From: Carboxylicivirga marina
Lineage (GTDB): Bacteria > Bacteroidota > Bacteroidia > Bacteroidales > Marinilabiliaceae
Direction: 5' to 3'
NCBI RefSeq assembly: GCF_016612505.1
Contig: NZ_JAENRR010000021.1
Span: forward strand, 1 to 64,000
DNA: 64,000 nt
This document shows positions 1 to 64,000 of this stretch, in pieces. Both the position numbers and the translations under genes were made by a program. Numbering within the stretch: position 1 is the stretch's first letter; each line of letters opens with the position of its first letter. The notes under the pieces were generated by a model. It was not told the DNA's origin and did not search any database. It saw only the letters and a program-made list of their open reading frames with translations.

Positions 1-32
1 ACTGCGTAGAAGTGGGAGAGTAGGTCGCCGCC
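1..32 (+). rRNA. rrf: 5S ribosomal RNA, 3' end (partial)
   Basis: The first 32 bases match the conserved 3' strand of bacterial 5S rRNA (the GGGAGAGTAGGTCGCCGCC segment). The rest of the gene, and presumably the whole rRNA operon, lies upstream of the window. A T-run and a hairpin terminator follow at once, as expected for the end of an rRNA operon. Confidence 0.88.
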
Positions 33-43
33 TTTTTTTAGAG

Positions 44-77
44 AAATCCGATATTCATTATGAGTATCGGATTTTTT
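44..77 (+). terminator. Rho-independent terminator of the rRNA operon
   Basis: A perfect 10-bp stem (AAATCCGATA / TATCGGATTT) with an 11-nt loop is followed by a T-rich run. It lies 11 bases past the 5S 3' end. Confidence 0.85.
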
Positions 78-105
78 GCGTTTATATGATTTAGTGTATA
101 GGGAG

Positions 106-130
106 GACTAATATGGTTGATGTATTAGTC
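106..130. repeat. Small inverted repeat between 5S and GH92 gene
   Basis: GACTAATA and TATTAGTC form a perfect 8-bp stem around a 9-nt loop, with no T-run. It may be an operator or RNA hairpin in the leader of the GH92 gene; its function is unknown. Confidence 0.3.
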
Positions 131-268
131 TTAGCATAAAGTAAGCCACGGTGGTTAAATGTTTTTACTCCGGTCACATTTGTTCTTTTGCTTAATATTG
201 TGGTTGTTATACTTGTTAGTGACAAAAAAAGCTCGGTATTTTGCAATAAAATTGTGAATAAGATTCGT

Positions 269-2578
269 ATGAAGAGACTATTAAAACACACAACATTTTT
301 GTTTATTAGCTTACTGCTATTCGTTGCATGTTCAGAACCAAAAACAAATTGTTTAGTTGTAGAAGAGCCTGTAGAGTATGTTAATACTTTAATGGGTACA
401 GATTCAGAGTTTGCCTTATCAAATGGAAATACTTATCCGGCTATTGCTACTCCCTGGGGTATGAATTTTTGGACTCCTCAGACGAATAAGATGGGAGATG
501 GATGGGGCTACCAATATGATGCTCATAAAATTCGTGGTATCAAACAAACTCACCAACCTAGCCCTTGGATAAATGACTATGCTGCATTTAGCTTGATGGC
601 AGTTACTGGCGAGCTTAAGTTTAAGGAGGAAGAACGAGCCAGTTGGTTTTCGCATAAGGCTGAAACTGCTGCACCACATTACTATCAGGTTTATTTAGCC
701 GATTATGATGTAAACGTAGAGGTAAGCCCTACTGAAAGGGCGGCCCATTTTCGATTTACTTTTCCAGAGAGCGAATCAAGTTATGTATTGGTTGATGGTT
801 TTCACCAAGGCTCATATGTAAAAGTTATTCCTGAGGAAAGAAAAGTTATTGGATATTGTCGAAATAATTCTGGCGGTGTTCCCGAAAACTTTCATAACTA
901 TTTCGTCATTGAATTCGACAAAGATATTAGTGGAATTAAAACCTGGAATAAAGATGTTCTTAGTGATGGAATAGAAGAAGAGGGTTATCATGTTGGAGCT
1001 GTGCTGCAATTTAATACGGACAAAGGTGAGAAAGTGCACGCACGTGTAGCGTCTTCGTTTATTAGTTATGAACAGGCTCAATTGAATCTAGATCGAGAAA
1101 TTGGTAATGACTCTTTTGAGGTAACTAAGGAAAAGGCTTATTCTGACTGGCATAGTGAGTTAAGTAAAATAAAAGTGGAAGGCGGAACAATTGACCAGCA
1201 ACTTATTTTCTACTCGACCTTGTATCGCGTGTTGCTATTTCCACGTAAGTTCTTTGAATATGATGTTAATAATGAAGTAGTGCACTATAGCCCATATAAT
1301 GGCGAAGTTTTACCTGGTTATATGTTTACCGATAACGGCTTTTGGGATACATTTAGAGCCGTATTTCCGTTTTTCACTGTTATGTATCCCGAATTGAATA
1401 ACCAGATGATGGAAGGTCTTGTAAATACTTACAAAGAAAGTGGTTGGTTACCAGAGTGGGCAAGCCCTGGTCATAGAGGTTGTATGATTGGTTCCAATTC
1501 GGCTGTTAACATTGCTGATGCCTATTTAAAGGGTATGCATGATTATGATATTGAAACGCTTTATGAGGCTATTATTAAAAATACTAATGGGTATTTGGAA
1601 GATATAACTTCTGTAGGTCGATATGGAGCTTCTTATTATAACGAATTGGGCTATGTGCCATATGACGTTGGTATTCATGAAAATGCGGCACGTACCTTGG
1701 AATATGCTTACGCCGATTATAATATTTATAAGCTGGCAAAAGCATTAGGTAAGCCGCAGGAAGAAATAGATTTGTTTGCTAAGCGTGCACAAAATTATAG
1801 AAATCTATTTTGCCCTGATAATAATCTGATGCGCGGGAAGAATGAAGACGGAAGTTTCCAGGAGCCTTTTAGTGAATTCAAATGGGGCGGGGCATTTACA
1901 GAGGGTAATAGCTGGCATTATACGTGGTCAGTTTTTCATGATATCGAAGGATTGAAGCAATTGATGGGTGGTAACAAATCTTTTGTTACGCAGTTAGATA
2001 AAGTTTTCGAATTGCCTCCGGTATTTGACGATTCATACTATGGTTTCCCAATTCATGAAATACGTGAAATGCAAATTATGAATATGGGACAATATGCCCA
2101 TGGTAATCAGCCAATACAGCATATGACTTATTTATACAATTATGCCGGTGAACCTTGGAAGACGCAGTATTGGGTGCGTAAAGTGATGGATAAACTATAT
2201 ACGCCAAATCCTGATGGTTATTGTGGTGATGAAGATAACGGGCAAACTTCGGTATGGTACGTTTTTAGTGCCATGGGATTCTATCCTGTTTGCCCAGGGC
2301 AAGATATGTATGTTTTTGGCAGCCCGATTTTTGATAAGGTGACAGTAAGTTTACCAAATGGAAACACGCTGACTGTTTCAAGTGAAAATAATGGCAAGGA
2401 GAATGTTTATGTGGATGAGCTGAAAGTAAATGGTAAAGTATGGGATAAGACCTATGTTGACCATGATGAACTTCTTAAAGGTGGAACTTTTAGTTTTAAA
2501 ATGAGTTCTGAACCAAATAAGAAGCGAGCGATTACTCCAGATAGTTATCCTCCATCGATGAGTACAGAAGGTGAATAA
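269..2578 (+). CDS. GH92 family alpha-mannosidase, lipoprotein
   Basis: Glycoside hydrolase family 92 enzymes are Ca2+-dependent exo-acting alpha-mannosidases that trim N-glycans or yeast mannan. The ATG at 269 is chosen because it starts a lipoprotein signal peptide (lipobox FVAC); the longer frame from 188 would put 27 extra residues before it. The order is an N-terminal beta-sandwich (about residues 35-290) and an (alpha/alpha)6 catalytic domain (about 310-720). The GH92 signatures are visible: GGAFTEGNSWHYTW with candidate acid Glu545, and GDEDNGQ with Asp654/Asp656. The spacing of 109 and 111 residues agrees with what I recall of characterised GH92 enzymes. It is probably anchored in the periplasm or on the surface. 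No SusC/SusD pair or other glycosidase lies nearby, so it is not in a recognisable utilisation locus here. The exact linkage cleaved cannot be read from sequence. Confidence 0.93.
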   Translation: MKRLLKHTTFLFISLLLFVACSEPKTNCLVVEEPVEYVNTLMGTDSEFALSNGNTYPAIATPWGMNFWTPQTNKMGDGWGYQYDAHKIRGIKQTHQPSPWINDYAAFSLMAVTGELKFKEEERASWFSHKAETAAPHYYQVYLADYDVNVEVSPTERAAHFRFTFPESESSYVLVDGFHQGSYVKVIPEERKVIGYCRNNSGGVPENFHNYFVIEFDKDISGIKTWNKDVLSDGIEEEGYHVGAVLQFNTDKGEKVHARVASSFISYEQAQLNLDREIGNDSFEVTKEKAYSDWHSELSKIKVEGGTIDQQLIFYSTLYRVLLFPRKFFEYDVNNEVVHYSPYNGEVLPGYMFTDNGFWDTFRAVFPFFTVMYPELNNQMMEGLVNTYKESGWLPEWASPGHRGCMIGSNSAVNIADAYLKGMHDYDIETLYEAIIKNTNGYLEDITSVGRYGASYYNELGYVPYDVGIHENAARTLEYAYADYNIYKLAKALGKPQEEIDLFAKRAQNYRNLFCPDNNLMRGKNEDGSFQEPFSEFKWGGAFTEGNSWHYTWSVFHDIEGLKQLMGGNKSFVTQLDKVFELPPVFDDSYYGFPIHEIREMQIMNMGQYAHGNQPIQHMTYLYNYAGEPWKTQYWVRKVMDKLYTPNPDGYCGDEDNGQTSVWYVFSAMGFYPVCPGQDMYVFGSPIFDKVTVSLPNGNTLTVSSENNGKENVYVDELKVNGKVWDKTYVDHDELLKGGTFSFKMSSEPNKKRAITPDSYPPSMSTEGE

Positions 2579-2586
2579 ATATAAAA

Positions 2587-2618
2587 AAAAACGGCTTGCA
2601 ATAATTGCAAGCCGTTTT
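2587..2618. terminator. Bidirectional terminator between GH92 and nitroreductase genes
   Basis: A 12-bp stem AACGGCTTGCAA / TTGCAAGCCGTT with a 3-nt loop is flanked by an A-run on the left and a T-run on the right. It can therefore stop both convergent genes. Confidence 0.85.
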
Positions 2619-2621
2619 CAT

Positions 2622-3251
2622 TTAGAGCTTAATGACCATTTCATTCAGTGATTTTCGCACTTTAGGTAAGTGTTGATATTTGTCCGAAGCCGATCGAAAA
2701 CCGATGGCTGCCATCACAACAGATGTCAGATTCTTTTCTTTCAATTGGAGAATCTTATCGAATTCATTCTTGTCAAAGCCTTCCATCGGACATGTGTCAA
2801 TTCCTTCTACTGCGGCAGCCACCATTAATTGTCCTATTGCTATGTATGCTTGTTTTGCTTGCCAGTTAAGCAACTCCTCTTTCGGCATTTGATTCACAAA
2901 GCCTTTCATCTTTTTTTCATATTCCGCTAATGCGTCCAGAGGAATATTTCTAACTTCCGAAATATTTTTCAGAAATGCATCAACATCTTTATCCGTTAAA
3001 TCTGTTTTGATTACAAACAATATCAAGTGCGATGCATCTGTGGTTTGCGGTTGATTCCAGGCAGCTGCTTTTAATTGCTGTTTGATATCATCATTTTCGA
3101 TTACTAACATCTGAAATGGTTGGAGTCCAAATGATGAAGGAGCCAGGTTAGTTGCTTCGAGTAATAGGTCTAATTGTTCTTCAGTTAACTTTTTCGAAGC
3201 ATCGAATTCTTTTGTGGCGTAACGCCAATTTAGTTGTTCTATAATATTCAT
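2622..3251 (-). CDS. NAD(P)H-dependent nitroreductase family oxidoreductase
   Basis: A 209-residue protein of the FMN-dependent nitroreductase fold (NfsB-like). The N-terminus has the family pattern RYATKEFD, followed by LAPSSFGLQPFQ, which contributes to FMN binding. The C-terminal part has the GIDTCPMEGF segment typical of the NfsB/dihydropteridine reductase branch and a VVMAAIGFR strand. These are cytosolic homodimers that reduce nitro compounds, quinones or flavins with NAD(P)H. The gene is monocistronic and convergent with the GH92 gene. The substrate cannot be assigned. Confidence 0.9.
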   Translation of the reverse strand: MNIIEQLNWRYATKEFDASKKLTEEQLDLLLEATNLAPSSFGLQPFQMLVIENDDIKQQLKAAAWNQPQTTDASHLILFVIKTDLTDKDVDAFLKNISEVRNIPLDALAEYEKKMKGFVNQMPKEELLNWQAKQAYIAIGQLMVAAAVEGIDTCPMEGFDKNEFDKILQLKEKNLTSVVMAAIGFRSASDKYQHLPKVRKSLNEMVIKL

Positions 3252-3393
3252 GCTAATTTCTTAAATTATTGCTTTTGAGAAGTAACAATAGACTTTAAGT
3301 TTTGTTTGTTTGAGAATTCGATTTGCTTAACTGCCAATATTCATTACTTTTATTATAGCTTTTTAGAAGTATTAATAACTGAAATCGTCAACA

Positions 3394-6300
3394 TTGATAT
3401 ATCGCATTGCTTTAATCGCCTCATTATTAATTGGTGTAGTATCCTTGAGCGCACAAGTGAAGCGTTATACCAGTTATTCTTTTACAATTGATGATGGCTT
3501 GTCGCAAAACTCTGTCGGTTGTTTTTTGGAAGATAAGCGTGGATTTATCTGGTTTGGCACCGAAGATGGTTTAAATCGTTTTGATGGTGTTGAAGTGACA
3601 GTATTCTCAACTAATGACGGGAATGATGTCGGTTTGGTTAATAACTCAATTAGCTGCTTGATTGAAGATCAAGAAAGTGATTTGATATACATTGGTACCA
3701 ATGGAGGAGGGTTAAGTGTATTTGATCCTAAAACAGAATATTTTATACATTATCAATACAATGATGCTCCAAATAGCATTGTCTCCAGTTTTGTTTATGA
3801 CATGTGCCAGGATGAGGAAGGCAATGTGATTTTAGCTACCAGCCATGGGGTGAGTGTTTTTAATCCTACACTTAAAATATTTAATAATTATGAGTCAGGA
3901 AAGAGCCATAAAGACGCATTTCCTTTCATTTCTGCCACATCTGTTGTTGTAGGAGATGAAGAACATATTTGGGTAGGAACTTATGGTGAAGGGCTTATCT
4001 TGCTTAATACAAAGGAAAGATCGTATAAGCAATTTAAGATTCCTATGGAGGCGACTTTACAGAATAACTGTAATATTATAAATACCATCAAGTGGTCTTC
4101 CAATAATCAAGAGCTGTACTTAGCTACCGATGGTGGTTTTTACGCTTTCAATCCCTCCACTAATGAGCTTAGATTGTTATGTCTTAATGATGTCACAATT
4201 AGTGATTTTGAGTTTGATGCTAAAGGCGGAATATGGATAAGTAGTGGGCTTGAAGGTTTAACGCATCTACACCCTGATGGAAAGGTGGAGCAATTTAAAA
4301 ATGATCCGTTTGATATTCATTCTCTAAAGGAAAACTATCTCCGCGATTTGTATATAGACAGCCGTGGGCATTTATGGGTAGGTACCAAAAGTAGTGGCTG
4401 TATACATATCGATATTTCCGATAATCAATTTGTACATTACTATCAAACCAAAGATGGGAGAGGGCTAAATGGCTCTTCTGTTTATGCGATTGAGTCTGAT
4501 GAGGATAATAATGTGTGGATTGGTACGATGAAAGGATTATCCTTATGGCATTCAATTGATGAAGAAATTCTACAATATCATCCATTTAATACTAATGAAG
4601 AAATATCTGTATGGTCCCTTTTATATCAGGCTAATGTTTTATGGATTGGGACATCGAAAGGATTAATTAAACACAATGTAAAAACAAAGGACAATATAAT
4701 TTACAAAAGCAATGCCGATGATGTAAGATCATTGCCAGATAATGAAGTCTTTGCCATTGAAGAAGGGATGAATGGAGCATTATGGATTGGTACTGCCTAT
4801 GGATTAGCTAAATTTGATAGAGAGAAAGGGACTTTTAAAAGATATGCGTTTGTCCACAAAAATGAATCCACTACAAATGAAATGATTTGGGATATTCATC
4901 TGGATAGAAAAAATAGATTATGGGTAACATCTCAGTATGGCATTAATATTTATAAGCCAGACACAGATGAATTTGTGTATCTGATTGGAGAGGATTTTGA
5001 AAGTTCAGGGTTGGCGAATGCGAGCGTACATTCTGTATACGAGGATAGTAGTAACAATGTATGGCTTGCAACAGATGTCGGTATCTATCAATTGGATGAA
5101 GATTTAAATGTTGTGAGGCATTATGGCATAAAAGAGGGCTTGAAAAATCAATTTGTATACCGTGTGCTTGAACACAAAAAGAAAATATGGATCAGTACCA
5201 ATAAGGGACTCTCAAAAATTGATTTGGAAAACGATAAATTTGTTAGTTACGATGTAACTGATGGCTTGCAGAGTAATGAGTTTAATGCAGCTTGCGAATG
5301 TTTACCCGATGGTCGTTTCTTGTATGGCGGCATCAATGGGGTAAATATTTTTCATCCAGACAGTATTGTACAGTCAAGCTATAATCCGCCTATCTACTAT
5401 ACCTCATTAGAACTTTACGGTCACCCAATAACGGTAAGAGATTCTGTAAGCCTGGAAAATGTAGTAATGAAAAATTCGGTTATCTATGCTAATAACTTAT
5501 ATTTTGATTCTGATGAGCGATTTTTTACTATTATCTTTGCGGCTTTAGATTATGAAGAACCATCTGGAGTAGAGTATTATTACCGGATGTTACCAAATTC
5601 TACTGATTGGATTCCTCTGAATAAGAAAAGAAATCTCACATTTATTGATTTAAATGACGGAGAGTATGAGCTTCAAGTCAAGTCGACTAATGCCGCAGGG
5701 TATTTATGTGATAATGCAAAAAGCATTAATATTATTGTAAAACCACCGTTCTGGAAAGAGCCATGGGTTATAATTACCTCAATTTTAATCATCATAGTGT
5801 TGGTATACCTCGCAGGTCGCTTGTACTATTTAAGAGTCAGAAGAGATAAAGAGGTTCTTGAAAAGCGTGTTGAGATAAGAACGAAAGAAATTCAATTACA
5901 ACGTAATATAGCCCATCGTCAGCGTGATGAAATTGCACGACAGAAAGAAGAAATCGAAAGTTTCGCCAAAAATCTGGAAGTTCTGGTTGGGAAACGCACA
6001 GAAGAATTAAAGCAAGCAAAAGAAGCAGCCGAGGAATCTGATAGGTTAAAGTCAGCATTTTTATCTAATATGAGTCATGAGATCAGGACTCCTATGAATG
6101 CTATCATGGGATTCTCAGAGTTATTGCTCGATAGTGCTTTTAGTAATGAAGAGAAAAATGATTTTGCTCATTTGATTCGTACAAACGGGGATAACCTGCT
6201 TCACCTTTTGAATGATATTATTGATATTTCAATGATTGAATCAGGGCAAATGAAGATCGCACAAAGTAATGTGGATATATCAGAACTGCTGACCGAGGTT

Positions 6301-6735
6301 TTTAAATCGTTTAAAACATCAACTGCCTTGGAGAATAAACAGGATTTTGTGTATGAGTTAATCTGTTCAGAAGAGCATTTACATATAGATACTGATGCTT
6401 TTCGCTTAAGGCAGGTGTTGAATAACTTAATAAGTAATGCACTCAAATTTACACCCAAAGGTTATGTGCGTGTATCATTGTCAAAAGAAGGTAATTTTGC
6501 GCGCTTTAGTGTTGAAGACAGTGGGATAGGCATTAACCTGGAGAATCAAAAGCGCATCTTTGATCGTTTTTTGAAAATTGAAAATCAAAATGCCGATTTG
6601 TATGCCGGTAATGGATTAGGGCTCACCATTACAAAAAATATCGTAGAGCTACTGAATGGTAAAATTGGAGTTGAATCAGAATTAGGCCTTGGTACAAATT
6701 TCTATTTCTACCTTCCACTCAAACCTTTGAGTTAA
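3394..6735 (+). CDS. Sensor histidine kinase with two-component regulator propeller
   Basis: A 1113-residue membrane sensor. The only good start is the TTG at 3394, which opens a signal peptide ending at SLSAQ. Residues about 25-700 hold repeated regulator-propeller blades (for example GFIWFGTEDGLNRFD and HLWVGTKSSG). A Y_Y_Y domain follows at about 715-780, then one membrane helix near 790-812 and a coiled coil of about 80 residues. The HisKA motif is SNMSHEIRTPMNA with phospho-acceptor His895. The HATPase domain shows N box NNLISNALKFTP, G1 box VEDSGIGI and G2 box GNGLGLTI. Bacteroides hybrid systems of this type add a receiver and an AraC domain; this protein stops after the kinase and no response regulator lies nearby. 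The ligand is unknown. Its 3' end overlaps the convergent Lrp gene by 4 bases. Confidence 0.93.
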   Translation: MIYRIALIASLLIGVVSLSAQVKRYTSYSFTIDDGLSQNSVGCFLEDKRGFIWFGTEDGLNRFDGVEVTVFSTNDGNDVGLVNNSISCLIEDQESDLIYIGTNGGGLSVFDPKTEYFIHYQYNDAPNSIVSSFVYDMCQDEEGNVILATSHGVSVFNPTLKIFNNYESGKSHKDAFPFISATSVVVGDEEHIWVGTYGEGLILLNTKERSYKQFKIPMEATLQNNCNIINTIKWSSNNQELYLATDGGFYAFNPSTNELRLLCLNDVTISDFEFDAKGGIWISSGLEGLTHLHPDGKVEQFKNDPFDIHSLKENYLRDLYIDSRGHLWVGTKSSGCIHIDISDNQFVHYYQTKDGRGLNGSSVYAIESDEDNNVWIGTMKGLSLWHSIDEEILQYHPFNTNEEISVWSLLYQANVLWIGTSKGLIKHNVKTKDNIIYKSNADDVRSLPDNEVFAIEEGMNGALWIGTAYGLAKFDREKGTFKRYAFVHKNESTTNEMIWDIHLDRKNRLWVTSQYGINIYKPDTDEFVYLIGEDFESSGLANASVHSVYEDSSNNVWLATDVGIYQLDEDLNVVRHYGIKEGLKNQFVYRVLEHKKKIWISTNKGLSKIDLENDKFVSYDVTDGLQSNEFNAACECLPDGRFLYGGINGVNIFHPDSIVQSSYNPPIYYTSLELYGHPITVRDSVSLENVVMKNSVIYANNLYFDSDERFFTIIFAALDYEEPSGVEYYYRMLPNSTDWIPLNKKRNLTFIDLNDGEYELQVKSTNAAGYLCDNAKSINIIVKPPFWKEPWVIITSILIIIVLVYLAGRLYYLRVRRDKEVLEKRVEIRTKEIQLQRNIAHRQRDEIARQKEEIESFAKNLEVLVGKRTEELKQAKEAAEESDRLKSAFLSNMSHEIRTPMNAIMGFSELLLDSAFSNEEKNDFAHLIRTNGDNLLHLLNDIIDISMIESGQMKIAQSNVDISELLTEVFKSFKTSTALENKQDFVYELICSEEHLHIDTDAFRLRQVLNNLISNALKFTPKGYVRVSLSKEGNFARFSVEDSGIGINLENQKRIFDRFLKIENQNADLYAGNGLGLTITKNIVELLNGKIGVESELGLGTNFYFYLPLKPLS

Positions 6736-7220
6736 TCTAAGTACAATTCAGTACCAGACTTAATCTCTTTCATTACAAACGAGCTTTGTACATTCCCCAC
6801 ATGATCAACTGAGGCAAGTTTATTGTATATAAAGTTGTGATAGGTGTCCATGTTTTGCGTAATGACTTTCAATGTGTAGTCAAACATGCCTGCAATGTGA
6901 TGGCATTCAATCACCTCTGGGAGTTTGGCAATCTCCGATTCAAATTCTTTAATCACATCATGCGAATGATGTTTGAGCGAAACATTACAAAAAGCCACCA
7001 GCTCTTTCCCCACCTTCTCTTTATTAATGATAGCTACATACTTTTCTATTATGCCGGTTCGCTCGAGGCGTTTTATTCGCTCAAATACTGGTGTAGTCGA
7101 TAAGTTAAGGTGATGGGCCAGTTGCTTTGTTGTCATTTTAGCATTTTGCTGCAGGAGTTTTAACAATTGTTTATCGGTGCTATCGAGGGTGTTTGAAGAA
7201 TATTTTTCTGAAACAGGCAT
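6732..7220 (-). CDS. Lrp/AsnC family transcriptional regulator
   Basis: A 162-residue regulator. Residues 11-60 form the AsnC-type winged helix-turn-helix (LDSTDKQLLKLLQQNAKMT, then PVFERIKRLERTGII). Residues about 75-155 form the RAM ligand-binding domain (PEVIECHHIAGMFDYTLKV). Such proteins form octamers that sense amino acids and wrap DNA. It is transcribed away from a PLP-dependent gamma-lyase-type gene across an AT-rich 124-base region. I infer that it controls that gene in response to methionine or a related amino acid, as MdeR controls mdeA in pseudomonads. The effector is not proven by sequence. Confidence 0.93.
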   Translation of the reverse strand: MPVSEKYSSNTLDSTDKQLLKLLQQNAKMTTKQLAHHLNLSTTPVFERIKRLERTGIIEKYVAIINKEKVGKELVAFCNVSLKHHSHDVIKEFESEIAKLPEVIECHHIAGMFDYTLKVITQNMDTYHNFIYNKLASVDHVGNVQSSFVMKEIKSGTELYLD

Positions 7221-7344
7221 ATTTGTATATTTTATAAGTTATATATTCTGCAGTAATTTCATTTAAGAAGAATAAAATACTAATATAATCAATAAGAGTG
7301 GTAAAATAAACTACATATATCTAAATTTGTTGAAAAATATTTCG

Positions 7345-8622
7345 ATGATGAATAAGAAGATGAAGCCAGAAAGCTTAATGATGTCACATGCTTACGATGC
7401 GCATGAACACCAAGGTGCTGTTAAATGTCCTATTTATCAGACTTCTACCTTTGCTTTCAATAACTGTGAAGAAGGAAAAGCTTATTTTGAGTTAGCCTAT
7501 GGTTTGCGTGAAGCAAATGAAGGCGAAGAAATGGGAATGATTTATTCTCGTTTGAATCATCCAAATATGGATATTCTAGAAAAGCGTTTGGCTTTGTGGG
7601 ATGAGGCAGAAGCCGGAGCATTTTTTTCCAGTGGAATGGCGGCTATTTCAACAACCATTCTATCGTTTGTGAAGCCAGGTGATGTTTTATTATTTTCACA
7701 TCCGGTTTATGGCGGAACAGATCATTTTATTCATCACGTGTTGCCACAGTTTAATATCGGTGCAGTAGGGTTTGTAAAAGGGGAGAATGAAGATGTAATT
7801 ATTGAACGTGTAGAAAAGGCTTATCCGGGCCGCAAGCCTTCAATGGTTTATGTTGAAACTCCTGGTAATCCGACCAACTCAATAATTGATATCGAGATGG
7901 TTTCGCGTGTTGCAAAATATTTCAGTACCGCCGATAAAAAGTGTGTTTTAGCAGTTGATAATACATTTTTAGGGCCTGTATTTCAGCATCCAATGGAATT
8001 TGGAGCTGACTTAGTTGTTTATTCGGCTACCAAATTTATTGGTGGGCACAGCGATGTTATTGCAGGTGCAGTTACTGGTTCAGCTGATTTGGTAATGCAG
8101 GTTAAAGTGATGCGTACCTTCTTTGGTAGTCAGCTTGACCCTAATTCGAGTTGGTTATTGCAGCGTAGTCTTGAAACAATTAAAGTGCGCATGGAAGCTC
8201 AGGCTAAAAGTGCAAAAGTAATAGCTGAATATTTGAAAGACCATCCTATGGTGGATCAAATTCATTATTTAGGTATGTTGGAAGAAGGAAGTGAGATGAA
8301 GCAGATATTTGATAAGCAGTGTTTATCAGCTGGTTCTATGATTGCTTTTGATATTGCTGGAGGCGAAAAAGAAGCATTTATGTTTCTTGATAATTTGAAA
8401 TTATTTAAATTAGCAGTAAGCCTTGGGTCAACCGAAAGTTTGGCTGAGCATCCGGCTACGATGACACACGTTGATGTGAAACCTGAAGATCGATTGAAAT
8501 TAGGTATTTCGCCATCTTTAGTGCGATTAAGTATAGGACTTGAAGATCCACACGATCTGATAGAACAAATAGCAAACGCCTTCGAAGTGGTTAAGAAGGC
8601 GAACAGTTCGGCCATTTGTTAG
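7345..8622 (+). CDS. PLP-dependent cystathionine gamma-synthase / methionine gamma-lyase family enzyme
   Basis: A Cys/Met-metabolism PLP enzyme (fold type I, trans-sulfuration family). I chose the ATG at 7345 because family members start just before PESLMM; a TTG frame extends 18 bases further upstream. Motifs visible: SSGMAAIST (phosphate binding), YVETPGNPTNS, and YSATKFIGGHSD whose Lys230 should form the Schiff base with PLP. Near the C-terminus LGSTESLAEHPATMTH and VRLSIGLED are the usual signatures. Members eliminate or replace the gamma substituent of methionine, homoserine esters or cystathionine. The divergent Lrp gene favours a catabolic methionine gamma-lyase role, but the reaction cannot be fixed from sequence. 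Confidence 0.9.
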   Translation: MMNKKMKPESLMMSHAYDAHEHQGAVKCPIYQTSTFAFNNCEEGKAYFELAYGLREANEGEEMGMIYSRLNHPNMDILEKRLALWDEAEAGAFFSSGMAAISTTILSFVKPGDVLLFSHPVYGGTDHFIHHVLPQFNIGAVGFVKGENEDVIIERVEKAYPGRKPSMVYVETPGNPTNSIIDIEMVSRVAKYFSTADKKCVLAVDNTFLGPVFQHPMEFGADLVVYSATKFIGGHSDVIAGAVTGSADLVMQVKVMRTFFGSQLDPNSSWLLQRSLETIKVRMEAQAKSAKVIAEYLKDHPMVDQIHYLGMLEEGSEMKQIFDKQCLSAGSMIAFDIAGGEKEAFMFLDNLKLFKLAVSLGSTESLAEHPATMTHVDVKPEDRLKLGISPSLVRLSIGLEDPHDLIEQIANAFEVVKKANSSAIC

Positions 8623-8662
8623 CATTTGGCTTGAATTTGGTTTTTATGGTTAATGTTTTGCT

Positions 8663-8694
8663 AAGCCGTCCTGTGGTGGGACGGCTTTTTTGCA
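8663..8694 (+). terminator. Terminator of the gamma-lyase gene
   Basis: AAGCCGTCC and GGGACGGCTT pair around a short loop and are followed by six Ts. Confidence 0.85.
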
Positions 8695-9108
8695 TTAGAC
8701 AATAAGATAAAAAGCTCCTAATATGCTAAAAATCAGCTTTTGTAATTCGTAATTAAATGATGTTATTTAATTCAAAATTTATAACTGTTCATTCATTATA
8801 ACTTCCAATTTTTAGATTAATTATCTACATTCGTTATAGCTAATTACTATCTCCAAATCGCTTCTTTTTAATCTGTCTAAATAATTGTCGGAGGAGAAGT
8901 AAAAAAAACTATATTTGATTTCTAAAATAATGTTAATTTATCTTTTAATAGGGTTAGTACTCAGTAGTACAGGAGTTTAGCTCTTTAGGGAAGATATATG
9001 TATAGTGTTTTAAGCATAATGCGTATTTAATTGTTAATGTAGTGTTCTTTGGTAAAAGTGTAATGGGAAGTAGCTTAGATAAAATCAACTGCTTTTAAAA
9101 TATATAAT
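8695..9108 (+). promoter_or_regulatory. AT-rich leader and predicted promoter of the V/A-ATPase operon
   Basis: This roughly 410-base stretch contains no convincing gene. A Bacteroidota-type promoter is seen as TTG at 8885-8887 and TATATTTG at 8910-8917, 22 bases apart. It would give a 5' leader of about 185 bases. A small hairpin (GTACT / AGTAC around CAGT) lies near 8956-8970. Whether the leader regulates translation is unknown. Confidence 0.4.
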
Positions 9109-10884
9109 ATGAACGATATCAATAAAAAGAGGACAGGAAACCTTATTTCCATCCAGGATTCGTTGGTGAAGGCCCGATTCTTTGATGACGTGATAATGGG
9201 GGAGACTGCTGAAATTTCCGTTGATGGGAAATTTCTTCAGGCGGAGGTGCTGCAGATACAGCCTGATCCTAAAAATGCCGATGCCGGTATTGTAGAAATG
9301 CAGGTATTTGAAGATTTAACCGGAGCCAAAATTGGTGACGAAGTTGTTTTTAAAGGTACACCTTTGTCGGTCTTATTGGGGCCTGGACTTCTAACTAGTG
9401 TGTGGGATGGATTACAGAACCCCTTGTATAAGTTAAGCGAAGAAGATGCTTATCTAAAACCAGGCATGAATGCACCTGCTTTGGATGAAACTGTTTTATG
9501 GGATTTTACGCCTATAGTAAAAGTTGGTGATTCCGTATCCGGTGGTGATGTTATTGGAACAGTACCTGAAGGTAAAGTAGATCATAAAATTTTGGTGCCT
9601 TTTAAATATGGTGCGTGTAAGATTGAAAGTATTATCGAGAAGAGATCTGTTAATATCACACAGAAAGTAGCTGTTATTGTTGATGAGCTTAATAACAAGC
9701 ATGAATTACAGCTGGCATTTCGTCAGCCTGTGAAATCTCCTATTCCTTTTAGAGAGCGTGCCATTCCAACTAAACCTATTTCAACAGGTGTGCGTGTAAT
9801 TGATTTACTTGCTCCTGTAGGATATGGTGGGACTGTAGGAAATCCTGGGCCTTTTGGTGCCGGAAAAACTGTATTACAGCACTCATTGTGTAAATATGCT
9901 GTGGCTGATATTATTATTATGGCGGCCTGTGGCGAGCGTGCCGGTGAGGCCGTAGAGGTATTTAAAGAATTTGCAGAGTTAGAAGATCCTACAACAGGCG
10001 AATCATTGATGAAGCGTATGTGTATTTTTGGAAATACCAGTTCGATGCCGGTTGCAGCTCGTGAAGCGTCGGTATTTATCGCATTAACAGTTGGCGAATA
10101 TTACCGTTATCAAGGTAAGAAAGTTGTGCTGTTGGCAGACTCCACTTCGCGTTGGGCACAGGCTTTACGTGAGCGTAGCGGACGTCAGGGTGATATTCCA
10201 GGACCTGAGGCTTTCCCAATGGATATTCCAGATCAGATTAAAGGAATGTATCAGCGTGCAGGTGAAGATTTAGGTACAGGTGGTTCGTTAACATTTATTG
10301 GAACCGTATCGCCGGCAGGTGGTAACTTTCAGGAGCCAGTTACGCAGGCTACAATGGATGCTACAGGTGGTTTCTGGGGATTATCGCAGGACCGTGCCGA
10401 TGCTAAAAAGTATCCGGCAATCGATCCATTGGTATACACTACTTCAGTTTATGATGGATTTGTTTCGTGGAAAGATCGTAATAAAATGTTGGGTACGTTA
10501 AATGATGCCAATGATATTGATCAAACAATCAGTACTATTGGATTAAAGAAGGTACCAGTATCAAACTACATACAATATCAAAAAGGATTAACCATCGATT
10601 TCTGCGTGATGCAGCAAGATGCGTTTGAGAAAAACGATGCTTGTACACGTCCTGAACGTTTGGAAATCATTAATGAAGCCGTTCAGAACCTTATCGAACG
10701 CGAAATTAATTTCGAAGTTGGCGATATGGATGATGAGCAGCTAAAAGAGCAGATTAAACACAAGTTTGATGAACTGCGTCAGTGGTGGAGAGAATGGAAC
10801 TACTCAGCTATAAACGAAGAGCAAATTAGACATCTGCCAAAAGCAGTGGAGGAATTTATTTTACAGGAGGAATACGCCGTATGA
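9109..10884 (+). CDS. ntpA: V/A-type ATP synthase subunit A (catalytic)
   Basis: A 591-residue catalytic subunit of a rotary V/A-type ATPase. The P-loop GPFGAGKT has Lys253. Other marks are the catalytic segment GERAGE in place of the usual GERGNE, the ADSTSRWAQALRE stretch, and the bulge or non-homologous region at about residues 110-190 typical of A subunits. The A3B3 head hydrolyses or makes ATP, coupled to ion flow through the membrane ring of subunits I and K encoded downstream. It is first in a seven-gene operon, and its stop overlaps the start of subunit B (ATGA). Confidence 0.97.
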   Translation: MNDINKKRTGNLISIQDSLVKARFFDDVIMGETAEISVDGKFLQAEVLQIQPDPKNADAGIVEMQVFEDLTGAKIGDEVVFKGTPLSVLLGPGLLTSVWDGLQNPLYKLSEEDAYLKPGMNAPALDETVLWDFTPIVKVGDSVSGGDVIGTVPEGKVDHKILVPFKYGACKIESIIEKRSVNITQKVAVIVDELNNKHELQLAFRQPVKSPIPFRERAIPTKPISTGVRVIDLLAPVGYGGTVGNPGPFGAGKTVLQHSLCKYAVADIIIMAACGERAGEAVEVFKEFAELEDPTTGESLMKRMCIFGNTSSMPVAAREASVFIALTVGEYYRYQGKKVVLLADSTSRWAQALRERSGRQGDIPGPEAFPMDIPDQIKGMYQRAGEDLGTGGSLTFIGTVSPAGGNFQEPVTQATMDATGGFWGLSQDRADAKKYPAIDPLVYTTSVYDGFVSWKDRNKMLGTLNDANDIDQTISTIGLKKVPVSNYIQYQKGLTIDFCVMQQDAFEKNDACTRPERLEIINEAVQNLIEREINFEVGDMDDEQLKEQIKHKFDELRQWWREWNYSAINEEQIRHLPKAVEEFILQEEYAV

Positions 10885-12191
10885 TAAGGAAAGAAATAAA
10901 CAAAATTAGTGAGATTGGTAAAGCACTTATCTCGGTAGAAGGAAATCCTGGCGTGGCGCTAAACCACGTGGTTGAACTTTTGGAAGCTGACAGTAATCAA
11001 AGCCTTTCTTTTGCAAAAGCGATTAATATTACAGAAGATACAACGCGCTTTCAGGTATTTAATGGTACGACTGGTTTAAGTACAAAAACCAAAATTCGTA
11101 TGCACGAGATTCCGCTAACAGCTGGTTTCTCTAGTAAAATGCTTGGTCGTAGCTTCGATGGAGCTGGTGAAGTATCTGATGGTGGCCCTGAAGTTATCTT
11201 TGAAAAGCAGGTGTCAACCCGATTAGATACCTTAAATCCTACTGTTCGTAATGTGCCTAAGCAGGCTTTATGGACTGGTATTCCAATGATTGATGTATTT
11301 AATACATTGGTTAAATCACAAAAGATTCCAATTTTTGCAGGCCCAACCGAGCCGTATAATCGCTTGTTGTCACAGATTGCTAAAGGAGCTCAGGCCGATG
11401 TTATCATCTTTGCTGGTATCGGATTAAAATTTGATGAGTATCAGTATTTTAAGGAGCAGTTATCGCAGTCGGGTAACATTGATAAGACTATAATGTTTAC
11501 GCACTTGGCTGGTGATTCACAGATTAAAGGTTTGATGTTGCCTGATGTAGCTTTAAGTGTGGCACGCGAATTTGGTGATCAGGGAAAAGATGTACTGGTG
11601 CTGTTAACGGATATGACCAACTGGTCCAATATTCTTCGTAATGTGGCCAACTATCAGGATATGATTCCATCACTTCAAGGTTATCCAGGTTCATTATACT
11701 CTGAGTTAGCTAAGCGATACGAGGTGGCAGCGGATATCGAAGGAGCAGGTTCTATCACGATTATTGGTGCTACAACTCTTGAATCTCTCGAAGATCCAGT
11801 GCCTGATAACACCGGTTACATTACTGAAGGGCAGTTCTTCCTTGAAAATGGAAAACTGAAATTAGCCCGTTCTTTATCACGATTGAAACAGGGTGTTAAT
11901 GGTAAAACACGAAGTGACCATCGTGCAATCATGACGGCCATGGCCTCCTTATTGGCAGATGCTGAGAAAGCTTATGAAGCTTCGGAGGTAGGTGCAGCTA
12001 ATGATGCTTATTCTCAAAAATTGTTACGTTATCGTACCGACTTTATCGAAAATGTGGAAGAACCATTTGGTGAACCAATGGAACTGGAAGCAGCTCTGAA
12101 TAAGTGTTGGGCTATTCTTAAGCGCCATTTCGACTCTACGGAAACTGGACTCAGTAAAAAGCTGATTGAAGAATATTGGGATAAGAATTAA
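10881..12191 (+). CDS. ntpB: V/A-type ATP synthase subunit B (regulatory)
   Basis: A 436-residue non-catalytic B subunit that alternates with A in the hexameric head. It lacks a P-loop; the equivalent place reads PIFAGPTEPYNRLL, as in other B subunits. The VLVLLTDMTNW and GYPGSLYSELAKRYE segments are highly conserved in V/A-type B subunits. It is translationally coupled to subunit A by a 4-base overlap and followed by subunit E after 3 bases. Confidence 0.97.
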   Translation: MIRKEINKISEIGKALISVEGNPGVALNHVVELLEADSNQSLSFAKAINITEDTTRFQVFNGTTGLSTKTKIRMHEIPLTAGFSSKMLGRSFDGAGEVSDGGPEVIFEKQVSTRLDTLNPTVRNVPKQALWTGIPMIDVFNTLVKSQKIPIFAGPTEPYNRLLSQIAKGAQADVIIFAGIGLKFDEYQYFKEQLSQSGNIDKTIMFTHLAGDSQIKGLMLPDVALSVAREFGDQGKDVLVLLTDMTNWSNILRNVANYQDMIPSLQGYPGSLYSELAKRYEVAADIEGAGSITIIGATTLESLEDPVPDNTGYITEGQFFLENGKLKLARSLSRLKQGVNGKTRSDHRAIMTAMASLLADAEKAYEASEVGAANDAYSQKLLRYRTDFIENVEEPFGEPMELEAALNKCWAILKRHFDSTETGLSKKLIEEYWDKN

Positions 12192-12194
12192 AAA

Positions 12195-12809
12195 ATGAAA
12201 GAAATGCACGATAATAAAGAAAACCTGGAAACGATTGTTTCGAAGCTTAAGGAACAAGGCATTGATGCCGGTGAAGCAGAGAAACAACGCATTATAGAAG
12301 AGGCTAAAAAGCAGGCTGAAACAATTATTTCAGAAGCCGAAGCTCAAAAGCAAACCATTATTGATGAAGCTAATGCAAAAGCCGAACAAGCAGAGAATAA
12401 TTCTCAAATGGCTTTAAAGCAGGCTTCGCGTGATATGATTGAGGCTACTAAAGTGGCTGTTTTAAAATACATGGAGTCAATCTTTGGTGATTTGAGTAAA
12501 AGCTTGTTCACTCAAGAGCAATACTTACAGGAGTTAACTAAAGTGGTTGTAGCATCTGTTGAAGGCAATAAAGCTGTTTCTGTACCAGCCGAAACATTAA
12601 AGGCTATGGAAGCTTATATTACTAATGCCGGTCTGAAAGAAGTAGTTGAATTACAACCTTTGGCCAATAGTGAAGCTAAAATAGTAGTGCAGTCAAAAGA
12701 AAATAGTGGCGTGCAGTTTGTATTGAGTGCTAATGATATACAAGAAGCCATGTTTGCCTTATTAAATAAAGATTTAGTTGAACGCATAACTCAAAACCAG
12801 GAGGGCTAA
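12195..12809 (+). CDS. ntpE: V/A-type ATP synthase subunit E (peripheral stalk)
   Basis: A 204-residue protein with a long N-terminal Ala/Glu/Lys-rich helix (about residues 20-85, IIEEAKKQAETIISEAEAQ) and a small alpha/beta C-terminal domain. This is the plan of subunit E, which forms the peripheral stalk holding the head static against the ring. No separate G/H subunit is visible in the operon. An alternative start ATG lies 9 bases downstream. Confidence 0.88.
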   Translation: MKEMHDNKENLETIVSKLKEQGIDAGEAEKQRIIEEAKKQAETIISEAEAQKQTIIDEANAKAEQAENNSQMALKQASRDMIEATKVAVLKYMESIFGDLSKSLFTQEQYLQELTKVVVASVEGNKAVSVPAETLKAMEAYITNAGLKEVVELQPLANSEAKIVVQSKENSGVQFVLSANDIQEAMFALLNKDLVERITQNQEG

Positions 12810-13315
12810 TGATGTCAAACTTGGTTTATTTAATGTGTAGTTTGCCATCATTGAAATTTGGCCAGGCACCGCCCATTACGATGGCGGAGTTTACTGAAGA
12901 TGCCAAAAGTCAATTATCGGCAAAGCACTTTAAAAAACTGGAACCGGTTGATATTTATAAAGCAACCGATTCGAAAGGGAAAGTGAGTTTGAAGAGTATT
13001 GCCGTGATGCTAAGTGATATGAAACAAGACATGTCGGAGCTTAGAGAGGCCAAGTCTCAAAAACGCACACCCAGTTTAGTACGACTGCCGTTAACGGTGG
13101 TTAATGCCAATCCATTGGAGCGTGAAAAGCTAATAATGCGCTGGCAATGGGAAGAACTAGACACCATACAGGCGGGCGAAACGTTTACCTTAACTGAAGT
13201 GATGGTTTATAAGCTGCGTTTGCAGATTCTAGACCGTTTGAACTCGTTTGATAAAGAACGAGGCTCGCAGGTATTGGCGTCAGTGGTAAATCCACCTAAA
13301 AAGAAGGAGGAATAA
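12809..13315 (+). CDS. DUF2764 family ATPase-associated protein
   Basis: A 168-residue protein in the position of the DUF2764 gene found in Bacteroidota and spirochaete V-ATPase operons. The N-terminus (LVYLMCSLPSLKFG) and the charged C-terminus ending in KKKEE fit this family. It is thought to stand in for part of subunit C, which joins rotor and ring, since no recognisable subunit C is encoded here; that role is inference. It overlaps the upstream stop by one base (TAATG) and the downstream start likewise. Confidence 0.8.
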   Translation: MMSNLVYLMCSLPSLKFGQAPPITMAEFTEDAKSQLSAKHFKKLEPVDIYKATDSKGKVSLKSIAVMLSDMKQDMSELREAKSQKRTPSLVRLPLTVVNANPLEREKLIMRWQWEELDTIQAGETFTLTEVMVYKLRLQILDRLNSFDKERGSQVLASVVNPPKKKEE

Positions 13316-13923
13316 TGGCAGGAGTAAAAATAAAATACACTAAAACTGAGCGAGCCCGTCAGAAAAAAATTCTGAAGGTGTCTTTGCGCATGCTGCCGTT
13401 GTTTGAAGCCATGGAGAAGTCCTTAATGTCAACAATTAATACAATTGCTGAGCGCATTGAGGAAATTCGTCAGGTAATAGAGCATAACAACCGTAAGGCA
13501 GAGCCTTGGGTAGCAGTAATGAGTGATTCACACGTAGATATTAAATCGTTTGTTTCTGTCAATAAAGTTATCACCAAGCATATCGATGTGGCTGGGGTTC
13601 GGGTTAATCAGTACGAAGGTGTTGATTTCAATGTTGAGCCTATTCAAGTTGATACACCCTTATGGGTTGATGATGCCATTGAGATGATGAAAGAGCAACT
13701 ACAGCTATTGGCAGAAATTGACTGTCTGGAAGAACAGATTCGATTACTCGAAGAAGAACTTCTGGATGTAAGAGCTCGAATCAAACTGTTTGAGAATCGT
13801 CGTATTCCTAATGCGAAAACAGCGATTAGAAAAATTGGTCAGAAATTGCAGGATGATGAGCGTTTGACGATTGCAACGGCTAAAGTTGTTAAAACCAGTC
13901 AAAAGGAAGGAGTGATGGTATGA
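13315..13923 (+). CDS. ntpD: V/A-type ATP synthase subunit D (central stalk)
   Basis: A 202-residue central-shaft subunit. It begins with the family pattern KYTKTERARQKKILK and is almost wholly helical. Long N- and C-terminal helices (about 10-60 and 125-200) should form the antiparallel coiled coil that turns inside the A3B3 head. No subunit F gene, the usual partner of D, is found in the operon. Its stop overlaps the start of subunit I (ATGA at 13920). Confidence 0.93.
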   Translation: MAGVKIKYTKTERARQKKILKVSLRMLPLFEAMEKSLMSTINTIAERIEEIRQVIEHNNRKAEPWVAVMSDSHVDIKSFVSVNKVITKHIDVAGVRVNQYEGVDFNVEPIQVDTPLWVDDAIEMMKEQLQLLAEIDCLEEQIRLLEEELLDVRARIKLFENRRIPNAKTAIRKIGQKLQDDERLTIATAKVVKTSQKEGVMV

Positions 13924-15740
13924 TTACAAAAATGAAAAAGCTATTGCTCTTTATGGCACATCCTACCAATGATATGGATGAGGATTTAACAGTGTTAGGG
14001 CAATTGGGCTTAATGCATATTTCGCCTTTTCAACCAGCTAAAGATGAGTCGATAGAACGTATTTTAAAACGTATTGAGGAACTTGAAAAAGGCATCTCAA
14101 TACTAGAGGAGTACGAAGGAATTGAATCGTCTGTGGCATTAGAAGTGACTAATTATTCGACAGAAAAGCGAGGTGAGATTGCTTTATTGGAAGATGTTTT
14201 AAATACTCATAATGCTAATGTTGAGCTGAATAAGCAGATATCAGAATTATCAAAAGCACAACAGTGGTATAATTCATGGGGAAGCATCTCTCTGAATGAT
14301 ATTAAGTCAATTACTGATAAAGGTGTTTACCTTAAGTTGTACGAAGTTCCTGCCAAGGATGTTAAAAGTATCGCTGAGCAACATACTGTAAAAGTTGTAG
14401 GTCAATCAGCTGGAGCGGTTCAGGTCGTTCTTATTTCAGAAGATAAGGAAGTATCATTAAACTATCACCAGATAGAGTTGCCTGTTATCTCACAACAAGA
14501 GGTTGAGGAGGCTCTAAGTGATAAAAATGCAGCATTGGCTAAAGGGAAACAACGATTGTGTCAATTATCTGAGCAAAAAGCTTTATTAGTTGAAGCATTA
14601 GATGAGCGTAACCGTCGTTTAGAAATTCGTACCGTGCAATATGGCGGTATCGCCTTTCATGACAAGGTACGCTGCTGGGAAGGCTACGTGCCAGAAGATA
14701 AGGTGAGCAATATTACCGAAGCTGCTGATGAGAATGCCTGGGGTTATGTTGTTCGTGAACCAAGACCAGATGAATATGATTTAGTACCAACGCTACTAAA
14801 GAATCCAGGTTGGACACATAAGATTAAGCCGGTTATGGGCTTTATGGGTTTAGTGCCAGGTTATGATGAAATCGATGTGTCGAAAATATTCCTGATTTTC
14901 TTTACATTCTTTACCGGTATTTTGGTAGGGGATGCGGGTTATGGACTCATCTTTTTGGTACTTACACTTTTAGCTCACTGGAAAACTGGATTTGTTAAGA
15001 AGATTGAATTCGGATTGTTTTATACACTTTCGGTTTCAGTGATGATTTGGGGTGTGTTAACCGGTACTTATTTTGGCGCCGAAACCATTGCAAATATTCC
15101 ATTCTTAAAACAATTGCAGGTACAGCAACTCGCCAGTTTTGGTGGCGATAATCTCCGAATTCAACAGTTTATGTTTATAATCGGAGCAGTGCATTTAACC
15201 ATTGGTCACCTTCAAAAAGGGTTGAAATACATTAATACTGTTATACCAATCGCTCAATTAGGATGGGTATCCATTGTATGGGGACTTTACTTCTTGGTCA
15301 ATGACATGGTATTAGGTATTGATGGACCTTCGTATATGCAATGGTTATTTATTGGTGGAGCGGTCTTGGTTACATTCTTTTCAAGTCCGGGACAGCCTTT
15401 GTTTAAAGGAATGCTATCATCTTTAGGGAATCTGCCTTTGAATGTTATTAATGGTTTCTCCGATGTTATATCATACATTCGCTTATATGCAGTTGGTTTG
15501 TCAACAGTGTTAATGGCAAGTAGTTTTAACGACATGGCCATTGGCGAAGGAATTACAACAGTTGCTTCAGGAGTAGGTGCCGTATTGGTACTTGTTCTGG
15601 GTCATGCCTTAAACATGACACTGGCTGCAATGGCTGTGTTGGTGCACGGGGTTCGATTAAATATGCTTGAATATGCTGGCCATGCCAGTGTTGAATTTTC
15701 GGGGAGTGATTACAACCCATTTAAATTAAAAAATAAGTAA
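13920..15740 (+). CDS. ntpI: V/A-type ATP synthase subunit I (membrane stator)
   Basis: A 606-residue subunit homologous to eukaryotic V-ATPase subunit a. Residues 1-300 form the cytosolic arm with coiled-coil segments. Residues about 315-600 form the membrane domain with seven or eight helices. The essential arginine that faces the rotor carboxylate is seen in SYIRLYAVGLS (Arg521). GDAGYGLIFL and GHALNMTLAAMAVLVHGVRLNMLE are family signatures. It forms the ion half-channels with subunit K. Confidence 0.95.
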   Translation: MITKMKKLLLFMAHPTNDMDEDLTVLGQLGLMHISPFQPAKDESIERILKRIEELEKGISILEEYEGIESSVALEVTNYSTEKRGEIALLEDVLNTHNANVELNKQISELSKAQQWYNSWGSISLNDIKSITDKGVYLKLYEVPAKDVKSIAEQHTVKVVGQSAGAVQVVLISEDKEVSLNYHQIELPVISQQEVEEALSDKNAALAKGKQRLCQLSEQKALLVEALDERNRRLEIRTVQYGGIAFHDKVRCWEGYVPEDKVSNITEAADENAWGYVVREPRPDEYDLVPTLLKNPGWTHKIKPVMGFMGLVPGYDEIDVSKIFLIFFTFFTGILVGDAGYGLIFLVLTLLAHWKTGFVKKIEFGLFYTLSVSVMIWGVLTGTYFGAETIANIPFLKQLQVQQLASFGGDNLRIQQFMFIIGAVHLTIGHLQKGLKYINTVIPIAQLGWVSIVWGLYFLVNDMVLGIDGPSYMQWLFIGGAVLVTFFSSPGQPLFKGMLSSLGNLPLNVINGFSDVISYIRLYAVGLSTVLMASSFNDMAIGEGITTVASGVGAVLVLVLGHALNMTLAAMAVLVHGVRLNMLEYAGHASVEFSGSDYNPFKLKNK

Positions 15741-15762
15741 AATCTAATAAAATTATAATACA

Positions 15763-16221
15763 ATGACTTTATTAACAGTAGTAAACGGATTTGGTGGTCA
15801 CGCTATCGCTTTAGGAATTGCAGGAGTAGGTTCAGCAGTAGGTACAGGAATTGCAGCTATGGGTGCAATGGGCCTTTGGAAACAATCTATTAAGGATAAA
15901 AAGAAATTACCAGCATTAGCACTTGCAATGGTAGGTATGCCTTTAAGTCAGGTGATTTATGGTATGATTTTCATGAATTCATTAATTGGAGCAGACCTTA
16001 ATCCTGATAGCTATATGAATCAGATGATTTTCGCTTTGTTCGTAGGTATCGCTATTGCTGCTTCAGCGATTATGCAAGGGCGTGCAGGTGCTGCTGCTTG
16101 TTCTAACTTAGCCGTTGATGATAAGCAAGGTGCTGGTATGTACATTGCTGCAATGGGTGTTATTGAAACTGTTGCACTTTTAGCAATGGTATTTGGTATG
16201 GGCGGAATCCCTGCCGCATAA
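15763..16221 (+). CDS. ntpK: V/A-type ATP synthase subunit K (rotor ring proteolipid), Na+-type ligands
   Basis: A 152-residue proteolipid with four membrane helices (two fused hairpins), as in Enterococcus hirae NtpK. The ion-binding carboxylate is Glu135 in GVIETVALL. By position, the E. hirae Na+ ligands Thr64, Gln65, Gln110 and Glu139 correspond to Ser62, Gln63 (PLSQVIYG), Gln105 (AIMQGRAG) and Glu135. The first hairpin has no carboxylate, so there is one ion site per subunit. Keeping these ligands suggests Na+ coupling, although proton use cannot be excluded. It is the last gene of the operon and a terminator follows. Confidence 0.95.
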   Translation: MTLLTVVNGFGGHAIALGIAGVGSAVGTGIAAMGAMGLWKQSIKDKKKLPALALAMVGMPLSQVIYGMIFMNSLIGADLNPDSYMNQMIFALFVGIAIAASAIMQGRAGAAACSNLAVDDKQGAGMYIAAMGVIETVALLAMVFGMGGIPAA

Positions 16222-16249
16222 GGAATAGAATCATATTTATTAAATATCG

Positions 16250-16284
16250 AAAGAGTTGGCTATCTTTGCCAGCTCTTTTTTTAT
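16250..16284 (+). terminator. Terminator of the V/A-ATPase operon
   Basis: AAGAGTTGGC and GCCAGCTCTT form a 10-bp stem (one G-T pair) with a 7-nt loop, followed by a T-run. Confidence 0.85.
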
Positions 16285-16350
16285 TGAGGGGTCGGTATGG
16301 TGAAATGTAAATCACTACAAACTACACCTTCTGACTTATGAACGAATGAT

Positions 16351-16710
16351 ATGGATTTAACAGGGCAGTGGCAATTTTTTGAACAGTTTGAAGCAGGCTT
16401 TGACATGGGGCACGCCATTTTAAAGCAGGTTGGTGACAAACTAAGCGGCACGCTGGTTTATCGCGAGTATATTGATGATGAAGGCTCATTTCTTATTGCC
16501 ATTAATGTGGAAGGAGATGTGTTTGACGATCGCTTAATGATGCGTGGGAAAAGCTATGAAATTCTAGAATCGCCATTCCCTATTGAGTATTGTTTAGATG
16601 ACCGTATTGCTGAATTATCTGATCCGAATCGTATCGAGGGACACAGTGTGGATGACCAAAATCTGGAAGGGCAGTTCGTGCTAAGACGCATACATCTGAT
16701 GGAATCCTGA
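16351..16710 (+). CDS. Conserved hypothetical protein, small beta-rich
   Basis: A 119-residue cytosolic protein I do not recognise. It has no signal peptide or membrane segment. The sequence starts DLTGQWQF and alternates short strands (KLSGTLVYRE, FLIAINVEGDVFDDRLMMRG, NLEGQFVLRR) in a way that resembles small lipocalin-like or other beta-barrel folds in which a molecule's effect on a substrate is scored ('GxW' start, 'LxG' strands). It is acidic and has one Cys. It stands alone between the ATPase terminator and the universal stress gene. Confidence 0.75.
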   Translation: MDLTGQWQFFEQFEAGFDMGHAILKQVGDKLSGTLVYREYIDDEGSFLIAINVEGDVFDDRLMMRGKSYEILESPFPIEYCLDDRIAELSDPNRIEGHSVDDQNLEGQFVLRRIHLMES

Positions 16711-16993
16711 CTAGATAATTACCTTCAGTCAACAATAAGGTTTCTTTTTATTGACTAATCAATAGTATTTGTTGACTAACGACGGCATTGTGTGGATTAA
16801 AATCATAACATTCTTTTCTTAATTTCCGTATACTATTATAGATGTGGTTTCTATTTGGGTTGGACTGATGTGAATTCAACTTACTAATTAGCCAGCACAA
16901 ATTTCTTTTCCGAAAATGTTCGGTAATGAGTATTCCTACGGTAATTGTAGCCGGTGCCAAATGTAGCTAAAGCAATTTCCTAAATCATGTACT

Positions 16994-17806
16994 ATGAAAC
17001 GGATACTATTGTTAACCGATTTCTCTGACACTGCCAGGAATGCCGCTATGTACGCACTCAAGATGTTTGAAAACGAAAAGGTGTATTTCGACCTGGTTAA
17101 TGCTTACGATCTGGAGTTTAGTGGCAGCCCCTATATTATGCAAGTGAAAGAGGAATTGGCCGAAGAGAGCCTTAAAGGCCTGAAGAATGAATTGTCCCTC
17201 CTGCATAGGCGTTTTCCTAATGCACGCGTTGAGTTAGCTTCTCGTTTTGGTAGTTTACTGGATGTCGTTCAAAATGAGATTGTAGATTTTAAACCAGAAT
17301 TAATTGTTTTGGGCTGTCGTGGTGAAACAGCACTTGAGAATTTTCTATTGGGCAGTAACGCCTACGAAATAGTGAAGAATATTAATGCAGCTATTTTAGT
17401 AGTTCCAAAGCATGCCAAGTTTAAAAAACCTGATAAAATTGTGTTTGCCACCGATTTAAAAGATGTTAAGGTTGATGAAGTGGTTGAGCCATTACGCGAC
17501 TTGTCGCATCATTTTCATGCCGATTTAATGTTTGTCAATGTTATGGAAGATGACTATGTCAACCGTTTGGAAGCAGAGGATAAAATAGCATCCCATTTTG
17601 AAGGCTTAAATCTATCATTCAACTTTATTGAGGGTGAAGATGTATGCAATGGCATTCTTAAATTTATGGATGATAACGATGCTGATATTGTGACTCTGGT
17701 TCGTCATCATGAGTCGTTCTTTGAGCGCTTATTCCACCCTAGTGTTACAAAAAAGATGATATTGCATCCTGAGCATCCGATGCTGATACTTCACGATGAG
17801 GGATAG
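16994..17806 (+). CDS. Universal stress protein, tandem UspA domains
   Basis: A 270-residue cytosolic protein with two UspA folds (about 1-138 and 145-270). The first domain starts KRILLLTDFSDTARNAA and carries the ATP-binding pattern G-2x-G-9x-G-S (GCRGETALENFLLGSN). In the second domain this motif is degenerate (LVRHHESFFERLFHPS), so probably only one domain binds nucleotide. It is monocistronic with its own terminator. A decayed copy of its last 35 codons lies about 330 bases downstream, after the GG-leader gene. Confidence 0.93.
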   Translation: MKRILLLTDFSDTARNAAMYALKMFENEKVYFDLVNAYDLEFSGSPYIMQVKEELAEESLKGLKNELSLLHRRFPNARVELASRFGSLLDVVQNEIVDFKPELIVLGCRGETALENFLLGSNAYEIVKNINAAILVVPKHAKFKKPDKIVFATDLKDVKVDEVVEPLRDLSHHFHADLMFVNVMEDDYVNRLEAEDKIASHFEGLNLSFNFIEGEDVCNGILKFMDDNDADIVTLVRHHESFFERLFHPSVTKKMILHPEHPMLILHDEG

Positions 17807-17833
17807 AAATTAATATTAATTAATGTAGATAAT

Positions 17834-17868
17834 TGCCCCAGTCTCAAAAAATGAGACTGGGGCTTTTT
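17834..17868 (+). terminator. Terminator of the universal stress protein gene
   Basis: A perfect 12-bp stem GCCCCAGTCTCA / TGAGACTGGGGC with an A-rich loop, followed by TTTTTA. Confidence 0.92.
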
Positions 17869-17919
17869 AATATTGCAATGTAAGCTTACAATTATATTAA
17901 CGTTTTAATAATTAATAAG

Positions 17920-18123
17920 ATGAAAAATTTAAAAGAAATAGGATTGAAGGAACTTGACAATGTTCAGTTAAAAAAAATGAATGGAGGTGGTTTTTGGGAA
18001 GATGCTCGTGATGGATATTGTGATTGTCTAGTTGGCAAGACTCCTGATTTTGAAGATAGGAGCATTACGTATTGGGTTTTTCATGGATTGGCAAATGGGC
18101 TAAAAGGTGCCGTTGAGAATTAG
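17920..18123 (+). CDS. Putative double-glycine-leader secreted peptide
   Basis: A 67-residue peptide whose first 24 residues (KEIGLKELDNVQLKKMNGGG) look like a ComC/bacteriocin-type double-glycine leader. In such leaders conserved Leu, Glu and hydrophobic positions precede a GG cleaved by a C39 peptidase-containing ABC exporter. The predicted mature part (about 43 residues, starting FWED or GFWED) has a CDC pair (Cys34, Cys36), several aromatic residues and no long hydrophobic helix. The mature sequence matches nothing I know. No C39 transporter, immunity or maturation gene is visible in the window, so export is inferred from the leader alone. It sits between the universal stress gene and a remnant of that gene's 3' end. 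Confidence 0.65.
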   Translation: MKNLKEIGLKELDNVQLKKMNGGGFWEDARDGYCDCLVGKTPDFEDRSITYWVFHGLANGLKGAVEN

Positions 18124-18126
18124 TAA

Positions 18127-18240
18127 GTACTACCTGTTGGTAGGAATAACGAATCGTTCTTTGAGTGCATGTGTCATCCGTGTATAACCCAAAAAATGAT
18201 TTTTCATCCCGATCATACAATGTTAATACTCAACGATTGA
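18127..18240 (+). pseudogene. Remnant of a universal stress protein gene (3' end)
   Basis: Read in frame, 18139-18240 encodes a 33-residue stretch including NNESFFECMCHP and QKMIFHPDHTMLILND, then a TGA stop. It aligns closely with the C-terminus of the intact Usp (HHESFFERLFHP, KKMILHPEHPMLILHDEG). There is no start codon and the 5' part is missing. This is best read as a decayed partial duplicate of the usp gene, with the GG-leader gene lying between the two copies. Confidence 0.8.
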
Positions 18241-18246
18241 GTCATT

Positions 18247-18281
18247 AAAAAAAAAGAGGCCATTTGGCCTCTTTTTTTTTA
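18247..18281. terminator. Terminator (bidirectional) after the usp remnant
   Basis: AAAAAAGAGGCC and GGCCTCTTTTTT pair around a 4-nt loop. A and T runs on the two sides let it serve both the plus-strand unit and the convergent peptide-transporter gene. Confidence 0.9.
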
Positions 18282-18297
18282 ATGTGATAAGTTCAAA

Positions 18298-19818
18298 TTA
18301 CTTCGAAACTCTTTCTAACCACTTCAACATAAATAGCATGGTGAACATTGAAAGTAAGCAGACAACCACAAAAACAGTCCAAGTTATCCATAAAGGAACA
18401 CCGGCATATAAAAGACCGCCAATTAATAATAATTGGTTTCCAAGACCTGTTGCTCCAAGCCACAACCCTTGCATCAAACCCTGGTATTGAGGAGGTGCTA
18501 CTTTTGATACAAATGAAATACCAAGTGGACTAATAAATAACTCGGCAATAGTAAGTATCAAATATGTTATAACTAATAACCATGGAGTTACTTTCATTGA
18601 TTCTGAAAGTCCACCCATTTCTTTAACTTCTTTTAGAAGTGGTAAGTCTAGTGAGCCAAGTGCCATTAAAACAAATGCCAGAGCAGTAATAAACATACCG
18701 ATAGCAATCTTTTTAGGTGTTGATGGTTCTACACCTTTTTTTCTAAGCCATGCAAAGATACCAACAACAACAGGTGTTAAGAATACCACAAAGAATGGGT
18801 TCATCGCCTGGAAATATTCTACAGCTAACTCAAATCCCCATAAATTAAGAAGTGTGTAGTCACGTCCAAAATAGGTTAATGTCAAGCCGTTTTGGTGGAA
18901 TGAAAACCAGAAAAAGATAACTACACCAAATACTGCAAGAAGGGCGTAAATACGCTGCTTAACTTCCTTAGCATCCATTTCTGTTATCTTAGAATCAGAA
19001 CTTCCATCCGTGGATTTTGCACTAAGTGCCGGATTCGGGAAGTTGTTTTTATTCTTAAGATATATTACTAGTGAAATAAGCATTGCAAAAATTGCGACAC
19101 CAAATGCATAGTGGAAACCTTCGTTAAATACGTTAAGGTATTGGTTACTAAATGCCGTGTAATCTGTAACAGGGGCAGAGCTTACTGAGTTGGCAACTTC
19201 ATGAAATCGTTGAGCTGCTGATTCACTGATTGTTCCGTTTAGATGTTGGTGACATAATTCAGGAAGAGTTGCGTTATAAGTAAATCCTGAACGACCAAGC
19301 CACCAGCTTCTTACGGCAGGTGCGATCATAGGAGCAAAGATAGCACCGATGTTAATAAATGCGTAGAAAATAGAAAAACCAGAGTCTCTCATTTTTCCAT
19401 ACTCTTCATTATCATACATCTGCCCTACAAGAGCCTGAAGGTTCCCCTTAAATAAACCGTTACCGAAAGCGATAACAAATAATGCTAAACATGTTAATGT
19501 AAGTGAAAACGGAACGCTGGCAACTGGTGTATTCGATGGAATTGCCATAAGAAAATAACCAATAGCCATCATTAATAAACCAGCAAGAATTGTTCGCTTG
19601 TAATTTTTGGTTTTATCAGCAATTATACCACCTACAATTGCTAGGAAGTAAATTGAAGAGTAGAAAGTGGCATAAATAGTACCTGAAACTTGTTCGTTCA
19701 AACCAAACTTAGCTTGAATAAAAAGCACCAAAATCGCCATCATGGTATAAAAACCAAAGCGTTCTCCCATGTTTGCTAAGGCAGCAGGGATTAGTCCTTT
19801 AGGATGTCCTTTAAACAT
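18298..19818 (-). CDS. POT family peptide MFS transporter
   Basis: A 506-residue inner-membrane carrier of the proton-dependent oligopeptide transporter family with about 12-14 helices. The first helix has NMGERFGFY (residues 16-24), corresponding to the family motif ExxERFxYY. The first Glu of the motif is Asn16 here, while Glu19 and Arg20 are kept. The GIIADKTKNYKRTI loop is the MFS signature between helices 2 and 3. It probably imports di- and tripeptides, in keeping with PepD encoded nearby. The missing first Glu may alter proton coupling. Confidence 0.9.
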   Translation of the reverse strand: MFKGHPKGLIPAALANMGERFGFYTMMAILVLFIQAKFGLNEQVSGTIYATFYSSIYFLAIVGGIIADKTKNYKRTILAGLLMMAIGYFLMAIPSNTPVASVPFSLTLTCLALFVIAFGNGLFKGNLQALVGQMYDNEEYGKMRDSGFSIFYAFINIGAIFAPMIAPAVRSWWLGRSGFTYNATLPELCHQHLNGTISESAAQRFHEVANSVSSAPVTDYTAFSNQYLNVFNEGFHYAFGVAIFAMLISLVIYLKNKNNFPNPALSAKSTDGSSDSKITEMDAKEVKQRIYALLAVFGVVIFFWFSFHQNGLTLTYFGRDYTLLNLWGFELAVEYFQAMNPFFVVFLTPVVVGIFAWLRKKGVEPSTPKKIAIGMFITALAFVLMALGSLDLPLLKEVKEMGGLSESMKVTPWLLVITYLILTIAELFISPLGISFVSKVAPPQYQGLMQGLWLGATGLGNQLLLIGGLLYAGVPLWITWTVFVVVCLLSMFTMLFMLKWLERVSK

Positions 19819-20002
19819 ATCTATTTAATTTATAATTAGTTGTTAATTCAAAGTGTGGCAAATATATATTTTTTTGAGCCACTTACAAATCGTAACCGTC
19901 ATGCTTTGCAACAGGTAAACCGTAAGCATATGAGGGTTAGAATGCTATGGTCTTAATTATTACGTAATTATTATTTAAACTGATACGATTGGGTTTGGAC
20001 TT

Positions 20003-20038
20003 AAAGTTTTTAAAACGTGTTATCCTTTTAAAAACTTT
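20003..20038. promoter_or_regulatory. Perfect 13-bp inverted repeat in the nnr promoter region
   Basis: AAAGTTTTTAAAA (20003-20015) and TTTTAAAAACTTT (20026-20038) are perfect inverted copies separated by 10 bases. They lie just upstream of TAAATTTG (20040-20047), which fits the Bacteroidota -7 element of the downstream gene. No T-run follows. It could be an operator or a structured RNA leader. Confidence 0.45.
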
Positions 20039-20072
20039 GTAAATTTGATAGGTGACGTTTAAAATTACAACT

Positions 20073-21581
20073 ATGAAAATATTACCTATATCTCAAATAG
20101 CTGAAATCGATAATTACACAATTGAAAATGAGCCGATTACTTCAATCGATTTAATGGAGCGCGCTTCTCTTGCTTTTTACAAGCGATTTACCAACTTGTA
20201 CCCGCATGGCGATGTGAGTGTGTTGGTAGGGCCTGGTAATAATGGAGGCGATGCTTTAGCTATAGCCCGAATGTTGATTCAAGATGGTCGTGAGGTACAG
20301 GTATATTTAATAGCCGAAGAGCATAATTTAAGTGAAGATGCAAAGATAAATCTATCACGTCTATATCAGTTGAAAGACGGAGTGAATTTTTTAAAGTTAT
20401 CAGAGCAATTTAGTTTAATTGAAAGTCAAGATATCATTATAGACGGTTTATTTGGTTCTGGTTTAAACCGTCCGTTAAAAGGTTTTGTGAAGGAATTAGT
20501 ACAATACATTAATGCTTTAGATGCAAAGGTTGTGAGTATTGACATGCCATCCGGTTTATTTGGGGAAGATAATTCTGCGAACGACCATGACGCAATAATG
20601 ATGGTCGATCAAACCATTAGTTTTCAGTTTCCTAAACTAGCTTTTCTCTTACCCGAAAATGAAATATATGTGGGAGATTGGTATAGTGAACCTATTGGTT
20701 TACATTCTACAAAGATTAAAGAAACCCATTCGGATTATTGCTATACCGAAGAAGGGCATATAAAACGACTGCTTAAAAATCAAAGTCGTTTTGCACATAA
20801 AGGGCATTTTGGTCATGCCTTATTGTTGGCCGGTAATTATGGTAAAATGGGTGCGGCTATATTAGCTTCCAGAGCTTGCCTTAAAACAGGTGTTGGTTTA
20901 TTAACCACGCACATTCCTCGCTTAGGTTATCTAATTATTCAAACGGCAGTGCCAGAGGCGATGGCAAATATTGATCGCTCTGATATCTTAATTTCAGAGT
21001 TCCCTGACCTGGATAACTATTCGGCTATTGGCATTGGTCCTGGTATTGGCATTAAGCCAAATACACAATCCGCTTTGCGCGAATTGTTGGAATCTTTGAA
21101 TGGCAAACCAATTGTGTTGGATGCCGATGCGCTGAATATTCTGGCGATTGATGAAGAACTTTGGGAACTGGTGCCAAACAATGCCATCTTAACGCCTCAT
21201 CCGGGTGAGTTTGACCGCTTAGTTGGAGAAAGCTACTCATCGTTCGAGCGCTTACAAAAGGCCCTTAAATTTGCTAAGGACATGGAAGTAATTCTTGTAT
21301 TAAAAGGAGCTTATACTTCTGTGATATCATCCGATGGTCATTGTTATTTTAATTCAACAGGTAACTATGGTATGGCAACGGCTGGCAGTGGCGATGTACT
21401 AACCGGCATGTTACTATCATTGTTGGCGCAAGGGTATCATCCGCTTGATGCAGCTCGATTAGGTGTTTATCTGCATGGTTTATCTGCTGATTTATTGTTG
21501 AATGAGTCGGCAGAAGCATCAATCATTGCCAGTGATATTATTTCTCAAATAGGTGCTGCATTTCAGCAATTAACACGATAA
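20073..21581 (+). CDS. nnr: Bifunctional NAD(P)H-hydrate epimerase / ADP-dependent NAD(P)H-hydrate dehydratase
   Basis: A 502-residue repair enzyme that rescues hydrated NADH and NADPH. The N-terminal YjeF epimerase domain (about 1-215) has VGPGNNGGDALAIARML, DGLFGSGLNRPL and SIDMPSGL. The C-terminal ribokinase-like dehydratase (about 230-500) has LTPHPGEF and TAGSGDVLTGMLLSLL. The ATG at 20073 is chosen because the MKILPISQI start fits family members; a GTG frame begins 21 bases upstream. It is apparently a single-gene unit. Confidence 0.96.
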   Translation: MKILPISQIAEIDNYTIENEPITSIDLMERASLAFYKRFTNLYPHGDVSVLVGPGNNGGDALAIARMLIQDGREVQVYLIAEEHNLSEDAKINLSRLYQLKDGVNFLKLSEQFSLIESQDIIIDGLFGSGLNRPLKGFVKELVQYINALDAKVVSIDMPSGLFGEDNSANDHDAIMMVDQTISFQFPKLAFLLPENEIYVGDWYSEPIGLHSTKIKETHSDYCYTEEGHIKRLLKNQSRFAHKGHFGHALLLAGNYGKMGAAILASRACLKTGVGLLTTHIPRLGYLIIQTAVPEAMANIDRSDILISEFPDLDNYSAIGIGPGIGIKPNTQSALRELLESLNGKPIVLDADALNILAIDEELWELVPNNAILTPHPGEFDRLVGESYSSFERLQKALKFAKDMEVILVLKGAYTSVISSDGHCYFNSTGNYGMATAGSGDVLTGMLLSLLAQGYHPLDAARLGVYLHGLSADLLLNESAEASIIASDIISQIGAAFQQLTR

Positions 21582-21589
21582 TTATCATC

Positions 21590-21619
21590 TTGGCTTTTAA
21601 TTTTTTTCGTTTACCTTTG
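21590..21619 (+). promoter_or_regulatory. Bacteroidota-type promoter for the DUF4831 gene
   Basis: TTGG at 21590-21593 and TACCTTTG at 21612-21619 match the -33 and -7 consensus (TTG, TAnnTTTG) with 19 bases between TTG and TA. The predicted start gives a leader of about 110 bases. Confidence 0.6.
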
Positions 21620-21733
21620 ATGTCCGTCGTAATTTATTGATAAAAACGACGTTTTATTGAAATAAATGCATCAAAAGAACTGGCTTGATAATTGCTTGGT
21701 TCGAGGCTTTGTTAATCATTAATAATTAAGGTG

Positions 21734-22837
21734 ATGAAGAAATTCTTTCTTTCAATAAGTGCTGTGGCAATCATATCTTCATGTGCAGTTCAACAACCAA
21801 TCGTTCCAAGTAAAGTAAATGTGCAGGATGTAGCTCAAATGAGTAACGCTACCTCTAACGCCTTGCTTTATCATTTGCCAACAACTGTTATTCGAGTGAA
21901 TGTAGAGGTAGAAAAGACCATCAGTAGGGTTGGGCCTTTTTATCGTTACTCACAAAAAATGTTGAATGTTAGCGATGTCATTACTAAGGATAACGAAGAG
22001 TGGCGAATTAAAACGGTTACTGTTGAAACATTTGGGAAGCCAGATGCCAATAAGCAATACGCGATTTCATACAGTGGAGCCAGTTCTGCTCCTTTTGTTA
22101 ATTTAACTGCTTCTGGAGTGTTAGCAGGTGTCAATAGCGAAAATGTGATAGTCGATGACCACCTAAAGGAATTTGCAGCTGATGAAGTGCCAACAATTCA
22201 GGATGTGAATTTTAATAATGTGGCCATGATTGAAAAGCAATTAGCTAAAACGTCGACTGCTGCTATGGCTGAAGAAACAGCTAATTATATTTATAAAATA
22301 AGGAAACGCCGTTTTAAAATTCTGGCCAGTGATTATGAACAACTACCACCTGATGGCGAGTCGTACGAAGTAATGGTGCGCGAACTGAATAAGCTGGAGC
22401 AGGACCATATGGAGTTATTTATCGGTAAGAAAACGACTTACACTACTGTGAAAACATTTGATATTATTCCTGATAAAATGAGTACGAATAATGACGTATT
22501 GTTTCGCTTCTCAACGGTCTCTGGTATAGTTGATAAAATGGATGTAAGTGGTGCGCCTGTTTATTTTGAATTGGAAGCCGAAGAAATGAATCAGCTGCCG
22601 GATGAAGCTATAATTGTTGAAAAAGATCAGGAAGTACGAAACGGTTTGTACTACTGTAAGCCTGGTAAAGCAACGGTGAAAATCATCGATAAAAATAAAC
22701 TTTTAAAAGAACAAGAAGTTTATTTGGGGCAATACGGCCAAGTTGTTTCGATGCCATCAAATGTTCTGGAAGAGGAAAACATCAGTATTCGTATTAATCC
22801 TGCAACAGGTGCTTTACAAAGTATCAATAGAAAATAA
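21734..22837 (+). CDS. DUF4831 family lipoprotein
   Basis: A 367-residue exported lipoprotein: signal peptide KKFFLSISAVAIISSCAVQ with lipobox Cys. The YHLPTTVIRVNVEVEKTISRVGPFYRYSQKML region is typical of DUF4831 proteins, which I know only as conserved in Bacteroidota without assigned function. There are no further membrane segments. It probably sits on the periplasmic face or at the cell surface. The GTG codon before the ATG at 21734 is an alternative start. It precedes pepD by 33 bases and may be cotranscribed with it. Confidence 0.85.
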   Translation: MKKFFLSISAVAIISSCAVQQPIVPSKVNVQDVAQMSNATSNALLYHLPTTVIRVNVEVEKTISRVGPFYRYSQKMLNVSDVITKDNEEWRIKTVTVETFGKPDANKQYAISYSGASSAPFVNLTASGVLAGVNSENVIVDDHLKEFAADEVPTIQDVNFNNVAMIEKQLAKTSTAAMAEETANYIYKIRKRRFKILASDYEQLPPDGESYEVMVRELNKLEQDHMELFIGKKTTYTTVKTFDIIPDKMSTNNDVLFRFSTVSGIVDKMDVSGAPVYFELEAEEMNQLPDEAIIVEKDQEVRNGLYYCKPGKATVKIIDKNKLLKEQEVYLGQYGQVVSMPSNVLEEENISIRINPATGALQSINRK

Positions 22838-22870
22838 ATAATTAAATAATCCCTTTTTAAACAAAAAGTT

Positions 22871-24334
22871 ATGAATGACGAAATAGCTAAGTTATCTCCC
22901 CAGGGACTTTGGGAAAACTTTTATAAATTAACACAGATTCCTCGCCCTTCAAAGAAAGAAGGCAAAGCCATTGATTTTATGGAGGAGTTTGGTAAATCAC
23001 TGGGTTTGGAAACGATACGCGATGAGGTAGGCAACATCATCATTCGTAAGCCAGCCACTCCTGGATATGAAGATCGCATGGGGGTTATTCTGCAAAGCCA
23101 TATCGACATGGTGCCACAGAAGAATAGCGATAAAGAGCACAATTTCGAGACAGATCCGATTGAAACATATATTGAAGATGGTTGGGTAACAGCCAGTGGT
23201 ACAACACTTGGTGCAGATAATGGTATCGGTGTGGCTGCGGCTATGGCTGTGCTTCAAGCCAATGATATGGAGCACGGTCCGGTTGAGGCTTTGATCACTA
23301 TGGATGAAGAGGCAGGAATGACAGGTGCAAACGCTTTAAAGCCGGGGATTCTTCAGGGGGATATTTTATTGAACATGGACTCAGAAGATGAAGGTGAATT
23401 ATATGTTGGGTGTGCAGGTGGTTGCGATGCCAACGTGAAGTTCACTTATACCGATGCTGAAGTGCCAGCTGATTCAGTAGCTTTTAAATTATCAATGACT
23501 GGCTTAAAAGGTGGTCACTCAGGTATGGATATTATTTTAGGACGTGGAAACGCCAATAAATTAATGTTCCGCTTTTTAAAGTTTGCCGTGGCAAATGATG
23601 AGGTACGTTTGGCATCTATCGATGGTGGTAGCTTACGTAATGCTATCCCTCGCGAAGCTTTTGCTGTAGTTACTGTACCTGCTGCCAATGCTGATGAGTT
23701 TATCGAAAGCCTTGAAGAGTACGAAGAAATCTATAAGTCAGAATTAGGAAGTGTTGAGCCATTCTTATCATTCACAGCCGAGAAAACTGATTTGCCTTCT
23801 TCTTTAATTGATGAAGTAACGCAAGATGATTTGATCAATGGTGTGATTGCAGCGCCTAATGGTGTTATGCGCATGAGTACCGATATGGAAGGGTTGACAG
23901 AAACGTCAACTAACCTTGCGATTGTTAAATCAGGTAACGGAGAAGTTATTGTTCAGGCGCTAATGCGTAGTTCGGTAAACACTGCTATTGAAGCATTAGC
24001 ATCAAAAATGGAAAGTGTATTCCGCTTAGCTGGTGCTGAAGTATCATTCGGAGGTCAGTATCCGGGATGGAAACCAAATATGGATTCTCCAATCTTGAAA
24101 ACCATGCAGGATGTGTATCAGAAAAAATGGGGTAAAGTACCTGAAATTAAGGCGATTCATGCTGGTCTGGAATGTGGTATATTAGGAAGTGCTTATCCTC
24201 ATTGGGATATGATTTCTTTTGGACCAACCATTCGTTTCCCACACTCACCTGATGAAAAAGTAAACATCGAAACAGTAGGTTTATTCTGGGAATACCTGGC
24301 TGAGACACTAAAAAGTGTACCTGTTAAGAAATAA
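22871..24334 (+). CDS. pepD: Aminoacyl-histidine dipeptidase (M20 family)
   Basis: A 487-residue cytosolic metallopeptidase that hydrolyses Xaa-His and other dipeptides (carnosinase-like). The di-zinc site is visible: His77 and Asp79 in LQSHIDMVPQ, bridging Asp116 in GADNGIG, catalytic Glu146 and Glu147 in MDEEAGM, Asp170 in LLNMDSEDEG, and a His in RFPHSPDE near the C-terminus. The lid or dimerisation domain is at about 195-380. It sits between a DUF4831 lipoprotein and an MFS carrier and fits with peptide uptake by the nearby POT transporter. Confidence 0.96.
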   Translation: MNDEIAKLSPQGLWENFYKLTQIPRPSKKEGKAIDFMEEFGKSLGLETIRDEVGNIIIRKPATPGYEDRMGVILQSHIDMVPQKNSDKEHNFETDPIETYIEDGWVTASGTTLGADNGIGVAAAMAVLQANDMEHGPVEALITMDEEAGMTGANALKPGILQGDILLNMDSEDEGELYVGCAGGCDANVKFTYTDAEVPADSVAFKLSMTGLKGGHSGMDIILGRGNANKLMFRFLKFAVANDEVRLASIDGGSLRNAIPREAFAVVTVPAANADEFIESLEEYEEIYKSELGSVEPFLSFTAEKTDLPSSLIDEVTQDDLINGVIAAPNGVMRMSTDMEGLTETSTNLAIVKSGNGEVIVQALMRSSVNTAIEALASKMESVFRLAGAEVSFGGQYPGWKPNMDSPILKTMQDVYQKKWGKVPEIKAIHAGLECGILGSAYPHWDMISFGPTIRFPHSPDEKVNIETVGLFWEYLAETLKSVPVKK

Positions 24335-24348
24335 ATAAAATGAAATAT

Positions 24349-24382
24349 GAATAGCTGCAATTTCGATTGTGGCTATTCTTTT
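24349..24382 (+). terminator. Terminator between pepD and the MFS gene
   Basis: GAATAGC and GCTATTC, extended by GCAAT / ATTGT, close on a TTCG tetraloop and are followed by four Ts. It lies 14 bases past the pepD stop, so the MFS gene probably has its own promoter or is reached by read-through. Confidence 0.75.
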
Positions 24383-24410
24383 ATGTTCGTATAACTAACT
24401 ACAATTTGTA

Positions 24411-26042
24411 ATGACAGAGAAAATACAAAAAACATTACGTGACTCAGCCGCTATGAGGTGGGGAGCGTTGATCTTATTAAGTGCCTTAACCTTTTCTACT
24501 TATTGGTTTCAGGATTTCTTTGGTGGGGTTAAAGATTTATTATTAGATGAATACGGTTTTACAAGTGAAAACTTCGGACGTATCATCAGTTTAACAACTT
24601 TTGCCAACCTGTTTGGTATGATCATGCTAGGTGGTATCCTTATGGATAAATGGGGTGTGCGTATTGCTGGTTTGCTTTTTGGTGGTCTGTCAGCCGCCGG
24701 AGGTTTAGTTGTTTATTTAGCTTCTATTGGTACGTTTGGCGATGAGCCTAATACTGTTTTGTGGTCAATGATTGTCGGCCGTATGATGTTTGGTTCAGGA
24801 CTTGAAGTGGTTTGTGTGGTGGCTACCCGTACCATTGTTAAGTGGTTTAAAGGTTACGAGTTGGCACTGGCTATGGCTATTAACATGGGCTTTGGTCGTT
24901 TAGGTTCGGCTATGGGTATTGCGGTTTCGCCAGATATCGCAAGTGGACATTTCTCAACAGCCGTTGGTTTTGCTGCATCTCTTCTGGGTATCGCTTTGAT
25001 TATGTTTGTCGTTTATATCTTCTTTGATGTTAAGCTAGATAAACAAAATAAAGAAGCTGCAGAAGAAGGATCAGAAGATGAGGAATTTAAAATTGCCGAC
25101 TTGTTGAAATTGCTAAAAAATTCAACATTTATTTATATTACACTATTATGTGTGGCCTTCTATGCAGCGGTATTTCCATTTATTCAGTATGCAGCTGACT
25201 TGTTAGTTAACAAGTTTGGATTTACATCAGCATTGCCTGAAGGAGCAAATATTGTTGTTAACGGGAGTCCGGCTTTAGGTAATTCATTGGTATTTGTAGG
25301 CTTATTCCTGTTTGCTATTGCCTTTTCAACTATTCCGCCTCGATTAAAAACAAATTCTCAGGCTTTTATAGCGCGTATTGCCATTGCCGGATTATTTGCC
25401 TTGTACATCGGAAGCATGTGGGATGTGTTCTCGCAATGGTTAGATAATGGGCCAAAAACGGCTTCGTTAATTCCGCTTGGTTCTATCATCTTTACTCCAA
25501 TTTTTGGTAGTTATGTTGATAAAAATGGTAAAGCTGCCTCTTTAATGATTCTGGGCTCTTTATTGTTAATCTTTGCTCATTTATCGTTGTCGGTATTTAA
25601 TAACGTGTATTTAGGATACATGGGACTGTTAAGTTTAGGTATCGCCTTTTCACTAGTGCCGGCGGCTATGTGGCCTTCAGTGGCTAAGATTGTTCCTGAA
25701 AGTCGCTTGGGATCTGCTTATTCATTTATGTTTACAATTCAGAACTATGGTCTGGCTGCTTTCTTCTGGGGAATTGGAGCTGTTCTTGATTTAGTTAATC
25801 CTAATGTAATTAAAATTACAGAAGGATTCAGAGAGAAGTTTGAGGGCATGGGCTTAGCGAAAGAAGAAGTTGTTGCGAAGATTGATGCGTTAAAGCTTTC
25901 AGGTGAGATTCCACCATTTGATTATACGATTCCGATTTTAATTTTAGTGGCTTGTGGTGTTATTTCTATCTTCTTGTCATTTAAGTTAAAGCAAGCCGAT
26001 AAAAAATATGGTTACGGATTAGAAAAAGCTTCTAACAACTAA
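24411..26042 (+). CDS. MFS transporter
   Basis: A 543-residue major facilitator with about 12 helices. The start MRWGALILLSALTFSTYWFQDFFGG and loop GGILMDKWGVRIAG carry the MFS motif A region. A charged cytosolic loop (KEAAEEGSEDEEFKI) joins the two halves, and periplasmic insertions occur near residues 280 and 480. The substrate is unknown. Position after pepD suggests a role with peptides, amino acids or nucleosides, but that is inference. Confidence 0.9.
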   Translation: MTEKIQKTLRDSAAMRWGALILLSALTFSTYWFQDFFGGVKDLLLDEYGFTSENFGRIISLTTFANLFGMIMLGGILMDKWGVRIAGLLFGGLSAAGGLVVYLASIGTFGDEPNTVLWSMIVGRMMFGSGLEVVCVVATRTIVKWFKGYELALAMAINMGFGRLGSAMGIAVSPDIASGHFSTAVGFAASLLGIALIMFVVYIFFDVKLDKQNKEAAEEGSEDEEFKIADLLKLLKNSTFIYITLLCVAFYAAVFPFIQYAADLLVNKFGFTSALPEGANIVVNGSPALGNSLVFVGLFLFAIAFSTIPPRLKTNSQAFIARIAIAGLFALYIGSMWDVFSQWLDNGPKTASLIPLGSIIFTPIFGSYVDKNGKAASLMILGSLLLIFAHLSLSVFNNVYLGYMGLLSLGIAFSLVPAAMWPSVAKIVPESRLGSAYSFMFTIQNYGLAAFFWGIGAVLDLVNPNVIKITEGFREKFEGMGLAKEEVVAKIDALKLSGEIPPFDYTIPILILVACGVISIFLSFKLKQADKKYGYGLEKASNN

Positions 26043-26069
26043 TAAGAAGTTACCTTTTAGATATTAGAA

Positions 26070-26104
26070 ACGGCCATCTATTTTTAGGTGGCTGTTTTTT
26101 TTGC
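26070..26104 (+). terminator. Terminator of the MFS gene
   Basis: CGGCCATCTA and TAGGTGGCTG form a stem with two G-T pairs, followed by eight Ts. Confidence 0.8.
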
Positions 26105-26239
26105 TCAAATTTATACTGCTGGATATCTTGAAATTTTATTGCAGCGTATTGTAGGTATTAGCTTTGATGGCGTATATAATTATTAAGATGCTGAGCACTT
26201 CATTTGGCTTCCGTGCGCTTGTATTAGTTCAATATAAAC

Positions 26240-26460
26240 CTACGGAAGCCAGTTTTAAGTCTACGGAACTTCATTTTTAAGCTACGGAACTAATAATTAA
26301 CCCTACGGAACACTAAAAAATAGCTACGGAAGCCTCATATGAACCTACGGAAGAGCAGATGAAGGCTACGGAAGAGCAGATGAAGGCTACGGAACAGGAA
26401 AAAATGTTTACGGAAGTGGAAGAAAGAGCTACGGAAGCCAGGTTTAGGTCTACGGAAAGT
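26240..26460. repeat. Eleven-unit tandem array with exact 21-bp period, core CTACGGAA
   Basis: TACGGAA occurs at 26241, 26262, 26283, 26304, 26325, 26346, 26367, 26388, 26409, 26430 and 26451: eleven copies, each exactly 21 bases apart. Ten are preceded by C and one by T. The other 13 bases vary; units 6 and 7 are identical, and units 1 and 10 are alike (GCCAG after the core). An inverted copy of the core with flank (GGCTTCCGT, 26216-26224) precedes the array and could pair with unit 1. Read in frame the units give heptads with Thr-Glu (such as ATEEQMK), but units 2 and 4 contain TAA stops, so the whole array is not one coding region. The array lies between the MFS terminator and the purA terminator. 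Confidence 0.93.
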
Positions 26461-26462
26461 GC

Positions 26463-26496
26463 AAAAAAAAGCCTGCAACAATGTGCAGGCTTTCAA
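26463..26496 (-). terminator. Terminator of purA
   Basis: AAAGCCTGCA and TGCAGGCTTT form a perfect 10-bp stem with a 6-nt loop. On the minus strand the stem is followed by a run of eight Ts. Confidence 0.88.
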
Positions 26497-26516
26497 ATAT
26501 TTTGGAATAATCCTTT

Positions 26517-27782
26517 TTATTTACGAACGATAGTCTGTTCACGGTCAGGACCAACAGAAACGATGGTGATTGGTACCTCAAGCTCTTTTTCAAGGTAAGC
26601 AATGTAATCACTTAATTCCTGTGGGAATTCATCTTCTGACTTAACACCTGTTAAATCCTCTTTCCATCCTTTGATTTCTTTATAGATTGGCTCTACATCA
26701 TCAGTTAATTCAAATGGGAATTCTTCGGTAATCGTTCCATCAGGTAATTTATAGGCTGTTGCAGCTTTAATGGTCTCAAAACCACTTAATACATCACCTT
26801 TGGTCATGATTAATTGTGTAACACCATTAATCATTACTGAGTATTTTAAAGCAACTAAGTCGACCCAACCGCAACGACGAGGACGACCTGTAGTAGCACC
26901 AAATTCATGGCCAGCTTTACGCAGTTCTTCACCTGTTTCGTCGAATAACTCAGTAGGGAATGGGCCACTACCAACACGCGTACAATAGGCTTTGAAGATA
27001 CCGTATACTTCACCAATTTTGTTTGGCGCTACACCCATACCTGTACATGCACCGGCACAAATAGTGTTAGATGATGTAACAAATGGATATGAACCAAAAT
27101 CAATGTCTAACAAAGTACCCTGAGCACCTTCTGCCAAGATGGTTTTTCCAGCCTTAAGGTGTTTGTTGATCTCGTGCTCACTATCAATAATGATACAGCC
27201 TTTAAGGGTTTCAATACCTTCAGTAAGTCCCTTTTCAAACTCTTCAATGTTATATTCAAAATCGTACATTTCAAGCATTTTAACATGCTTCTCTTTTAAT
27301 GCAGCGTATTTTTCTTCGAAGTTATGAAGGATATCACCCACACGAAGACCATTACGGCCTGTTTTATCCATATAGGTTGGACCAATACCTTTTAGTGTAG
27401 AGCCAATCTTGGTTTTACCTTTAGACGCTTCAGATGCTGCATCTAAAATGCGGTGAGTTGGTAATATTAAATGGGCTTTCTTAGAGATATAAAGGTTTTT
27501 AGTAATATCAAACCCTTTTTCTTTAAGCGAGTCTATTTCGTGTTTGAAAGTGATTGGGTCAAGCACCACTCCGTTACCAACAATATTAGCTTTGTCGTTA
27601 TGGAAAATACCCGATGGGATATTGTGCAACACGTGTTTGAAATTATCAAACTCTAATGTGTGACCTGCATTTGGTCCTCCCTGAAAACGGGTGATGACAT
27701 CATATTGAGGAGTTAGAACATCAACAACTTTTCCTTTGCCTTCGTCCCCCCATTGGAGTCCTAGTAAAACATCAACCTTCAT
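26517..27782 (-). CDS. purA: Adenylosuccinate synthase
   Basis: A 421-residue GTP-dependent enzyme that joins IMP and aspartate, the first committed step to AMP. Motifs are clear: the N-terminal loop GLQWGDEGKGK with catalytic Asp and Lys, NAGHT, GSTLKGIGPTYMDK, the switch loop region near ILAEGAQGTLLDIDFGSYPF, and GRPRRCGWVDLVALKY near residue 295. Length is normal for the family. It follows fur and rsh on the same strand, a neighbourhood I recall from other Bacteroidota. Confidence 0.97.
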   Translation of the reverse strand: MKVDVLLGLQWGDEGKGKVVDVLTPQYDVITRFQGGPNAGHTLEFDNFKHVLHNIPSGIFHNDKANIVGNGVVLDPITFKHEIDSLKEKGFDITKNLYISKKAHLILPTHRILDAASEASKGKTKIGSTLKGIGPTYMDKTGRNGLRVGDILHNFEEKYAALKEKHVKMLEMYDFEYNIEEFEKGLTEGIETLKGCIIIDSEHEINKHLKAGKTILAEGAQGTLLDIDFGSYPFVTSSNTICAGACTGMGVAPNKIGEVYGIFKAYCTRVGSGPFPTELFDETGEELRKAGHEFGATTGRPRRCGWVDLVALKYSVMINGVTQLIMTKGDVLSGFETIKAATAYKLPDGTITEEFPFELTDDVEPIYKEIKGWKEDLTGVKSEDEFPQELSDYIAYLEKELEVPITIVSVGPDREQTIVRK

Positions 27783-27849
27783 TCTCTTTTGTTTTAGTAT
27801 TATGCTCGCTGAGCCTATTGTTTGTTAATTAAACGAAACCATTTGGCTT

Positions 27850-27868
27850 GTTTAATGACATGTTAAAC
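27850..27868. promoter_or_regulatory. Palindrome upstream of purA
   Basis: GTTTAA and TTAAAC are inverted around 7 bases, 68 bases before the purA start codon. It may be an operator; the composition is low-complexity, so this is weak. Confidence 0.25.
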
Positions 27869-27892
27869 ATGAATTTATCAATGTCTTAACAT

Positions 27893-27913
27893 GAAAAATC
27901 GGACTTCCGATTG
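27893..27913 (-). terminator. Terminator of fur
   Basis: On the minus strand AATCGG and CCGATT pair around AAGT and are followed by five Ts. It lies about 80 bases past the fur stop. Confidence 0.55.
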
Positions 27914-27992
27914 CCTCAGAATTCCGATTTGTAAAAGTACACAATATACCGTTAAAAGCTATTGTAAAGCTCTGTTTTTTTATTCAATTATA

Positions 27993-28454
27993 TTACTCCT
28001 TATCTACTGACGATATACAGTCTTTGCATGTGCCGTAAACATACAAAGAATGATGCGATACCTTGAACTCGTTAAAGTCTGCAGCATTGTTTAATACCGT
28101 TTGAATACCCGGATCACAAAATTCGATAACAGAACCGCAATTGGTGCAGATAAGATGATCGTGCTGTTTGGATTCAAAAGCTTTTTCAAATTGGGCAATG
28201 TTTTTCCCAAATTGATGCTTAATAACCAACTTACAGTCCAATAATAAGTCAATGGTATTGTATAAGGTAGCTCGGCTTACACGATAATTTTTGTTTTTCA
28301 TGAATATATACAACGATTCAATGTCGAAGTGACCTTCGCGGCTGTATATTTCATCTAAAATGGCATAACGTTCAGGCGTTTTGCGATGCCCATTGCGCTG
28401 AAGGTATTCAGTGAACAGTTGTTTTACCACATCTTTGGCTTCTACCTTATTCAT
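27993..28454 (-). CDS. Fur family transcriptional regulator
   Basis: A 153-residue metal- or peroxide-responsive repressor. The winged helix occupies about 10-80 ([14 protein letters not shown], then [20 protein letters not shown]). The C-terminal dimerisation domain has [19 protein letters not shown] and a second pair YGTCKDC, the four-Cys structural zinc site. ATG at 28454 is preferred over a TTG 12 bases upstream. Which metal it senses (Fe, Zn, or Mn as in PerR) cannot be fixed. It lies between rsh and purA on the same strand. Confidence 0.92.
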
Positions 28455-28526
28455 ACGTAGTCTCAATTAAAATAGAGCCTAAAAATAATTAAAATCGTGT
28501 GATTAAAAAATACTTGTTTAGAATAA

Positions 28527-30755
28527 TTATAAATCAGCCTTAATACGCTCCTGGCGAGTCACGTTATGAACCCCTTTTATCTTCATAATATTTAAGATGA
28601 GGTTATTTAAGTCTTCAGTGTTATGAATGTAGAGGTAAATATTCCCTTCAAAAATACCATCGTGGCTTTCAATATTTATCGAGCGCATATTTACATTCTG
28701 ATCTTCTGAAATGACCTTGGTAATCTTACTAACGATGCCCATCTGGTCAATGCCCGAAAGGTTGATCATGGCCAGATACGATAGTATTTTATGTGATTCC
28801 CATTGTGCTGAGATGATGCGGTTGCCCTGACTTGACATGAGCTTTAGTGCGATTGGACACTTGCGGCTATGTAAAACAATTTCATCATTGTCATCCTGAT
28901 AGGCTAAAATATCATCGCCGGGTATAGGGTTACAACATTCCGAAATAGTGAAATTTCCTTGCTCATCATTATCCGATAAAACAACTTGTTTTTTCTTCGG
29001 AGCCTCTTCAGGTTTGCTCGCTTCTTCTTTATTTGTGGACATGCCAAAATTCAGTTTCCAATAGCGTATCCACTTGTTGTTCGACTTGGTGCTGAGTATC
29101 TTATGAAGGTTGTCGAGGTTGAGGGTTCCTTTACCTATTTTGAAGTATAATTCATCGCGCTTAGGGATTTTATGGAAATCAAGAATTTTTTTAAGTATGC
29201 GCGAGTTGATGGTGAGCTTCTTCTTGTGTAATTCGTTTTCTAATATCTTTTCGCCTTTAATGATAATACTCTTGCGTTCTTCTTTAAAGGCATTTTTAAT
29301 ACGTGTTTTGGCCTTGGCAGTAGTTACAAAATTGAGCCAATCGTATTTTGGTTGTTGTTTCTCAGATGTAATAATTTCAACCTGATCACCACTTTTAAGT
29401 CCATGACTCAGCGGTACGAGTTTGAAGTTAACTTTGGCACCAATGCATTTATAGCCAATGTCGGTGTGTATGTCGAACGCAAAGTCTAAAGCTGTAGCGC
29501 CTTTAGGTAGAACTCTAACTTCTCCTTTAGGAGTAAAAATCATTATTTCTGACGCGAAAAGGTTGAGTTTGAAATCATCCAGAAACTCGAGCGAGTCAGC
29601 ATCCGGATTATCCAATAACTCCTTAATCATCTCAAGCCATTTGTCCAGCTCCGATTCTTTTTCTTTTTGTCCTTTGTACTTCCAATGAGCAGCAAAGCCG
29701 CGTTCGGCAATCTCATCCATTCGTTTGGTACGAATTTGTATCTCTACCCATTTGCCATCGGGCCCCATCACTGTGCTGTGCAAGGCTTCATAGCCGTTGG
29801 CTTTGGGTGTTGATACCCAATCGCGTAAGCGGTCAGGTTTGGGCTTGTATATATCCGTTATCATCGAATAAATGGCCCAGCACTGTGTCTTTTCAGGTAA
29901 ATGGCTCTTGGGTGTAAAAACGACTCGGATAGCCAGTACATCATAAACCTCTTCGAAAGGCAAGTCCTTTTTTTGCATTTTACTCCAAATGGAATACACT
30001 GACTTATGACGTCCAACTACATCGAATTCATAACCTTCGGCATTGAGTCTTTTCTCAATAGGTGCTTTAAAGTGGCTGATGAATTCGACATGCTGCTCTT
30101 CGCTTTCCTTAACTTTCTGACTTAAATCGGTAAATACTTGTGGTAACTCGTATTTGAGACTCAGATCTTCCAGCTCCGTTTTAATGGCATACAAACCTAA
30201 ACGGTGAGCAAGAGGTGCATAAAAATAGAGTGTTTCACCAGCAATTTTCAAGCGCTTATGCTCAGGCATCGACTTAAGCGTGCGCATATTGTGCAAGCGA
30301 TCGGCCAGTTTGATAAGAATCACACGCACATCTTCTACCATGGTAAGTAAAAGCTTTCGAAAGTTTTCTGCCTGAATAGAGGTGCTTTGGTCAAAAACGC
30401 CTTCCAGCTTGGTTAGTCCTGCTACAATGGAGGCAATTTTTTCACCAAAGATATTTTGTAAATCTTCAACTGTATAATCGGTATCTTCAACAACATCATG
30501 TAAAATAGCTGCCACAACACCTTTGGTGCCCAATCCAATTTCTTCGGCGGCAATGCGTGCTACTTCAATGGGGTGCAAGATGTATGGTTCGCCCGATTTT
30601 CGTCGCATGCCATGATGCGCTTCATGAGCTAACTCAAACGCCTTTGTTACCAACTTCATGTTTTCTGGAGTTTGGCAGCGTGGGCAGGCTTCAATGAGCA
30701 CATTAAATTGCTCACGAATCATTTTATCTTCTTCTTCCCATTCCGTTTTTGTCAT
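28527..30755 (-). CDS. rsh: RelA/SpoT bifunctional (p)ppGpp synthetase/hydrolase
   Basis: A 742-residue stringent-response enzyme. The HD hydrolase domain is at about 40-190 (SGEPYILHPIEVA and ILHDVVEDT with the metal-binding HD). The synthetase domain is at about 245-360 (RDWVSTPKANGYEALHSTV, EIQIRTKRMDEIAE). The TGS domain is at about 405-465 (MIFTPKGEVRVLPKGATALD), then a helical region, a zinc-finger-like segment (SECCNPIPGDDILAY) and a C-terminal ACT domain (about 665-740). Both active sites look intact, so it should make and degrade the alarmone. It is upstream of fur and purA. Confidence 0.95.
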   Translation of the reverse strand: MTKTEWEEEDKMIREQFNVLIEACPRCQTPENMKLVTKAFELAHEAHHGMRRKSGEPYILHPIEVARIAAEEIGLGTKGVVAAILHDVVEDTDYTVEDLQNIFGEKIASIVAGLTKLEGVFDQSTSIQAENFRKLLLTMVEDVRVILIKLADRLHNMRTLKSMPEHKRLKIAGETLYFYAPLAHRLGLYAIKTELEDLSLKYELPQVFTDLSQKVKESEEQHVEFISHFKAPIEKRLNAEGYEFDVVGRHKSVYSIWSKMQKKDLPFEEVYDVLAIRVVFTPKSHLPEKTQCWAIYSMITDIYKPKPDRLRDWVSTPKANGYEALHSTVMGPDGKWVEIQIRTKRMDEIAERGFAAHWKYKGQKEKESELDKWLEMIKELLDNPDADSLEFLDDFKLNLFASEIMIFTPKGEVRVLPKGATALDFAFDIHTDIGYKCIGAKVNFKLVPLSHGLKSGDQVEIITSEKQQPKYDWLNFVTTAKAKTRIKNAFKEERKSIIIKGEKILENELHKKKLTINSRILKKILDFHKIPKRDELYFKIGKGTLNLDNLHKILSTKSNNKWIRYWKLNFGMSTNKEEASKPEEAPKKKQVVLSDNDEQGNFTISECCNPIPGDDILAYQDDNDEIVLHSRKCPIALKLMSSQGNRIISAQWESHKILSYLAMINLSGIDQMGIVSKITKVISEDQNVNMRSINIESHDGIFEGNIYLYIHNTEDLNNLILNIMKIKGVHNVTRQERIKADL

Positions 30756-30898
30756 GCACGTAGTCGTTAAAGCGAACTAAAATACTTAATTCCTTTGATT
30801 GTAACAAAGGATTGTGAGCACTTGTTTTCCTAGTTCTAAAGTCTTGAATATTAGCAATGGCAAGCGATTTTTGTCGAATGTAATGCTATATTTTTCAC

Positions 30899-32176
30899 TT
30901 ACTTGCCGGCAATAACAGTAATAAAATCGGTTTCCTGGAAATATTTTTGAGCTAAATTCTGCAATTCTTCGGCCGTAATACTTGTTAGTACATCAAAGAA
31001 TTCGTTGAAATATGCTGGTGACAAGCTCTCGTCGATTAATCCGCGATAGTTATCTGATGTGGCAAATGGGCCATCGAAATTACGAATCATATCACCCAAT
31101 AAAAAGTTACGTACTAACGCCAGTTCTTCATTGCCTATTCGTTCGTCTCTCAGCTTTTTTATTTCATTAAAAATTTCCTTAACAGCAAGTTCACGATTCT
31201 CAGCCTTAACATCAGAGCCGATAACCAAAAAGCCACCGAATTTATAAGTCATGATAAAGGAAGAGATGCCATAGGTTAGTCCTTTTTCTTCTCGGATTTT
31301 AGTCATCAAACGTGAACCAAAAAATCCGCCTAACACTGCATTTAATATCTGCATGCCATGAAAGTCCGGGTGTTCTTTGCTAAACAGTGGAATGCCTATT
31401 TTAATAGATGATTGAAGAGCATCATTTTTTTCAACAAATATATTACGAAGAACATCTTCTTTATTTTGCGGTTGAGGATCTTTTAATGGTTGTTCATCAG
31501 ACCAATGTTGACCAAAGTGTGTATTTAATAATTCTTTGATGTTGCTACCGGGTTGGCCGGATATTATAATGTGTGTGCCACTCGGAATATAAGCTTGTTT
31601 ATGAAAGTTGATAACATCTTCGCGCGTCAATTTCTCAAAATCATCCATCGTGAGGTAATTACCATATGGATGCTCTTTTCCGTATAGGTTCTGTGTAAAA
31701 GCACGCGTTGCCAAGGTTTTAACCTTATCGCTTTCAATAAGGTATTCTTGTTTGCGTTTGTTAAGAAGGGTGTCAATTTCTTTTTGTTCAAACACTGGAT
31801 TTTTAATGATGTCCTCTAATATCTTCAGTGTCTCTGGTAAGAAATGAGTTAGCGCAACTAATGTTACCACCGAATGGTGAAATGAAGCTTGCTGACCAAT
31901 AAAAGCACCATAAAAGTCAATTTTTTCTGATATCTCAGCACCGCTCATCGAAACAGTGCCTTCAGACAAGGCTTTATTGGTGATAGATGCCAGTAGTGGC
32001 TGAGATGCCTGTACTGAACCTGCCGGAAACAAGAAGTCTAACTTGGCTACTTCTTGCGAACCTGCTTGCATCAGGTGTACTTTAATGCCATTATTTAGCT
32101 CATAGGTTTCAATAGGTAAAAGCTCAAAGCTATCAATGTTTTTAAATTCAGGAGCAGTTGTTCTGTTGATATTCAT
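30899..32176 (-). CDS. M16 family peptidase-like protein, lacks the zinc motif
   Basis: A 425-residue insulinase-family protein. The place of the inverted zinc motif HxxEH reads LLASITNKALSEGT, so it should be catalytically inactive. The second M16 domain (about 215-400) is conserved, with GLTYGISSFI. In bacterial two-gene M16 systems an active and an inactive subunit form one heterodimeric chamber; the active partner is the gene 3 bases upstream on this strand. No signal peptide is seen. Confidence 0.9.
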   Translation of the reverse strand: MNINRTTAPEFKNIDSFELLPIETYELNNGIKVHLMQAGSQEVAKLDFLFPAGSVQASQPLLASITNKALSEGTVSMSGAEISEKIDFYGAFIGQQASFHHSVVTLVALTHFLPETLKILEDIIKNPVFEQKEIDTLLNKRKQEYLIESDKVKTLATRAFTQNLYGKEHPYGNYLTMDDFEKLTREDVINFHKQAYIPSGTHIIISGQPGSNIKELLNTHFGQHWSDEQPLKDPQPQNKEDVLRNIFVEKNDALQSSIKIGIPLFSKEHPDFHGMQILNAVLGGFFGSRLMTKIREEKGLTYGISSFIMTYKFGGFLVIGSDVKAENRELAVKEIFNEIKKLRDERIGNEELALVRNFLLGDMIRNFDGPFATSDNYRGLIDESLSPAYFNEFFDVLTSITAEELQNLAQKYFQETDFITVIAGK

Positions 32177-32179
32177 ACC

Positions 32180-33418
32180 TTATTTGCTTGAGCGATAATA
32201 GAGTGTTGAGCTGTTATTTGCTGTAAAAGTTTTTTGAGCACTATTTAAGATATCTTGTGCGCTCACGGCTTGATACTTATCTACTTCTGAATTGATGTTT
32301 TCGGCTTTACCCAAAAGCTCAAAAGAAGCAAGGTTCATGGCCTTATTCAAAAAGCTGATTTCAGAAAATACCAAAGAAGATTCAATCTTGTTTTTGACCT
32401 TCTGTAGTTCATAATCATTAACGACTTTAGAGGTCATTCTATCTAATTCAACCTGAATGGCCTTTTCTGCTTTTTCCATACCGACACCTGGGAGTATGCG
32501 CCCGGTAACAGTGAATAATCCTGGGTGATGATCGCCAGAGATGTAGGCATTCACCTCGCTAAACAGTTGTTGCTCTTTTACCAACGATTGATTCATACGT
32601 GCCGAAGGACCGTTTGATAAGATGTCAGATAAAAGGTCTACAGCGTAAAAATCATCATCCATACGTGCGCCAATGTGAAATACTTTATGAATCATATCAG
32701 CTGGCACATTTCGTTCGACTTCCAATTGACGTTTTTCAGTTTGCTTTGGCTCCGCTTGTATCTGATGCTCTTCAAGCTGACGGTGCGGAATTGGACCAAA
32801 CCATTTCTCTGCTAGTTGAAAAACTTTAGCTGGGTCAACATTTCCTGAAACAGAAAGAACCGCATTGTTTGGTGCATAATGGCTGTAGAAAAACGATTTG
32901 ACATCATCCAATGTCGCATTTTCGATATGTGCAATGTCCTTACCAATAGTTGGCCACATGTATGGATGTACTTTGTAGGCTAGGGGACTTAGCAATAGTG
33001 GGATGTCGCCATAGGGTTGATTCAGGTAACGTTGTTTAAATTCCTCAATCACTACTTTACGCTGCACTTCCAGGCTTTGCTCAGAAAAGTCGAGCTCAAG
33101 CATGCGATCAGATTCCAACCAAAATCCTGTTTCAAGGTTGGTAGCTGGCAAAGTCAGATAGTAGTTGGTAATGTCACAGCTGGTCCAGGCATTGTTGTCG
33201 CCACCCACCATTTGTAATGGGGCATCATATGAAGGAATGTTTTTGCTGCCGCCAAACATCAGGTGTTCAAACAAGTGAGCAAAGCCTGTTTTGTTTGGGT
33301 TTTCATTTTTTGAACCAACATTGTAAAGAACATTAACAGCCGCAAGAGGTGTGCTCTTATCAACATGTACTACTACGCGTAATCCGTTTGAGAGCGTTCG
33401 CTTTTCTATATTTATCAT
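32180..33418 (-). CDS. M16 family zinc peptidase, catalytic subunit
   Basis: A 412-residue metallopeptidase. The inverted zinc motif is HLFEH (residues about 48-52, in GFAHLFEHLMFGG), with the third ligand Glu in VVIEEFKQR. The second M16 domain runs about 170-350. It degrades short peptides or unfolded segments. It has no signal peptide and probably works with the inactive paralogue downstream. Its start codon overlaps the stop of the upstream flavin enzyme by one base (TAATG), so the three genes are likely one operon. Confidence 0.93.
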   Translation of the reverse strand: MINIEKRTLSNGLRVVVHVDKSTPLAAVNVLYNVGSKNENPNKTGFAHLFEHLMFGGSKNIPSYDAPLQMVGGDNNAWTSCDITNYYLTLPATNLETGFWLESDRMLELDFSEQSLEVQRKVVIEEFKQRYLNQPYGDIPLLLSPLAYKVHPYMWPTIGKDIAHIENATLDDVKSFFYSHYAPNNAVLSVSGNVDPAKVFQLAEKWFGPIPHRQLEEHQIQAEPKQTEKRQLEVERNVPADMIHKVFHIGARMDDDFYAVDLLSDILSNGPSARMNQSLVKEQQLFSEVNAYISGDHHPGLFTVTGRILPGVGMEKAEKAIQVELDRMTSKVVNDYELQKVKNKIESSLVFSEISFLNKAMNLASFELLGKAENINSEVDKYQAVSAQDILNSAQKTFTANNSSTLYYRSSK

Positions 33419-34374
33419 TAGAAATTAAATCGATGGTGAGAGCTTATTTCTTCCTTTGTGGCCAGGTATTCGCTTAATAATTCAGTAAATACTTCGCTTA
33501 CAGGTTTTATGTTGTTAATTAATGAGGCAACCTGACCTATTTCCAATTCACCTTCCACCAAATCACCTTCGAAAATACCCTTTTTTGCACGCCCTTTACC
33601 CAATAACTTTTGCAGGTCAAGGGTTGAAGCACCTGATTTTTCAGCTTCATGCACTTTTTCGAAGAATTCATTTTTCATTAAACGGACTGGGGCCAGTTTC
33701 TTAAGTGATAATAAGGTGCCTCCTTCGCCGGTTTTGACGACGAGTTGTTTAAATGCATCATGAGCCGATGATTCTTCTGTAATGGCAAAGCGTGAACCTA
33801 TCTGTATGCCATCGGCACCAAGTGATAAGGCTGCAAACATTCCTTTACCTGTACCGATACCTCCTGCAGCAATGAGTGGTAATTTGGTTTGTTGTCGAAT
33901 GGAAGGGATCAATGTTAGCGTGGTCGTTTCTTCACGACCATTGTGCCCGCCCGCTTCAAAGCCTTCAGCTACAATAGCATCAACACCTGCATCTTCACAT
34001 TTTTTGGCAAATCGACCATTGGCAATCACATGTACGACTGTTATGCCTTTTTCTTTTAAAAAACTTGTCCATTTGGCCGGATTACCTGCAGAAGTAAATA
34101 CAATTTGAACTTGTTCTTCAACAATGATTTGCATGAGCGCATCAATGTTAGGATATAATAATGGCACATTGACACCCCAAGGTTTAGTAGTGGCTTTCTT
34201 CATTTTAAGGATGTGCTCACGAAAAACATCGGGATACATCGAACCGGCACCTATTAAGCCCAGTCCACCATTGTTGCTCACTGCCGACGCCAGGCGCCAT
34301 CCACTACACCAAACCATTCCGCCCTGAATGATAGGATATTGAATATTGAAAAGTTCAGTAATTCTATTCTGCAT
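33418..34374 (-). CDS. Nitronate monooxygenase / FabK-like flavoprotein
   Basis: A 318-residue FMN-dependent TIM-barrel enzyme. Motifs: YPIIQGGMVWCSG at the N-terminus, EGFEAGGHNGREETTT with the conserved catalytic-position His, PLIAAGGIGTGKG and GADGIQIGSRF for FMN phosphate binding. This family covers nitronate monooxygenases and FabK enoyl-ACP reductases, which are hard to separate by sequence; FabK is suggested by the GGHNG segment and length. It is first in an apparent operon with the two M16 genes. Confidence 0.88.
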   Translation of the reverse strand: MQNRITELFNIQYPIIQGGMVWCSGWRLASAVSNNGGLGLIGAGSMYPDVFREHILKMKKATTKPWGVNVPLLYPNIDALMQIIVEEQVQIVFTSAGNPAKWTSFLKEKGITVVHVIANGRFAKKCEDAGVDAIVAEGFEAGGHNGREETTTLTLIPSIRQQTKLPLIAAGGIGTGKGMFAALSLGADGIQIGSRFAITEESSAHDAFKQLVVKTGEGGTLLSLKKLAPVRLMKNEFFEKVHEAEKSGASTLDLQKLLGKGRAKKGIFEGDLVEGELEIGQVASLINNIKPVSEVFTELLSEYLATKEEISSHHRFNF

Positions 34375-34409
34375 GGTAAGAGAATTATAAATCGTATCAA
34401 ATTTAAAAG

Positions 34410-34470
34410 ATACTCGTCGAGCGAGTCGAGTTGATGATCTTTCGACTGCGCTTAGTGAACGTTACTCGAT
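34410..34470. repeat. REP-like imperfect palindrome
   Basis: GAGCG-AGTCGA (left) and TCGACTGCGCTT (right) form an imperfect hairpin around about 12 bases. The motif family (GTCGAG..GCGCAGTCGA) resembles a dispersed intergenic palindrome I recall from several Bacteroidota genomes. It is non-coding and next to the short palindrome at 34477. Confidence 0.4.
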
Positions 34471-34476
34471 ACTAAT

Positions 34477-34513
34477 AACCTGAGTTGGATTTAATTAATA
34501 TTAAACTCAGGTT
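34477..34513. repeat. Short palindrome with MITE-like ends
   Basis: AACCTGAGTT (34477-34486) and AACTCAGGTT (34504-34513) are perfect 10-bp inverted repeats around 17 AT-rich bases, flanked on both sides by AAT. The ends differ from those of the 51483-51746 element at one base (AACCCGAGTT), and both are flanked by a 3-base direct repeat. It could be an internally deleted copy of the same element or just a hairpin. Confidence 0.5.
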
Positions 34514-34549
34514 AATAACTCATATTTGATCAACAAAGCATCAAATAGA

Positions 34550-35725
34550 TTAACTATCCAATCGCTTTCTTGTTCGATTTACCTTCTTTTTAAACTCTTT
34601 CATTTCGCCTTCAAACATGTCGTATGCTACAAACTTACATTCGAGAGAACCATTGTAAAGTTTGTGTTTAGCATCCGGACGTAAACCTACATGTTTTAGT
34701 GCATCCATGTTAGAAGTAATGATCCAGGCTTGCCAGTCGGTATAATTCTTTTTCAAATGAGTACCAATTTTCTTGTAGAACTCATCGATATTATCCTTGG
34801 TTAAACGTTCGCCATATGGAGGGTTGGTAATCATCATACCACGGGGAGCCGGAGGCATATGATCTTCCATGTTAGAACGTATAATGCGTATCTGACGGTT
34901 TAAGCGGAAATCCAATGAGGCCGTTTTGGCCATGTCAATGGCTTGTGGGTTATTATCACCACCAACAATATTCACTTTTGGATAACGGATTTTATTTTCT
35001 GCTTCAGTATAGATTTTTTCCCACAATGCTTTGTCGTAGTCGGCCCATGTCATAAAACCGAAATGCTTTCGCTTAAAGTTAGCCGGCATATCACAGGCTA
35101 TCATAGCTGCTTCCATTAATATGGTACCAGTTCCGCACATCGGGTCAATCAAAGGAATGTCTTTGTGCCACTTGGCAATCTTAAGCATGCCGGCTGCCAA
35201 TGCTTCATTAAGCGGCGCTTTGTGGAGCGGACTACGATAACCACGGCGGTGTAACGATTCTACTGAACTATCTAGCGAAATAGTGAATTGATCATGCGAT
35301 ACATGAACATTGAATTGTAAATCAGGCTTTTCGATACTAACTGATGGGCGCTGACCATTCTTATCTCTAAATTGGTCAACAATGGCATCTTTCGTTTTTA
35401 AAGCTAGGTATTTGGTGTGTTTGAAAAAATCGGAAAAAGCTACTGCATCAATGGCAAAGGTGTTTTTCTCAGTCATGAAGGCCGACCAATCAAAATCATA
35501 GATGTTCTTGTATAGCTCATCTTCGTTCTTGGCTTTAAAGCTTAAAACCGGAACCAAAACGCGAAGCGCTGTTCGTAAATGCAGGTTGGCTTTGTACAAG
35601 ACCTCTTTATCACCGGTACATGTTACTGCCCTTTTAACAGGTGTTACATCTTTGGCCCCTAATTCCCTTAATTCTTCAGCCAATACTTCCTCTAAACCAT
35701 GAAAGGTTTTTACTAATAACTTCAT
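34550..35725 (-). CDS. Class I SAM-dependent 23S rRNA methyltransferase, RlmL N-domain type
   Basis: A 391-residue RNA methyltransferase. The N-terminal ferredoxin-like and THUMP region (about 1-160) binds RNA. The Rossmann methyltransferase domain (about 165-380) shows DPMCGTGTILMEAAM for SAM binding and the catalytic TNPPYGERL. It matches the first half of E. coli RlmL (m2G2445 of 23S rRNA); the RlmK half is absent, as in Firmicutes YpsC. It is basic at the C-terminus (KKKVNRTRKR). Confidence 0.92.
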   Translation of the reverse strand: MKLLVKTFHGLEEVLAEELRELGAKDVTPVKRAVTCTGDKEVLYKANLHLRTALRVLVPVLSFKAKNEDELYKNIYDFDWSAFMTEKNTFAIDAVAFSDFFKHTKYLALKTKDAIVDQFRDKNGQRPSVSIEKPDLQFNVHVSHDQFTISLDSSVESLHRRGYRSPLHKAPLNEALAAGMLKIAKWHKDIPLIDPMCGTGTILMEAAMIACDMPANFKRKHFGFMTWADYDKALWEKIYTEAENKIRYPKVNIVGGDNNPQAIDMAKTASLDFRLNRQIRIIRSNMEDHMPPAPRGMMITNPPYGERLTKDNIDEFYKKIGTHLKKNYTDWQAWIITSNMDALKHVGLRPDAKHKLYNGSLECKFVAYDMFEGEMKEFKKKVNRTRKRLDS

Positions 35726-35755
35726 GCGAACGCGTTTTTCAATAAAATCTTAAAT

Positions 35756-35778
35756 TCTGTTATCCATTTAATAACAGA
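35756..35778. repeat. Perfect 8-bp inverted repeat upstream of the methyltransferase gene
   Basis: TCTGTTAT and ATAACAGA pair around 7 bases. There is no T-run on either side, so an operator or RNA hairpin is as likely as a weak terminator for the upstream gene. Confidence 0.35.
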
Positions 35779-35914
35779 TTATTATAATCTCACAAGTCGT
35801 TGATCTCTTTATCTGATTAGAAAAGAGGGCGCAAATGTACGAAACTTAAAACTAAGAATCTATTTTAGGGTTCGTATTCATATGAGCTTTTACAATTCTT
35901 AACTATAAATTCTT

Positions 35915-37153
35915 TTAGCGCTTGAAAACGCCTGATTCATTGCCGGTATTCTGGGATAAGCGTTTATCCATAAATGTGCCGGAAAATATTAATCCACCGA
36001 TTATTCCCATAAATATGTATAGCACCTGTTCGCCCATGTAACTGTTGCTTATTTGGGTGTTTAAGAATAAAGTACTCAGTCCAATAAACGCTTTACTTCC
36101 TGGTACCAACATGATGATGCCTGGTATAAGATACACCAAACGAGGTGCTTTAGTCAAGTGTGCAAATAATTTGCTAACAGCCACGGCCACTATTGTTCCA
36201 ATGAAAATACTAACAAGTATGCCAGTGAAATCGAGTAGCATAGTGGTATAAAAGCAGATGAAGCCGGTTACTACACCAAGTGGTATGTCTTTTAATCGGA
36301 CCTTAAATACAGGCATTAAGCTGAGTGATAAAAGAGGGATTGCAATAAAATCGACCCAGGCAGGTATATCATCTACCACTTCGTGTGCTTTAACTTCTAC
36401 AAATAATGGAAGTAGGGCAAGACCCAATACCACACCAAAGAATTGTTTGAACAGAGACACAAGCGCATCAAAAAGCTTGGCTGTGCCTGAAACTAAACTT
36501 CTGGACGTGATCTCCTCTAGAGCTGTTGTTAATGATAGACCGGGAACAAATATAATGATTGAGGCCAATATGGTCATTGATACATTAATGTCGGGTCGGA
36601 CAGTGGATATTAATCCGGTAATTATTGTTGCTAAAAAAGCGACTAAAGATTCCAATGTGCTTCGTATGTAGCTCGAGTGCTTAGCCATGGCTGTAACTCC
36701 GTAAACCAAGGCCCCCAGCAGTGTAGCTACAATAACAGAAAACCAGTTGGTGTTAAGGATAATGCAAAATGAACCAGCTGAAATCATAAATGATAATAGT
36801 TCAATAAGGCTGTTATAGCCTATTTTAGCCTTGTTCAGTTCCTTAATTTTATTCTTCGCATCAGCAAAAGGGAGATCATTTGAAATAACATTGTTAGTAA
36901 TTTCAACAACCCTTGACAACGCACCTAAGTTTAATTCACCAGGAGGCACGCACTCTACGTGATTGTATGTGTGCTCATCTTCTTCATAAAATACATAATT
37001 TATCCAGGTAGGTGTATCCATGAAACTCCCCTTAATGCCTTTTTTTTCGGCAATCTCAGTAAGGTACAGTTGCGATTTGTATGATGGAACACCATAAGTA
37101 TGAAGCGCTTTTCCGAGCTGAACAATGAACTTATATTGCTGAGGAATTTGCAT
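35915..37153 (-). CDS. ThrE family threonine/serine exporter (two-domain)
   Basis: A 412-residue inner-membrane protein with about ten helices. Residues 1-245 match the ThrE (DUF1212) domain, including the VPSYKSQLYLTEIAEKKG and YEEDEHTYNHVECVPPGEL cytosolic part before the first helices. Residues about 265-400 match the second ThrE_2 domain (RLVYLIPGIIMLVPGSKAF). Fused pairs like this are common and export threonine, serine or dipeptides. The gene is monocistronic and divergent from the Pycsar-like gene. Confidence 0.9.
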   Translation of the reverse strand: MQIPQQYKFIVQLGKALHTYGVPSYKSQLYLTEIAEKKGIKGSFMDTPTWINYVFYEEDEHTYNHVECVPPGELNLGALSRVVEITNNVISNDLPFADAKNKIKELNKAKIGYNSLIELLSFMISAGSFCIILNTNWFSVIVATLLGALVYGVTAMAKHSSYIRSTLESLVAFLATIITGLISTVRPDINVSMTILASIIIFVPGLSLTTALEEITSRSLVSGTAKLFDALVSLFKQFFGVVLGLALLPLFVEVKAHEVVDDIPAWVDFIAIPLLSLSLMPVFKVRLKDIPLGVVTGFICFYTTMLLDFTGILVSIFIGTIVAVAVSKLFAHLTKAPRLVYLIPGIIMLVPGSKAFIGLSTLFLNTQISNSYMGEQVLYIFMGIIGGLIFSGTFMDKRLSQNTGNESGVFKR

Positions 37154-37239
37154 TGGTTTATTCTGTTGAGCTTTAAATAAATTGGCTGCAAAGTTAGCTA
37201 AGTTTTGAAGAATAAAGATGGGTGGTTTTATGATATTTG

Positions 37240-37268
37240 TTGGCTTTAAAATTTAATTTATATATTTG
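37240..37268 (+). promoter_or_regulatory. Bacteroidota-type promoter of the Pycsar-like gene
   Basis: TTG at 37240-37242 and TATATTTG at 37261-37268 fit the -33 and -7 consensus with 18 bases between. The start codon lies 24 bases downstream. Confidence 0.6.
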
Positions 37269-37292
37269 CATCTAAATATATAGATATATAAA

Positions 37293-37970
37293 ATGAATAT
37301 AGACTCTACTTCACAACCCAATCTTCCAAAAGAAGAAGAAAATAGTTTGTTGCAAAATCTCGACAATGATGCCTTTCAGGCTAATGAACAGATTGAAAAG
37401 AAAAAAAAGAAACGCAAGCCATTTGATACCAAGCAAGAGCCCCGAAAAGCTTTAAGTACGTTTTTTCGTAATCATTTTAAAATGTTGATTAATCGTATGG
37501 TTCAGGCCGACAGAAAAGCGATGATAATGGTAAGGATTAATACGACAATTATTTCGCTGTTAATTGTTTTCAATCAAAAGATGGATGTATACATCGAAAA
37601 TGGCAATCAAATTGGATTGGTGTTACTGGTTGGAAGTGGCATATCCTTGGTTCTTTCATTGTTAACTGCCAGTCCCATTGGAGCATACGTGCATCGTTTG
37701 TTTAAATATCATCGCGAAATGAAAGAGAAATACCCAGACTTTAAGCACAATAGTTTTATGATGATGAAGCGGGTTGATTTAAACGAATATGAAAAAGCCA
37801 TGGATGCTGTAGTTCGTAATCAGGATTTGCAAATAGGTAATCAAGTGCGCTCTAGTTTTATGCTCAGTCATTATACCTTATGTAAATACCAGCTTTTGCA
37901 ATGGTCGTACAATGCATTTTTGATCGCTTTTTTTATTAGCATTGGCATATTCATACATGGTATCATGTAA
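37293..37970 (+). CDS. Pycsar-effector-like (PycTM/DUF5706) membrane protein
   Basis: A 225-residue protein. Residues 1-60 are soluble and charged (EKKKKKRKP). Then the effector domain begins: an amphipathic segment NHFKMLINRMVQADRKAMIMV, two membrane helices (about 88-105 and 115-135), a cytosolic region (FKYHREMKEKY, DLNEYEKAM) and a third helix at the C-terminus (ending GIFIHGIM). This is the layout of the Pycsar effector TM family, in which a helix next to the membrane holds a DRKA-type motif. In phage-defence Pycsar systems such proteins depolarise the membrane when a cyclase makes cCMP or cUMP. Many Bacteroidota carry the domain fused to an HD phosphohydrolase; here HD is absent and no cyclase gene lies nearby, so a defence role is unproven. 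Confidence 0.72.
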   Translation: MNIDSTSQPNLPKEEENSLLQNLDNDAFQANEQIEKKKKKRKPFDTKQEPRKALSTFFRNHFKMLINRMVQADRKAMIMVRINTTIISLLIVFNQKMDVYIENGNQIGLVLLVGSGISLVLSLLTASPIGAYVHRLFKYHREMKEKYPDFKHNSFMMMKRVDLNEYEKAMDAVVRNQDLQIGNQVRSSFMLSHYTLCKYQLLQWSYNAFLIAFFISIGIFIHGIM

Positions 37971-38091
37971 TCAATTCAGTTGTGTCAATGACTTAATTGT
38001 TTTAAACGCTTTTTTTACCGTTTCACTCCCATTGTCATCTTACTAAATGATTTCTTATCTTTCTTTGATGAATTTTGAAGAAACAATTAAG

Positions 38092-38967
38092 ATGGTTAAA
38101 ATAGGAAGTAAGCTTTTACCATTGCTGATTTTACTATGCTCTTGCAATGGTTTAGATAGTCAGGTTGTTGAGTTTACTAAGGGTGGTTCATCGTTGTATG
38201 ATTACGATAAACCGGCAGCTGTTATAGTGCTGAACAGCGAATTACAAGAAATTTCGGGCTTAGATTATGATAGTGCCAATGATGCTTTGATAGCTATCAA
38301 TGATGAAAAAGGAAATATTTATCAGATTGATAAGGATTCTGGTGAAAGTAAAAAAATATATGAGTTTCATAAAAACGGTGACTATGAAGGCATAGCTAAA
38401 GTCGGCAAGCATATTTTTGTGCTGAAAAGTAATGGTACACTCTATCGTTTTAATACAAAAAAGGATAAAACCAAGGAATTTGAAACAAAGCTTTCGCGTA
38501 AAAATGATGCTGAAGGATTGTTCTATTCCCAAGATGACAATAGTTTACTAATTGCCTGTAAAGGATTGCCTTTGAATGAGAAGAAAAGTAAAAAGGCAGT
38601 TTATCGTTTTTTACTTGATGAAGAGAAGCTCCAGAAAGATCCATTGATCGAAATCAATGTGGATAAGCTTCAAGAGTGGGCTGAGGAGAAAGAGCTCCAA
38701 AATAGTTTGCAATGGCGTATTAAACGTTTTTCACCTTCAGGTATTGCACAACATCCTACTACTAACAACTATTATATTTTATCCGCTCGCGGAAGCATGT
38801 TGCTAGTCATCAGTGAAAACCAAAAGCTTGTGCGGCTTGTTTTTTTTAATGCAATGATGCTTCCTCAGCCCGAAGGTATTTGTTTTGATAGAGATAATAA
38901 GCTCTTTATCGCCTCTGAGGGTAAGGCAGGTAATGGAAAGTTAATTGTGATTAAACCAAAGCGATAA
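38092..38967 (+). CDS. SdiA-regulated-domain propeller lipoprotein
   Basis: A 291-residue exported lipoprotein. The ATG at 38092 starts the signal peptide KIGSKLLPLLILLCSCNG with lipobox Cys; a frame from 38047 would add 15 residues. The mature part forms a beta-propeller of the SdiA-regulated family: repeated motifs such as ISGLDYDSANDALIAINDEKG, KNDAEGLFYSQDDNSLLIACKG and PQPEGICFDRDNKLFIASEG. These resemble NHL or phytase-type propellers, and some members may hydrolyse or bind phosphates. The stop is followed directly by the ATG of the phosphoesterase-barrel gene, so the two are cotranscribed and probably act together at the cell surface. Confidence 0.88.
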   Translation: MVKIGSKLLPLLILLCSCNGLDSQVVEFTKGGSSLYDYDKPAAVIVLNSELQEISGLDYDSANDALIAINDEKGNIYQIDKDSGESKKIYEFHKNGDYEGIAKVGKHIFVLKSNGTLYRFNTKKDKTKEFETKLSRKNDAEGLFYSQDDNSLLIACKGLPLNEKKSKKAVYRFLLDEEKLQKDPLIEINVDKLQEWAEEKELQNSLQWRIKRFSPSGIAQHPTTNNYYILSARGSMLLVISENQKLVRLVFFNAMMLPQPEGICFDRDNKLFIASEGKAGNGKLIVIKPKR

Positions 38968-41900
38968 ATGAAGAAGAATCTGGTATATCTATTTGTTGTT
39001 TTAATAATGGGGTGCTCAACAGTTAAAGCACCATATTATAGCGCTGAGGAAAAAGACTGGCTTAAGAAAGAGCGATTAAAAAAAACGGTACCAATTCGTA
39101 CTTTATTTGTTGTGGGAGACGCTGGTCAACTGGATAATGAGGCACGCAATCAAAACTATGTGTTAACTGCTCTTGAAAGGCAATTGAAGGATGCAAACTC
39201 ACCTGTTGACCTTGTGTTTTTAGGTGATAACATTTATCCCCAGGGCTTACCATCTAAGAATCATGATACACGTACACAAAGTGAATCTATACTTAATGCT
39301 CAACTAAAATTAGCTGAGTTCATCAATGGGAATACCTATTTTATAGCAGGTAATCACGATTGGAAAAGAGGAAAGAAAGGTGGATTAAAACGCGTTAAGC
39401 GGCAGGAGAAGTTCGTTGAAGAATTTGGCGATAGCATCCTCAATAAAAAGGTAAAATTCTACCCGGGTGATGGTTGTGGCGAGCCTAAAGTCATTAAAGT
39501 TGATAAAGATTTAGTGTATGTTTTTGTTGACTCGCAATGGTGGTTGCAAAACTGGGATGTTGAGAAGAAGATGAATCGAGGCTGTGATATCCGAACCCGT
39601 GGTGATTTTTTGGTGCGCATGGAAGAGGTGTTTATGAGTTATAAAAATGATGAGGTCGTTGTTTTTATGCATCATCCGCTGAAAAGCAATGGTACACATG
39701 GAGGGTATTTTGCAGCCAAACACCATATCTTTCCATTACACGAATTAAACAGTAAGTTGTGGATTCCTCTGCCCGGGCTTGGTTCGGTTTATCCTATCTT
39801 CAGGCAAACGACGGGTTCGGTGCAAGATTTAAGTCATCATCTATATCAGGATATGGTTAATGGTTTAAGCGATGCGGCTAAAAGGTGGGATGTTGATGTC
39901 ACTTTTGTGTCGGGGCATGAGCATAACCTGCAATATTTTGATGACGAAGAGATAAAACAGATTATTAGTGGTTCAGGAAGTAAAATTAGTTATGTAGCAG
40001 CCGGAGGAGAAGCCGAATTTACACTTGAGGCAAGAGGGTATGTGAAAATTGATTTTTATAAAAATGCCGAGGCCTGGATTGAATATTACACAGTGGCAGA
40101 TAAAGATGCCAGTCCTGTTTTAGAATTTCGCCAGCAAATGCGAGAGCTAAAGGCTGGATCCGAAAAAACAGAAATTACCTACCTACCTGTCACTAAAAAA
40201 GATACAGTTGTTGCTGCCAATAAAGTTTTTGAAGGAAGCAAAACCATGAAGCGTTTTCTTGGTGAGCAATATCGTAGCATGTGGGCTACAGAGGTGAAGG
40301 CCCCATTTATCAATCTAGAGACTAAACATGGAGGGTTAGAACCCATTAAAAAAGGAGGGGGAATGTCGTCCAACTCTTTACGTATGGAAAAAGCCGATGG
40401 GCAGCAGTATATTTTGCGCTCCATTAATAAAGATTACACAAAGCTTGTGGAGCCAAAGTTTGCTAACCTGAAAGCTTTAAATATCATGAAGGATCAGAAT
40501 TCCGCCAGTCATCCTTATGGAGCATTAATGATTCCTTCTTTGTCGGAGGCCGCCGGGGTTTATTCAACACAACCTGAGTTGGTCTATCTAAAACATCAAA
40601 GAGGATTAGGGAATTACAATGCTTTTTTTCCTGAAGAAGTGTATTTGCTGGAACAACGCCCTTCGGGTAACTGGGGCAACGCTGATTACTTTGGTAATTC
40701 TAATGAAATAATTGGTTATACCGATTTGCTCGAAAATTTACGTGAAAAGAAAACCCACTTTGTTGATCAGGAATGGGTGCTAAAATCACGTTTGTTCGAT
40801 TTGTTTATTCACGATTGGGACCGACACGATGATCAGTGGCGGTGGGCTTCGTTTACAGAGGACGGAAGGACTCTTTATCGACCAATTCCACGCGATCGAG
40901 ATCAGGTATTTTATAAGTTCGAAGGTTTTATTCCCTGGTATGTGTCAACGTTTTTGATGAAGAAATTTAAAACCATGAAAGGTGATGTGCGCGATGTAAA
41001 GCACTTGTCATTCAATGCCCGATATTTCGATCGTTACTTTTTAAATGAACTGGAATGGAGTGAGTGGGAGAAGATTGCCAAAAAATTGCAGGCTGCCATG
41101 ACTGATGAGGTGATTGATGCTTCCTTGCAGGGATTACCCCCCGAAGTGCGAGTTCAGAATAAAGAAGTGATTGACTTGCTAAAAGAGCGACGTGAGAATA
41201 TGCTGAAAATTAGCCGTAAGCTCTACGATTTCATTAATGCTGAGGTGGAAATAACTGGTACAGATAATGATGATCGTTTTGAGATAATTCGTTTGGATGA
41301 TGGCCGAGTTGAAATCAGTTATTTTGTTGAAAGGAAGTCAAAAGGCGACTTGTTAAAATATAAAAGAACCTTTGATCCGGATGAAACTAAGGAAGTCCGA
41401 TTATATGGTCTACGCGGTAAAGATGAGTTTATCATATCAGGTGCTGATAATTCTGCCATCCGCATCCGAATTATTGGCGGTGAGGATAAAGACAAAATTA
41501 TCAACCAAAGTAACAGTAAAGCCATTTTTGCCTATGATAACTCAAAAGGCATAAAAATAGATGGTGATAACATTAAAGAGCGTACATCAAATGACGTAGA
41601 TATAAATGAATACGATCGTTATGGTTTTAAGTATAATACCAACTTGCCATTTTTACGAGGTGGTTACACATTGGATGATGGTGTTTGGCTGGGTTTAACA
41701 CATACCTGGACTCGACATGCCTGGCGCCAGGAGCCCTACAAATCAAAGCAAATGGCGGCAGCTCTGATTGCCCCGGGAAGTCAGGATGCCTTTATAGTGA
41801 TGTATGAAGGTCACTTTCCAAATTTGTTTAAGAATGTAGATTTTTATCCGTCACTTTCTGTCGATTATCCAAGTATTGAAAACTTTTTTGGATATGGAAA

Positions 41901-42672
41901 TGAATCGATTAATCATGATTTAGAGAAACAATACAATTGGGTGCGTAAAAGAGCCATCAAAGCTGAGCCATTAATTAGTTTTAGAAGTCGTAATTCATTT
42001 ATATCTCTGAAATTTGGCCCCTCCTTTGAATCTGTCAAAATTGAAGATACAGATGGCCGGGTTTGGCAAGATCCCGATATTGGTTTTTCAGATGAAGAAT
42101 TATCGCGCCATAGTTTTGTGGGAGGAAAGGCTGTATATTCAGTTAACTTCGTCGATAGGGAATCAAAACCAACCAATGGCATACGATACAACGCGTCGCT
42201 GGCATATCAGGATGATGTGACCAACACAAATAGTTTGTGGATATTCGATACTAATCTTCAGACCTACCTGACGCTGACTAATCACCCGCAATTGGTGCTG
42301 GCCAATAATGTAGGTTATCAGACTATAAGCGGCGAGGCGCAATTTTATCAATACCCTAACCTGGGCAATAGAACCAACTTAAGGGGGTTTCGAAATAATC
42401 GCTTTCGTGGAGATAAAGTGTTTTATGAGAATTTAGATTTACGTTTACAGCTCATCGATTGGGATAATCGTTATGTGCCAATGGACATTGGAGTGCTCGG
42501 AGGGTTTGATGTCGGTCGTGTTTGGCTCGATGACGAAACATCAGATAGATGGCACCATAGCCAAACAATCGGTATGTGGATGGATGTACTGGAGCTGGTA
42601 GTCATGCAACCGTATTATTCATATACCAAGGAAGGCCATTATTTTAGTTTCAGGATGTCGTATAATTTTTAG
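38968..42672 (+). CDS. Calcineurin-like phosphoesterase / kinase-like / beta-barrel lipoprotein
   Basis: A 1234-residue outer-membrane or surface protein. Lipobox VLIMGC places the lipid on Cys16. The N-terminal metallophosphoesterase (about 42-350) has GDAG (Asp51), GDNIYP (Asp87), GNHDW (Asn129, His130), HHPL and SGHEHN. The middle region (about 400-720) has a Gly-rich stretch KGGGMSSNSL then YILRSINKD, and DWDRHDDQW (Asp618, His620) with PRDRDQ (Asp643, Asp645), reminiscent of atypical kinases of the HipA/FAM20/PI kinase kind, whose DRH motif it shares. Residues about 870-1234 look like an Omp85/surface-antigen barrel (NLRGFRNNRFRGDKVFYENLDLRLQ, ending RMSYNF). Enzyme activities are inferred from motifs; the substrate is unknown. 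Confidence 0.85.
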   Translation: MKKNLVYLFVVLIMGCSTVKAPYYSAEEKDWLKKERLKKTVPIRTLFVVGDAGQLDNEARNQNYVLTALERQLKDANSPVDLVFLGDNIYPQGLPSKNHDTRTQSESILNAQLKLAEFINGNTYFIAGNHDWKRGKKGGLKRVKRQEKFVEEFGDSILNKKVKFYPGDGCGEPKVIKVDKDLVYVFVDSQWWLQNWDVEKKMNRGCDIRTRGDFLVRMEEVFMSYKNDEVVVFMHHPLKSNGTHGGYFAAKHHIFPLHELNSKLWIPLPGLGSVYPIFRQTTGSVQDLSHHLYQDMVNGLSDAAKRWDVDVTFVSGHEHNLQYFDDEEIKQIISGSGSKISYVAAGGEAEFTLEARGYVKIDFYKNAEAWIEYYTVADKDASPVLEFRQQMRELKAGSEKTEITYLPVTKKDTVVAANKVFEGSKTMKRFLGEQYRSMWATEVKAPFINLETKHGGLEPIKKGGGMSSNSLRMEKADGQQYILRSINKDYTKLVEPKFANLKALNIMKDQNSASHPYGALMIPSLSEAAGVYSTQPELVYLKHQRGLGNYNAFFPEEVYLLEQRPSGNWGNADYFGNSNEIIGYTDLLENLREKKTHFVDQEWVLKSRLFDLFIHDWDRHDDQWRWASFTEDGRTLYRPIPRDRDQVFYKFEGFIPWYVSTFLMKKFKTMKGDVRDVKHLSFNARYFDRYFLNELEWSEWEKIAKKLQAAMTDEVIDASLQGLPPEVRVQNKEVIDLLKERRENMLKISRKLYDFINAEVEITGTDNDDRFEIIRLDDGRVEISYFVERKSKGDLLKYKRTFDPDETKEVRLYGLRGKDEFIISGADNSAIRIRIIGGEDKDKIINQSNSKAIFAYDNSKGIKIDGDNIKERTSNDVDINEYDRYGFKYNTNLPFLRGGYTLDDGVWLGLTHTWTRHAWRQEPYKSKQMAAALIAPGSQDAFIVMYEGHFPNLFKNVDFYPSLSVDYPSIENFFGYGNESINHDLEKQYNWVRKRAIKAEPLISFRSRNSFISLKFGPSFESVKIEDTDGRVWQDPDIGFSDEELSRHSFVGGKAVYSVNFVDRESKPTNGIRYNASLAYQDDVTNTNSLWIFDTNLQTYLTLTNHPQLVLANNVGYQTISGEAQFYQYPNLGNRTNLRGFRNNRFRGDKVFYENLDLRLQLIDWDNRYVPMDIGVLGGFDVGRVWLDDETSDRWHHSQTIGMWMDVLELVVMQPYYSYTKEGHYFSFRMSYNF

Positions 42673-42710
42673 TGTTTTTGTAGGATATAAGCGGATGTAT
42701 TTAAATAGCC

Positions 42711-42718
42711 TATCTTTG
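42711..42718 (+). promoter_or_regulatory. Promoter -7 element before the helicase gene
   Basis: TATCTTTG matches the Bacteroidota -7 consensus TAnnTTTG and lies 25 bases before the start codon. No good -33 TTG is seen at the usual spacing. Confidence 0.45.
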
Positions 42719-42743
42719 TGATCTTATAAATAAAAGATACAAC

Positions 42744-43886
42744 ATGTCATTCTCATCATTGGGATTATCCCCTTCTTTACTCAAAACTTTAGCAGCTCAA
42801 AAGTATGAATATCCATATCCTATTCAGCTAAAGGCTATTCCGCTTATCTTAAAGAAGGCTGATGTACTGGGCATTGCCAAAACAGGTTCAGGTAAAACGG
42901 CCAGTTATGTGTTGCCTATTCTACGTAATCTACAACGCAGTCGCGATACAAAAAATCGTCATGTCAACGTATTGGTATTAGTGCCCACACGCGAATTAGC
43001 TGAGCAGGTGAAGAATGTTTTTCAAAAGTTTGGATCAGTAATTCCCGAGCGGATTAAAACATTGGCAGTTTATGGTGGCGTGTCAATTAATCCACAAATG
43101 AAGGCCTTGCAAGGTGTTAACATTGTGGTTGCTACGCCAGGACGATTATTGGAGTTGGTAGAGTCCAATGCGGTGCATTTAAGTGAGATTTCCACTTTGG
43201 TTCTTGATGAAGCTGATCGTATGTTGGCAATGGGTTTTAAAGAGGAGATGGATCGTATTTATGCATTACTCCCGGCTCGTCGTCAGAACTTATTGTTTTC
43301 AGCAACCCTTAACGAGGCAGTAAGTCAGGAAAAGGAATTATTGCTGAATAATCCTGAAGTAATAAAAATTGAGGACGATGACGATAAAGTTGACTTGATT
43401 GAGCAAGTGGCCTATTACGCTAGTGATGAGAAAAAAGGACCACTTTTGCGATATATAATCAAAAGTAAAGAGCTGAAACAGGTACTCGTGTTTGTTTCGT
43501 CAGCCTTTAAAGCCGATAGTGTTGTTAGTAAATTATCCAACAATGGAATTAGGGCAACTGCTATTCATGGTAAAAAATCGCAAGGTGCCCGTACTAAAGC
43601 TTTGGAAAGATTTAAATCAGGGCAAATTGAAGTGTTGGTAACAACCGACCTGCTGGCTCGTGGTGTTGATATAGATGTGCTGCCATGTGTTATCAATTAT
43701 GAACTACCACGTTCGCCAAAGGATTATATCCATCGGATTGGCCGAACAGGTAGAGCAGAATCTGAAGGAATCGCTATTTCATTGGTAAGCCCTGACGAAG
43801 CCCATCATTTCAAAGTCATCCAAAAGAAAATGGGAAAATGGGTTGACCGAATAGATGGCGATAGTATTAATTTGCATGGGTATTAA
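42744..43886 (+). CDS. DEAD-box RNA helicase, RhlE type
   Basis: A 380-residue ATP-dependent RNA helicase. Q motif YPYPIQLKAIP, Walker A AKTGSGKT, motif II VLDEADRM, motif III SAT, motif V TTDLLARGVDI and motif VI HRIGRTGRAE are all present. It is the bare two-RecA core, with no long C-terminal tail. Such enzymes act in ribosome assembly, mRNA decay and cold adaptation. The gene is followed by a Crp/Fnr regulator after 71 bases. Confidence 0.95.
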   Translation: MSFSSLGLSPSLLKTLAAQKYEYPYPIQLKAIPLILKKADVLGIAKTGSGKTASYVLPILRNLQRSRDTKNRHVNVLVLVPTRELAEQVKNVFQKFGSVIPERIKTLAVYGGVSINPQMKALQGVNIVVATPGRLLELVESNAVHLSEISTLVLDEADRMLAMGFKEEMDRIYALLPARRQNLLFSATLNEAVSQEKELLLNNPEVIKIEDDDDKVDLIEQVAYYASDEKKGPLLRYIIKSKELKQVLVFVSSAFKADSVVSKLSNNGIRATAIHGKKSQGARTKALERFKSGQIEVLVTTDLLARGVDIDVLPCVINYELPRSPKDYIHRIGRTGRAESEGIAISLVSPDEAHHFKVIQKKMGKWVDRIDGDSINLHGY

Positions 43887-43957
43887 TTAGTGCTTATTTG
43901 AACAAGTATAGATGAATGCTTAAATGAAAAGTTTTTAACCCTAACGATTGACTTTTT

Positions 43958-44590
43958 ATGATTGATATAATTAAGAAAAAGTTCCCTATTCTAATAGAAC
44001 CATCCTTATTGGTTGAAATAGAACGTTACTGCACCACAAAAAAACTAAAGGCCGGTAATAATTTTATCGAGATAGGAGATGAGGTAATTGCCATGCCTTT
44101 ACTTATTGAAGGCGTTATAAAGGTAGTGCGCGAAGACAATGCCGGCAATGAGATATTACTCTACTATTTAAATGGAGGTGATACATGCGCATCTACTTTA
44201 TCCTGCTGTATGGAACGTGCTACCAGTGAAGTAAGAGCAACAGTTATTGAGAACACCACAGCTATAATGGTGCCCATCCGCTGCATGGAAGATTGGATGA
44301 AAAAGTATTCAGGTTGGCGGAGTTTTATAATGCAATCGTACCGTTTACGTTTTGAAGAATTGCTGCATACCATTGATAGCATTGCCTTTAAGAAGATGGA
44401 TGAGCGCCTGGTGGAATACCTTATTCAATTATCGGAAGAACGCAATACACATATCTTATTAGGTACTCATCAGGAAATTGCCGATGACCTGCATACCTCT
44501 CGTGAAGTGGTCTCGAGGCTCCTTAAGCAGCTAGAAAAGCTTGGGAAAATACGCTTGTCGCGTAATAAGATTGAAGTGGTTGAACTTTAA
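43958..44590 (+). CDS. Crp/Fnr family transcriptional regulator
   Basis: A 210-residue regulator: cyclic-nucleotide-binding-like fold (1-120), dimer helix, and winged helix (about 165-205). The recognition helix reads HTSREVVSRLLKQLEKLG; Arg182, Glu183 and Arg187 hold the spacing of E. coli Crp Arg180, Glu181, Arg185, so it should recognise TGTGA-type half sites. The ligand pocket is not that of Crp: the phosphate-binding segment is replaced by a Cys-rich loop DTCASTLSCCMERATSEV (Cys77, Cys83, Cys84), as in other Bacteroidota members. The gene lies upstream of three rhodanese-type genes with a Crp-like site in front. I infer thiol or sulfur-based sensing, not shown. Confidence 0.9.
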   Translation: MIDIIKKKFPILIEPSLLVEIERYCTTKKLKAGNNFIEIGDEVIAMPLLIEGVIKVVREDNAGNEILLYYLNGGDTCASTLSCCMERATSEVRATVIENTTAIMVPIRCMEDWMKKYSGWRSFIMQSYRLRFEELLHTIDSIAFKKMDERLVEYLIQLSEERNTHILLGTHQEIADDLHTSREVVSRLLKQLEKLGKIRLSRNKIEVVEL

Positions 44591-44657
44591 TTAGCGAGAG
44601 TTCGATGTAATAGTCGAGCTGAAAGTGCAGTTTATGAAAGTCTAATACAATGCAATT

Positions 44658-44696
44658 GGAGGAAAGCTTGGTAATTTCATAAAATATCTTTCCTCC
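44658..44696 (+). terminator. Possible terminator stem-loop of the Crp/Fnr gene
   Basis: GGAGGAAAG and CTTTCCTCC are perfect 9-bp inverted repeats around 21 bases, 67 bases past the stop. There is no T-run, so termination is uncertain. Confidence 0.4.
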
Positions 44697-44778
44697 TCAG
44701 ATTATAAGGGTATTAAGTACAAATAGAACCTCAAACCGGCAACGCCCAACCAGAAAATCAATGCTCAAATACTCGTTA

Positions 44779-44794
44779 TGTGACCAAAAGCACA
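44779..44794 (+). promoter_or_regulatory. Crp/Fnr-type operator before the rhodanese cluster
   Basis: TGTGACCAAAAGCACA matches the Crp half-site layout TGTGA-N6-TCACA with one mismatch. Its centre is about 41.5 bases before the start point expected from the -7 element at 44816, which is the class II activator position. The likely binder is the Crp/Fnr protein encoded just upstream. Confidence 0.6.
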
Positions 44795-44815
44795 AAACAG
44801 CATTTTTTGTGGCAT

Positions 44816-44823
44816 TAGTTTTG
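44816..44823 (+). promoter_or_regulatory. Promoter -7 element of the rhodanese cluster
   Basis: TAGTTTTG fits TAnnTTTG and lies 44 bases before the first rhodanese start codon. No good -33 TTG precedes it, which fits a promoter that depends on an activator. Confidence 0.5.
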
Positions 44824-44867
44824 CCACCGCATTGCACGAAAAACAAAAACAATAAAAAATATAAATC

Positions 44868-45131
44868 ATGGATTTAAAAAATGCTGTAGTAATTGATGTG
44901 AGAACAGTGGAGGAGTATCAAATGGGAAATGTTCCTGGTTCAATTAATATCCCTTTGGATTCAATACCTGAGCGATTGGCTGAGATTAAAGAGTTGAACG
45001 GCCCATTAATTATCTGTTGCGCATCAGGTGCCCGAAGCAATGCAGCTTGTGGATATTTGTATAAGAATGGGATAACCGATTTATTTGATGGTGGACCTTG
45101 GACTGTAGTGAATTCAAGACTAAATAATTAA
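44868..45131 (+). CDS. Single-domain rhodanese
   Basis: An 87-residue sulfurtransferase. The substrate-binding loop is CASGAR, with nucleophile Cys51 directly preceded by Cys50 (ICCASGARS). The fold marks VVIDVRTVEEYQMGNVPGSINIPL and the C-terminal glycine turn (FDGGPWTVV) are present. It moves sulfane sulfur as a persulfide on the active Cys. It is the first of three cotranscribed sulfur genes. Confidence 0.95.
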   Translation: MDLKNAVVIDVRTVEEYQMGNVPGSINIPLDSIPERLAEIKELNGPLIICCASGARSNAACGYLYKNGITDLFDGGPWTVVNSRLNN

Positions 45132-45172
45132 TAATTATTCATCAAACGTTAGATTAAACTTATTACATCAAT

Positions 45173-45490
45173 ATGGGATTATTAGATTTATTATTTGGGA
45201 AACGAAAGCAGGAAGTATTAGAAGCCATTGAGCGAGGTGCGAAAATTGTTGACGTACGCACGGCACAAGAGTTTAAGTATGGTAATGTTGATGGTTCGCT
45301 AAATATACCGGTTGATAGTTTAAATGCTTCAAATATTAAAAAGCTGAAAAAGCTTAATGCGCCTCTAATTGTTTGTTGTGCATCTGGAATGAGAAGTGCA
45401 TCTGCCAAGGGTATTTTACTACAAAATGGTTTAGAAGAAGTTCATAATGCTGGTGCTTGGCATAAGTTAAATCGCTGGGTCAATAGTTAG
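45173..45490 (+). CDS. Single-domain rhodanese
   Basis: A 105-residue sulfurtransferase. Loop CASGMR has nucleophile Cys69, preceded by Cys68. Compared with the upstream rhodanese it has an extra N-terminal helix (GLLDLLFGKRKQEVLEAIE) and the same VDVRTAQEFKYGNVDGSLNIPV core. It is a paralogue 41 bases downstream of the first, so probably the result of tandem duplication followed by divergence. Confidence 0.95.
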   Translation: MGLLDLLFGKRKQEVLEAIERGAKIVDVRTAQEFKYGNVDGSLNIPVDSLNASNIKKLKKLNAPLIVCCASGMRSASAKGILLQNGLEEVHNAGAWHKLNRWVNS

Positions 45491-45558
45491 TGTTATTCTG
45501 TGTAGCACATATTTAAACAAAGACATCGTATCTTGATTCTTAACTTATATCAAATTAA

Positions 45559-47208
45559 ATGAAACGAATTATTATAATCGGTGGACTGTCTGCTGGTCCA
45601 TCAGCTGCGGCTAAAGCACGCCGCGAAAATGAGGATGCAGAAATTCTGTTATTCGAAAAGTCAAGCAATATAAGTTATGCTACTTGTGGTATTCCTTATG
45701 CTTTATCCGGAAAAATCAATAGTCGTAAAAAGCTGATTGTTGTTGAGGCTGAGTTGCTAAAGAATCGCTTCAATGTAGATATGCATTTGGAAGAAGAGGT
45801 AGTGGAAATTCTACCGGATGTAAACAAGATTGTGACTTCAAAAGGCGAATATGAATACGACAAATTGGTATATGCGGCAGGTGCACATACTTTTATTCCG
45901 CCTGTTAAAAATATAGAAATCGCTTCTAACTGGTCGCCATGTCGTAGTTTGGAAGATTACGATAAGGTAATGAAGGAAGCTATTCCGGAATCGGCCAAAC
46001 ATATTACGGTTATGGGAGCTGGCCTAATTGGTGTTGAGGTGGTTGAGAATTTACGTGAACTAGGAAAGGAAGTTACTTTGATCGAAGGTAGCTCGCAGGT
46101 GTTGCCAATGTGGGAGCCTAAATTTAGCCATTTTGCTCGTAGAACGATGCAAGAGCATGGTGTGGAGGTGATAACGGATTCTTTTGTAAAAGAATTAAAA
46201 GTGGAGCAGGGGAATATTACAGAAGTAAAGATTTCTGACACCCAATCAGTAAAAACCGATTATGTATTGATGAGCGTTGGTATTCGTCCGAATACCGAGA
46301 TGCTGACATCGAAAGGAGCCGAACACATTGGTAATGGAGCTTTGAAAGTAAACGAGCGCATGGAAACATCATTGCCTAATGTTTATGCAGCTGGTGATTG
46401 TGCAAGTATCAAAAACCTGCAAACTGGCGAGTATGATTACTTGCCATTGGGAACGCACTCAAATAAAGGTGGGCGCACAGCAGGCCAAAATGCAGCTGGT
46501 GGTTCAGACACTTTTGAAGGAGGCTACAAAACTGCCATCATTAAAGTGTTTGAAAAAACATTGGCGCGTACAGGTATGAATCCATCGTTTATGGATAAAC
46601 AAGGGATTGAGTATAAAACAAACCTTATTTTGGCAGGTGCTACACCAGGTTATTATCCCGATCAAAAGGAGATGATTGTTGAAACGTATTATAAGCCAGA
46701 GGATGGAACAATTTTAGGATGTGAACTATTTGGTGAGCATGGCGTTGACAAGCGTGTGGATGTGATGAGTACTGCTATTTATGCCAAATTGAAGATTTCT
46801 GATTTGCCTAAATTAGATTTGGCTTATGCACCACCATTTTCGCCGGCAAAAGATCCTGTTGTGGTATCGGGTTATGTATCGTCCAATGCGCTTAATGCTA
46901 ACTATAGCGAAGTGAGCGTCGAGGAGCTGCAGAATATAATTGCGAAAGAAGACAAGGGTAGTTATCAGATAGTTGATGTAAGAACGAAAGGTGAAATTGC
47001 TAAACTAGGCAAGATAAACGATGCTATTGAAATCCCGGTTGATGAATTACGTAATAATCTGGAAAAACTGGATAAGAGTAAGACGACTTATGTGTATTGC
47101 GCCAAAGGATTACGTGGTTATTTATCCTTCTTAATACTTCAACAGAATGAATTTGAAAAACTACATAATTTATCAGGTGGCTATACCATCTGGAATTATA
47201 TGAATTAA
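45559..47208 (+). CDS. CoA-disulfide reductase with C-terminal rhodanese domain
   Basis: A 549-residue FAD-dependent pyridine-nucleotide disulfide oxidoreductase fused to a rhodanese. FAD binding starts KRIIIIGGLSAGPSAAAKARR; the redox Cys43 in YATCGIPYALSG matches the CoA-disulfide reductase and NADH oxidase group. NAD binding is at MGAGLIGVEVVENLRELGKEV and the second FAD motif at VYAAGDCA. Residues about 455-549 form the rhodanese domain with Cys514 in YCAKGLRGY. These fusions reduce CoA persulfide or polysulfide using NAD(P)H. The context with two rhodaneses supports a role in reactive sulfur handling. Confidence 0.94.
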   Translation: MKRIIIIGGLSAGPSAAAKARRENEDAEILLFEKSSNISYATCGIPYALSGKINSRKKLIVVEAELLKNRFNVDMHLEEEVVEILPDVNKIVTSKGEYEYDKLVYAAGAHTFIPPVKNIEIASNWSPCRSLEDYDKVMKEAIPESAKHITVMGAGLIGVEVVENLRELGKEVTLIEGSSQVLPMWEPKFSHFARRTMQEHGVEVITDSFVKELKVEQGNITEVKISDTQSVKTDYVLMSVGIRPNTEMLTSKGAEHIGNGALKVNERMETSLPNVYAAGDCASIKNLQTGEYDYLPLGTHSNKGGRTAGQNAAGGSDTFEGGYKTAIIKVFEKTLARTGMNPSFMDKQGIEYKTNLILAGATPGYYPDQKEMIVETYYKPEDGTILGCELFGEHGVDKRVDVMSTAIYAKLKISDLPKLDLAYAPPFSPAKDPVVVSGYVSSNALNANYSEVSVEELQNIIAKEDKGSYQIVDVRTKGEIAKLGKINDAIEIPVDELRNNLEKLDKSKTTYVYCAKGLRGYLSFLILQQNEFEKLHNLSGGYTIWNYMN

Positions 47209-47233
47209 AGTCAGGAGAGCACTGGGATAATTT

Positions 47234-47269
47234 AAAAAGGCGATTGCTTGGGGAAGCAATCGCCTTTTA
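47234..47269. terminator. Terminator of the sulfur cluster
   Basis: AAAAGGCGATTGCTT and AAGCAATCGCCTTTT form a perfect 15-bp stem around GGGG. A and T runs on the two sides could also stop the convergent M49 gene. Confidence 0.93.
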
Positions 47270-47288
47270 TGTTTTAAGGTTTTATAGC

Positions 47289-48920
47289 TTATAAACCACA
47301 AACTTCTTTACCTTGCTCAAAAACAATATCGCGAGGAATGCCCGCTTTTGCAATGCGATCAAGGTCAGCTTGTAATGCCGGACGAATGGTGCCCATTTCA
47401 GCTAACATCTTTTGTGCTTTTTCGTAGTTGCCATCCCCTTGCATTATCAATATGTCGGCAGATAGCTGATTCATTGCAGCCGTCATCTTATCAAAATCAA
47501 CGGTGTAATAGCCCGTTTCAGCATCATAAGTAAAAGCTTCTGTTTCCTGGAAATAATTAAAACGCATCATATTGGCTTTGCCGTGTGCACTTGCAGCGCC
47601 AAAGCGAACTGAGCGGAAGATGCCAGCCATAAACGTCACATAGTTATCCATTAAATCTTTGTTAGGTAGTTCACCCATTTCAGCTAGTTTGCCTACCATG
47701 TAAAGTCCAAGGATATCAGCCTTTGCCTCTTCAATAGACGATGCTGTTTCTTTCAAGGCTTCACGAACGCTTTGGTTACCATCTAATGTCATCTTAATTC
47801 CTAAGCCGTGAGCTACTTCGTGGAACATTGTATTCTCAAAGAATGCATCAAACTTCACATGCTTTTGCTGCTCAGGTGTAATAACCACCTTACTAATCGG
47901 GATTAAGATGTTATCAAACTTGGCTCGCATTGAATTTTTCAACTGTAGCTTACGGCTACCTTTTTCAATGTGTACCTGTGGATCGTTTGGCAGATTGATA
48001 GCAATGGTTTTACTACCGGCATTGCAATCACCAGCGTAATACAAGGCATCGTAAGCCCCAAGGTCACTATCCGTTCCCGGTACTTCGGCTTTGTACTCCG
48101 CAGGAACTGGTAACGATTCTTGTAACTGAGGCAAAAGAGCTGCAAAGTGAGTTAATTTATCCGACCAGGCTTTGTCTTTAATTAATATAAAAGATTCAAA
48201 AGCCGCTTTGCTACCATATAAAGCATCTTCATAGGTTTCAATAGGCCCAACTACAAAGTCTATGGTGTTGGTTTTCATACCCATCCAGGCTATATCACTT
48301 GCCAGGTAGTCGTTGCTTAATAAAGCTTCGGCACGCAATGAAAGATAGTTTTTCAGACCTTCATCTTCGGCCAATTCAGCTGCCTTTTTAAGTAAGTTAC
48401 TGGCTTTGGTTAATTCTGTTTTATAAGCAACGCTATATGGGATAGCTTCTAAAGAATTATCTTTCTTACGACGAACAAGCGTATAAAGGTCTGATTTTTT
48501 ATCATCAGTAAATGCTTCAAACTCATCTTTAGTCATATCGCTAGGATAGAATTGAGCTCCTGCTGGTTTTGTGCCAATGCCAGAAACAAATGATTGGTTA
48601 TCATTTAATCGCTCCCAGGGACCATAGTTAATTTTAATAAATTTTTTAAGGTATTCGTCCTCTGTATTGTTTAATAATTCATCACGATCGCCCCAGGCTT
48701 GTCTCCAATACAGGTCTTCCATTATTTGTGCAGTCTCAAATAATATTGGAAGCATCTGTTTTTCCTTTTCACTTAACACAGATAGGTCAGTCGATAATTT
48801 AACAGGGATAAACTCTTCAACTTTCTGTTGGATGTTGTCGACAGAACTTGTGTATGTCACTTTTTCCTGACAACTAACAAAAAGTAATAAAGCCAATAAA
48901 GGCATAAATAACTTAGTCAT
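47289..48920 (-). CDS. M49 family (dipeptidyl-peptidase III-like) zinc lipoprotein
   Basis: A 543-residue exported metallopeptidase. The ATG at 48920 starts a signal peptide with lipobox LFVSC (TKLFMPLLALLLFVSCQEK); the longer frame to 48983 would place 21 residues before it. The zinc motif is FHEVAHG (His367, Glu368, His371), a plain HExxH where classical DPP III has HExxxH. The third-ligand motif is EEAKADILG. It should remove dipeptides from the N-terminus of short peptides in the periplasm or at the surface. Confidence 0.88.
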   Translation of the reverse strand: MTKLFMPLLALLLFVSCQEKVTYTSSVDNIQQKVEEFIPVKLSTDLSVLSEKEKQMLPILFETAQIMEDLYWRQAWGDRDELLNNTEDEYLKKFIKINYGPWERLNDNQSFVSGIGTKPAGAQFYPSDMTKDEFEAFTDDKKSDLYTLVRRKKDNSLEAIPYSVAYKTELTKASNLLKKAAELAEDEGLKNYLSLRAEALLSNDYLASDIAWMGMKTNTIDFVVGPIETYEDALYGSKAAFESFILIKDKAWSDKLTHFAALLPQLQESLPVPAEYKAEVPGTDSDLGAYDALYYAGDCNAGSKTIAINLPNDPQVHIEKGSRKLQLKNSMRAKFDNILIPISKVVITPEQQKHVKFDAFFENTMFHEVAHGLGIKMTLDGNQSVREALKETASSIEEAKADILGLYMVGKLAEMGELPNKDLMDNYVTFMAGIFRSVRFGAASAHGKANMMRFNYFQETEAFTYDAETGYYTVDFDKMTAAMNQLSADILIMQGDGNYEKAQKMLAEMGTIRPALQADLDRIAKAGIPRDIVFEQGKEVCGL

Positions 48921-49248
48921 AGTTTGTTGTTTAAATAATTGCATTTGGTGGATGAAAGTACAAATTATAATAGATGCTGACAATGATAAAAGACAAGGAT
49001 AAGGGTGGTTATGAATGAAGTTACCTATGCTCTTAATGTTTTGTCAGTACCTTTAAGATAATAGATACTAATATTTTTCATGTTTTACTCGGGTAAAAAG
49101 CCGCTTATTACCTGGGTTAAAAATATCTTTTACCTGGTTTAAATTGTAAAAACATAAGGTGGAAAACCCAAGAACATGCTGTCAGGAATTCAAACAAGTA
49201 CTTACGATATACCATAATGATGCTGGTATTTGTTTACCAGCTCACTTG
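48921..49248 (-). promoter_or_regulatory. Upstream region of the M49 gene with three operator-like repeats
   Basis: No gene is seen in these 328 bases. Three related motifs, TTTACTCGGGTAAA (centre near 49091), TTACCTGGGTTAA (near 49115) and TTTACCTGGTTTAAA (near 49136), are spaced by 22-23 bases and are each partly palindromic. They lie 160-220 bases upstream of the M49 start codon and may bind a dimeric regulator. Confidence 0.4.
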
Positions 49249-49914
49249 TTATTTTTTAATCGCTCTCAGCATTTCTCGCTTGCCTTTGGGGCCAGGCAGG
49301 CGTTCAACCGTAAAGCCAACAGCTTGCATGGTGCGACGAACAATGCCTTTAGCACAGTAAGTTGTTAAGATTCCATCAATATTCATAGCATCGTATATTT
49401 TCTGAAAGATGGCCTCGCTCCACATCTCAGGCTGCACTTCCGGTGCAAAGGCATCAAAATATACAACATCGTATTGTTGGGTAAATTGCACAGATGTTAA
49501 ATCGTTTTCATCCTTTAGTATGCTCATTTGCGGCGTTAATCGTTCAGTTGAGTTCCAGGGAAGCTGGTGTAGTTTTTCAAAAATAGCTTGTTCACTATTG
49601 TTTCTGGCAAAGTTAAGTTGCTGGGCGGCCTCGGTTTCCAAAGGAAATTTCTCTAAAGAATGATAGAGTATGTTTTTGTGTCGGGTATTAGTAGCGGTTA
49701 ATAATGCATTAAGTCCTGTGCCTAAGCCTATTTCCAGTATGTTGATGTTTGTCTTATTACAATACAGTAATGCTGGTTCAATAAACACATGCATCGACTC
49801 GTTGTATGCTCCGTTAACTGAATGATAATGTTCATCCAATTCCGGAACAAATAAAGTGTGCGACCCATCAGCCGAAACCTTTAATTCAACTTTTCTACTT
49901 TTATCCTTTAACAC
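49249..49914 (-). CDS. mnmD: tRNA 5-aminomethyl-2-thiouridine methyltransferase, MnmD
   Basis: A 221-residue SAM-dependent methyltransferase that finishes mnm5s2U at the wobble base of tRNAs for Lys, Glu, Gln and others. It has the SAM-binding ILEIGLGTGLNALL and the MnmC/MnmD signature YFDAFAPEVQPEMW. It is the stand-alone methyltransferase half without the MnmC oxidase domain, as in B. subtilis MnmD. It lies downstream of the MATE gene on the same strand. Confidence 0.9.
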   Translation of the reverse strand: MLKDKSRKVELKVSADGSHTLFVPELDEHYHSVNGAYNESMHVFIEPALLYCNKTNINILEIGLGTGLNALLTATNTRHKNILYHSLEKFPLETEAAQQLNFARNNSEQAIFEKLHQLPWNSTERLTPQMSILKDENDLTSVQFTQQYDVVYFDAFAPEVQPEMWSEAIFQKIYDAMNIDGILTTYCAKGIVRRTMQAVGFTVERLPGPKGKREMLRAIKK

Positions 49915-49988
49915 AATACTTACTTTTTGGTCAATGAATTATTCAATAGGCTTTGAGCTTCTATACATTAAAAATTAAAGCATGAATT

Positions 49989-51419
49989 CTATTCATCAAC
50001 TTGTTCAATCTTTATTTGCTGACGTTGACGCGTTGGTAAAAACGATAAACGTGTTTTCTTTTTTGGAACATTGGGCTTTCCTGAGCGATGAAGTACACTT
50101 ATGTACCAACTCATTAATCCAATGCCTTTAACTACACTGGATAAGCTAATGGCCCACCAGATGCCCAACATGCCCAGGTACTTTTCTAGTGACAAAACCA
50201 TGGCAGCCGGCACACGTGCCCCCGTAAATACAACACCAATAATTGAAGGCGGAACTGTTCGCCCGATGCCGTTGAAGGCTCCACGGGTAATAATTTCTAT
50301 AATCATAAATACCTGAGAAACTGCCAGGATTTTAAGATAAACGATGCCCATTTGTAAAGGCTCAGGTTCGCGCAAGAATAAAGAGAATATTTGCTTGCCG
50401 AACACTATAAAACAAACAGTAACAATGGTACCTAAAAAAATGCCAATGCCCAAAGTGGTGAAATATCCTTTTTTGATACGGCTCCAGTTGTTGGCTCCAA
50501 AGTTTTGCCCGGTAAAACTGCCCAATGCTGTTGCAAAGCCCGATGATGTCATCCAGGAAATAGCTTCTATTTGAGCTCCCACACTTTGCACCGCAATGGG
50601 GATGTCGCCCCATTTGGTTATCATTCGTGCTAAGATAAGGGCAAAGCAAGCAAATAAAGAGCTTTCAGCTGCCACTGGCATACCCAGTTTAAATATCTTG
50701 AGGGATATATCTTTACTCAGTTTAAAACGTTTAAAGTCAGGGTCGATGATTTCCTTTTTCCAAACAAAACGGGTACAGAAAATACCAAAAACAACCACTT
50801 GTGCAATGACGGTTGCCCATGCGGCTCCATTGATGCCCAGTGCGGGAAAGAAACCTAAACCAAATATCATTAATGGATCGAGCAGCATGTTCAAGCCAAG
50901 CCCTACCAGCAAATAGTAAAAAGGCAAGCGACTGTTACCTACTCCGTTGTATATTCCCTGGAAGGTGGGATTTACAAAAGTAAATACAAAACCAAGTGAG
51001 ACGATGCGTAGATAATTGATGGCTCCGTCTTCAACAATACCAGTTGACAGACGAAAAACACTAATCAGTTGCGGTGTGAAAATAAGTGCAATGCCAGCAA
51101 TGATGGTCGATAATATCACAGCCCAAAATAAGGAGTGGCGTGCAAAGCGAGCTGCCGTATCTTGCTCTTTTCGTCCTAGTGCTTGCGAAACGCCTACTTC
51201 GGCACCAATGCGCGTCACTAATAATAGTGACATACCCAGCCAAATATAGAAGCCTGCACTGCCAACAGATGCGACCGCATCGCTACCTAGTTGTCCCAGC
51301 CAAATCATATCGGTTAGGTTGTAGGCCATCTGCATTAATGAGGTGCCAATAATTGGTAAAGCTAATTTGACCAATTGTCGAAAGATTGGTCCTTGCGTTA
51401 AATCAACTGATTTCTTCAT
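49989..51419 (-). CDS. MATE family efflux transporter
   Basis: A 476-residue inner-membrane antiporter with 12 helices in two similar halves. Family marks include the start GPIFRQLVKLALPIIGTSLMQ, TDMIWLGQLG, GFYIWLGMSLL, and in the second half QSVGAQIEAISWMTSSGFA and GQNFGANNWSRIKKGY. MATE carriers export drugs or cationic metabolites using Na+ or H+. The C-terminus is basic and cytosolic. Substrate unknown. Confidence 0.95.
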   Translation of the reverse strand: MKKSVDLTQGPIFRQLVKLALPIIGTSLMQMAYNLTDMIWLGQLGSDAVASVGSAGFYIWLGMSLLLVTRIGAEVGVSQALGRKEQDTAARFARHSLFWAVILSTIIAGIALIFTPQLISVFRLSTGIVEDGAINYLRIVSLGFVFTFVNPTFQGIYNGVGNSRLPFYYLLVGLGLNMLLDPLMIFGLGFFPALGINGAAWATVIAQVVVFGIFCTRFVWKKEIIDPDFKRFKLSKDISLKIFKLGMPVAAESSLFACFALILARMITKWGDIPIAVQSVGAQIEAISWMTSSGFATALGSFTGQNFGANNWSRIKKGYFTTLGIGIFLGTIVTVCFIVFGKQIFSLFLREPEPLQMGIVYLKILAVSQVFMIIEIITRGAFNGIGRTVPPSIIGVVFTGARVPAAMVLSLEKYLGMLGIWWAISLSSVVKGIGLMSWYISVLHRSGKPNVPKKKTRLSFLPTRQRQQIKIEQVDE

Positions 51420-51482
51420 TTCGTCTGCGAAGATAGCTGATATAGAATTACGACAGTTGATTTATGCTGTATGATTTTTATT

Positions 51483-51746
51483 AACCCGAGTTCGGCATAA
51501 AATTAATAGCTCAGACCGCTTGTAAATAATTGGTTTCAAGAAATGTTTGCGAAAGCATAGCTGGCTATGGTAAGTAAATATGACGAAGAAAACAGTTGTT
51601 TACAAGTGGGAAAGCAAACTTTTCATTAAATAACTAATCTACCTCTCTAAATTTTATCACAATAGCTCGCTATGCTTCAAAAATTTATATTGTATATCAG
51701 TCATTTAATAAAATATGAGCTGTTTAATTTTAATCGAACTCGGGTT
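51483..51746. mobile_element. 264-bp MITE-like palindromic element
   Basis: The ends are perfect 12-bp inverted repeats, AACCCGAGTTCG (51483-51494) and CGAACTCGGGTT (51735-51746). Similarity continues to about 30 bases (left ...AAAATTAATAGCTCA, right complement ...AAAATTAAACAGCTCA). Both sides are flanked by ATT, a possible 3-base target duplication. Inside, CTTGTAAATAATTG and CAGTTGTTTACAAG form a nested stem, and GCATAGCTGGCTATGG-like hairpins occur in both halves. It has no ORF. This is the profile of a non-autonomous transposable element; the transposase family is not identified. Confidence 0.6.
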
Positions 51747-51864
51747 ATTAGTGTTTGATTTTCAAACGTTGTGTTTTTGTTGATTGAATAAAATAGGAAA
51801 CATTAAACTTTTAAACCAATCAACTCATGACTATTTTTATACCTTGCAGCCCAATTAAACACCA

Positions 51865-52947
51865 TTGCAGCGTAAAATTATCCATATCGATATGGATGCT
51901 TTTTTTGCATCTGTTGAGCAACGCGATTTTCCTGAGTTAAGAGGAAAACCAGTGGTTGTTGGTGGCAATAGTGAACGAGGGGTGATTGCAGCTGCCAGCT
52001 ATGAGGCTCGTAAGTTTGGTGTACGCTCTGCCATGTCGTCGAAAGTAGCTTTACGCCGTTGTCCACATCTGATATTTCAAAAACACCGCTTCGATGTGTA
52101 TAAAGAGGTATCGCAACAGATTAGGGAAATCTTTTATGAGTATACTGACTTGGTAGAGCCTTTATCGCTCGATGAAGCTTTTTTGGATGTGACGGATAAC
52201 AAAAAAGGTATTGAATCGGCGACTGTGGCAGCACGAGAAATAAAACAAAAAATATTTGAGAAGACGCACCTGACTGCATCTGCAGGTGTTAGCGCCAATA
52301 AATTCCTGGCTAAAGTGGCCAGCGACCAGCGAAAACCCAATGGCATTTATATTATTAAACCAAAAGATGTGCAGGCTTTTGTTGAGCAGTTACCCATTGA
52401 GAAGTTTTTTGGTGTGGGGAAAAAAACTGCTGAAAAAATGCATCAACTGGATATTCATAAAGGCAAAGATTTGCTGCGTTTTGATTTGCCACGCTTGGTT
52501 CATTATTTTGGTAAGGCAGGGCAATATTTTTTTGATATTGCAAGAGGTGTTGATGAACGCCCTGTTCGTCCGCATCGCGAACGAAAGTCGGTAGGCATTG
52601 AAAATACCTTTAGCAAAGATTTAGTAGATAAGCAGCAAATTCAATTGGAGATAAGTCGCTTGAAGGAAGGATTGCTAAAGCGTTTGTCAAAAAGTGGTAA
52701 GCTAGGTAAAACGCTGACTTTAAAAGTGAAGTTCGATAATTTCGAACAGATTACACGCTCCAAAACAGCAGAGCAAACAATCACAGATAAATTGCTGGAT
52801 GAACTCTGCAAAGAGTTATTGGAAGAAGCCCCGCTTAATCGCCCCATTCGCCTGCTGGGGTTAACAGTTTCGAATTTTAATTTTGAAACGGAAACAGATG
52901 CTTTACAGCTGAAGATTCGCTTTAAGGATTATGATTTGGAAAGATAG
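51865..52947 (+). CDS. dinB: DNA polymerase IV
   Basis: A 360-residue Y-family translesion polymerase. The catalytic carboxylates are in HIDMDAFFASVEQRD and LSLDEAFLD. The thumb region has GVSANKFLAKVASDQRKPNG and the C-terminal little-finger domain is present (about 240-350). The start codon is TTG at 51865, giving QRKIIHIDMD as the usual N-terminus. It ends with a 19-base overlap with the convergent FMN-binding gene. No clear LexA box was seen upstream. Confidence 0.95.
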   Translation: MQRKIIHIDMDAFFASVEQRDFPELRGKPVVVGGNSERGVIAAASYEARKFGVRSAMSSKVALRRCPHLIFQKHRFDVYKEVSQQIREIFYEYTDLVEPLSLDEAFLDVTDNKKGIESATVAAREIKQKIFEKTHLTASAGVSANKFLAKVASDQRKPNGIYIIKPKDVQAFVEQLPIEKFFGVGKKTAEKMHQLDIHKGKDLLRFDLPRLVHYFGKAGQYFFDIARGVDERPVRPHRERKSVGIENTFSKDLVDKQQIQLEISRLKEGLLKRLSKSGKLGKTLTLKVKFDNFEQITRSKTAEQTITDKLLDELCKELLEEAPLNRPIRLLGLTVSNFNFETETDALQLKIRFKDYDLER

Positions 52948-53495
52948 CTTTCAAATAGCTTTGTTTTATGGCTAACATCTTCTGTAATGCCATTTACTGA
53001 GATGGTTGCACCTGATATGGAGTCGATGTTTCTACCGACTTCCAACTTGGCTTCATGAGTATCGTAACCAATAAATTGCTTGAGCCAGCCTTTTGCGGTT
53101 ACCTCATGGCCATGTGTAGCCTGATAATTGAATATCTTAACGAGTACAACTTCAGCTTTTTTATTAAACAGCATCATGTAATCAAAATACTCAGAATCGC
53201 CCATTGGTGTTGCACCTGGAAGTGAACAGCCACCTGCCCGGCAGCTATTCACACGTCCAATGTACATATGTGTTATGTCTGAGTCAGTATTATCACTATT
53301 AATAGTGAAAAACTTGCCTTGAACCCCTGCATTTAGTTCCTCATGAAGTTTAACCTCCTTCAACTGAACGTTTGTTAATTTGCAGTTCTTTACCAGGGTC
53401 TTTTGAATGGCTTTGTGTTCGTAGTTAATGTCGCCACGACCAAATGCCAGGCAAGTCCCTAAAATAAAAATGAGTGTAAATACTGACTTCTTCAT
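52929..53495 (-). CDS. Exported FMN-binding domain protein
   Basis: A 188-residue secreted protein with signal peptide KKSVFTLIFILGTCLAFG. The FMN-binding domain has DSISGATIS (residues 158-166), the flavinylation motif in which ApbE attaches FMN to Thr164. Two Cys frame RAGG (Cys85, Cys90) in a loop CRAGGCSLPG. Periplasmic flavinylated proteins carry electrons in Rnf/Nqr-like or extracellular electron-transfer chains. It lies 17 bases downstream of a porin gene, so the two probably form an operon. The electron partner is unknown. Confidence 0.85.
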   Translation of the reverse strand: MKKSVFTLIFILGTCLAFGRGDINYEHKAIQKTLVKNCKLTNVQLKEVKLHEELNAGVQGKFFTINSDNTDSDITHMYIGRVNSCRAGGCSLPGATPMGDSEYFDYMMLFNKKAEVVLVKIFNYQATHGHEVTAKGWLKQFIGYDTHEAKLEVGRNIDSISGATISVNGITEDVSHKTKLFESYLSKS

Positions 53496-53512
53496 AATCT
53501 TATAAATTGGTA

Positions 53513-54700
53513 TTAGAACATGATACCAAATCCGGCGTTAAATGTTTTGGCATAACTATCATCGGCAGCCGATTTCACAAACTGCATATCAGCTTTTAAA
53601 ACCGCATTTTGTGTCATCTTCCAGGTTAAACCAGTGGTGATAGCATTTTTGTCGTACGCATCATTCTTTGCAAGGTTACCAGCTACGTTATTATGGGTAT
53701 CAAATGCCTCATAACGAATAAATGGAATCAAGTCAGTTTTAACATTATCAAGATGCTTGAACAAGTTGTACCCTGCCTCTAAATAAAAACCATTTAATGA
53801 GCTTCCAAGATCGCTTCCGGTAAACTCATTGTATTGCTCCGTATTTGATAACGAAGTGTAGTAGTACTGACCACGTAACTGCAAACCTCCGTAAGTGTAA
53901 CGAGCATCAAGTCCAATCATTGACATACCAATAGTTGATGAGTCGGCTGCAGCAACAGCTTCCTTATCACTCTTTTCGATACCGTCATAAAGTGTGCTTT
54001 GCGAATTACCAAAGTATCCTGAAAGACCTACATTTAATCCTCTGATGCCGAAATATTCAACTTTACCCGTAAAGTTTGGAGAGCTTACATATGCTTCCGC
54101 ACCCTTTTGACGACCTTTGCGCAGGCCGTTTTTGCCGCTGAATTTTGCCGAGCCGTCATAACCATTAAAACCGCCTACTACATATGCTTGATAACGAATA
54201 GATGCAGGCAAAATATTACCAGTAAAACCGGCACCAATTTCACGCCATGTTGTAGGGGCTATGTATTTGTCAACTAATGGACGTTCCACACCATTAAAAG
54301 TGTTTGGCTCGTGATATTCGTTAACGATACCCATTGGTATAAGCATTAAACCTCCACGAAACTGGAATGCATTCGATATTTTATGCTGAATGAAAGCCTG
54401 CTCTACATATACTTCTTTTACATGTTCAAACTCTAATTCTGTTACGAATTGTGTCTTTTCATTGAAGTTGTAACCAAATAGCATAACAACACGATGAACA
54501 TCTAGTTGTCCATTGTTGTATGTGTCGCCATCAAGAGCTTGATTGTAGTGAACCTCGCCATAACCACCAATGGTTAATCCCTGATTAGAGTTTAGCAGAC
54601 GTTGAGCTGAGTTGACTTGTTGCTGACTAGCATTGTCTGTTTGTGCAAATCCGTTAGTAAATATTGCCGCAATGGCAACAAGTATTAAAATCTTCTTCAT
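53513..54700 (-). CDS. Outer-membrane porin
   Basis: A 395-residue outer-membrane beta-barrel. The ATG at 54700 starts signal peptide KKILILVAIAAIFTNGFAQ; a frame to 54736 adds 12 residues. The body has alternating strands, NSNQGLTIGGYGEVHYNQ near the start, HRVVMLFGYNFNEKTQFVTELEFEHV, and the terminal strand FNAGFGIMF with C-terminal Phe. It resembles phosphate-selective or other Bacteroidota porins in which a short coiled N-terminal region precedes the barrel. Substrate unknown. The FMN-binding gene follows in the same unit. Confidence 0.88.
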   Translation of the reverse strand: MKKILILVAIAAIFTNGFAQTDNASQQQVNSAQRLLNSNQGLTIGGYGEVHYNQALDGDTYNNGQLDVHRVVMLFGYNFNEKTQFVTELEFEHVKEVYVEQAFIQHKISNAFQFRGGLMLIPMGIVNEYHEPNTFNGVERPLVDKYIAPTTWREIGAGFTGNILPASIRYQAYVVGGFNGYDGSAKFSGKNGLRKGRQKGAEAYVSSPNFTGKVEYFGIRGLNVGLSGYFGNSQSTLYDGIEKSDKEAVAAADSSTIGMSMIGLDARYTYGGLQLRGQYYYTSLSNTEQYNEFTGSDLGSSLNGFYLEAGYNLFKHLDNVKTDLIPFIRYEAFDTHNNVAGNLAKNDAYDKNAITTGLTWKMTQNAVLKADMQFVKSAADDSYAKTFNAGFGIMF

Positions 54701-54999
54701 TGTTAAAAATGTTTCCCGTTGTTTTAAAATCCCCAACTTCGATTAGTGGAATTGATTATTTGATGGCAAAATTAAGGGATAACTCTTTGGTGTAAAATCC
54801 CTAAAAGTTGGGAAAAAGAGGTAGGGTTTAGTGAGGTGTAGTAGTGTTTGGGTATATTGTAATGTGCAGTTAGTTAGGTTCTAGGAGGAGTGTGAGAGAT
54901 GTTTTTTGTTTTTTGATAAATAGACTTATCCCTACAAATAGGGATAAAAAAAACTTCCACCATAACTGATGGAAGTTTCAATTTTTCAATAGATAATCC
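54701..54999 (-). promoter_or_regulatory. Porin promoter region with AGGGATA-type motifs
   Basis: On the minus strand TAATTTTG (54774-54767) fits the -7 element of the porin gene. AGGGAT (54775-54780) and ATCCCT (54797-54802) are inverted around it, and a perfect palindrome TTATCCCTA-CAAA-TAGGGATAA lies at 54926-54947. The shared half site suggests an operator for one regulator. Confidence 0.45.
54951..54979 (-). terminator. Terminator of the 92-residue protein gene
   Basis: AAACTTCCA and TGGAAGTTT form a 9-bp stem; on the minus strand it is followed by eight Ts. Confidence 0.85.
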
Positions 55000-55278
55000 T
55001 TAAAGAGCGTTAGTGTCTTTAGAAATGGATAAGAATTTTTCCATCATATCTTTTCTAAGATTTTGATAGTAAGATTTTACCATTTTAGGATTGTCTTTAG
55101 CATCTGGATGATTGGCTCTTGCAACTAAATCATTTCTAAATTCAATTGCCTTTACCATTACTTCAGCAATTTTATCATTATCAACATCTTCCTTAACTAA
55201 CTGCTTCACATACGCTTCAGTTACAAGTTCAGAAGCAAGGAAGTTGATGTCTTTTTTTAATTCTCTAACACTAGCCAT
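55000..55278 (-). CDS. Conserved small helical protein
   Basis: A 92-residue soluble helical protein I do not recognise by name. The start ASVRELKKDINFLASELVTE is shared by a conserved Bacteroidota family of unknown function, as far as I recall. The middle has DNDKIAEVMVKAIEFRNDL and the C-terminus NPKMVKSYYQNLRKDM. There is no signal peptide, metal motif or Cys. It has its own terminator and appears monocistronic. Confidence 0.85.
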   Translation of the reverse strand: MASVRELKKDINFLASELVTEAYVKQLVKEDVDNDKIAEVMVKAIEFRNDLVARANHPDAKDNPKMVKSYYQNLRKDMMEKFLSISKDTNAL

Positions 55279-55450
55279 ATTATTATGTTTTAATGTATTA
55301 AGTACAAATGCAAATGTAAGTAATTATTAATTAACCAAAAATGATAGGCAGGGATTAAGCTTGGTAATGCCTGTAAACTAATTGAATAGTGTTTGGTGAA
55401 TAAACATTAAATATAATTACTTGTTGTAAACCATAAGCAAACCTTAGATA

Positions 55451-57496
55451 ATGAGACCAGTAAAAGGCTATATAATTTCATCTCCCATTACTATTTACGT
55501 TTTATTAATAATACTGTTGACATCTTGCGATGGTCTTGAAAAGAAATCAACTTTTATAGATTCTGCAGATGCGGTTCAAATACAAGATGAATTTATAACA
55601 TACTCTGAAGCCATAGTAGGTGAAGAAGGTGAGTTACTTAAACTCGCCAATAATGATACTATTACCTGGAAAAGCCTATCAGAGTTCGCAATTACTGAAG
55701 AATCTGTAAATCTGTTCTTAAAAGTAGAGTTGACATATCATTCCTCATGTATCGTTAATCTCAAAGGTGCGCAGATTATAGAGCTTGTTGAACTTCAGGA
55801 TTCAATTATTATTAAAAGAAAGAATGCGGGTGTTCTTGCCGAAAACCAGCGACTGTACAGATATAAAGACAAGCCATGGGTGATTTTAGATGCAGCAACT
55901 GGTGATAAAAGTACGATATATGCCTCGGTAGAATATGGAAGAGGAATTAAGAAACCTATTGTTTATCTGTATGATGAGCAAGTAGTGTTTGATAAATTAC
56001 TAGTTAAAAAATTTATAGAAGGTGTTCTGATTGGTGCTTTGGTCATTTTGTTGATTATCAACTTGATATTTTTGATTTCAACACGTGATAAGGTTTATTT
56101 TCCATACTTATTATACGTTGCGTCATTTACTTTATTGTTTTTATTACGCGAATCCATCATATATGAAATCATCTCTTCAATATGGCTTCCGAGGTTTATT
56201 GATGCTTTGCTATTCATTACAACAGGAATGTTGATTATTTCTTATCTATGGTTCGCGAGTCGGTATTTACATCTCAAAACAAAACAATCATATTGGTATA
56301 AAATTGTGCGACTGAGTATGGTCGGAACCATCGTCATCGTGGCGTTAATTTATGTGTTGCGACTTGTGGCTCATAGCTCTTCTACAATTCCTGTTACAAT
56401 ATGGTCGGTAGGTATTTTTCTTTTAATAAATATTCCGGCCTGGAAACGATTACGTTTTTATAAACCAGCATTTTTATTGCTTTTGAGTAATATCATTCTA
56501 TCTCTGGGAGGAATTGTAAATTTATTGATTGGTATTCAAACCAATTCGATGCTGGTTAATCATGCATTGGAGATTGCTGTGGTGTTGCAGATGGTTATTT
56601 TCTCTAAAGGAATTGGAGATAGGGTGAAGCTTGAAATGCAAGAAAAACATCGGGCTCAAAAAGATGCTATGCGAATGCTGGAAGCAAAAGTAGTAGAGCG
56701 AACGGCTGAAGTAACCATGCAAAAGGGGATTGTTGAAAAGAAAAATAGGTCTATAATTGATTCTTTGAATTATGCACATCATATTCAGGCTGCTATTCTT
56801 CCACCGGCCAAACTGTTAAAAGATACATTAGGTGAGTGTTTTGTTTTGTATAAGCCAAAAACGATTGTAGCTGGTGATTTCTATTGGATGGAAAAAGTTA
56901 ATGGACGAGTATTTTTTGCTGTGGCCGACTGTACAGGTCATGGTGTGCCCGGAGCTTTGCTTAGTGTTATGTGTAGTAATATTCTTAGTCGTGCAGTTAA
57001 AGAAATGCAATTATACCAACCGTCAACTATTCTTGATGCGGCTGTTAATTTATTAGAGGGCTATTTCGAAAAAAGCACCAAAGAAGTTAAGGATGGTATG
57101 GATTTGGCACTGTGTTGCTTGCATAGTGATTCGAGGCTATTGGAATATGCCGGAGCAAATAATCCACTTTACCTAGTACGAAATGATGAATTAGTAGAGT
57201 TTAAGCCTAACCGACAGCCTGTTGGTAAATATCGAAAGCGTCAACTATTCAATAATCATGTAATTGAATTAAGAAAAGGAGATTGTGTGTACTTGTCATC
57301 AGATGGTTATGCAGATCAATTTGGCGGTGAGAATGGCACAAAATACAGATATAATCGTTTTAAAGATTCACTAATTAGTATTCACACACTTGAGATGAAT
57401 AAACAGGAAAATTGGTTGAATGAAACCATTGAAGATTGGAAAGGTGATAACGACCAAATCGATGATATTTGTGTAATGGGATTAAGGATGACGTAG
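55451..57496 (+). CDS. 7TM receptor-like SpoIIE-type protein phosphatase
   Basis: A 681-residue membrane signalling protein. The N-terminus (ending LLTSCD) is a signal peptide or lipoprotein signal. An extracytosolic sensor of the 7TMR-DISM kind spans about 30-185, seven helices about 190-395, and a coiled coil about 395-445 (AEVTMQKGIVEKKNRSI). The PP2C-like SpoIIE domain (about 460-680) has VAGDFYWMEK and VADCTGHGVPGALLS for metal ligands and SSDGYADQFGG near the end. Such phosphatases act on Ser/Thr-phosphorylated anti-sigma antagonists. No partner gene lies nearby. Confidence 0.9.
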   Translation: MRPVKGYIISSPITIYVLLIILLTSCDGLEKKSTFIDSADAVQIQDEFITYSEAIVGEEGELLKLANNDTITWKSLSEFAITEESVNLFLKVELTYHSSCIVNLKGAQIIELVELQDSIIIKRKNAGVLAENQRLYRYKDKPWVILDAATGDKSTIYASVEYGRGIKKPIVYLYDEQVVFDKLLVKKFIEGVLIGALVILLIINLIFLISTRDKVYFPYLLYVASFTLLFLLRESIIYEIISSIWLPRFIDALLFITTGMLIISYLWFASRYLHLKTKQSYWYKIVRLSMVGTIVIVALIYVLRLVAHSSSTIPVTIWSVGIFLLINIPAWKRLRFYKPAFLLLLSNIILSLGGIVNLLIGIQTNSMLVNHALEIAVVLQMVIFSKGIGDRVKLEMQEKHRAQKDAMRMLEAKVVERTAEVTMQKGIVEKKNRSIIDSLNYAHHIQAAILPPAKLLKDTLGECFVLYKPKTIVAGDFYWMEKVNGRVFFAVADCTGHGVPGALLSVMCSNILSRAVKEMQLYQPSTILDAAVNLLEGYFEKSTKEVKDGMDLALCCLHSDSRLLEYAGANNPLYLVRNDELVEFKPNRQPVGKYRKRQLFNNHVIELRKGDCVYLSSDGYADQFGGENGTKYRYNRFKDSLISIHTLEMNKQENWLNETIEDWKGDNDQIDDICVMGLRMT

Positions 57497-57565
57497 CTGT
57501 TGAAATTTAATGATTTACATCTTACCTTTTTCGTATGATTGAAAACTATAATCAAACCTATTTAT

Positions 57566-58537
57566 ATGATTAAATACTTCTTGCCTTTGCTGCTAATTTT
57601 GGCAGCTTGCTCCCCGCCCCAAAGAGGGACAAATGAAATTCTGCCATCGTGGAACGACGGTATTGCCAAGCAAACAATTATTGATTTTGTGGATAAAACG
57701 ACGACGAAGTCAAGCCCAGAATTTATTGAAGTTGAAGATAGGATAGCTGTTTTTGATATGGATGGCACTATTTTACTTGAAAAACCTAATTATGTCATTT
57801 TCGATTTTGCGATTCGTGAAATGCATAAACGAATGGCAGAAAAGCCTGAACTGAAAGAAAAACAACCATTTAAAGCTATTGCAGAAGAAGATTGGTCGCA
57901 CTTTAAGAAGGTGCGCTACTTTGCCCCCGATGGACTTTATAGTGTTTTGCTCTTCGCTACTGATGGCATGACCAACACAGAATATCAGGAAGCTGTTCGT
58001 AATTATTTCACCAACGTGAAAGATAAACGCTATAATGAGTCGTATAAATATTTGGTTTATGAGCCTGTAATCGAGATGATTGACTTGCTTAAAGAGAATG
58101 GTTATGAGGTGTATATTGTATCAGGTTCCGATCCACAGTTTACCCGTACTTTTTGTGCCGAAGTAATTGGCATTCCTGAAACCAATGTAATTGGTTCGAC
58201 GGTGTTAACCACTTTTAATGAAGAAGTGGGGGCATCAACTTTAACGCGTCAGCATGAGTTTGTACAGCCAATCAACGATGAGGCCGGAAAGCCAGTTAAT
58301 ATACTCAACAAAATAGGAAAAGTACCGGTTGTTGCTATCGGTAATTCCAGAGGCGACTATCATATGTTGCAATACTCGAAGAATAAATCTGTAAGTCTTC
58401 AAATGTTAGTTAATCATGATGACGATGTGCGTGAATACAAGTATAATCATGAGGACTTAAGGCAGTTGTGTGCTGATAAGGATTGGATTGAGATAAGTAT
58501 GAAAAAAGATTTTAAAGTAATATTTAAAGAAAGATGA
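57566..58537 (+). CDS. HAD family hydrolase, lipoprotein
   Basis: A 323-residue exported HAD phosphatase-like protein. ATG at 57566 opens the signal peptide IKYFLPLLLILAACSPPQ with lipobox Cys; a TTG frame starts 27 bases upstream. Motif I is VFDMDGTI, motif II lies at VSGSD, and motif IV is IGNSRGDY. It likely removes phosphate from small substrates in the periplasm. Its stop overlaps the ATG of the following gene (ATGA at 58534), which links the two in translation. Confidence 0.9.
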   Translation: MIKYFLPLLLILAACSPPQRGTNEILPSWNDGIAKQTIIDFVDKTTTKSSPEFIEVEDRIAVFDMDGTILLEKPNYVIFDFAIREMHKRMAEKPELKEKQPFKAIAEEDWSHFKKVRYFAPDGLYSVLLFATDGMTNTEYQEAVRNYFTNVKDKRYNESYKYLVYEPVIEMIDLLKENGYEVYIVSGSDPQFTRTFCAEVIGIPETNVIGSTVLTTFNEEVGASTLTRQHEFVQPINDEAGKPVNILNKIGKVPVVAIGNSRGDYHMLQYSKNKSVSLQMLVNHDDDVREYKYNHEDLRQLCADKDWIEISMKKDFKVIFKER

Positions 58538-59331
58538 AAATTTTAAAAGCATCGTTGTAGCGCTAATATTTATGGGTATAAATGTGCAGGCGCAGGATGA
58601 TAATGTATCGGCAGATTCCAATTTGGCTCAAGCCAACAATCCGCTTGCTAAAATGACAGCGCTTAATTTTCATAACTATTATATTCCAAAGCTCAACGAA
58701 GCACCTGAGTATGTTGATTTAAATACCTCCTGGATTCGTTTTGCCAAACCTTTTGCAGGTGGAAAATTACTATTAAGGATTTCTGCTCTCTTGGTGACTA
58801 AACCTGAAGCGCCTCTTGCTAATGGAGGTTGGCAGATGAAATCAGGCTTAGGTGAAATAAAAGCTTTCTTATTCTATAGTTTTATCTCAGAACCAACAAA
58901 AACAATTGGAATTGGTCCATTGATTTCTGCTCCAACCGAAACAGAAGATGGACTTGGCGCTGGAAAATGGCAGGCCGGTTACGCTAATGTTGCTTTTGTG
59001 GCAAAGTCACCGCTGATTCAATATGGCTACTTATTAACCTGGCAGGCATCATTTGCAGGAGATGAAGATAGAAATGACAAGTTTATTTGCTTTTCAGTCA
59101 TTTAGTATGTGGCAATTAGGAAAAGGAACGTACCTGCGTTCGGCATCCATTTGGGCATTTGATCTTAAAAATCATATGTTTCACGTTCCTTTTAGTATCG
59201 GGATAGGTAAGATTGTAAAAGTTAATAATACAGTATTTAACTTATTTGTAGAGCCTCAGTACTCTTTTATACATCAGGGAATCCAACCACAAGTGCAGTT
59301 GTTTGCAGGTATCAATCTACAGTTTAATTAG
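58534..59331 (+). pseudogene. Outer-membrane beta-barrel protein gene with two frameshifts
   Basis: Reading from the ATG overlapping the HAD stop, the expected signal peptide needs one more base in the A4/T4/A4 stretch after the start: in the shifted frame 58545-58602 gives KSIVVALIFMGINVQAQ, a clear signal peptide with no start of its own. The body runs in that frame to a stop at 59105 (residues such as NTSWIRFAKPFAGGKLLLR). Near 59075-59090 homology moves to the frame that gives LFAFQSFSMWQLGKGTYLR and ends YSFIHQGIQPQVQLFAGINL. The two shifts cancel each other. It could be a young pseudogene or two assembly errors. The product would be a barrel-type transporter-like protein of about 265 residues. 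Confidence 0.75.
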
Positions 59332-59538
59332 TGATTTTTATAGGGAGAATCAGTATGCACTTGATTCTTTAAAAACATCAACGTAAATTAACTGATCAAA
59401 TATTTAGAATGTTCATTGAACAACTATTGTTGATTGTCCGTTATTTATTGAGATGAATAATTTGAAAAGTTTTTGATCATATTAATATACGGCAGCTAGT
59501 AGATAACAGAATATTCTTTAATAAACTTAAATACTAAA

Positions 59539-60003
59539 ATGATGAGAAAATTAATTTTTGTTTTTGCGTTAATCGCAGGAGTGGCATTTGGAAGTTATGC
59601 ACAAGAGGTAGGTGTTCGATTTGGTGGTGTTAATGGTGGCGGTGGAGCTGCTGTTGATGGGATCTTTTCATTAGGTAAATTTAGCCGTGTCCATGCCGAT
59701 GTTGGATTTTTCGATAGTGCAGTGGGTATCGATGCGTTGTGGGATTTCCTATACAAACCTCTACAGGTTGAGAAATCAACTTTTCACTGGTATGCTGGTG
59801 TTGGTCCATCAATGACCATTGGTGATGTTTTCTGGCTCGGCGTTTCTGGTGAATTAGGTATTGAGTATCGTTTTGCAGGTGTTCCAATTGCAATAGGTGC
59901 TGATTGGCGACCAACTTTTTGGATTATCGATGATACGCGCTTTGGTGCTGACTCATTTGGATTGAATGTACGTTGGGTGTTTGGCAGTAAATCTAGCAAC
60001 TAA
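59539..60003 (+). CDS. Small outer-membrane beta-barrel protein
   Basis: A 154-residue secreted protein: signal peptide RKLIFVFALIAGVAFGSYAQ, then alternating strands with Gly and aromatic residues (EVGVRFGGVNGGGGAAVDG, FHWYAGVGPSM, GVSGELGIEYRF, FGLNVRWVFG). This is the pattern of small eight-stranded outer-membrane barrels common in Bacteroidota. No function is known to me. It has its own terminator and follows the frameshifted barrel gene. Confidence 0.85.
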   Translation: MMRKLIFVFALIAGVAFGSYAQEVGVRFGGVNGGGGAAVDGIFSLGKFSRVHADVGFFDSAVGIDALWDFLYKPLQVEKSTFHWYAGVGPSMTIGDVFWLGVSGELGIEYRFAGVPIAIGADWRPTFWIIDDTRFGADSFGLNVRWVFGSKSSN

Positions 60004-60024
60004 TTATTTATTCAATTAATATTG

Positions 60025-60057
60025 GAAACCCGTTGTATGAGCAACGGGTTTTTTTGT
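60025..60057 (+). terminator. Terminator of the small barrel gene
   Basis: AAACCCGTTG and CAACGGGTTT form a perfect 10-bp stem with a 6-nt loop, followed by a T-run. Confidence 0.92.
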
Positions 60058-60201
60058 GATGAAATGAGTAATCTATGAAAAATGGATGTTCGTCTATGAA
60101 AATGTGACGTTAACCAAAATAAAGTCGATTAGCTTATTGTTTAATGCTCTCTTATGTAGTGCTTTGTTATCTTTGATACGCTAAACCGAAAACCCGGAGT
60201 T

Positions 60202-60570
60202 GTGTTGAGAGGAAAAGTGTATTTGTTAAAAACTTGCAGTACTTGTAAAAGAATACTCAAGCAAGTTAAGCTCTTTGGAGATTTTGAAGTACGAGATGTC
60301 AAAACCGAACCATTAACGATGGATGAAGTTGATGAATTGGCAGGTAAAGTTGGTGGTTATGAGCTGATTTTCAATAAACAATCTCAAAAGTACAGACAAG
60401 AAGGACTTAAAAATAAGGATTTAACAGAAGAAGAGTATAGGCAATTGTTAAGTGAAGAGTACACTTTTTTGAAACGACCAGTTTTTGTAATTGACGATAA
60501 GTTATTTGTTGGAAATAGTAAAACAACCATTGATTTACTAACTAAGTATTTAGCTTCAACAAATAAATAA
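60202..60570 (+). CDS. ArsC/Spx family thioredoxin-fold protein
   Basis: A 122-residue cytosolic protein of the arsenate reductase (ArsC/YffB/Spx) family. The active-site region reads KTCSTCKRILKQ, a CxxC pair near the N-terminus. Then VRDVKTEPLTMDEVDELA, and near the C-terminus LKRPVFVIDDKLFVG, where family members have the conserved RP. The start is GTG at 60202; a GTG at 60217 would give the MYLLKTCSTC start and may be the true one. A -7 element TATCTTTG lies at 60168-60175. Whether it reduces arsenate or has a redox or Spx-like role is not clear. Confidence 0.85.
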   Translation: MLRGKVYLLKTCSTCKRILKQVKLFGDFEVRDVKTEPLTMDEVDELAGKVGGYELIFNKQSQKYRQEGLKNKDLTEEEYRQLLSEEYTFLKRPVFVIDDKLFVGNSKTTIDLLTKYLASTNK

Positions 60571-60615
60571 GATATCCATTACTACCTAACCCAAATTTTA
60601 GAAACCACGTAGTAA

Positions 60616-60648
60616 TAAAAAGGCTTCCGTTCTGGAAGCCTTTTTTGT
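60616..60648. terminator. Bidirectional terminator
   Basis: AAAAAGGCTTCC and GGAAGCCTTTTTT form a 12-bp stem around a short loop between the convergent ArsC-like and PS-10 peptidase genes, with A and T runs on the two sides. Confidence 0.9.
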
Positions 60649-60649
60649 T

Positions 60650-61924
60650 TTATTCATACATTATTTCATTAATCTTCTCTATCACGGTGTTCTGGGTCTC
60701 AAGTGGAAGTGTTCTTATTCGTGTTAAATGAGAGCCTTCAGGAGCAACTGCTCTCATCGTATTTGTTAGTTTACTGTTAATTATTGAGGTTGAGCCCCAA
60801 GGATCATTTTGTCCGATGATGGCGATGATTTCCGGATTGAATTGTTGCAATTGTTGCATCACTAATTGCATGGTTGGCTGAAAGGTTAAGGTGTCTCCGC
60901 CCGGGGCAAACATGCTACTGCTAATAGTATCGGAATGATATCCTTTTAGGAGTGGAGATAGTTTGCCGGGAACGTATGCGTAATAACCCAGTTCTTTATA
61001 GGCTTGGAAGAAAAAAGGTTTGATGTCATTCCAACTTTGATCAGATACATAGCCAACATCACTTCCTTCTTTTAAATGGTTAAATAATTCATTGGCAGTT
61101 GCATCATTAGTTGGTATGTCTTCAATATTGCTGCCCCATTGCCAAAATGAAAAAGTATATTCAAGAACAACTAAATCAAAGGCTTTATCATAACCCATTC
61201 TAAACGTATAATTTTTATCCTTGGCATATGTTTTAAAGAGTGGCATAATTTCATCACGTTTCATTAAAACGTTTTGTTGAAAGCTTTCTATTTTTGCTCG
61301 CTCTTCTGGTGTACCTACGTTCATGAAAAAGTCAAACAATCGATGGTCTTCCCTAGACAAATTTATCGGAGCGACATAGGGAACACTTAGATCAACATCA
61401 TCAAGGTAAAATGCTCTATGAAAAATAGCTGTTTGACCGCCTTTTCTAATGCCTGTCGTCAACCATTTTTTGCTATAAAACTTTTTAAAAAATTGGATAA
61501 TGCGATGATGATCAGCTGCAGCTTGTTCAACAGTAAGATATTGCCAGTTGAGACTGTCAGGTCTCGATTCAGCAAAATAGCGATGTTCAATTATTATTTG
61601 GTTAGCCTTTAATAGTTGAGCCAGCTCGGAGGTGTAATTTCTTTTTGCTGAATAACCTTCAGTAACACAAATGACTGGTGCTTCTTTATCCAGGTGGGAT
61701 AACCATATGCGTTGTTTAAATGTTCCCAGTTCGAGATTATTGTGGTCAATTGGTTGCTCAAAAAATATCAACCAGGCATCTTTAAAATGCGTAGAGTCAG
61801 GTGCGATTTTTTCGTGACTTATAATTTCTTTGTGTCCGAATAATTCATTTGGTGTTTGAATAGGAGTAGTGCACCTAGACAGGAATAGTATAATAATTGT
61901 AAGGCTTATAAATGATCTAATCAT
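60650..61924 (-). CDS. PS-10 (S37) peptidase-like lipoprotein, catalytic Ser replaced by Arg
   Basis: A 424-residue exported lipoprotein (signal IRSFISLTIIILFLSRCTT, lipobox Cys). It has the PS-10/S37 alpha/beta-hydrolase fold: FFEQPIDHNNLELGTFKQR, VTEGYSAKRNY, EHRYFAESRP, TVEQAAADHHRI, and GQNDPWG (Asp374) and PEGSHLTRI (His399) for the Asp and His of the triad. The nucleophile elbow, which in relatives reads GISKGGQT, is GIRKGGQT here. The codon is AGA (Arg160), one base away from AGC or AGT (Ser). It is thus probably inactive as a peptidase, or the base is an error. The rest of the protein is full length. Confidence 0.85.
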   Translation of the reverse strand: MIRSFISLTIIILFLSRCTTPIQTPNELFGHKEIISHEKIAPDSTHFKDAWLIFFEQPIDHNNLELGTFKQRIWLSHLDKEAPVICVTEGYSAKRNYTSELAQLLKANQIIIEHRYFAESRPDSLNWQYLTVEQAAADHHRIIQFFKKFYSKKWLTTGIRKGGQTAIFHRAFYLDDVDLSVPYVAPINLSREDHRLFDFFMNVGTPEERAKIESFQQNVLMKRDEIMPLFKTYAKDKNYTFRMGYDKAFDLVVLEYTFSFWQWGSNIEDIPTNDATANELFNHLKEGSDVGYVSDQSWNDIKPFFFQAYKELGYYAYVPGKLSPLLKGYHSDTISSSMFAPGGDTLTFQPTMQLVMQQLQQFNPEIIAIIGQNDPWGSTSIINSKLTNTMRAVAPEGSHLTRIRTLPLETQNTVIEKINEIMYE

Positions 61925-62643
61925 TGTTTCTATATTTTAATAAATCAATGGGTGTATTATGTGCAAATACATAATAGGTTAATGCAAATCAAGTGTGACG
62001 ATACACAGTAGTATTTCACTGAGCGTGTGTCCCTTTTAAAAAAAAGATTGTGACATACGATTGTAGATTCTAACAATCATATAATATTTAAAAAGGAATT
62101 AGATATTAATCTATTCAATATCTTTTTATAATTGCAACACGAGATGTGACTAACTAAAACTGCAAAAAAGACTATTAATTGCAGGAGGTAGTATAAAAAT
62201 CAATTTATCCAGCATTCGTAGAGGCCTTTGCCGGACTTGTTCAATGTATTGAATGGATTAATGTTTCGGTACATTTCATTGCTATTCAGAAAAACTAAAA
62301 TAATTCTTTTTGATGCAAATTGAAATGCATGGTCTTATTTGGATTGATTATAAACAGAGTATGTTTTTCATCTGTATAACGTGGTGAAAATTAGCGTTGT
62401 TTAATTTCGGAATAAAAATTTAGTTAAATAATTGATTCTTTTTGCAACCTTATCAATCAAATAAGAGTATTATAGTTTAGCTTAAAGTAAAGGGTTGGAC
62501 GGTAAAGACTTTTAGCTCAAGTCAGAGCTATTTATTACGAGTAAGCTAAGTTGAAAAGTGTGTTGGGTAGAGTAATTTATTTTGCTTTAGATAGTTACGT
62601 GCGCTCTAAAACGGCGTAAAGAATATTTATAGACCTAATATTA
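61925..62643. other. 719-base non-coding stretch upstream of the large secreted protein
   Basis: No ORF, tRNA or convincing terminator is found. The sequence is AT-rich. A short hairpin (AGCTC / GAGCT) lies near 62511-62530. The region would contain the promoters of the divergent PS-10 and IgGFc-binding-like genes, but I could not place a good -33/-7 pair. Nothing else stands out. Confidence 0.5.
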
Positions 62644-64000
62644 ATGCTATGCAGAAATGCTTATTTGTATTTTTTTTGTTACATCATTGTCTTATTTAAC
62701 ACTAACGCTCAAGTTGGTAGAGAATTTTGGTTTGTAGCTCCAGATGTAACAGTCGGCCATGGCGATGAGCCTATCGTTTTTAGAATAACAGCTCTGGGAA
62801 CAACTGCAAACGTAACAGTAAGTATGCCTGCTGATGGAGGCAGAGTCATACAGAATATTCAAATTAATGCCAATACTCAGGAGCGTATTGATTTGGATAA
62901 GGATGTAGTTGAGAATGAGCCTTCTGATCGTGTTAATAATAAGGGAGTTTATATTACTTCAGATGCTGACATTACAGTATATTACGAAGTTGCTAATGGA
63001 GTTAACCCCGATAAGTTTACCCTTAAAGGACATAACGGATTAGGTACTGAATTTTTTGTGCCATCGCAAAATACCTTCAGAAACAAACCTCTTAATCCGG
63101 TTGCTGATGAAAAGGTTGATATTGTAGCTACCGAAGATAACACAAGCATCACAATTGTTCCAACAGCATCTGTTGTTGGACATGCTGCAAATGTACCTTT
63201 TACGATTACGCTTAATAGAGGACAAACATTTTGCGTGGAAAACACTAATGATACATCTCCAACATCATCCCTGGCTGGTACTTACATTTCATCAGATAAG
63301 GATATAGCTGTTACGATAAGTGATGATAGTGTATGGCAAGGACAAGGATATGGGCCTTATGATCTAATCGGTGACCAACTCATTCCTACGTCAGTTATTG
63401 GTACAGAGTACATTGTTGTTAATACGAGTCCGGATAACCGAACAATCAACAAGGTGTATGTGCTGGCTACCGAGGATGATACCTATGTGACGATAGTTTA
63501 TAATAACCAGCAATTAATAAAAAGGCTTGATCGAGGCGAACAATTAGATTTAGACATTGAAGGGAATGCATTGTATATTGATGCAGATAAGCCTGTTTAT
63601 GCCTACCAATTAGCTAGTTTATGGAACCGTACCGGTAATGAAATGGGTAGTGCAGTACTTCCTAGTGCAAGTTGCACCGGCTCTCGTTCAGTAAGTTTTG
63701 TACGAACGTTTACCTTGGAGTTTTGGGTGCAGTTACTTACACAGGAAAAGAATCTTAATTCATTTGTATTCAGGGATCAAAATGGAAATCAGCGAAATGA
63801 TCTAGATAGAATTGTATGGGAGAAAGTTAAAGGAACCGATACCGGTTCGGCTGATGAAACTTGGTACAGTGGCGTTATTCAATTGGATATTACAACTGGT
63901 GCACCGCACACGATTGAAAATACCAATGGGTTGTTTCATATGAGTATATTGGATGAAAATCAAGGCAGTACAAGTTATGGATATTTTTCATCTTATGGTC
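62644..64000 (+). CDS. Large secreted IgGFc-binding-like protein (5' part)
   Basis: An open frame of 452 codons that runs off the window end. Start ATG at 62644 opens a signal peptide (LCRNAYLYFFCYIIVLFNTN, cleaved near AQ). The mature start QVGREFWFVAPDV is typical of large Bacteroidota surface proteins that carry an IgGFc-binding-like N-terminal region and a gliding-motility or type IX sorting domain at the C-terminus. Repeated beta motifs are seen (VYITSDADITVYYE, YISSDKDIAVTISDD, LYIDADKPVYAYQ), each a strand pair with S/A-D-K-D/P. The rest of the gene, and so the proof of T9SS sorting, lies beyond the window. Confidence 0.85.
   Translation, partial: MLCRNAYLYFFCYIIVLFNTNAQVGREFWFVAPDVTVGHGDEPIVFRITALGTTANVTVSMPADGGRVIQNIQINANTQERIDLDKDVVENEPSDRVNNKGVYITSDADITVYYEVANGVNPDKFTLKGHNGLGTEFFVPSQNTFRNKPLNPVADEKVDIVATEDNTSITIVPTASVVGHAANVPFTITLNRGQTFCVENTNDTSPTSSLAGTYISSDKDIAVTISDDSVWQGQGYGPYDLIGDQLIPTSVIGTEYIVVNTSPDNRTINKVYVLATEDDTYVTIVYNNQQLIKRLDRGEQLDLDIEGNALYIDADKPVYAYQLASLWNRTGNEMGSAVLPSASCTGSRSVSFVRTFTLEFWVQLLTQEKNLNSFVFRDQNGNQRNDLDRIVWEKVKGTDTGSADETWYSGVIQLDITTGAPHTIENTNGLFHMSILDENQGSTSYGYFSSYG

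Follow-up and report, generated by a model that had tools for sequence, protein, structure and literature searches.

The window, by which we mean the whole 64-kb stretch of DNA that was analysed, contains an array of eleven short direct repeats which is probably a solo copy of a module that elsewhere pairs a gene with an array, forming a row of candidate binding sites on one helix face. In other copies of such modules, arrays adjoin genes of one protein superfamily. Superfamily-bearing genomes are a minority, and a large share of their superfamily loci carry arrays, with cores that differ from locus to locus.

In the window array (Table 1), copies of the word TACGGAA start at positions 26241, 26262 and so on to 26451. 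All steps equal 21, which bears out the original prediction of 11 copies at an exact 21-base interval (26241-26457). The 8-base word is CTACGGAA in 10 of the 11 copies and TTACGGAA in the ninth, and core columns 2-8 show no variation. Pairwise identity of the spacers is 36% in the 10 complete units vs 27% in shuffled ones, and none of 2000 shuffles reaches 36%. The spacers have drifted yet are still of common descent, and the claim that the core is kept better than the remainder is correct, its columns being invariant. Units 6 and 7 are identical to each other. In-frame stops in two array units, also part of the original prediction, are found in the TE frame, and the inverted core described 5' of the array is present as well. 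The units are non-palindromic, and folding the array as single-stranded DNA gave no structure signal (z -0.94). Rfam at gathering thresholds has zero matches within the 64-kb window. Outside the array, the window contains TACGGAA at 12137 on the plus strand and at 9531, 16824 and 31678 on the minus strand.

The array was correctly placed in a non-coding gap. It sits between convergent genes, that of an MFS-type transporter (+) and one which we take to be purA (-), encoding adenylosuccinate synthase. The minus-strand T-run of the putative purA terminator abuts the last array unit. A hairpin like the one 3' of the MFS gene stands at the corresponding place in relative G010. The gap was compared in G010 and G013, two relatives seen with the purA-MFS gap in common, and neither has such an array in it; some other members of the genus have other neighbours there. 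Close to the position that corresponds to the window array, G013 (L040) carries CGAAGGAAC in a short series of repeats, about 11 bp in period. Reading of the neighbouring ORFs revealed no Cas-like ORF beside the array.

Table 1. Coordinates of the window array and adjacent features (positions in the 64-kb window)
Feature	Position	Strand	Basis or remark
Array, 11 x (C/T)TACGGAA, 21-bp pitch, 13-bp diverged spacers	26240..26457	+	Sequence
Inverted core GGCTTCCGT	26206..26214	-	Sequence; TTCCGT start 32 bp before first direct core
AT-rich gap, 25 bp, inverted core to first direct core	26216..26240	.	Length constant across the genome's three TACGGAA arrays
MFS transporter-like gene, neighbour outside the element	24411..26042	+	Name by reading the sequence
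Presumed purA, adenylosuccinate synthase, neighbour outside the element	26517..27782	-	Name judged from the sequence
Hairpin, read as purA terminator	26468..26493	-	Scanner gives plus-strand stem only; minus-strand reading by eye
Terminator-like hairpin and T-run 3' of the MFS gene	26071..26100	+	By eye; absent from scanner list

The source genome (G000; 5.65 Mb, 206 contigs) was covered in whole by a word-pair scan. Related matches such as Labilibaculum suggest that it belongs to the Bacteroidota. It holds three TACGGAA arrays: that of the window (11 copies), C175:425-624 (10 copies) and C66:5622-5712 (5 copies). All 23 TACGGAA pairs with gaps of 2-32 bases lie 21 bp apart, start to start, while the reversed word, used as a control, gave 4 pairs at such gaps and 1 pair at the fixed spacing. 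In each of the three, an inverted core that matches at six or all of seven positions stands exactly 32 bp ahead of the first direct core; apart from it, the flanks of the three arrays have no significant similarity. In a Labilibaculum MAG (L090) the array is two-sided, with 6 inverted units facing 8 direct ones, all in 21-bp register, around a centre of 32 bp (298 to 330). Two loci of G259, from the same phylum, also show two-sided 21-bp arrays, with a CTACGGAAG-type core and a centre about 1 base longer, as judged by eye. The G259 loci L190 (C21) and L194 (C23) are long stretches of non-coding DNA that carry two-sided 21-bp arrays; their flanks are closely alike, and they may represent a dispersed element. 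The inverted core as a universal part of such arrays was rejected, as it is missing up to 80 bp upstream of all three arrays in G013. The original prediction allowed that the array might be confined to this place; for arrays as a class that is untrue, though few genomes share this exact core.

Scans of relatives with TACGGAA and the reversed word led us to reject TACGGAA as a universally privileged word. The 99 relatives besides the source genome contain 11 TACGGAA pairs at 21 bp, and the reversed word gives more. Among 395 genomes in the phylum, the source genome counted, four show a 3-copy pattern of TACGGAA and none shows one of the reversed word; the pattern in G100 proved to be a 7-bp microsatellite, with that in G412 unclassified. 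Scanning a genome collection for the core yielded at least 119 stretches, of which the 80 listed matches were inspected, plus 15 viral loci. Among the matches listed, most loci resemble unrelated short tandem repeats or possibly coding ones, many have conserved spacers, and a clear superfamily gene is present only at L090, with a weak match at L106 (E 0.0045). Two Hymenobacter loci (L086, L127) show 21-22 bp TACGGAA-type repeats and an inverted core immediately before a Rep-like start, of a gene taken by eye to be one for plasmid replication; these repeats are iteron-like. In Bacillaceae (Firmicutes; L065, L074, L087), CGGAA-containing 21-bp repeats with diverged spacers were observed. Those of L065 are found inside a longer higher-order repeat, ahead of a gene which by eye is NERD-like.

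Arrays of the same kind are also built on other cores. A periodic-array scan (period 9-45, at least 4 copies) of 345 kb of the source genome, a sample including its three TACGGAA arrays, disclosed five arrays. The two extra ones have a 23-bp period (C6), and a 21-bp period with core CGTGAGAT (C10:2338 on). In the C10 array inverted units stand ahead of direct ones, by eye. At this locus (L258, 2309-2620), a second array family of the source genome, steps are mainly of 21 bp, some of the units have decayed, and a higher-order repeat of 105 bp can be discerned by eye. Genome G013 contains three arrays with an ACGGAAG core, one gene-linked (C440) and two gene-less (C286 and C600); no superfamily gene was found in the 16 and 8.5 kb examined, respectively, near the latter two. 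The flanks of the C286 and C600 arrays are alike over some 170 bp on the upstream side and 43 bp on the downstream side, and those of C440 show borderline similarity to them at best. A search for the G013 core through 14 genomes of the genus returned these three arrays, the related arrays of the source genome itself, and none or one isolated pair in each of the 12 others.

The array at C175 lies upstream of a gene for a 233-aa protein, a 41% homolog of which adjoins the ACGGAAG array of G013. Correspondingly, the CGTGAGAT array at C10 is beside a gene for a 247-aa protein, and a 40% homolog of the latter directly adjoins the Labilibaculum array in L090. Using each homolog pair as a query, 393 genomes of the order were searched. 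Members of the 233-aa branch turned up at 79 places in 33 genomes and members of the 247-aa branch at 37 places in 16 genomes, and 30 loci of each branch were fetched. The NCBIfam model NF052641, 'PQLLE family protein', matches 12 of 28 proteins in the first branch and 21 of 29 in the second at E <=0.1. The C175 protein scores 17 bits (E 0.0036), far below the curated cut-off of 80 bits, and its tie to PQLLE comes by profile comparison only; six other matches in the source genome are above the cut-off, one of them with an internal stop. Comparisons by hhalign between the 233-aa, 247-aa and PQLLE groups gave E-values of 7.7e-9, 3.4e-10 and 1.3e-5, and on this profile similarity the three make up one uncharacterised superfamily. 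One superfamily member matches Pfam DUF6261 (E 0.0012), and neither the NF052641 nor the DUF6261 description gives a function. In the open-access literature no paper with 'PQLLE' was encountered, and 'DUF6261' appeared once, in a paper which by its title concerns Streptococcus drug resistance.

The linked proteins are non-basic, with median pI of 6.2 and 5.7. Compared with profile families, they match no partition family and no transposase at a usable E-value, the TnpV match of one member being at 0.031. No relative of the partner proteins was found on viral contigs, and none of the PQLLE or 247-aa proteins on plasmids. Structure prediction of the L090 protein, run without an alignment, was unusable (pLDDT 43.9), and searches of solved structures yielded no match of use (best E 0.11 and 0.038). 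The PADLOC AbiEii model matches 2 of 29 members of the 247-aa branch (best E 0.00011). Some 233-aa-branch proteins (L277-L279, L300, L302-L304, L361) have an extra C-terminal beta domain with CarboxypepD_reg-like matches, fn3-like by eye in L361. Such a domain is unusual for a supposed cytoplasmic DNA-linked protein.

Arrays of at least 4 copies are present within about 1.5 kb at 11 of 30 loci of the 233-aa branch and at 14 of 30 loci of the 247-aa branch. The period of these 25 arrays is 21 in 23 cases and 20 in two. Control purA loci have an array at 1 of 14, namely in the window itself. As further controls, 400 kb of G002 contained 4 arrays (periods 20, 21, 21 and 23), and 400 kb of G010 contained none. 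When 900 bp were read on each side of confirmed genes for arrays of at least 4 copies, arrays of the 233-aa branch were located upstream in 11 of 29 genes (9 of 27 minus the two seeds) and downstream in none. In the 247-aa branch, 15 of 31 genes have an array, 13 downstream and 2 upstream (13 of 29, on either side, minus seeds). Identities of 6-mers in the branch flanks at lag 21 amount to 480 upstream and 306 downstream, with mostly 2-30 at lags off multiples of 21.

The linkage was also observed where loci were picked by protein and not by array. The NF052641 search matched 11 of 345 genomes of the phylum, and an upstream array is present at 16 of 30 loci (32 places listed), in 9 of the 11 genomes. 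Every one of these 16 arrays has a period of 21, and their core words are all different. Upstream 6-mer identities number 646 at lag 21 vs 3-19 at other lags of 15-30, with a weaker downstream signal (113 at lag 42, 46 at lag 21). About half of the superfamily loci are without an array at the threshold of at least 4 copies. This includes the five PQLLE loci fetched from the source genome, among which L359 shows an array at a weaker test. In 380 kb of control DNA from seven NF052641 genomes, taken from contigs known to bear superfamily members, there are nine arrays of period 21 and a single one of period 15. Both superfamily ORFs detected in this DNA have an upstream array, and 6 of the 9 period-21 arrays lie apart from every superfamily ORF detected; since the PQLLE model used on control loci, solo loci and the listed TACGGAA matches has two misframed sequences (L337, L347) among nine, members may be missed. 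The NF052641 genomes are rich in 21-bp arrays, for which superfamily genes are a strong focus and not the sole place.

Core words follow the relatedness of the linked proteins poorly. In the 233-aa branch the core shows no tracking of protein similarity (Mantel r 0.016, 16 arrays, 2159 of 5000 permutations as high), while in the 247-aa branch the core tracks protein similarity weakly (r 0.238, 17 arrays, 64 of 5000). A strict protein-core code thus finds no support in the former branch and weak support in the latter, and was rejected. In one genome, two proteins with 72% identity are linked to different cores, 12 of 21 unit positions being alike (the all-pair mean is 10.4), and two 78%-identical paralogs of the source genome have similar ones, CGTGAGAT and CGTGATAT. 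Such weak tracking is odd for a fixed protein-DNA code. Turnover is faster in cores than in proteins.

Spacing between cores was examined in 44 flanks (n=236). It is 21 in 138 cases, 42 in 51, 63 in 9, 20 in 9, 22 in 1 and other values in 28. In the array of L361, the 21-bp unit is divided into half-units of 10 and 11 bp. A Bacteroidales MAG (L063, 697-900) has TACGGAA at steps of 10 and 11 bp, the mean being one helical turn. Because of these half-units and steps, the basic ruler looks like one turn of B-DNA. In the window array whole helical turns separate the sites and the length is constant, with zero indels. Among the possibilities put forward in the original prediction, that of a phased binding array fits best, considering the zero indels, no codon signal, the two-turn period, the half-units of one related array and the inverted core about three turns off.

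The alternative that the repeats are, or once were, coding for a heptad (coiled-coil) protein, 21 bp being seven codons, was addressed with 51 entries for 50 distinct arrays, C175 being counted twice. The best frame has 28 stops vs 32.3 expected, and all six frames together have 1080 vs 1102.8; codon-phase spread is unremarkable, with 1 of 51 entries at p < 0.05. The sequence ATEEQMKATEEQMK in the window does resemble a coiled coil, and in the 26 units of the source genome's three arrays stops are least frequent in the TE frame (4, the other frames having 7 and 13). Nevertheless, silent positions of the core show zero variation over 23 complete units in these arrays, and spacings of 20 and 22 as well as 10- and 11-bp half-units occur, so that a decayed heptad tract, one of the earlier proposals, is hardly credible. 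Ordinary minisatellites, formed by replication slippage of 21-bp repeats and subsequent drift, are highly improbable too. The identical units 6 and 7 and the higher-order repeat of C10 indicate that tandem duplication does build arrays, and conserved spacers at many TACGGAA loci among the matches listed are in favour of this origin. It conflicts with an invariant core next to spacers of 36% identity and with 23 steps free of length change, as had been argued at the outset in calling simple slippage a poor explanation, and also with the dominance of a single period across different cores, the strong superfamily linkage and the fixed 32-bp inverted leader. A guide or RNA array (a mini CRISPR-like row of 8-nt repeats and 13-nt spacers) or an RNA sponge could draw on the fixed unit length, the locus-specific core and the adjacent uncharacterised gene, and a core unfixed by protein relatedness is what a programmable system would permit. 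This reading is very unlikely, given that spacers within the window array are related and not independent, that Rfam and folding gave no signal, and that the half-units and constant inverted leader point to duplex DNA.

A weightier alternative, which we still regard as rather unlikely, is dispersed selfish or mobile DNA of a REPIN-RAYT-like kind. Gene-linked arrays would then be autonomous, solo arrays such as that of the window would be non-autonomous copies spreading inside a genome, and phasing would come from recognition by the mobilising protein. In both the source genome and G013, one gene-linked and two other arrays exist per core. The C286 and C600 arrays of G013 occupy different sites with common flanks, the window site is array-free in G010 and G013, and cores vary by locus, with quick turnover. 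These observations have to be set against linked proteins that match no transposase family at a usable E-value and whose relatives are absent from viral contigs and, for PQLLE and 247-aa proteins, from plasmids. Furthermore, the arrays of the source genome share no significant flanks beyond the inverted core, the gene-linked array of G013 has borderline similarity at best to the other two, and no target duplication or ends could be defined. An RNA-guided or transposon substrate, as had been suggested, is possible in part: the dispersed same-core arrays and the two G013 arrays with shared flanks speak for it, whereas no CRISPR or transposase link was found.

Returning to the gene-plus-array module, the 8-bp core would be a putative protein-binding site, and the 21-bp pitch would set all sites on one DNA face. 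The partner protein may bind the core. Along the array a protein could assemble cooperatively, most likely the superfamily member with the same core or its recruit. The array would more likely be a trans-addressed site for anchoring, organising or dissemination than an operator of the neighbouring gene. A trans-addressed site is favoured because arrays are upstream (233-aa and PQLLE genes), downstream (247-aa genes) or gene-less (the window). Against the reading as a whole stand the poor tracking of proteins by cores, the non-basic pI of the linked proteins, the control arrays that lie apart from superfamily ORFs and the array-less half of the superfamily loci. More tentatively, it is possible that these elements represent an undescribed two-part chromosomal system of Bacteroidota. 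In it, paralogs of a helical superfamily would each have a private 8-bp address repeated every two turns, with further copies, including that of the window, at other chromosomal sites; there the protein or its partner would assemble, and DNA would be anchored, organised or spread. Compared with the protein, the address would change much faster, which is how an arms race or a programmable system might behave. Survey of the open-access literature, a scope that leaves subscription papers and preprints aside, found no description of such arrays or of the superfamily link, which is a weak negative. If the proposal is true, each array becomes a testable partner for proteins of an orphan superfamily, and non-coding repeats usually dismissed as minisatellites become a functional element of fixed geometry. 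Rapid core change at a constant 21-bp pitch then raises the question of how one scaffold keeps the ruler and alters the word, and orthogonal array-protein pairs would be potential DNA-labelling tools.

Among known systems, REPIN-RAYT, iterons and partition arrays are the nearest concepts, and each fails at least one defining feature or lacks evidence. The parS/parC sites are repeated short sequences where a partner protein assembles; they differ from the present arrays in that the proteins linked here match no partition family and cores differ by locus. CRISPR arrays have unrelated spacers, unlike the mutually related spacers of the window array, and CRISPR was rejected as its identity on the ground that 0 of 2000 shuffles are as similar. 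Plasmid iterons are direct repeats of 17-22 bp that share a single face of the helix and have an inverted copy close to the gene, and the window array resembles them in its direct repeats of helical period and its inverted copy. However, the present arrays are tied to another superfamily. Rep_3 (PF01051) has 0 matches across the whole source genome, while 2 of 14 control genomes match, and Rep_3 iterons were rejected as the identity of the window array for want of a Rep_3 initiator in this genome.

The partner of REP repeats, RAYT (TnpA-REP), is a Y1 transposase. The likeness to REPIN/RAYT is in short dispersed intergenic units tied to one gene family, with a lineage-specific core common to linked and solo copies. 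REPs are described as 20-40 bp palindromes tied to a transposase gene (PMC3116915, PMC3733652, PMC8266576). In contrast, the elements described here form 21-bp phased arrays, the window unit is non-palindromic, and the partner is without a recognised transposase domain. Dispersed copies sharing the core of a linked one, a REPIN/RAYT trait, are present as three arrays in the source genome and three in G013.
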